DNA of 15,065 bases from Fibrobacterota bacterium (lineage in GTDB: Bacteria > Fibrobacterota > Chitinivibrionia > Chitinivibrionales > JANQEN01). Below, in pieces: positions 1-15,065 of this stretch. The notes under the pieces were generated by a model, which worked only from the letters and a program-made list of their open reading frames with translations, searched no databases and was not told the DNA's origin. A program made the position numbers and the translations under genes. Position 1 is the stretch's first letter; the number at the start of each line of letters is the position of its first letter. The stretch lies in assembly GCA_030619215.1 (NCBI GenBank), contig JAUXBV010000013.1, positions 1 through 15,065 of the forward strand, written 5' to 3'.

Positions 1-293
1 CTATAAGATAACAAATAAATAAAAATTATGCCATACAAAATTGCTAATTCTATATGGCAATAATAACAGCTAAGTAATTATTATTTAGTAAGTTATTGAT
101 TTATTCGTAATTATATTATGCCATTTTTTCTAATAAACGTAAAATTAATATAAAAAACTATCTAAAAATGAATTTTCCGTCCGGAATTCATTCAATTATG
201 TATAAAATGGGCTGAATCCCGCTTTTTAATTTTTTTTATTATCTTAATTAAATAATTTTCAGATTAAAATTTAATCCTTATTTTATAAAATCA
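1..293. other. AT-rich gene-free flank
   Basis: No coding frame of credible length is seen here. The stretch lies downstream of the beta-helix gene, which is read leftward and stops at 294. It holds a 10-bp direct repeat ATTATGCCAT at 25-34 and 115-124. It also holds a 7-bp inverted repeat, TGCCATA at 29-35 and TATGGCA at 53-59, whose left arm overlaps the first copy. Both could be chance in such AT-rich DNA. The one element with plausible function is the hairpin at 167-192, listed separately. Confidence 0.5.
163..192 (-). terminator. possible intrinsic terminator of the beta-helix gene
   Basis: AATGAATT at 167-174 pairs perfectly with AATTCATT at 185-192. The inner TTCC/GGAA can also pair if two bases are bulged. 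Read on the minus strand, the hairpin is followed at once by a run of five T (the A-run 163-168 on the plus strand, partly inside the stem). It lies about 100 bases past the beta-helix gene's stop codon. The stem is AT-rich, so it would be a weak terminator. No better candidate exists between the stop and the window edge. Confidence 0.35.
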
Positions 294-2006
294 TCATTTA
301 ATAATATTCATTTTTCCATTCACTATTTTGCTTCCAATAACTATCTGATAATAATATAAGCCACCAGAGACAACTTTACCGAAGTTGTCTTTCACCTCCC
401 ATATCACTCGATTTGTCAATAATTTGCCGGGATTGATAGTTCTGACGATTCGGCCATGACAATCGTATATTGTTATTGATATTTTCTCACCATTAGTTTC
501 AGGATAATAAATCATAGTATAATTTGAAAAGGGGTTTGGATAATTCCACGTCCCTTTGACAATTAAATTCGGCTTTGTATAATTATTATAAATACTTATA
601 CCAGGGTTATACTCGAAAGCGCCAATATCTGCAACGGTATCGGCATACCTGTTTTGATATCTTTGATGTTTTATATACTCGAGAGAAACTGAATGATCAG
701 GAAAGCACTGCTGTGCAAGCGGGCCTGCTTTATTAATGCAAACGGAGCTCCCTTCTAAAGCATAATCCTGTCCGGAGGAATTCCTGAAACCGGGCTCTTC
801 TCCAATTACATTATTGCCTAGATCATTAACCTCGGCCTGTGGATTTGAATGGCTCTTTTGCCAGCCGGTTTTCAGCCAGTTATTCTGCAAATTAGCTGTG
901 CCGGATGAATTTAATATCGCAAGGCGCGAGCCTGATTCTGTTACATATACAATATTATTCCGCACATCCGCAGTCTCATCATCCGAGGATAATCGCAGCA
1001 GGGTTGTATTGCCGGTTCTGGTAGAAACAATGGTATTATGATAAAAGTAGATAGTTCCTTTTCTGTAATTTTGCAGCGAATCGTCATCATCACCGCCGTA
1101 GTGGCAGATCTGGCTGTTGCCTGCCCCTTCGGGTTCGATAAGAATATTCCCATAGACAAATGTTGCATTATAGGCAGGATCATTTATAATATGTTGATGG
1201 TCGCTGTGTACCAGATCGAGTTGACGGTTTCCACTCTCAATCCAGTTATACCGGATAACACACCCGGATGAACGGTCCTTTAAATTATTCCCCAGGCAGT
1301 TCTCCCGCAGCGGCCCGAACCTGTTGAACTGAAAAGTTATACCCTGCGACCCTGTATAATTATTATGCTCATATATACTTTCCTCAATACCATTATCGAA
1401 ATAGTAGCATCCTTCTACTACTACATCCTTTGATTGAGATGCTGAGAAAAATCCATTTCCGCAGTCATGAAAGATACAGTTTCTTATTGTTATATGCTCA
1501 CCTTTTTCAATATAAATCGCAGCAGCATTTTTAAAGTAATTGGTAATGCCATACCTGCCGGTAAAGGTATAACCCTCCCTTGCACTTTTAATATCCAGGT
1601 TTTGAACAATGATATATTCGGGCATGGTATCCGAAGGTGAGTTCGCACCGCCAATCTTAATGATGCCTCTCTCTTCATTCCAGTAATTGAACTGGGTATC
1701 AGTGACAGCCTCATTACCCTCTATAACGGGTAATGCACCTTGATTATTGGGAATTCCGCTTACCACGATTGGATTACCTGAAGTTCCTTTATTACATATA
1801 ACCCATTTCTCTTTATAAGGCACATCCTGGTAATAAATGAGCACCGAATCACCGGGAGCAAGCGCCTTCCAGGGTACTTTACCGATTGCGATATACGGCT
1901 TCTGCGGGCCAACTTCATAGTTTGTTGCTTTTACGGAAAAATTTACCGGAGGGAATACTATTATGGTTATTAAACAATTATAGAAGAGAAACCATTTTCT
2001 TTTCAT
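294..2006 (-). CDS. secreted right-handed beta-helix protein with T9SS sorting domain
   Basis: Predicted protein of 570 residues. The ATG at 2006 is preferred over an in-frame TTG at 2024 because GGGGGA sits 10 bases upstream and the ATG gives a normal signal peptide: MKRK, a hydrophobic core, and likely cleavage after Ala27. Residues about 30-466 show the irregular Asn/Gly-rich ladder of a right-handed parallel beta-helix (for example the ITIRNCIFHD..GNGFF and VVVEGCYYFDNG rungs) and end in VADIGAFEY, common at the end of such folds. NNLKDR (240-245) and GNRQLDLVHSDH (259-270) are polar stretches that could line an active groove. Residues 488-570 are a T9SS type A sorting domain: NYPNPF, ITIYDCHGRIVR, GLYYYQIV, basic end. 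From memory it resembles a family annotated as polysaccharide-degrading enzyme or beta-helix repeat protein. Pectate-lyase-like activity is plausible, but no catalytic residues can be assigned. It is divergent from the giant TPR gene. Confidence 0.88.
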   Translation of the reverse strand: MKRKWFLFYNCLITIIVFPPVNFSVKATNYEVGPQKPYIAIGKVPWKALAPGDSVLIYYQDVPYKEKWVICNKGTSGNPIVVSGIPNNQGALPVIEGNEAVTDTQFNYWNEERGIIKIGGANSPSDTMPEYIIVQNLDIKSAREGYTFTGRYGITNYFKNAAAIYIEKGEHITIRNCIFHDCGNGFFSASQSKDVVVEGCYYFDNGIEESIYEHNNYTGSQGITFQFNRFGPLRENCLGNNLKDRSSGCVIRYNWIESGNRQLDLVHSDHQHIINDPAYNATFVYGNILIEPEGAGNSQICHYGGDDDDSLQNYRKGTIYFYHNTIVSTRTGNTTLLRLSSDDETADVRNNIVYVTESGSRLAILNSSGTANLQNNWLKTGWQKSHSNPQAEVNDLGNNVIGEEPGFRNSSGQDYALEGSSVCINKAGPLAQQCFPDHSVSLEYIKHQRYQNRYADTVADIGAFEYNPGISIYNNYTKPNLIVKGTWNYPNPFSNYTMIYYPETNGEKISITIYDCHGRIVRTINPGKLLTNRVIWEVKDNFGKVVSGGLYYYQIVIGSKIVNGKMNIIK

Positions 2007-2308
2007 AATTGTGTCATCCCCCAAAATTTGATCGAATATCGGCTTGTTTTATAATATAATAAGAAACAAAGTATTGAAAATAATTTTTGATTATTACCTA
2101 TCTTTACAATATAAGTCACTGTAATAAAACGCGTTAATGTAACCATAAAAACATTAAATTTATAGCAATAACTAAAATTATTTTTAAAATCAGGCTGTCC
2201 ATCACTCATTCATTAAAGTAATTTATTATATATATCGTCAAATGCTATTTTTATTTAATAAAATTAATTGAATCCTCTTAACCCAAAACAAAAAATCGTG
2301 TGAATATT
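2007..2308. promoter_or_regulatory. divergent intergenic control region
   Basis: About 300 bases of very AT-rich DNA separate the beta-helix gene (leftward) from the giant TPR gene (rightward), so it must hold both promoters. TATAAT-like strings occur on both strands, for example around 2048-2062 and 2225-2235, but none has a convincing -35 partner at 16-18 bases. A perfect 7-bp inverted repeat, TTAATGT (2134-2140) and ACATTAA (2151-2157) with a 10-base loop, lies mid-region and could be an operator. No Shine-Dalgarno site is visible before the TPR gene. No small gene is seen. Confidence 0.4.
2017..2022 (-). promoter_or_regulatory. Shine-Dalgarno site of the beta-helix gene
   Basis: The minus strand reads GGGGGA here, with 10 bases before the ATG at 2006. 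The site overlaps the in-frame TTG codon at 2024-2022, which argues that the ATG, not the TTG, is the true start. Confidence 0.6.
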
Positions 2309-5300
2309 ATGAATTTAAAAAAATTACTGCCATTCTTTCTTTTAGCGTTCTCTTTATTGTTTGTTTCACAGATACAGATTGTCAATGCACAAACAAAACC
2401 CAAAATGAGAATTATCATTTCACGTGCGGGTGAAGCCTCATCAGCGGGTCAAGTGCAGAACGACTGGTTTTCTGCTCTCTCTGAAGCCTACTACTATTTC
2501 CGGTTTGATCCTTTGGAGACTGTTAAAATAATACCCCGGAAAAAATACTCTAAAGCTCTTTCTCCTACCGATATTTTCGGCGTGTCGGTCTCGGAAGTCG
2601 ATATCTTCCAGGCTGCAAGAGAGCTGGATGCAACCCATGTATTGATCCATACCTATGACATGGACCCAACTGAAAATGTTATTAATTATTATCTGGAAGT
2701 TCTTACAATAAATAAAAAGGTGGTCGTGACGTTCGATGAGAGCTTTCCGCTTCAAGATGTTGAAAAGAATCTCGAGGCATGTTCAAAACAGATTATTAAG
2801 AAGCTTAAAATTACTCCTTCTTCAAAAATAGCACCGCTGTTAACAAAACCCATTCTCGTTACTGATCACAATGTCCTTATGGAATTCGGTAAAGCTCTGG
2901 TTGAAGCGGGAGATAAAGCCAACGAAAAAGACGCAAAAAAACTATTAAGAATATCGGACAATAATATCGGATTGGCCCTGGCAACATATAAAGCTGCATA
3001 CGCGTTTAAAGATATTGGTGACTGTGACAATGCTGCCAAGCTTTTCAACCGGGTCATTCTGCGAAACAGGCTACCATATTCCAATATCTACCTTCAAGCC
3101 TCAATAAATTATCGCAAATGTCAATCGTTTGATGATGCTGAGAGAGTTCTCTCTCATGCGGAAACCAATGGAATCAGCTCCCATGGACTCCTTGTGGAAA
3201 AAGCGCTTATTCTGGAAAAATTCAAACGGGTCACCGAAGCCCGTAAAATCTATGATAGGATTTTAAAGACAGATCCGGATCAGCCTGACGCGCTGCTTTT
3301 TCTTGCACGACAGGAACGCCAGGCCGGTTCTTATGAAAAATCACTGGATTATCTGGACCGTTATATAAAACTATCTGATAATCCGGGGCCTGCCTACCTT
3401 GAAATGGGCCTCTGCTATGTTGCAATGAAGAGGGATGATGAGGCATTAAGCGTATTACGAAAAGCGAATAACCTGTTACCTGATGAACCGGAATCAAATG
3501 TCCTGCTTGGGGATATATACTTTAAGAAGAAAGAATACGGGACCGCAGCTACCAAATATGGCAAGGCTCTTGAAAAAAGGTCAAATAACCTTGATCTTCT
3601 TATTAAAACATCAAACGCCTATGCAAAAGCTAAAAATTCGAAAAAAGCATTGGCGATTCTTGACAAATACAAAGCTAATTTTTATGATACAAAAGTTGTA
3701 ACCAAAGAAATCGGCCTGTTGAAATTTCAGCTTAAAGATACGACCGGTGCGCGGGGAATTCTTGAGACATGCCTGGGAATCAGGCCTCCGGACAGCAGGG
3801 TGTTTCTTGCAATGGGAGACATCTATGCAGCAAAAGGCGAGAGGGATAAAGCAATCCGGATGTATGAGCAGGCGGACCCGCTTCTGAAAGATAAAACCAG
3901 GGTAAAGATAGCACTCGCAAATCTTCAGATTCAAAATAAGGATTATGATAAGGCTCAAAAGAACCTTAAGGCGATCCTCTCCAAAGATCCGGATTATCCC
4001 AATGCAAATGGTTATCTTGCTGATGTGCTGATGGCTAAAGGGCAAAAACAGCAGGCATTGAAACATTATCTGAAAGAGAGAGAACTTCAGGGAGAAAATG
4101 TTCATTTTCAGCAGAACATTGCCGAAATCTACTTTGACATAAACAACCTGTCAATGGCGGAAAAGGAGTCAAGGAAACTTTTAACGCTTGATCCGATTAA
4201 TGCAATCGGTTACAAACAGCTTACGCTTATTGCAATCAAGAATAAAAATTCTACAGAAGCGCAGAATTACATTTCTCAAGCTGAAGTATCAGCCAAAGGT
4301 AAACTCGACCCCTCTTTTTATAAAGAAGTGGCAAAAGGGTTTACGGAAATGAAATCATGGGATAATGCAATTAAATCGTACGGAAGTTATTTAAAGAGCT
4401 CTCCAAAGGATGAAAAGGCATGGATCGAGCTTTCGAAAGTATACTTACAAGCTAGAAGAGACAGCAGCGCTGCCCGCGCGTATATAAAAATTTATGAACT
4501 CAGCCCTCAGAAAAATAAAGACTACCTTGCAAAAGCCGGACACACCTATTATAAACTGGGTATGAAAAAGCAGGCAAAGGAGACCTATTCAAAATTCCTG
4601 ACGAAGGGTTTCGTTGACCCGCTTGTCAATGTCAACAGCGCCCACATGGAATTTGCACATAAAAGGTATGAAAAAACAATCTCTTTACTTGAAGGAGCGA
4701 GCGGAAAATATGCCTCAGACGAAGAGGTTGTAAAAATGCTTGCGTATTCATACCATAAAACAAAAAAGCATTCGCAGGCGCTGCAATATATCAAAAAACA
4801 TCTTGCCAATTTTCCCAATGACAGAAAAGGTGTGGAAATTGCCGCCCTTGAATATGAAAAAGCCGGTAACATAAAATCAGCCGCAGATATGTATAAAAAG
4901 TATCTCAGCCGCGACAAGAACCAGGACTATGCCTATAAACTGGGAGCATTATATGAAAAACTGAAACAGAACTCACTTGCAATGGGGCAATACAAGAAAA
5001 ATATTGCTGATTATCCCGAAGATTTTCGCAGCTATGAGCGCCTTGCTGAATTATACCTGGCCTCAAATCAATTCGACAATGCGGTAAAAATGCTTGTCAA
5101 GGTCACGGCTAACCCCTCCGCTGATCCTGCCTTTTTCAAAAAACTTGCTGAAGTCTATACAAAGCAGAAAAAACCGGCTCTTGCTGCTGCCACCTACGAG
5201 CAGTATCTCATCAAATCACCAAAAGACTCAGACATGTTGCTGAAGCTGGGCGTCACCTATTATGAGAAAAAGGATTATGAAAAGGCATTAACACCGCTGA

Positions 5301-8300
5301 TGCGTGCATTCGAGCTTAAGCCTAATAACAGCGAATGTTTGGCTATGATCGGACATGCATATTACAAGATGGGTAAAAAGGAGGATGCATATAAAACGTA
5401 TTCCGAATTTAAAAGAAGGGGGTTCAGTGATCCGGAGGTAAGCGTGAACCTTGCGAAAATGGAATATAAAGCCAAGAATTACTCCAAAACGATCTCCCTT
5501 CTGAAAAACCTCACCGGCAAGTATGCGTCCGATCCTAAAGTCAACAGGATGCTCGCCCTGTCACACAGCAAAATGGGAACACATTCCCTTGCAGCAACGT
5601 ACATTAAAAAGCTTGTTGACAAATCGCCAAATGACCCTGAAGCGCTGGAACTGGCTGCAATATCATACGAAAAAACAGGCGACAGTAAAAACGCCGCTGC
5701 AATGTTCAAGAGATATATTGCCCTTCCCAAGTCAGCGACTAAAGCTGAGAAACGCCAGGATTATGCCTATCGCCTGGCAACACTTTACGAAAAGCAGAAA
5801 CAGGTACAGCAGGCTGTAACGCAATACAATGCCAATATCAAAGAGTACCCGAAGGATTTCCGTAATTATGAAAAGTTGGGGCTCTTATACCTGGACTCAA
5901 AGCAGTACACCAATGCTATCAAAATGCTGGGCAAAGCAACACAAAACCCCTCAGCAGATCCCGACATATTCCGGAAACTTGCCGAATTATATGTAAGCCA
6001 GAAAAAATTGAGTGAGGCCACAAGCACCTATGAAAAATACCTCGCAAAAAGAGGAACCGACTCCAAGGCCTGGTTTGCACTGGGAAAAATCTACTACAAT
6101 AAAAAAGCGTATGATAAAGCGGTGAAGCCCCTTGTCCGCGCTTCGGATCTGATGCCGCAAAACAGAGAATGCCTGGCAATGGCCGGCCACTCCTATTATC
6201 ACCTTGGCAAAATGACGGAAGCGTATCAAACCTATAACAATTTTCTTAAAAAAGGATTTAAAGATCTTGAAGTTAATGTTAATATTGCGGCAATCGAATT
6301 TAAAAATAAGAAATATACCAGGACAATTTCCCTGCTGAAAAATCTCACGGGTAAATATGCTTCCGATCCGAAAGTTATCAGGATGCTCGCTATCTCGCAC
6401 AGCAAGATGGGAACCCACTCCCTTGCGCTGAGTTATGTTAAAACACTCGTTGAGAAAAACCCAAGTGACCCGGAAGCGCTGGAACTGGCAGCTTTGACAT
6501 ACGAAAAAACGGGCAATAACAAATCCGCGGCCGACATGTTTAAGAAATACTGTGCACTTCCAAAAAACAAGGTTAAGTCTAAAAAACGCAAGGAATACGC
6601 TTACCGCCTTGCGATCTTATATGAAGTTCTGAAACAGCCGTCACTGGCGATTGCGCAATACAAGAAAAATATTACTTATTCCCCGAAGGATTTTCGCAAC
6701 CATGAGAAGCTGGGCGAACTTTACCTGAAGGCAAAACAGTACGAAAATGCGGCTCAGATGATGGAAAAAGCAACGTTAAATCCCTCTGCTGATCCAAATA
6801 TCTATAAAAAGCTGGCAGAACTCTATGTTAAGCAGAAGAAAGGACCAAAAGCTGCAAGCACCTATGAAAAATATCTGGCAAAAAAATCAACGGATTCCAA
6901 AGCATGGTACGAGCTCGGAAATATTTATTACAAGCAGAAAGCGTACAATAAGGCACTGAAACCTCTTTCACGTGCTACTGAGCTGATGCCTCAGAACAGC
7001 AAATGCCTCGCACTGACCGGACATACCTACTTTGCGTTAGGGAAAAAAGCCGAAGCATATAATATTTACAGCATTTTTTTCAAAAAAGGATTTAAAGATA
7101 TTGAGGTCAACGTTAAACTGGCAAAAATGGAATTTGATAATAAAAAATATACGCGGACGATCTCACTTTTAAAAAACCTTACGGGAAAGCATGCAACAGA
7201 TCCCAAGACGATCAGAATGCTTGCTATTTCACATAGTGAAATGGGAACCCATTCCCTTGCATTGAGCTATATAAAAAAGCTTGTCCAGAACAAACCAAAT
7301 GATCCGGAGGCTATTGAACTTGCAGCTATCACCTATGAAAAAACGGGTGATGACAATTCTGCTGCCAGTATGTATAAAAAGTACTGCTCTCTCCCCAAAG
7401 AAAAAGTTAATAAAAAGAAACGCAAGAAATATGCTTTTCAACTAGCGGAATTGTATGAAAAACAGAAACAGACCTCCCTCGCTATAGCGCAATATAAGAA
7501 AAATACTGTAGATTACCCCAAAGACTATCGTAACTATGACCGCCTGGGAGGTTTATACCTTAAATCCAAGCAGAATGCGAATGCCCTGCTAATGTTTGAA
7601 AAAGCTGCGACAAATCCTTCAGCGTCACCTGATTTACACAAAAAACTCGCCGGGCTTTATGAAAAGCAGAATAAAAAATCCCAGGCTGCCAGTACCTATG
7701 AAAAATATTTATTAAAGAGAACAACCGATTCAAAAGCATGGTATGCGCTTGGAAATATCTACTATAAGCAAAAAGCCTATGAAAAAGCAATCAAACTCCT
7801 TGCCCGGGCTTCTAAGCTTATGCCGCAAAATAAGGAGTGTCTTGCGCTTACCGGCCATACCTATTATGCCCTGGGCAAAAAAGCGGAAGCATACAGAATT
7901 TATGATGACCTGAATAAAAAAGGATATAAAGATCCGCAGGTTACTATAAATCTCGCAACAATGGAATTTGACAAGAAAAATCATACCAGGGCAACAGCTT
8001 TATTAAAAAGTTTATCCGGCAGTAAATATACCTCCGATGAAAAAACAATAAGGATGCTGGCTGTCTCTTATTATAATAACAAAAAGTATTCGGAAGCTCT
8101 CCCTTATGTAAAAAAGCTTGTAGCCAAAGCTTCTTCCGATAAAGAGGTTGTTGAAATAGCAGCGGTAACCTATGAAAAAACCGGAGATATCAGATCAGCT
8201 TCTAATATGTATAAGAAGTTTCTTACCTTTAAAACAACGAAAAAGCATCAGGAATATGCCTACCGCCTTGGAAAGCTGTATGAGAAACAGAAAGCAATGT

Positions 8301-10426
8301 CTTCAGCGATAACTCAATATAAGAGTAATATATTAAAATATCCAAACGACCTGCGGAACCATGAGAGGCTTGCGCAACTTTATATTAACTCCAAAAACTA
8401 TTCACAGGCAACAAGAATACTTACAAAAGTATCATCAAAAGCTTCGGCACCGCCCACCATGAGTAAACAACTTGCACAGATATATTCGAAACAGGGAAAA
8501 AAGAGCCTGGCAGCCGCTGCATACGAAAAATATCTCAAAAAGGTTCCAACAGATTCTACCTCTTTTTATAAGCTCGGAACTATTTACTATTCACAAAAAG
8601 CATACAAAAAAGCCGTCTTGCCGCTTGAAGCAGCTTCTGTATTAATGCCCAGAAATTCGAGCTGCCTGTACAAGCTGGGAGATTCATATGTCAAGTCGGG
8701 CACCCCCAGGAAAGCTATCAATCCATTGAAAAAGGCTTATAATCTAAAAAAGAATGATATGAAAACCATTAGTCTACTTACAAAATGTTACGAGACGGTA
8801 AAGGATACAAACAACCTTATTGCTATTCTGCAAAAATATACTGCATTGGAATCAAAGAACTTCAACCGTCATTCACAGCTTGGCAATCTACTCCTTAAAA
8901 CCAATAAAACCGATCAGGCAATTAGTATTTTGGAAGCTGCGAGCAAAATTAAGCCTTCTCATGTTCAAACTCACCTGGCACTTATAACTCTCTATAAAAA
9001 AAAGAAGAACAGGGCTTTACTTATCAGGCACTTCAACTCCGCGCTGCAGTTCGATCCCAGGAACGCTGACCTTCAGTTCGAAAAAGCTATGTTCCACCTG
9101 GATGCCAACGAGCTTCCCAATGCAAAAACATCCTTTAAAAAAACTATTCAGTTGAGTCCTAAACATGCCCGTGCCCATTATCATTATGGAAAGATACTGC
9201 ATGACGGAAAGCAGCTTAAAACAGCCTTTTATCACTTTGGGCAGGCAGCAAAGTACTCACCCAAAAATACCGACTACCTTCTTAAGCTTGCTCAAACAGC
9301 AGTGGAGACAGGAAATCCCAAAACAGCCAAGACTACGATAAGCAAAGCTATCAAGTTAAAACCGAACGACCCTGCATTGGTACAAATGGCCGGATACATT
9401 TATTATAAAACAAAAGATTATCAAAGTGCTGAAAAATACTTAAACCAGGGAATGAAACTGGACAGGAATTGCCCATACTGCCACGAGCTGCTTGGGTCTA
9501 TCTATTTTGCAAATGCAAATTACAGCAGTGCGATTACCTTTTTAGAAAAAGCTTCAAATAAAGACCCAAATAATGACTCTGTCCTGGTAATGTTGGGCGA
9601 TGCCCTTGCCTTTACCAACCAATTGAGGCGCGCGCTTATCTTTTACAATAAAGCATTCGGCATTAACCCTAAAAATAATAAAACCTTTTATAAGGTCGTT
9701 GCCGGGAAAATTGACATCGGGATGCCAAAAGAAGCTGAAGCAATTATGAATAATAATAAGGGAAGAAAGAAAACAGCCTGGGTTCATCTTGCCCAGGGCA
9801 GAGTTCTGGAAGCCAATAAAAACCCCACAGTCGCCGAGTTCTCATATAATGCAGCTCTCCGTTCAATGCCAAATAACTCCGATGCCCACATGGGATTGGG
9901 CCGGGTATACCTTGAACAGAAAAAATATAACAAAGCTGTTCAGCATTTAAGCATGGCTATGATTGAAAGGCCTGATGACTTGAATGTCTTTGTTGGAATG
10001 GGAAGAGCCTATTATGGACTTAAAAATTATTCCGCAGCACTTGAGCTCTTTTCAGATGCACTGAAAAAAAATCCCAAGCAGCACGAAGCAAATATGTATA
10101 TGGGGCTGATATACAGTAAAAGAAAGAAGCATGATAAGGCTATTTCTCTATTTGAAAAGTCCCTGGCCCGGGAACCAAGAAACCCGGATCTTTACTTCAT
10201 GCTGGCGGTTGAATATGGCAGGATTTTACGTTTCAAAGAGTCGATAGCCAGTTTTCTTAAAGTGATAAAGTATGATGATTCAAAAGCTGTTGTTGTATAT
10301 AAAAATGTTGGTGATTTATACTATTACAAAATGAAAGACAAAAAAAAGGCGAAGAAGTACTGGGTAAAATATTTAAAAGCCGGCGGCACCAGTAATAAGG
10401 TAAAATCGCTGCTCAAATCGTTATAA
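2309..10426 (+). CDS. giant exported TPR-array protein (about 2,705 residues)
   Basis: The start is taken as the ATG at 2309. An in-frame GTG at 2300 would add three residues, and neither has a Shine-Dalgarno site. Residues 1-27 are a signal peptide (NLKK, Leu/Phe-rich core, cleavage near VNA/QT). Residues about 33-167 form a small alpha/beta domain whose layout (WFSALSEAY, VKIIPRKKY, AARELDATHVLIHTY, then a strand-rich end) resembles the TolB N-terminal/CsgG-like domains that often precede TPRs. This is a family-level guess. The rest is about 70 TPR units with the usual 34-residue period (G/A at position 8, Y at 11, A at 20, P near 32). Residues 698-2078 are five tandem supermodules of eight TPRs each. 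A degenerate sixth start follows, then about 17 more canonical TPRs. The protein is strikingly lysine-rich. It has no T9SS tail and no C-terminal membrane segment, so a periplasmic or surface-associated scaffold is inferred. Its partners are unknown. It is convergent with the Ig-like gene. Confidence 0.93.
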   Translation: MNLKKLLPFFLLAFSLLFVSQIQIVNAQTKPKMRIIISRAGEASSAGQVQNDWFSALSEAYYYFRFDPLETVKIIPRKKYSKALSPTDIFGVSVSEVDIFQAARELDATHVLIHTYDMDPTENVINYYLEVLTINKKVVVTFDESFPLQDVEKNLEACSKQIIKKLKITPSSKIAPLLTKPILVTDHNVLMEFGKALVEAGDKANEKDAKKLLRISDNNIGLALATYKAAYAFKDIGDCDNAAKLFNRVILRNRLPYSNIYLQASINYRKCQSFDDAERVLSHAETNGISSHGLLVEKALILEKFKRVTEARKIYDRILKTDPDQPDALLFLARQERQAGSYEKSLDYLDRYIKLSDNPGPAYLEMGLCYVAMKRDDEALSVLRKANNLLPDEPESNVLLGDIYFKKKEYGTAATKYGKALEKRSNNLDLLIKTSNAYAKAKNSKKALAILDKYKANFYDTKVVTKEIGLLKFQLKDTTGARGILETCLGIRPPDSRVFLAMGDIYAAKGERDKAIRMYEQADPLLKDKTRVKIALANLQIQNKDYDKAQKNLKAILSKDPDYPNANGYLADVLMAKGQKQQALKHYLKERELQGENVHFQQNIAEIYFDINNLSMAEKESRKLLTLDPINAIGYKQLTLIAIKNKNSTEAQNYISQAEVSAKGKLDPSFYKEVAKGFTEMKSWDNAIKSYGSYLKSSPKDEKAWIELSKVYLQARRDSSAARAYIKIYELSPQKNKDYLAKAGHTYYKLGMKKQAKETYSKFLTKGFVDPLVNVNSAHMEFAHKRYEKTISLLEGASGKYASDEEVVKMLAYSYHKTKKHSQALQYIKKHLANFPNDRKGVEIAALEYEKAGNIKSAADMYKKYLSRDKNQDYAYKLGALYEKLKQNSLAMGQYKKNIADYPEDFRSYERLAELYLASNQFDNAVKMLVKVTANPSADPAFFKKLAEVYTKQKKPALAAATYEQYLIKSPKDSDMLLKLGVTYYEKKDYEKALTPLMRAFELKPNNSECLAMIGHAYYKMGKKEDAYKTYSEFKRRGFSDPEVSVNLAKMEYKAKNYSKTISLLKNLTGKYASDPKVNRMLALSHSKMGTHSLAATYIKKLVDKSPNDPEALELAAISYEKTGDSKNAAAMFKRYIALPKSATKAEKRQDYAYRLATLYEKQKQVQQAVTQYNANIKEYPKDFRNYEKLGLLYLDSKQYTNAIKMLGKATQNPSADPDIFRKLAELYVSQKKLSEATSTYEKYLAKRGTDSKAWFALGKIYYNKKAYDKAVKPLVRASDLMPQNRECLAMAGHSYYHLGKMTEAYQTYNNFLKKGFKDLEVNVNIAAIEFKNKKYTRTISLLKNLTGKYASDPKVIRMLAISHSKMGTHSLALSYVKTLVEKNPSDPEALELAALTYEKTGNNKSAADMFKKYCALPKNKVKSKKRKEYAYRLAILYEVLKQPSLAIAQYKKNITYSPKDFRNHEKLGELYLKAKQYENAAQMMEKATLNPSADPNIYKKLAELYVKQKKGPKAASTYEKYLAKKSTDSKAWYELGNIYYKQKAYNKALKPLSRATELMPQNSKCLALTGHTYFALGKKAEAYNIYSIFFKKGFKDIEVNVKLAKMEFDNKKYTRTISLLKNLTGKHATDPKTIRMLAISHSEMGTHSLALSYIKKLVQNKPNDPEAIELAAITYEKTGDDNSAASMYKKYCSLPKEKVNKKKRKKYAFQLAELYEKQKQTSLAIAQYKKNTVDYPKDYRNYDRLGGLYLKSKQNANALLMFEKAATNPSASPDLHKKLAGLYEKQNKKSQAASTYEKYLLKRTTDSKAWYALGNIYYKQKAYEKAIKLLARASKLMPQNKECLALTGHTYYALGKKAEAYRIYDDLNKKGYKDPQVTINLATMEFDKKNHTRATALLKSLSGSKYTSDEKTIRMLAVSYYNNKKYSEALPYVKKLVAKASSDKEVVEIAAVTYEKTGDIRSASNMYKKFLTFKTTKKHQEYAYRLGKLYEKQKAMSSAITQYKSNILKYPNDLRNHERLAQLYINSKNYSQATRILTKVSSKASAPPTMSKQLAQIYSKQGKKSLAAAAYEKYLKKVPTDSTSFYKLGTIYYSQKAYKKAVLPLEAASVLMPRNSSCLYKLGDSYVKSGTPRKAINPLKKAYNLKKNDMKTISLLTKCYETVKDTNNLIAILQKYTALESKNFNRHSQLGNLLLKTNKTDQAISILEAASKIKPSHVQTHLALITLYKKKKNRALLIRHFNSALQFDPRNADLQFEKAMFHLDANELPNAKTSFKKTIQLSPKHARAHYHYGKILHDGKQLKTAFYHFGQAAKYSPKNTDYLLKLAQTAVETGNPKTAKTTISKAIKLKPNDPALVQMAGYIYYKTKDYQSAEKYLNQGMKLDRNCPYCHELLGSIYFANANYSSAITFLEKASNKDPNNDSVLVMLGDALAFTNQLRRALIFYNKAFGINPKNNKTFYKVVAGKIDIGMPKEAEAIMNNNKGRKKTAWVHLAQGRVLEANKNPTVAEFSYNAALRSMPNNSDAHMGLGRVYLEQKKYNKAVQHLSMAMIERPDDLNVFVGMGRAYYGLKNYSAALELFSDALKKNPKQHEANMYMGLIYSKRKKHDKAISLFEKSLAREPRNPDLYFMLAVEYGRILRFKESIASFLKVIKYDDSKAVVVYKNVGDLYYYKMKDKKKAKKYWVKYLKAGGTSNKVKSLLKSL
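4400..8542 (+). repeat. five tandem coding supermodules of 272-278 codons, each eight TPRs
   Basis: The copies inside the giant TPR gene are A 4400-5215 (272 codons), B 5216-6049, C 6050-6883 and D 6884-7717 (278 codons each), and E 7718-8542 (275 codons). Copy A splits into units of 34, 34, 34, 34, 34, 33, 34 and 35 residues, so each supermodule is exactly eight TPRs. The length differences come from one loop between units 5 and 6, the ALPK...KKRK-type insertion in B-D. Each copy ends in a recognisable AA(S/A)TYE(K/Q)YL motif. Copies B, C and D are the most alike, while A and E have diverged. At DNA level, even the most conserved block differs at many third codon positions, so the duplications are old. 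Confidence 0.9.
8543..8960 (+). repeat. degenerate sixth supermodule start
   Basis: The first two TPRs after copy E (PTDSTSFYKLGTIYYSQKAY, then MPRNSSCLYKLGDSYV) align with units 1 and 2 of the supermodules, including the recurring Cys. After that the similarity fades and the sequence becomes ordinary TPR. It looks like the remnant of a partial sixth copy, or the ancestral segment from which the array grew. The right boundary is approximate. Confidence 0.6.
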
Positions 10427-10440
10427 ATCCTAAAAATGCA

Positions 10441-10470
10441 AGGGCACCCTGTTTATTAACAGAGTGCCCT
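10441..10470. terminator. hairpin terminator between convergent genes
   Basis: AGGGCAC pairs perfectly with GTGCCCT, then after one C/A mismatch CTGTT pairs with AACAG around a 4-base loop, giving a 12-bp stem. It starts 15 bases after the TPR stop codon and ends 34 bases before the stop of the opposing Ig-like gene, the classic place for a bidirectional terminator. The plus side is followed only by TTTCCCC. The minus side is followed by TGCATTTTTAGG, so the T-run is better for the leftward gene. Confidence 0.72.
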
Positions 10471-10504
10471 TTCCCCACTCCCTCCTCATGATTCAAATTT
10501 TTGT

Positions 10505-12910
10505 CTACTTCAAATAAATTAAGCGGATGTTTCTCGTATATCTTTTCTCTCCATTAATGGTAAGCCGCGCAATATAATATCCTGCTCCTATCTGATACCC
10601 CAACTTGTCAGCATTCAATTTGAAGTAGTAGCGCCCCCTGTTTACATCACCTGAGTACAATGTCATTATCGTTTTACCATTCAAATCGAATATCTTTAAA
10701 CTGGCCTTTCCCTTAACCGGTGTTGAAAAGGAGATATTCGTATAACCACGGAATGGATTCGGATAATTCTTTAAATTAAAAACAATATGATCTGAAACAG
10801 GCGTAAAAACAACGGGAACTATCTCCGGGCCGGCATCTGTCCAATTTATTATAATATCGTTATTATTGATTACGATACTATCTACCTTATGCAACAGCGT
10901 ATCATTTTCCGATATATACCCACCCACAACTGTGTAGACTCCATTTGGCAGTTTCATTCCATAGGTACTGTCCGGCTTCATCCACACACTAACAGTAAAA
11001 CCTCTTGCTGAGTCAACCGCAAAAACACCTGCGTCATGAGGGTCGGTTGGAAAAGTCATTTTGAATTTTCCGGAAATTGAACCATTGGGCTCAAGTACCA
11101 GGAATTCCAGAGTATCAGTACCGGCTGCAACATTATGATAGGGATAGTTACCGCCATCATCCTGCGGAACAATGATATATTCCTCAGGAAGGTCATGACG
11201 ATCAACAGCCACGTAATATCCGGGGAAATGAACGTTGGAAGAAACATTTATCTCAAAAGCGCCGCGGCCGGTAACTTCCGTTTCTGCAATAAACGTTCCC
11301 TGGAGGCTGTCATGATCCGCTGTTGCCATAATGTATAGCTTTTCCGGGATATCCCCGCTTACCGTACCGCTTATCACAGCATCCGTTGAATGTACCATAT
11401 AAATCACATCAACGGTATCATCGGCCTCGTCAACACTTACAGAATAATCCTGATTCATATAATTCGGATCATCGACCCGTATCTGCCACGAACCGAGAGA
11501 AACCTGCAAAAGCGCCGTACCATTTATATCAGTTTGCCCCCCAACTTCGACACCTGAGTACTGTTCCGACAATTCAACACCAACATTTGCAACAGGATTG
11601 TTTGTTTCATCAACAACAGACAAATTAACATATTTATCACCCTTCTTAATCTCTATCAGTAAATCGCTTTGCCCGGGGCCTGCGCTGTCTATATAGCTCG
11701 GAGAGACAAAATAGCCCTGGGGCAGCACATCCTCATTCACCCACGTATGCACCATATACCTGAGGAACTTTGACGAAACAGGAATTTCAAAGCTGCCGTC
11801 TTCTGATATATCAGCCCGTGCATAATACCAGACACCGTCAGGATGATTCCATTGACCGGTAGTATCCATTGCCACATTTATATCGAAATCCTCCTCCAGG
11901 TCGATTCCCGCGCTATCAACAATAGTGCCGGAAATAGTTGCGTCAGCGGTTAGAAGCACATATACAACATCAACGGTATCGTCACCCGGTAAAACCTCGA
12001 CCTTAACATCCGGGCTCATATATTCCACCGAAGAGCCCTTATCATCAAAATGTATCTCCCAGATGCCGTCTTTAACCGGCGCTATAAATTTGCCGAGGGA
12101 ATCTGCCTCAACACCGAACTCCATATTCAAGTCTTCGGATTGAAACCACAGCCTGGCTTTTGCAATGGGGCTTCCGCTCTCATCCTTTACAACACCGGCT
12201 ATGAAAAACTTAGTCCTCTCAAAGATAAAGTTTATGGTTGTCAACCCGGCAGTCACCGTTGTTTCAGCGGGATGCGGCGGAATCAGGCTGGTCCCTTCCA
12301 AAACACCGAACTCATCCTCCGCCCCGACCTTTACATCCTTTCCCTGCATGGTATCAGGCAGGTAAACGATATAGTCGCCATTCGCATCGGTGCTGACAAT
12401 TCTTTCAAATTCATCCTGCAACTCAGGTGTTTTGAACGCCGCGTAAACTATAATGTTTTTAATGCCACCGGAGTCGCTGCTCACCTTTCCGCTGATATAC
12501 GTATTCGTAACCGGCCAGGTATTTACTATGAGTGATGCAGTGTCTGGCCCTCCCTTATCGGAAAGTATTATGAAATAGGTTCCCGGAATATCAAAACCTT
12601 TTTCACCGCCTGTTTCTATGGGCAGAGAAGCCTTGCCGTCGGCAATAGTGTCCTGGTCATCGTCACCATCAATAAACTTCTCCCCCACCTCTTTTGAATT
12701 GTAGATAACATGGTCTACATTTTCATCAGGGATACCGTCACCGCTGATATCAAGTATCAACAGTATGTCCGCAGAGTCGCCTACAACTGAGAAATCCCCG
12801 GTCAGGACCGACGATTCTCCCATTGATATTGTACCGGGTGTAAAGGTGAGGTTGCTGAATGCAAACAGGTTCAGCGCAAATACAATTACACAAAGACCTG
12901 AACGGCGCAT
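10505..12910 (-). CDS. secreted multi-Ig-like/carboxypeptidase-regulatory repeat protein with T9SS sorting domain
   Basis: Predicted protein of 801 residues. The ATG at 12910 has an AAGGAGG site five bases upstream and begins a short signal peptide (MRRSG, then a hydrophobic stretch to about residue 22). Residues 54-66 (DISGDGIPDENVD) and 81-92 (DGDDDQDTIADG) look like acidic calcium-binding loops. Then come about six beta-sandwich modules of the carboxypeptidase-regulatory/transthyretin-like type, each opening with an ISGxV-like strand, near 139, 237, 326, 428, 513 and 611. Two copies of a DDTVDVVY/DDTVDVIY strand followed by DAxISGT (310-329 and 497-516) show internal duplication. Residues 714-801 are a T9SS type A sorting domain: NYPNPF, LKIFDLNGKTI, GAGYYIARL, basic tail. 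No catalytic domain is seen, so a structural, adhesive or surface-layer role is most likely. The protein is clearly acidic, unlike the basic TPR protein it converges with. Confidence 0.88.
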   Translation of the reverse strand: MRRSGLCVIVFALNLFAFSNLTFTPGTISMGESSVLTGDFSVVGDSADILLILDISGDGIPDENVDHVIYNSKEVGEKFIDGDDDQDTIADGKASLPIETGGEKGFDIPGTYFIILSDKGGPDTASLIVNTWPVTNTYISGKVSSDSGGIKNIIVYAAFKTPELQDEFERIVSTDANGDYIVYLPDTMQGKDVKVGAEDEFGVLEGTSLIPPHPAETTVTAGLTTINFIFERTKFFIAGVVKDESGSPIAKARLWFQSEDLNMEFGVEADSLGKFIAPVKDGIWEIHFDDKGSSVEYMSPDVKVEVLPGDDTVDVVYVLLTADATISGTIVDSAGIDLEEDFDINVAMDTTGQWNHPDGVWYYARADISEDGSFEIPVSSKFLRYMVHTWVNEDVLPQGYFVSPSYIDSAGPGQSDLLIEIKKGDKYVNLSVVDETNNPVANVGVELSEQYSGVEVGGQTDINGTALLQVSLGSWQIRVDDPNYMNQDYSVSVDEADDTVDVIYMVHSTDAVISGTVSGDIPEKLYIMATADHDSLQGTFIAETEVTGRGAFEINVSSNVHFPGYYVAVDRHDLPEEYIIVPQDDGGNYPYHNVAAGTDTLEFLVLEPNGSISGKFKMTFPTDPHDAGVFAVDSARGFTVSVWMKPDSTYGMKLPNGVYTVVGGYISENDTLLHKVDSIVINNNDIIINWTDAGPEIVPVVFTPVSDHIVFNLKNYPNPFRGYTNISFSTPVKGKASLKIFDLNGKTIMTLYSGDVNRGRYYFKLNADKLGYQIGAGYYIARLTINGEKRYTRNIRLIYLK

Positions 12911-12915
12911 GAGGG

Positions 12916-12922
12916 CCTCCTT
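12916..12922 (-). promoter_or_regulatory. strong Shine-Dalgarno site of the Ig-like gene
   Basis: The minus strand reads AAGGAGG, a full match to the anti-Shine-Dalgarno core, five bases before the ATG at 12910. It fixes the start of this gene and shows that the host does use Shine-Dalgarno initiation. Confidence 0.8.
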
Positions 12923-12993
12923 TAAATAATAGATTTACACTTTTTGAATGATTTTCCTTTTAATAACAATTACAAGACGGTGTATATATTTAA

Positions 12994-13189
12994 TTAGTGT
13001 CTGTTAACAATTGACAAATGACCGTCATTCCGGCATTCTTTTGGCCGGCAAAGTCCAACTTGTTGGGAATCCAGCTTTTTTTTGATGTTTTATGGCATGG
13101 ATTTACACCTTTGGCGCACTTCGCCCGCTAAAAACATGCGGGTTTTAATCCCTCTTTATGGGGAAATGACGTTTCCGGACTGACACTAA
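12994..13189. mobile_element. structured MITE-like non-coding repeat element, about 196 bp
   Basis: Perfect 8-bp terminal inverted repeats TTAGTGTC (12994-13001) and GACACTAA (13182-13189) bound the element. A subterminal pair is CGTCATT (13023-13029) and AATGACG (13165-13171). Inside are nested hairpins: AATGAC/GTCATT at 13017-13029, CCGGC/GCCGG at 13030-13048, CCCGC/GCGGG at 13124-13142 and GGAAA/TTTCC at 13162-13176. The segment is visibly richer in G+C than its flanks and has no coding frame. GTCATTCC...GGAATCCAG strings like those at 13024-13074 are typical of dispersed palindromic repeats in many bacteria. ATTTA occurs beside both ends (12988-12992 and 13190-13194) but one base out of register, so a target duplication is only possible. 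Confidence 0.6.
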
Positions 13190-13307
13190 ATTTAGAATAA
13201 TACCTATATAATTAATTGATATAATTATACCACGAAAATTGAAAAAGTCAATGCTTAAATTATTACGGAATTATTAGAGAACAGGTAGATTAAAAGAGGC
13301 GGCAGCA

Positions 13308-14138
13308 CTAACCGTCTGATTTTAAGTCAATTATACCATTCACCTCAAGAAATTTCTGGATATCTTTCCAGTATTGATAGACATCAGGCGGGCAATCATT
13401 GTGGCGGCAATTATAGGTTATAAAGGTAGCATTTTTTGCGACTTTTGATAATTCAACACTGTTCTTATATGGTATTATATTATCATGTTCACCATGTATT
13501 AATAATACCGGCCCGTTATAGGATTTCAACACTTTTTTATTATTAAACTTGTCGAGTACTAAAAAAGGTGGAAGCAGATAATGCTTTGCAAACTGTTTTG
13601 TACTGGTAAATGTGGATTGCAGTATCAGCGCACCTATTTCTCTCTCCTTTGCAAGTTCGCAAGACGCTCCCCCGCCGACCGAGCGTCCATGAGCAATAAT
13701 TTTATTGCTGTCTATATCCTCCCTGTCCTTCAGCCAGTCATAGGCTTTTACCATCACTTCCCTTATTGCCCTCTGTGAAGGTCTCCCCTTAGATCTGCCA
13801 TACCCGGGATATTCAACAAGCATAAGATCAACACCCAATACATTATAAGGCAAAAACTCCTCTATACAGTAATCAATCAACTCCCCGTTACCATGTGAAA
13901 AGATTACCGCAGGCCTCTTAACTCCCTCTACTGTATTCTTTGCAGGTATATACCACGCCTCGACCTTGCCTTTCGATGTGATCAGCCACACCTTTTTCAT
14001 ATTCTCCACGCGTACATCTTTCATAGGAGGCTGAGCATAACGCCGCGGGAACAGCATGCTTCTCTGCATGGTGAAAAGGGTCACGCCATAGGTGACATAC
14101 ACCAAACCTATTATGCCGAGGACTTTGAGGAAAACCAT
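13308..14138 (-). CDS. membrane-anchored alpha/beta hydrolase, ABHD13/BEM46-like
   Basis: Predicted protein of 276 residues from the ATG at 14138. An in-frame GTG at 14162 would add eight hydrophobic residues but falls inside an AT-rich short-repeat tract, and neither start has a Shine-Dalgarno site. Residues 1-22 form one hydrophobic segment, a signal anchor that would place the enzyme domain outside the cytoplasm. The alpha/beta-hydrolase core is complete. HGNG at 82-85 supplies the oxyanion region, EYPGYGRSKGRPS at 109-121 is the family's strand-turn signature, the nucleophile is Ser153 in GRSVGG, the acid is Asp219 in HGEHD, and the base is His246 in RHND. The HND after the final strand and the STFTS segment are typical of ABHD13/BEM46-type proteins (COG1073). 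Substrate is unknown: lipids, thioesters or small esters are all possible. The gene is divergent from the esterase gene at 14364. Confidence 0.85.
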   Translation of the reverse strand: MVFLKVLGIIGLVYVTYGVTLFTMQRSMLFPRRYAQPPMKDVRVENMKKVWLITSKGKVEAWYIPAKNTVEGVKRPAVIFSHGNGELIDYCIEEFLPYNVLGVDLMLVEYPGYGRSKGRPSQRAIREVMVKAYDWLKDREDIDSNKIIAHGRSVGGGASCELAKEREIGALILQSTFTSTKQFAKHYLLPPFLVLDKFNNKKVLKSYNGPVLLIHGEHDNIIPYKNSVELSKVAKNATFITYNCRHNDCPPDVYQYWKDIQKFLEVNGIIDLKSDG

Positions 14139-14363
14139 AATAAGAATAAAATAACAAATCACAAATCATAAATTACAAACAAATTCCAATATCCCCTATT
14201 TCGCTAAAGCTACATAGGACACGCAAATTCCAAACAATATGGTGCATAGCTTATCTGATTATACTATTTGTGCATTTTTGAATACAAAACAATTTTTTAT
14301 TGTTATATTAATAATAACAAAGCACAAAGCACTATTCTGCTTATAATTCAATTAGGGGGGAAA
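14139..14363. promoter_or_regulatory. divergent spacer with degenerate short repeats and inverted repeats
   Basis: The tract 14150-14189 is built of near-repeats of ACAAATC/AAATTACAAA, and CAAATTCCAA recurs exactly at 14180-14189 and 14224-14233. Two perfect AT-rich inverted repeats overlap: AACAAT/ATTGTT at 14288-14304 and TTGTTAT/ATAACAA at 14300-14320. Their shared arm means only one can form at a time. They lie 45-75 bases before the esterase start, where an operator would fit. No promoter with both hexamers is evident, and no gene is seen. Confidence 0.4.
14355..14360 (+). promoter_or_regulatory. G-rich ribosome binding site of the esterase gene
   Basis: A run of six G after ATTA ends three bases before the ATG at 14364. 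The close spacing is slightly short, but pairing of the first Gs gives a usable distance. It supports the chosen start. Confidence 0.55.
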
Positions 14364-15065
14364 ATGAAACAATACCACACATATACCTTTTTGTTAATAG
14401 TATTTATACTTATAATCAATCCTGTATCAGCCGAAGAAAGAACTATTAACGTTAATGGAACCATACGAGAATACATAATTGAAGTACCCGGTAATTATTC
14501 CAACAGCCTTCGACACGACCTGATCATAGTCTACCATGGAATGACCGGCACTGCCTCACAAACCATGTTTACCGGTTTTCATAATTCCGGAGCACAGGAC
14601 CATTTCATTACTGTGTATCCCCAGGGGCTTGATGACATTGACAACCCGTTCAATCCCGGCACAACCACCACAGGCTGGAAATTCGAAATTGCCAATAACC
14701 GCGATGTAACCTTTACCGAAGTCCTCCTGGACACCCTTGAAGCGGAATTCAATATAAGACATGACGGAATTTACATTACCGGTATCTCAAACGGCGGCTA
14801 CTTTTCGGATATACTGGCCTGTAACATCGGCGACCGCCTTGCAGCAATCGCCCCGGTAATCGGCGGTTATCAATGGTTATCTTCATCCGCCTGCTCAATT
14901 TCGGAAAACCTGCCCATATTTCACCTCGGCACTGAATTTGACGCAATTGTGGACATTGAAAACCTCCGGGGTGCAACAGAATTCTGGATCGGCCATAATA
15001 ACTGCGACGACACCCCTGTACAGCAAGGTATATGCGACGTATATAAAGGCAGCGAGCAGGACGCC
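14364..15065 (+). CDS. secreted esterase, PHB depolymerase/feruloyl esterase (LpqC-like), 3' end outside window
   Basis: The first 234 codons are present with no stop, and the frame runs off the right edge. Residues 1-23 are a signal peptide (MKQYHTYTF, hydrophobic core, VSA/EE cleavage), so the enzyme is exported. The body follows the esterase-PHB family (COG3509, CE1-like): an opening strand pair (TINVNGTIREYIIEVP), the first-strand motif IIVYHGMTG at 54-62, VYPQGL at 84-89, the nucleophile Ser142 in GISNGG, APVIGGY after it, and a probable acid Asp193 in HLGTEFD. The catalytic His should lie beyond the edge. Members cleave short polyesters or feruloyl esters on plant xylan; which one applies here cannot be told. 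Whether a carbohydrate-binding or T9SS domain follows is unknown. The gene is divergently placed from the membrane hydrolase. Confidence 0.85.
   Translation, partial: MKQYHTYTFLLIVFILIINPVSAEERTINVNGTIREYIIEVPGNYSNSLRHDLIIVYHGMTGTASQTMFTGFHNSGAQDHFITVYPQGLDDIDNPFNPGTTTTGWKFEIANNRDVTFTEVLLDTLEAEFNIRHDGIYITGISNGGYFSDILACNIGDRLAAIAPVIGGYQWLSSSACSISENLPIFHLGTEFDAIVDIENLRGATEFWIGHNNCDDTPVQQGICDVYKGSEQDA

Follow-up and report, generated by a model that had tools for sequence, protein, structure and literature searches.

Why should a bacterial gene carry one block of eight TPRs five times over? The question is raised by a 15,065-nucleotide stretch of a contig from a Fibrobacterota bacterium (the window; assembly of 3.64 Mb in 579 contigs, 69% complete), in which a single open reading frame of 2708 aa (2300-10426, plus strand) encodes a giant TPR protein. 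A first-pass annotation had read each block as about one full turn of a TPR superhelix, so that an identical surface patch would return on the same face at even spacing, and had proposed a periplasmic ruler or a docking rail with five equivalent sites. We examined the protein, its relatives and its neighbors with that proposal in view.

A headed TPR protein with five tandem units

The frame is counted from GTG 2300 as a mechanical start, while the probable signal peptide (2309..2392; this and all further features of the protein lie on the plus strand), judged by eye from the translation and the DNA, was read from ATG 2309. It has no Cys near the cleavage site, so the protein is probably not a lipoprotein. 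An N-terminal alpha/beta head follows (2393..2863), with the fold shared by the TolB N-domain, FlgT, LpoB and CsgG and probably by PelC, and TPRs make up nearly all of the frame beyond the signal peptide and this non-TPR domain of about 155 residues. The Pfam model TPR_19 hits the protein with an E-value of 1.8e-151, other Pfam TPR models hit it as well, and the predicted model of the protein is all paired helices (pLDDT 91.3). The Pfam model for FlgO (PF17680) found none of four head domains above its cut-off; the head of the relative L051 gave a weak match (E 0.019). The signal peptide judged by eye, together with the occurrence of the head and array folds in known periplasmic proteins, suggests that the protein is probably periplasmic.

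Self-comparison over residues 698-2081 gave an identity of 0.477 at a lag of 278 residues; the median across the tested lags was 0.076. The frame that divides the array most cleanly has unit starts at residues 670, 942, 1220, 1498 and 1776 and spacings of 272, 278, 278, 278 and 275. Delimited by self-comparison, unit alignment and parse, these are unit 1 (4307..5122, residues 670-941, 272 aa), unit 2 (5123..5956, residues 942-1219, 278 aa), unit 3 (5957..6790, residues 1220-1497, 278 aa), unit 4 (6791..7624, residues 1498-1775, 278 aa) and unit 5 (7625..8449, residues 1776-2050, 275 aa). Pairwise identity among them is 0.44-0.69, and a 34-residue profile parse gives eight TPRs per unit, designated A to H; in copy 1, TPR F falls under the parser threshold yet is alignable. 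The small residues that mark positions 8 and 20 of the 34-residue TPR are largely kept: across the five units the former is A or G in all 40 repeats and the latter is A in 36. The parse also places a 6-aa loop behind TPR F in three units.

By the same parse, the amplified region is flanked by unamplified TPRs of the ancestral frame, numbers 1-13 upstream (2975..4306) and 24-40 downstream (8657..10393). Between unit 5 and the downstream flank, alignment and parse identify a partial sixth unit (8450..8656, residues 2051-2119), which starts at residue 2051, holds the first two TPRs and then passes into unique sequence at ancestral TPR 24. The protein ends in a family C-terminal motif, the last TPR plus a Y-(V/L)-K-A-G-G tail (10286..10423). 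Five tandem units of 272-278 aa with eight TPRs each, as the first-pass annotation described them, are therefore confirmed by self-identity, unit alignment and profile parse. The span it assigned to them, 4400-8542, is the same array in circular permutation; actual homology runs from about 4307 to 8656.

A family with a nearly fixed array length

Using the window head domain as query, we found a match in 28 of 100 genomes, its own included. With an alignment of eight heads as query, 29 of 167 genomes of the phylum match (one of them weakly, E 2.2e-4), all within the 40 genomes of the same order; the head domain was found in none of the 127 genomes of the phylum outside that order. A scan of named-species genomes returned 13 loci, seven of them full relatives, labelled Fibrobacter sp. 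or Chitinispirillaceae MAGs. The other six (Geomonas and others) are TPR-protein matches at 22-24% identity and were not used.

The open frame of a full-length member is about 1600 aa long, and the parse of the unexpanded ones spans about 40 TPRs. The array is 1359-1370 aa long in 25 of 26 full-length unexpanded relatives, from 14 genomes, at a mean pairwise identity of 0.33 (range 0.24-0.87). The one exception, L075, has an array of 1270 aa, perhaps misaligned, in an open frame of ordinary length (1602 aa). The set of 26 leaves out L039, which a contig end truncates, both expanded members (L031 and L040), and the members L067, L068, L077-L079 and L081-L083, which are contracted or cut by contig ends; lengths given for relatives are those of open frames from stop to stop. 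The family tree contains at least three paralogous groups and places the window protein, L031 and L032 in one clade (support 100). The window protein has the features of the family, namely the head, 40 + 32 TPRs and the C-terminal Y-K-A-G-G motif. Our literature search, confined to open-licence PMC papers, gave no publication, among the matches listed, on a family with this head and about 40 TPRs.

Several variants accompany the full-length form. Contracted members, with about 25 TPRs in L067 and L068 and 16 TPRs in L081, keep the C-terminal motif; they come from small genomes or from different families within the order, and their contigs gave no head match among the matches listed. Head-bearing open frames of about 620-870 aa are present in many genomes of the order, and one of 682 aa (L050:252-2297) has eight TPRs and, by eye, a likely C-terminal membrane helix. 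In L064, L065 and L066 the open frames reach about 120-250 residues further upstream of the head, with an array still of 1360 aa. The window genome itself has an apparent second family member in two contig-end pieces, an N half on G000:C576 (L079) and a C half on G000:C19 (L078), and a third head domain on C359.

Relatives amplified blocks of other sizes

The first-pass annotation had suggested a search for homologs with different numbers of the repeated module, and two were found. The first, L031 (G001:C238), from a sister genus, has an open frame of 2620 aa with four copies of a 10-TPR unit; its head is 44% identical to the window head (E 8.0e-41). The second, L040 (G011:C45), from another family, has 1974 aa with two copies of a 9-TPR unit. 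Unit lengths by self-comparison are 278 aa in the window protein, 343 aa in L031 and 307 aa in L040. The parses returned 70, 68 and 48 TPRs, respectively; counting each 33-residue parse gap as one TPR brings these to 72, 70 and 49. The excess over 40 TPRs is thus 4 x 8 in the window protein, 3 x 10 in L031 and 1 x 9 in L040, with the extra blocks in phase. Read by eye from the parses, the amplified ancestral TPRs are 16-23, 15-24 and 20-28. Such differences in block size and endpoints point to separate amplifications. The three blocks share four TPRs, and random blocks of these sizes would do so with a probability of 0.08, so the overlap needs no explanation.

In a tree of units, copies group by species, with support of 100/99 for window copies 2-4 and 100/96 for G001 copies 1-3. 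Topology tests on 17 of the 36 rows rejected the pairing of first copies across species (p-AU 0.023); in the same subset, pairing of last copies and holding the G001 copies together were both unrejected (p-AU 0.29 each), and the five window copies formed one clade weakly (65/72). The edge copies (window copies 1 and 5, G001 copy 4) may therefore go back to an older duplication common to both proteins.

The copies are old and maintained

Between window copies, pS is 0.74-0.86 and pN is 0.17-0.32, and fourfold sites mismatch at 0.63-0.74, where saturation would give 0.75. Tandem Repeats Finder returned no rows for the window DNA, the copies being too diverged at the DNA level. Because synonymous sites are near saturation and no DNA-level tandem repeat is left, recent slippage and an assembly artefact are both ruled out. 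These rates mark the copies as old and as subject to purifying selection.

Scored with a profile built from 26 single-copy blocks, the window copies reach 296.1, 295.6, 294.3, 292.6 and 288.2 bits, and the G001 copies, four in all, reach 281.8-287.2 bits. The single-copy blocks themselves, each left out in turn, score 232.0-349.9 bits with a mean of 305, so that all copies of both proteins lie slightly under the single-copy mean, while ten stretches of eight TPRs taken from elsewhere in the window protein score 60.4-84.3 bits. The profile rows were the 26 full-length unexpanded members, less L075, which was left out for its mis-set unit start and long branch, plus the first copy of L040 (804-1077). 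Taken together, near-saturated synonymous sites and the fit to the single-copy profile argue that the blocks are old, maintained and near-equivalent, and that no copy is decayed.

A candidate groove patch in each unit

Groove-facing positions of the TPR were taken to be 2, 5, 9, 12 and 13, and structural positions were chosen likewise, following the TPR literature rather than coordinates. Identity between copies is 0.77 at structural positions in the window protein (0.69 in G001), 0.47 at groove positions (0.29) and 0.44 at outer helix positions (0.33). A map of this kind had been proposed as the way to find a recurring surface patch; conservation proves highest at the packing positions, which in part speaks against such a patch. 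By this measure the groove shows no excess, its positions being about equal to outer ones in the window protein and below them in G001.

Type-specific information, measured against the family profile, is a second and more favorable measure. Single-copy members carry 0.56 bits per residue at groove positions (sd 0.27) and 0.24 at outer positions. The corresponding ranges are 0.36-0.73 and 0.13-0.33 for the window copies and 0.18-0.40 and 0.05-0.32 for the G001 copies; for controls of the wrong type the averages are -0.80 and -0.50. Structural positions carry less of this information in the window copies (0.27-0.59 bits) than in the single-copy members (0.82). We also counted kept cells, considering those in which 50% or more of the 26 single members have the same residue. 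Retention in every one of the five window copies holds for 8 of 13 cells in the groove, 2 of 11 at outer positions, 17 of 44 elsewhere and 33 of 50 at structural positions. Compared with 19/55 for the other non-structural cells, the groove value of 8/13 is higher but short of significance (Fisher p 0.11); in G001, 3 of the 13 groove cells are kept by all four copies.

The four clearest groove cells, chosen post hoc, lie close together in the repeat order. Among the 26 single members, Glu occupies F12 in 22 and G12 in 25, and both residues are present in all nine copies; Glu F5 occurs in 17 of 26 single members and again in nine of nine copies; and Arg H2 occurs in 22 of 26 single members, all five window copies and two of the four G001 copies. 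Together they form a patch, acidic for the most part, that spans three neighboring TPRs of each unit, F-G-H, located at 4823..5125 in copy 1, 5636..5959 in copy 2, 6470..6793 in copy 3, 7304..7627 in copy 4 and 8141..8452 in copy 5. As a candidate groove site the patch is suggestive only, and some of its Glu residues may be helix caps, structural instead of ligand contacts.

Gene neighborhoods

The window gene lies between two genes on the minus strand, 294-2024 and 10505-12910, both encoding proteins with T9SS-type C-terminal sorting tails. The protein of 10505-12910 has a carboxypeptidase-regulatory-like domain and a sorting tail above the Pfam cut-off. The tail of 294-2024 scores 24.8 of the 27 bits needed when taken alone and 27.5 with its neighbors in frame, and the same protein shows weak matches, below cut-offs, to DUF5123 and beta-helix models. 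Further downstream, an esterase-like frame (14268-15065, plus strand; Pfam Esterase above cut-off) runs off the window and matches models of extracellular short-chain polyhydroxyalkanoate depolymerases below their cut-offs. A scan of the genome for T9SS sorting domains gave 110 matches, with 150 of 192 candidates scored, and the TPR frame was not among them. Its C-terminus is the last TPR plus tail, with no sorting domain, and T9SS cargo was rejected as an assignment.

In the Fibrobacter-labelled locus L051 (2409-17085), the homolog follows Omp85/BamA-, lpxD-, lpxC/FabA- and lpxA-like genes in the same direction and precedes two oligopeptide ABC ATPase genes; the L057 homolog likewise precedes ABC ATPase genes. 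The lpxC gene of L051 is fused to a FabA-like domain, and a small frame there (9018-9659) has, by eye, a lipoprotein-like start. The window and the remaining relatives have other neighbors (L031 by Pfam, the rest by eye from ORF lists). No gene neighboring the window gene was seen to recur among the loci looked at, and since neighborhoods differ between relatives, no partner can be inferred from them.

Comparison with known systems

Secreted superhelices of TPRs (or Sel1-like repeats) likewise serve exopolysaccharide export in PgaA, PelB, BcsC and AlgK. Those, however, have about 8 to 19 repeats, within a porin or, for AlgK, a lipid-anchored protein, whereas the window protein has 72 TPRs, no barrel and, unlike all four, a TolB/PelC-like head fused N-terminally. 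PelC is presumably a separate lipoprotein, unlike the head fused to TPRs here. No export gene was recognized among the other frames of the window that were scanned. TolB has its N-domain followed by a beta-propeller; the head fold is alike, but the remainder of the window protein is TPRs, which rules out an identity as TolB. Nebulin is a ruler. Its multi-domain blocks are described as amplified in tandem, seven domains at a time (PMC1553488), and the block there is mostly seven, while the blocks of the TPR family vary among 8, 9 and 10. In PgaA, according to the account cited, polymer binding is proposed for the groove, and the TPR domain modulates the enzyme PgaB (PMC9384988). LbcA, the adaptor of CtpA, is described as an envelope TPR spiral that may wrap round its substrate (PMC8764530); it is a lipoprotein with 11 TPRs, from which the window protein differs. 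TPR proteins of Fibrobacter have been proposed, in the text cited, to act in a cohesin/dockerin-like manner in gathering cellulases, fibro-slime and OmpA proteins (PMC6851124). They share the phylum with the window protein, whose head domain is confined to its own order among the genomes searched.

Names offered by NCBIfam models were rejected as uninformative, as many TPR models exceed their cut-offs on 72 repeats. The PrsT model of the XrtA/PEP-CTERM system (TIGR02917) scores the window protein at 639.1 bits against a cut-off of 312.2, and the score does not discriminate, because MamA, PilW, SctY, HemY-like and other TPR models also pass on a 72-TPR protein. PrsT was rejected for length (2708 aa against a profile of 899) and for the missing signal-region Cys, PrsT being presumably, from its family name, a lipoprotein. 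MamA (NF040959) reaches 564 bits against 200, yet does so over 19 stretches of a headed protein of 2708 aa with a profile of length 204; MamA is a protein of about 200 aa from magnetosome bacteria.

What the amplification may do

The amplification itself is plain: within a secreted family of 40-TPR proteins, TPRs 16-23 of a member with a TolB/PelC-like head have been multiplied in tandem and in phase. For its purpose, the explanation we favor, to which we give close to an even chance, is that amplification of a conserved eight-TPR block has yielded a secreted, multivalent scaffold, which docks through its head and offers an acidic groove per block. PgaA and LbcA are precedents for a TPR superhelix of the envelope with a groove or scaffold role. 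The protein would be a periplasmic scaffold and the head would anchor it at the envelope. The TPR superhelix would then show one conserved, mostly acidic groove, formed by TPRs F-G-H, for each block, and amplification would both lengthen the rod and add sites at which a partner, be it peptide, protein or glycan, could dock. With 8 TPRs from site to site in the window protein and 10 in that of the sister genus, the spacing is not fixed, so that a common face for all sites is not required.

Its strongest rival is pure length adjustment, in which the copies are spacers under a fold constraint and a longer rod was needed, for a thicker periplasm or a larger assembly. Length seems important in this family, given arrays that are otherwise so uniform in 25 of 26 full-length members; the window and sister-genus proteins reach near-equal totals, 72 and 70 TPRs, by different blocks; and kept groove residues show no significant excess. 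A mere spacer, however, would not need copies that fit the type-specific profile within the single-copy range, and the third expanded member stopped at 49 TPRs. We regard this reading as rather unlikely, if worth keeping in view.

A special form of the favored scaffold would be a TPR scaffoldin, with one conserved groove per block and a valency tuned by amplification of 8, 9 or 10 TPRs while the 40-TPR frame stays constant. The many proteins with T9SS-type tails in the genome, the two neighbors included, and the cellulase proposal for Fibrobacter TPR proteins make such a role attractive, and typical cellulosomal genes are reported, in the passage cited, as absent from Fibrobacter succinogenes S85 (PMC6851124). 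We consider it unlikely; if true, the number of docking sites would evolve by the number of blocks.

The expansion might instead be incidental, the product of unequal recombination in mid-gene that was tolerated and later held by folding constraint alone. Domain repeats are said to expand commonly by several domains at once, often in mid-array (PMC1553488); three lineages have different endpoints here, and the overlap of their blocks calls for no cause. Yet the copies are old, with none decayed, and 25 of the other 26 full-length members hold a common length although recombination could act there too, all of which makes the incidental reading improbable.

The turn reading of the first-pass annotation can be set against structure as well as against the relatives. 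Consensus-design TPRs are reported to wind with eight repeats per turn (PMC7885266), while TPR spirals, in the descriptions cited, range from about 7 repeats per turn (PMC9384988) to a notched ring of 11 TPRs in LbcA (PMC8764530). Locally, the predicted model has TPR-like geometry, with an rmsd of 1.7 A to 1na0 across 118 residues, but over the 272 residues of one unit it lies 7.7-9.2 A from eight-repeat consensus superhelices, with long-range placement unsure at a pTM of 0.47. The consensus TPR superhelix has 8 repeats per turn and a pitch of 72 A. A rough calibration by rmsd, which used idealised helices, assumed radii and these consensus parameters, gave about 6 to 11 repeats per turn, a range compatible with eight; among fitting perturbed helices, 19-25% fall within 7.5-8.5. 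Block sizes of 8, 9 and 10 all lie near one turn, which with n = 3 weakly favors the turn reading. The 6-aa loops in three units break the regularity, however, and the 9- and 10-TPR blocks of the relatives, with their other endpoints, mean that copies would be rotated relative to each other, contrary to a patch recurring on the same face. These blocks rule out a unit held to one turn in every member of the family. Of the five equivalent sites once envisaged, five near-equivalent, undecayed blocks stand and their recurrence on one face is not supported, and a rail of evenly spaced, identical patches is the least probable of the readings considered.

What is new, whether the copies serve as the docking sites of a multivalent scaffold or otherwise, is an array length fixed at about 40 TPRs and repeatedly broken by blocks of 8, 9 and 10, with all copies undecayed. 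This brings out a family whose array length is strikingly fixed across three paralogous groups. The proteins of 40, 49, 70 and 72 TPRs form a natural series in which the length, and possibly the valency, of one solenoid has been changed blockwise while the rest was kept, and that series makes the question of ruler versus multivalency testable for giant bacterial TPR proteins.
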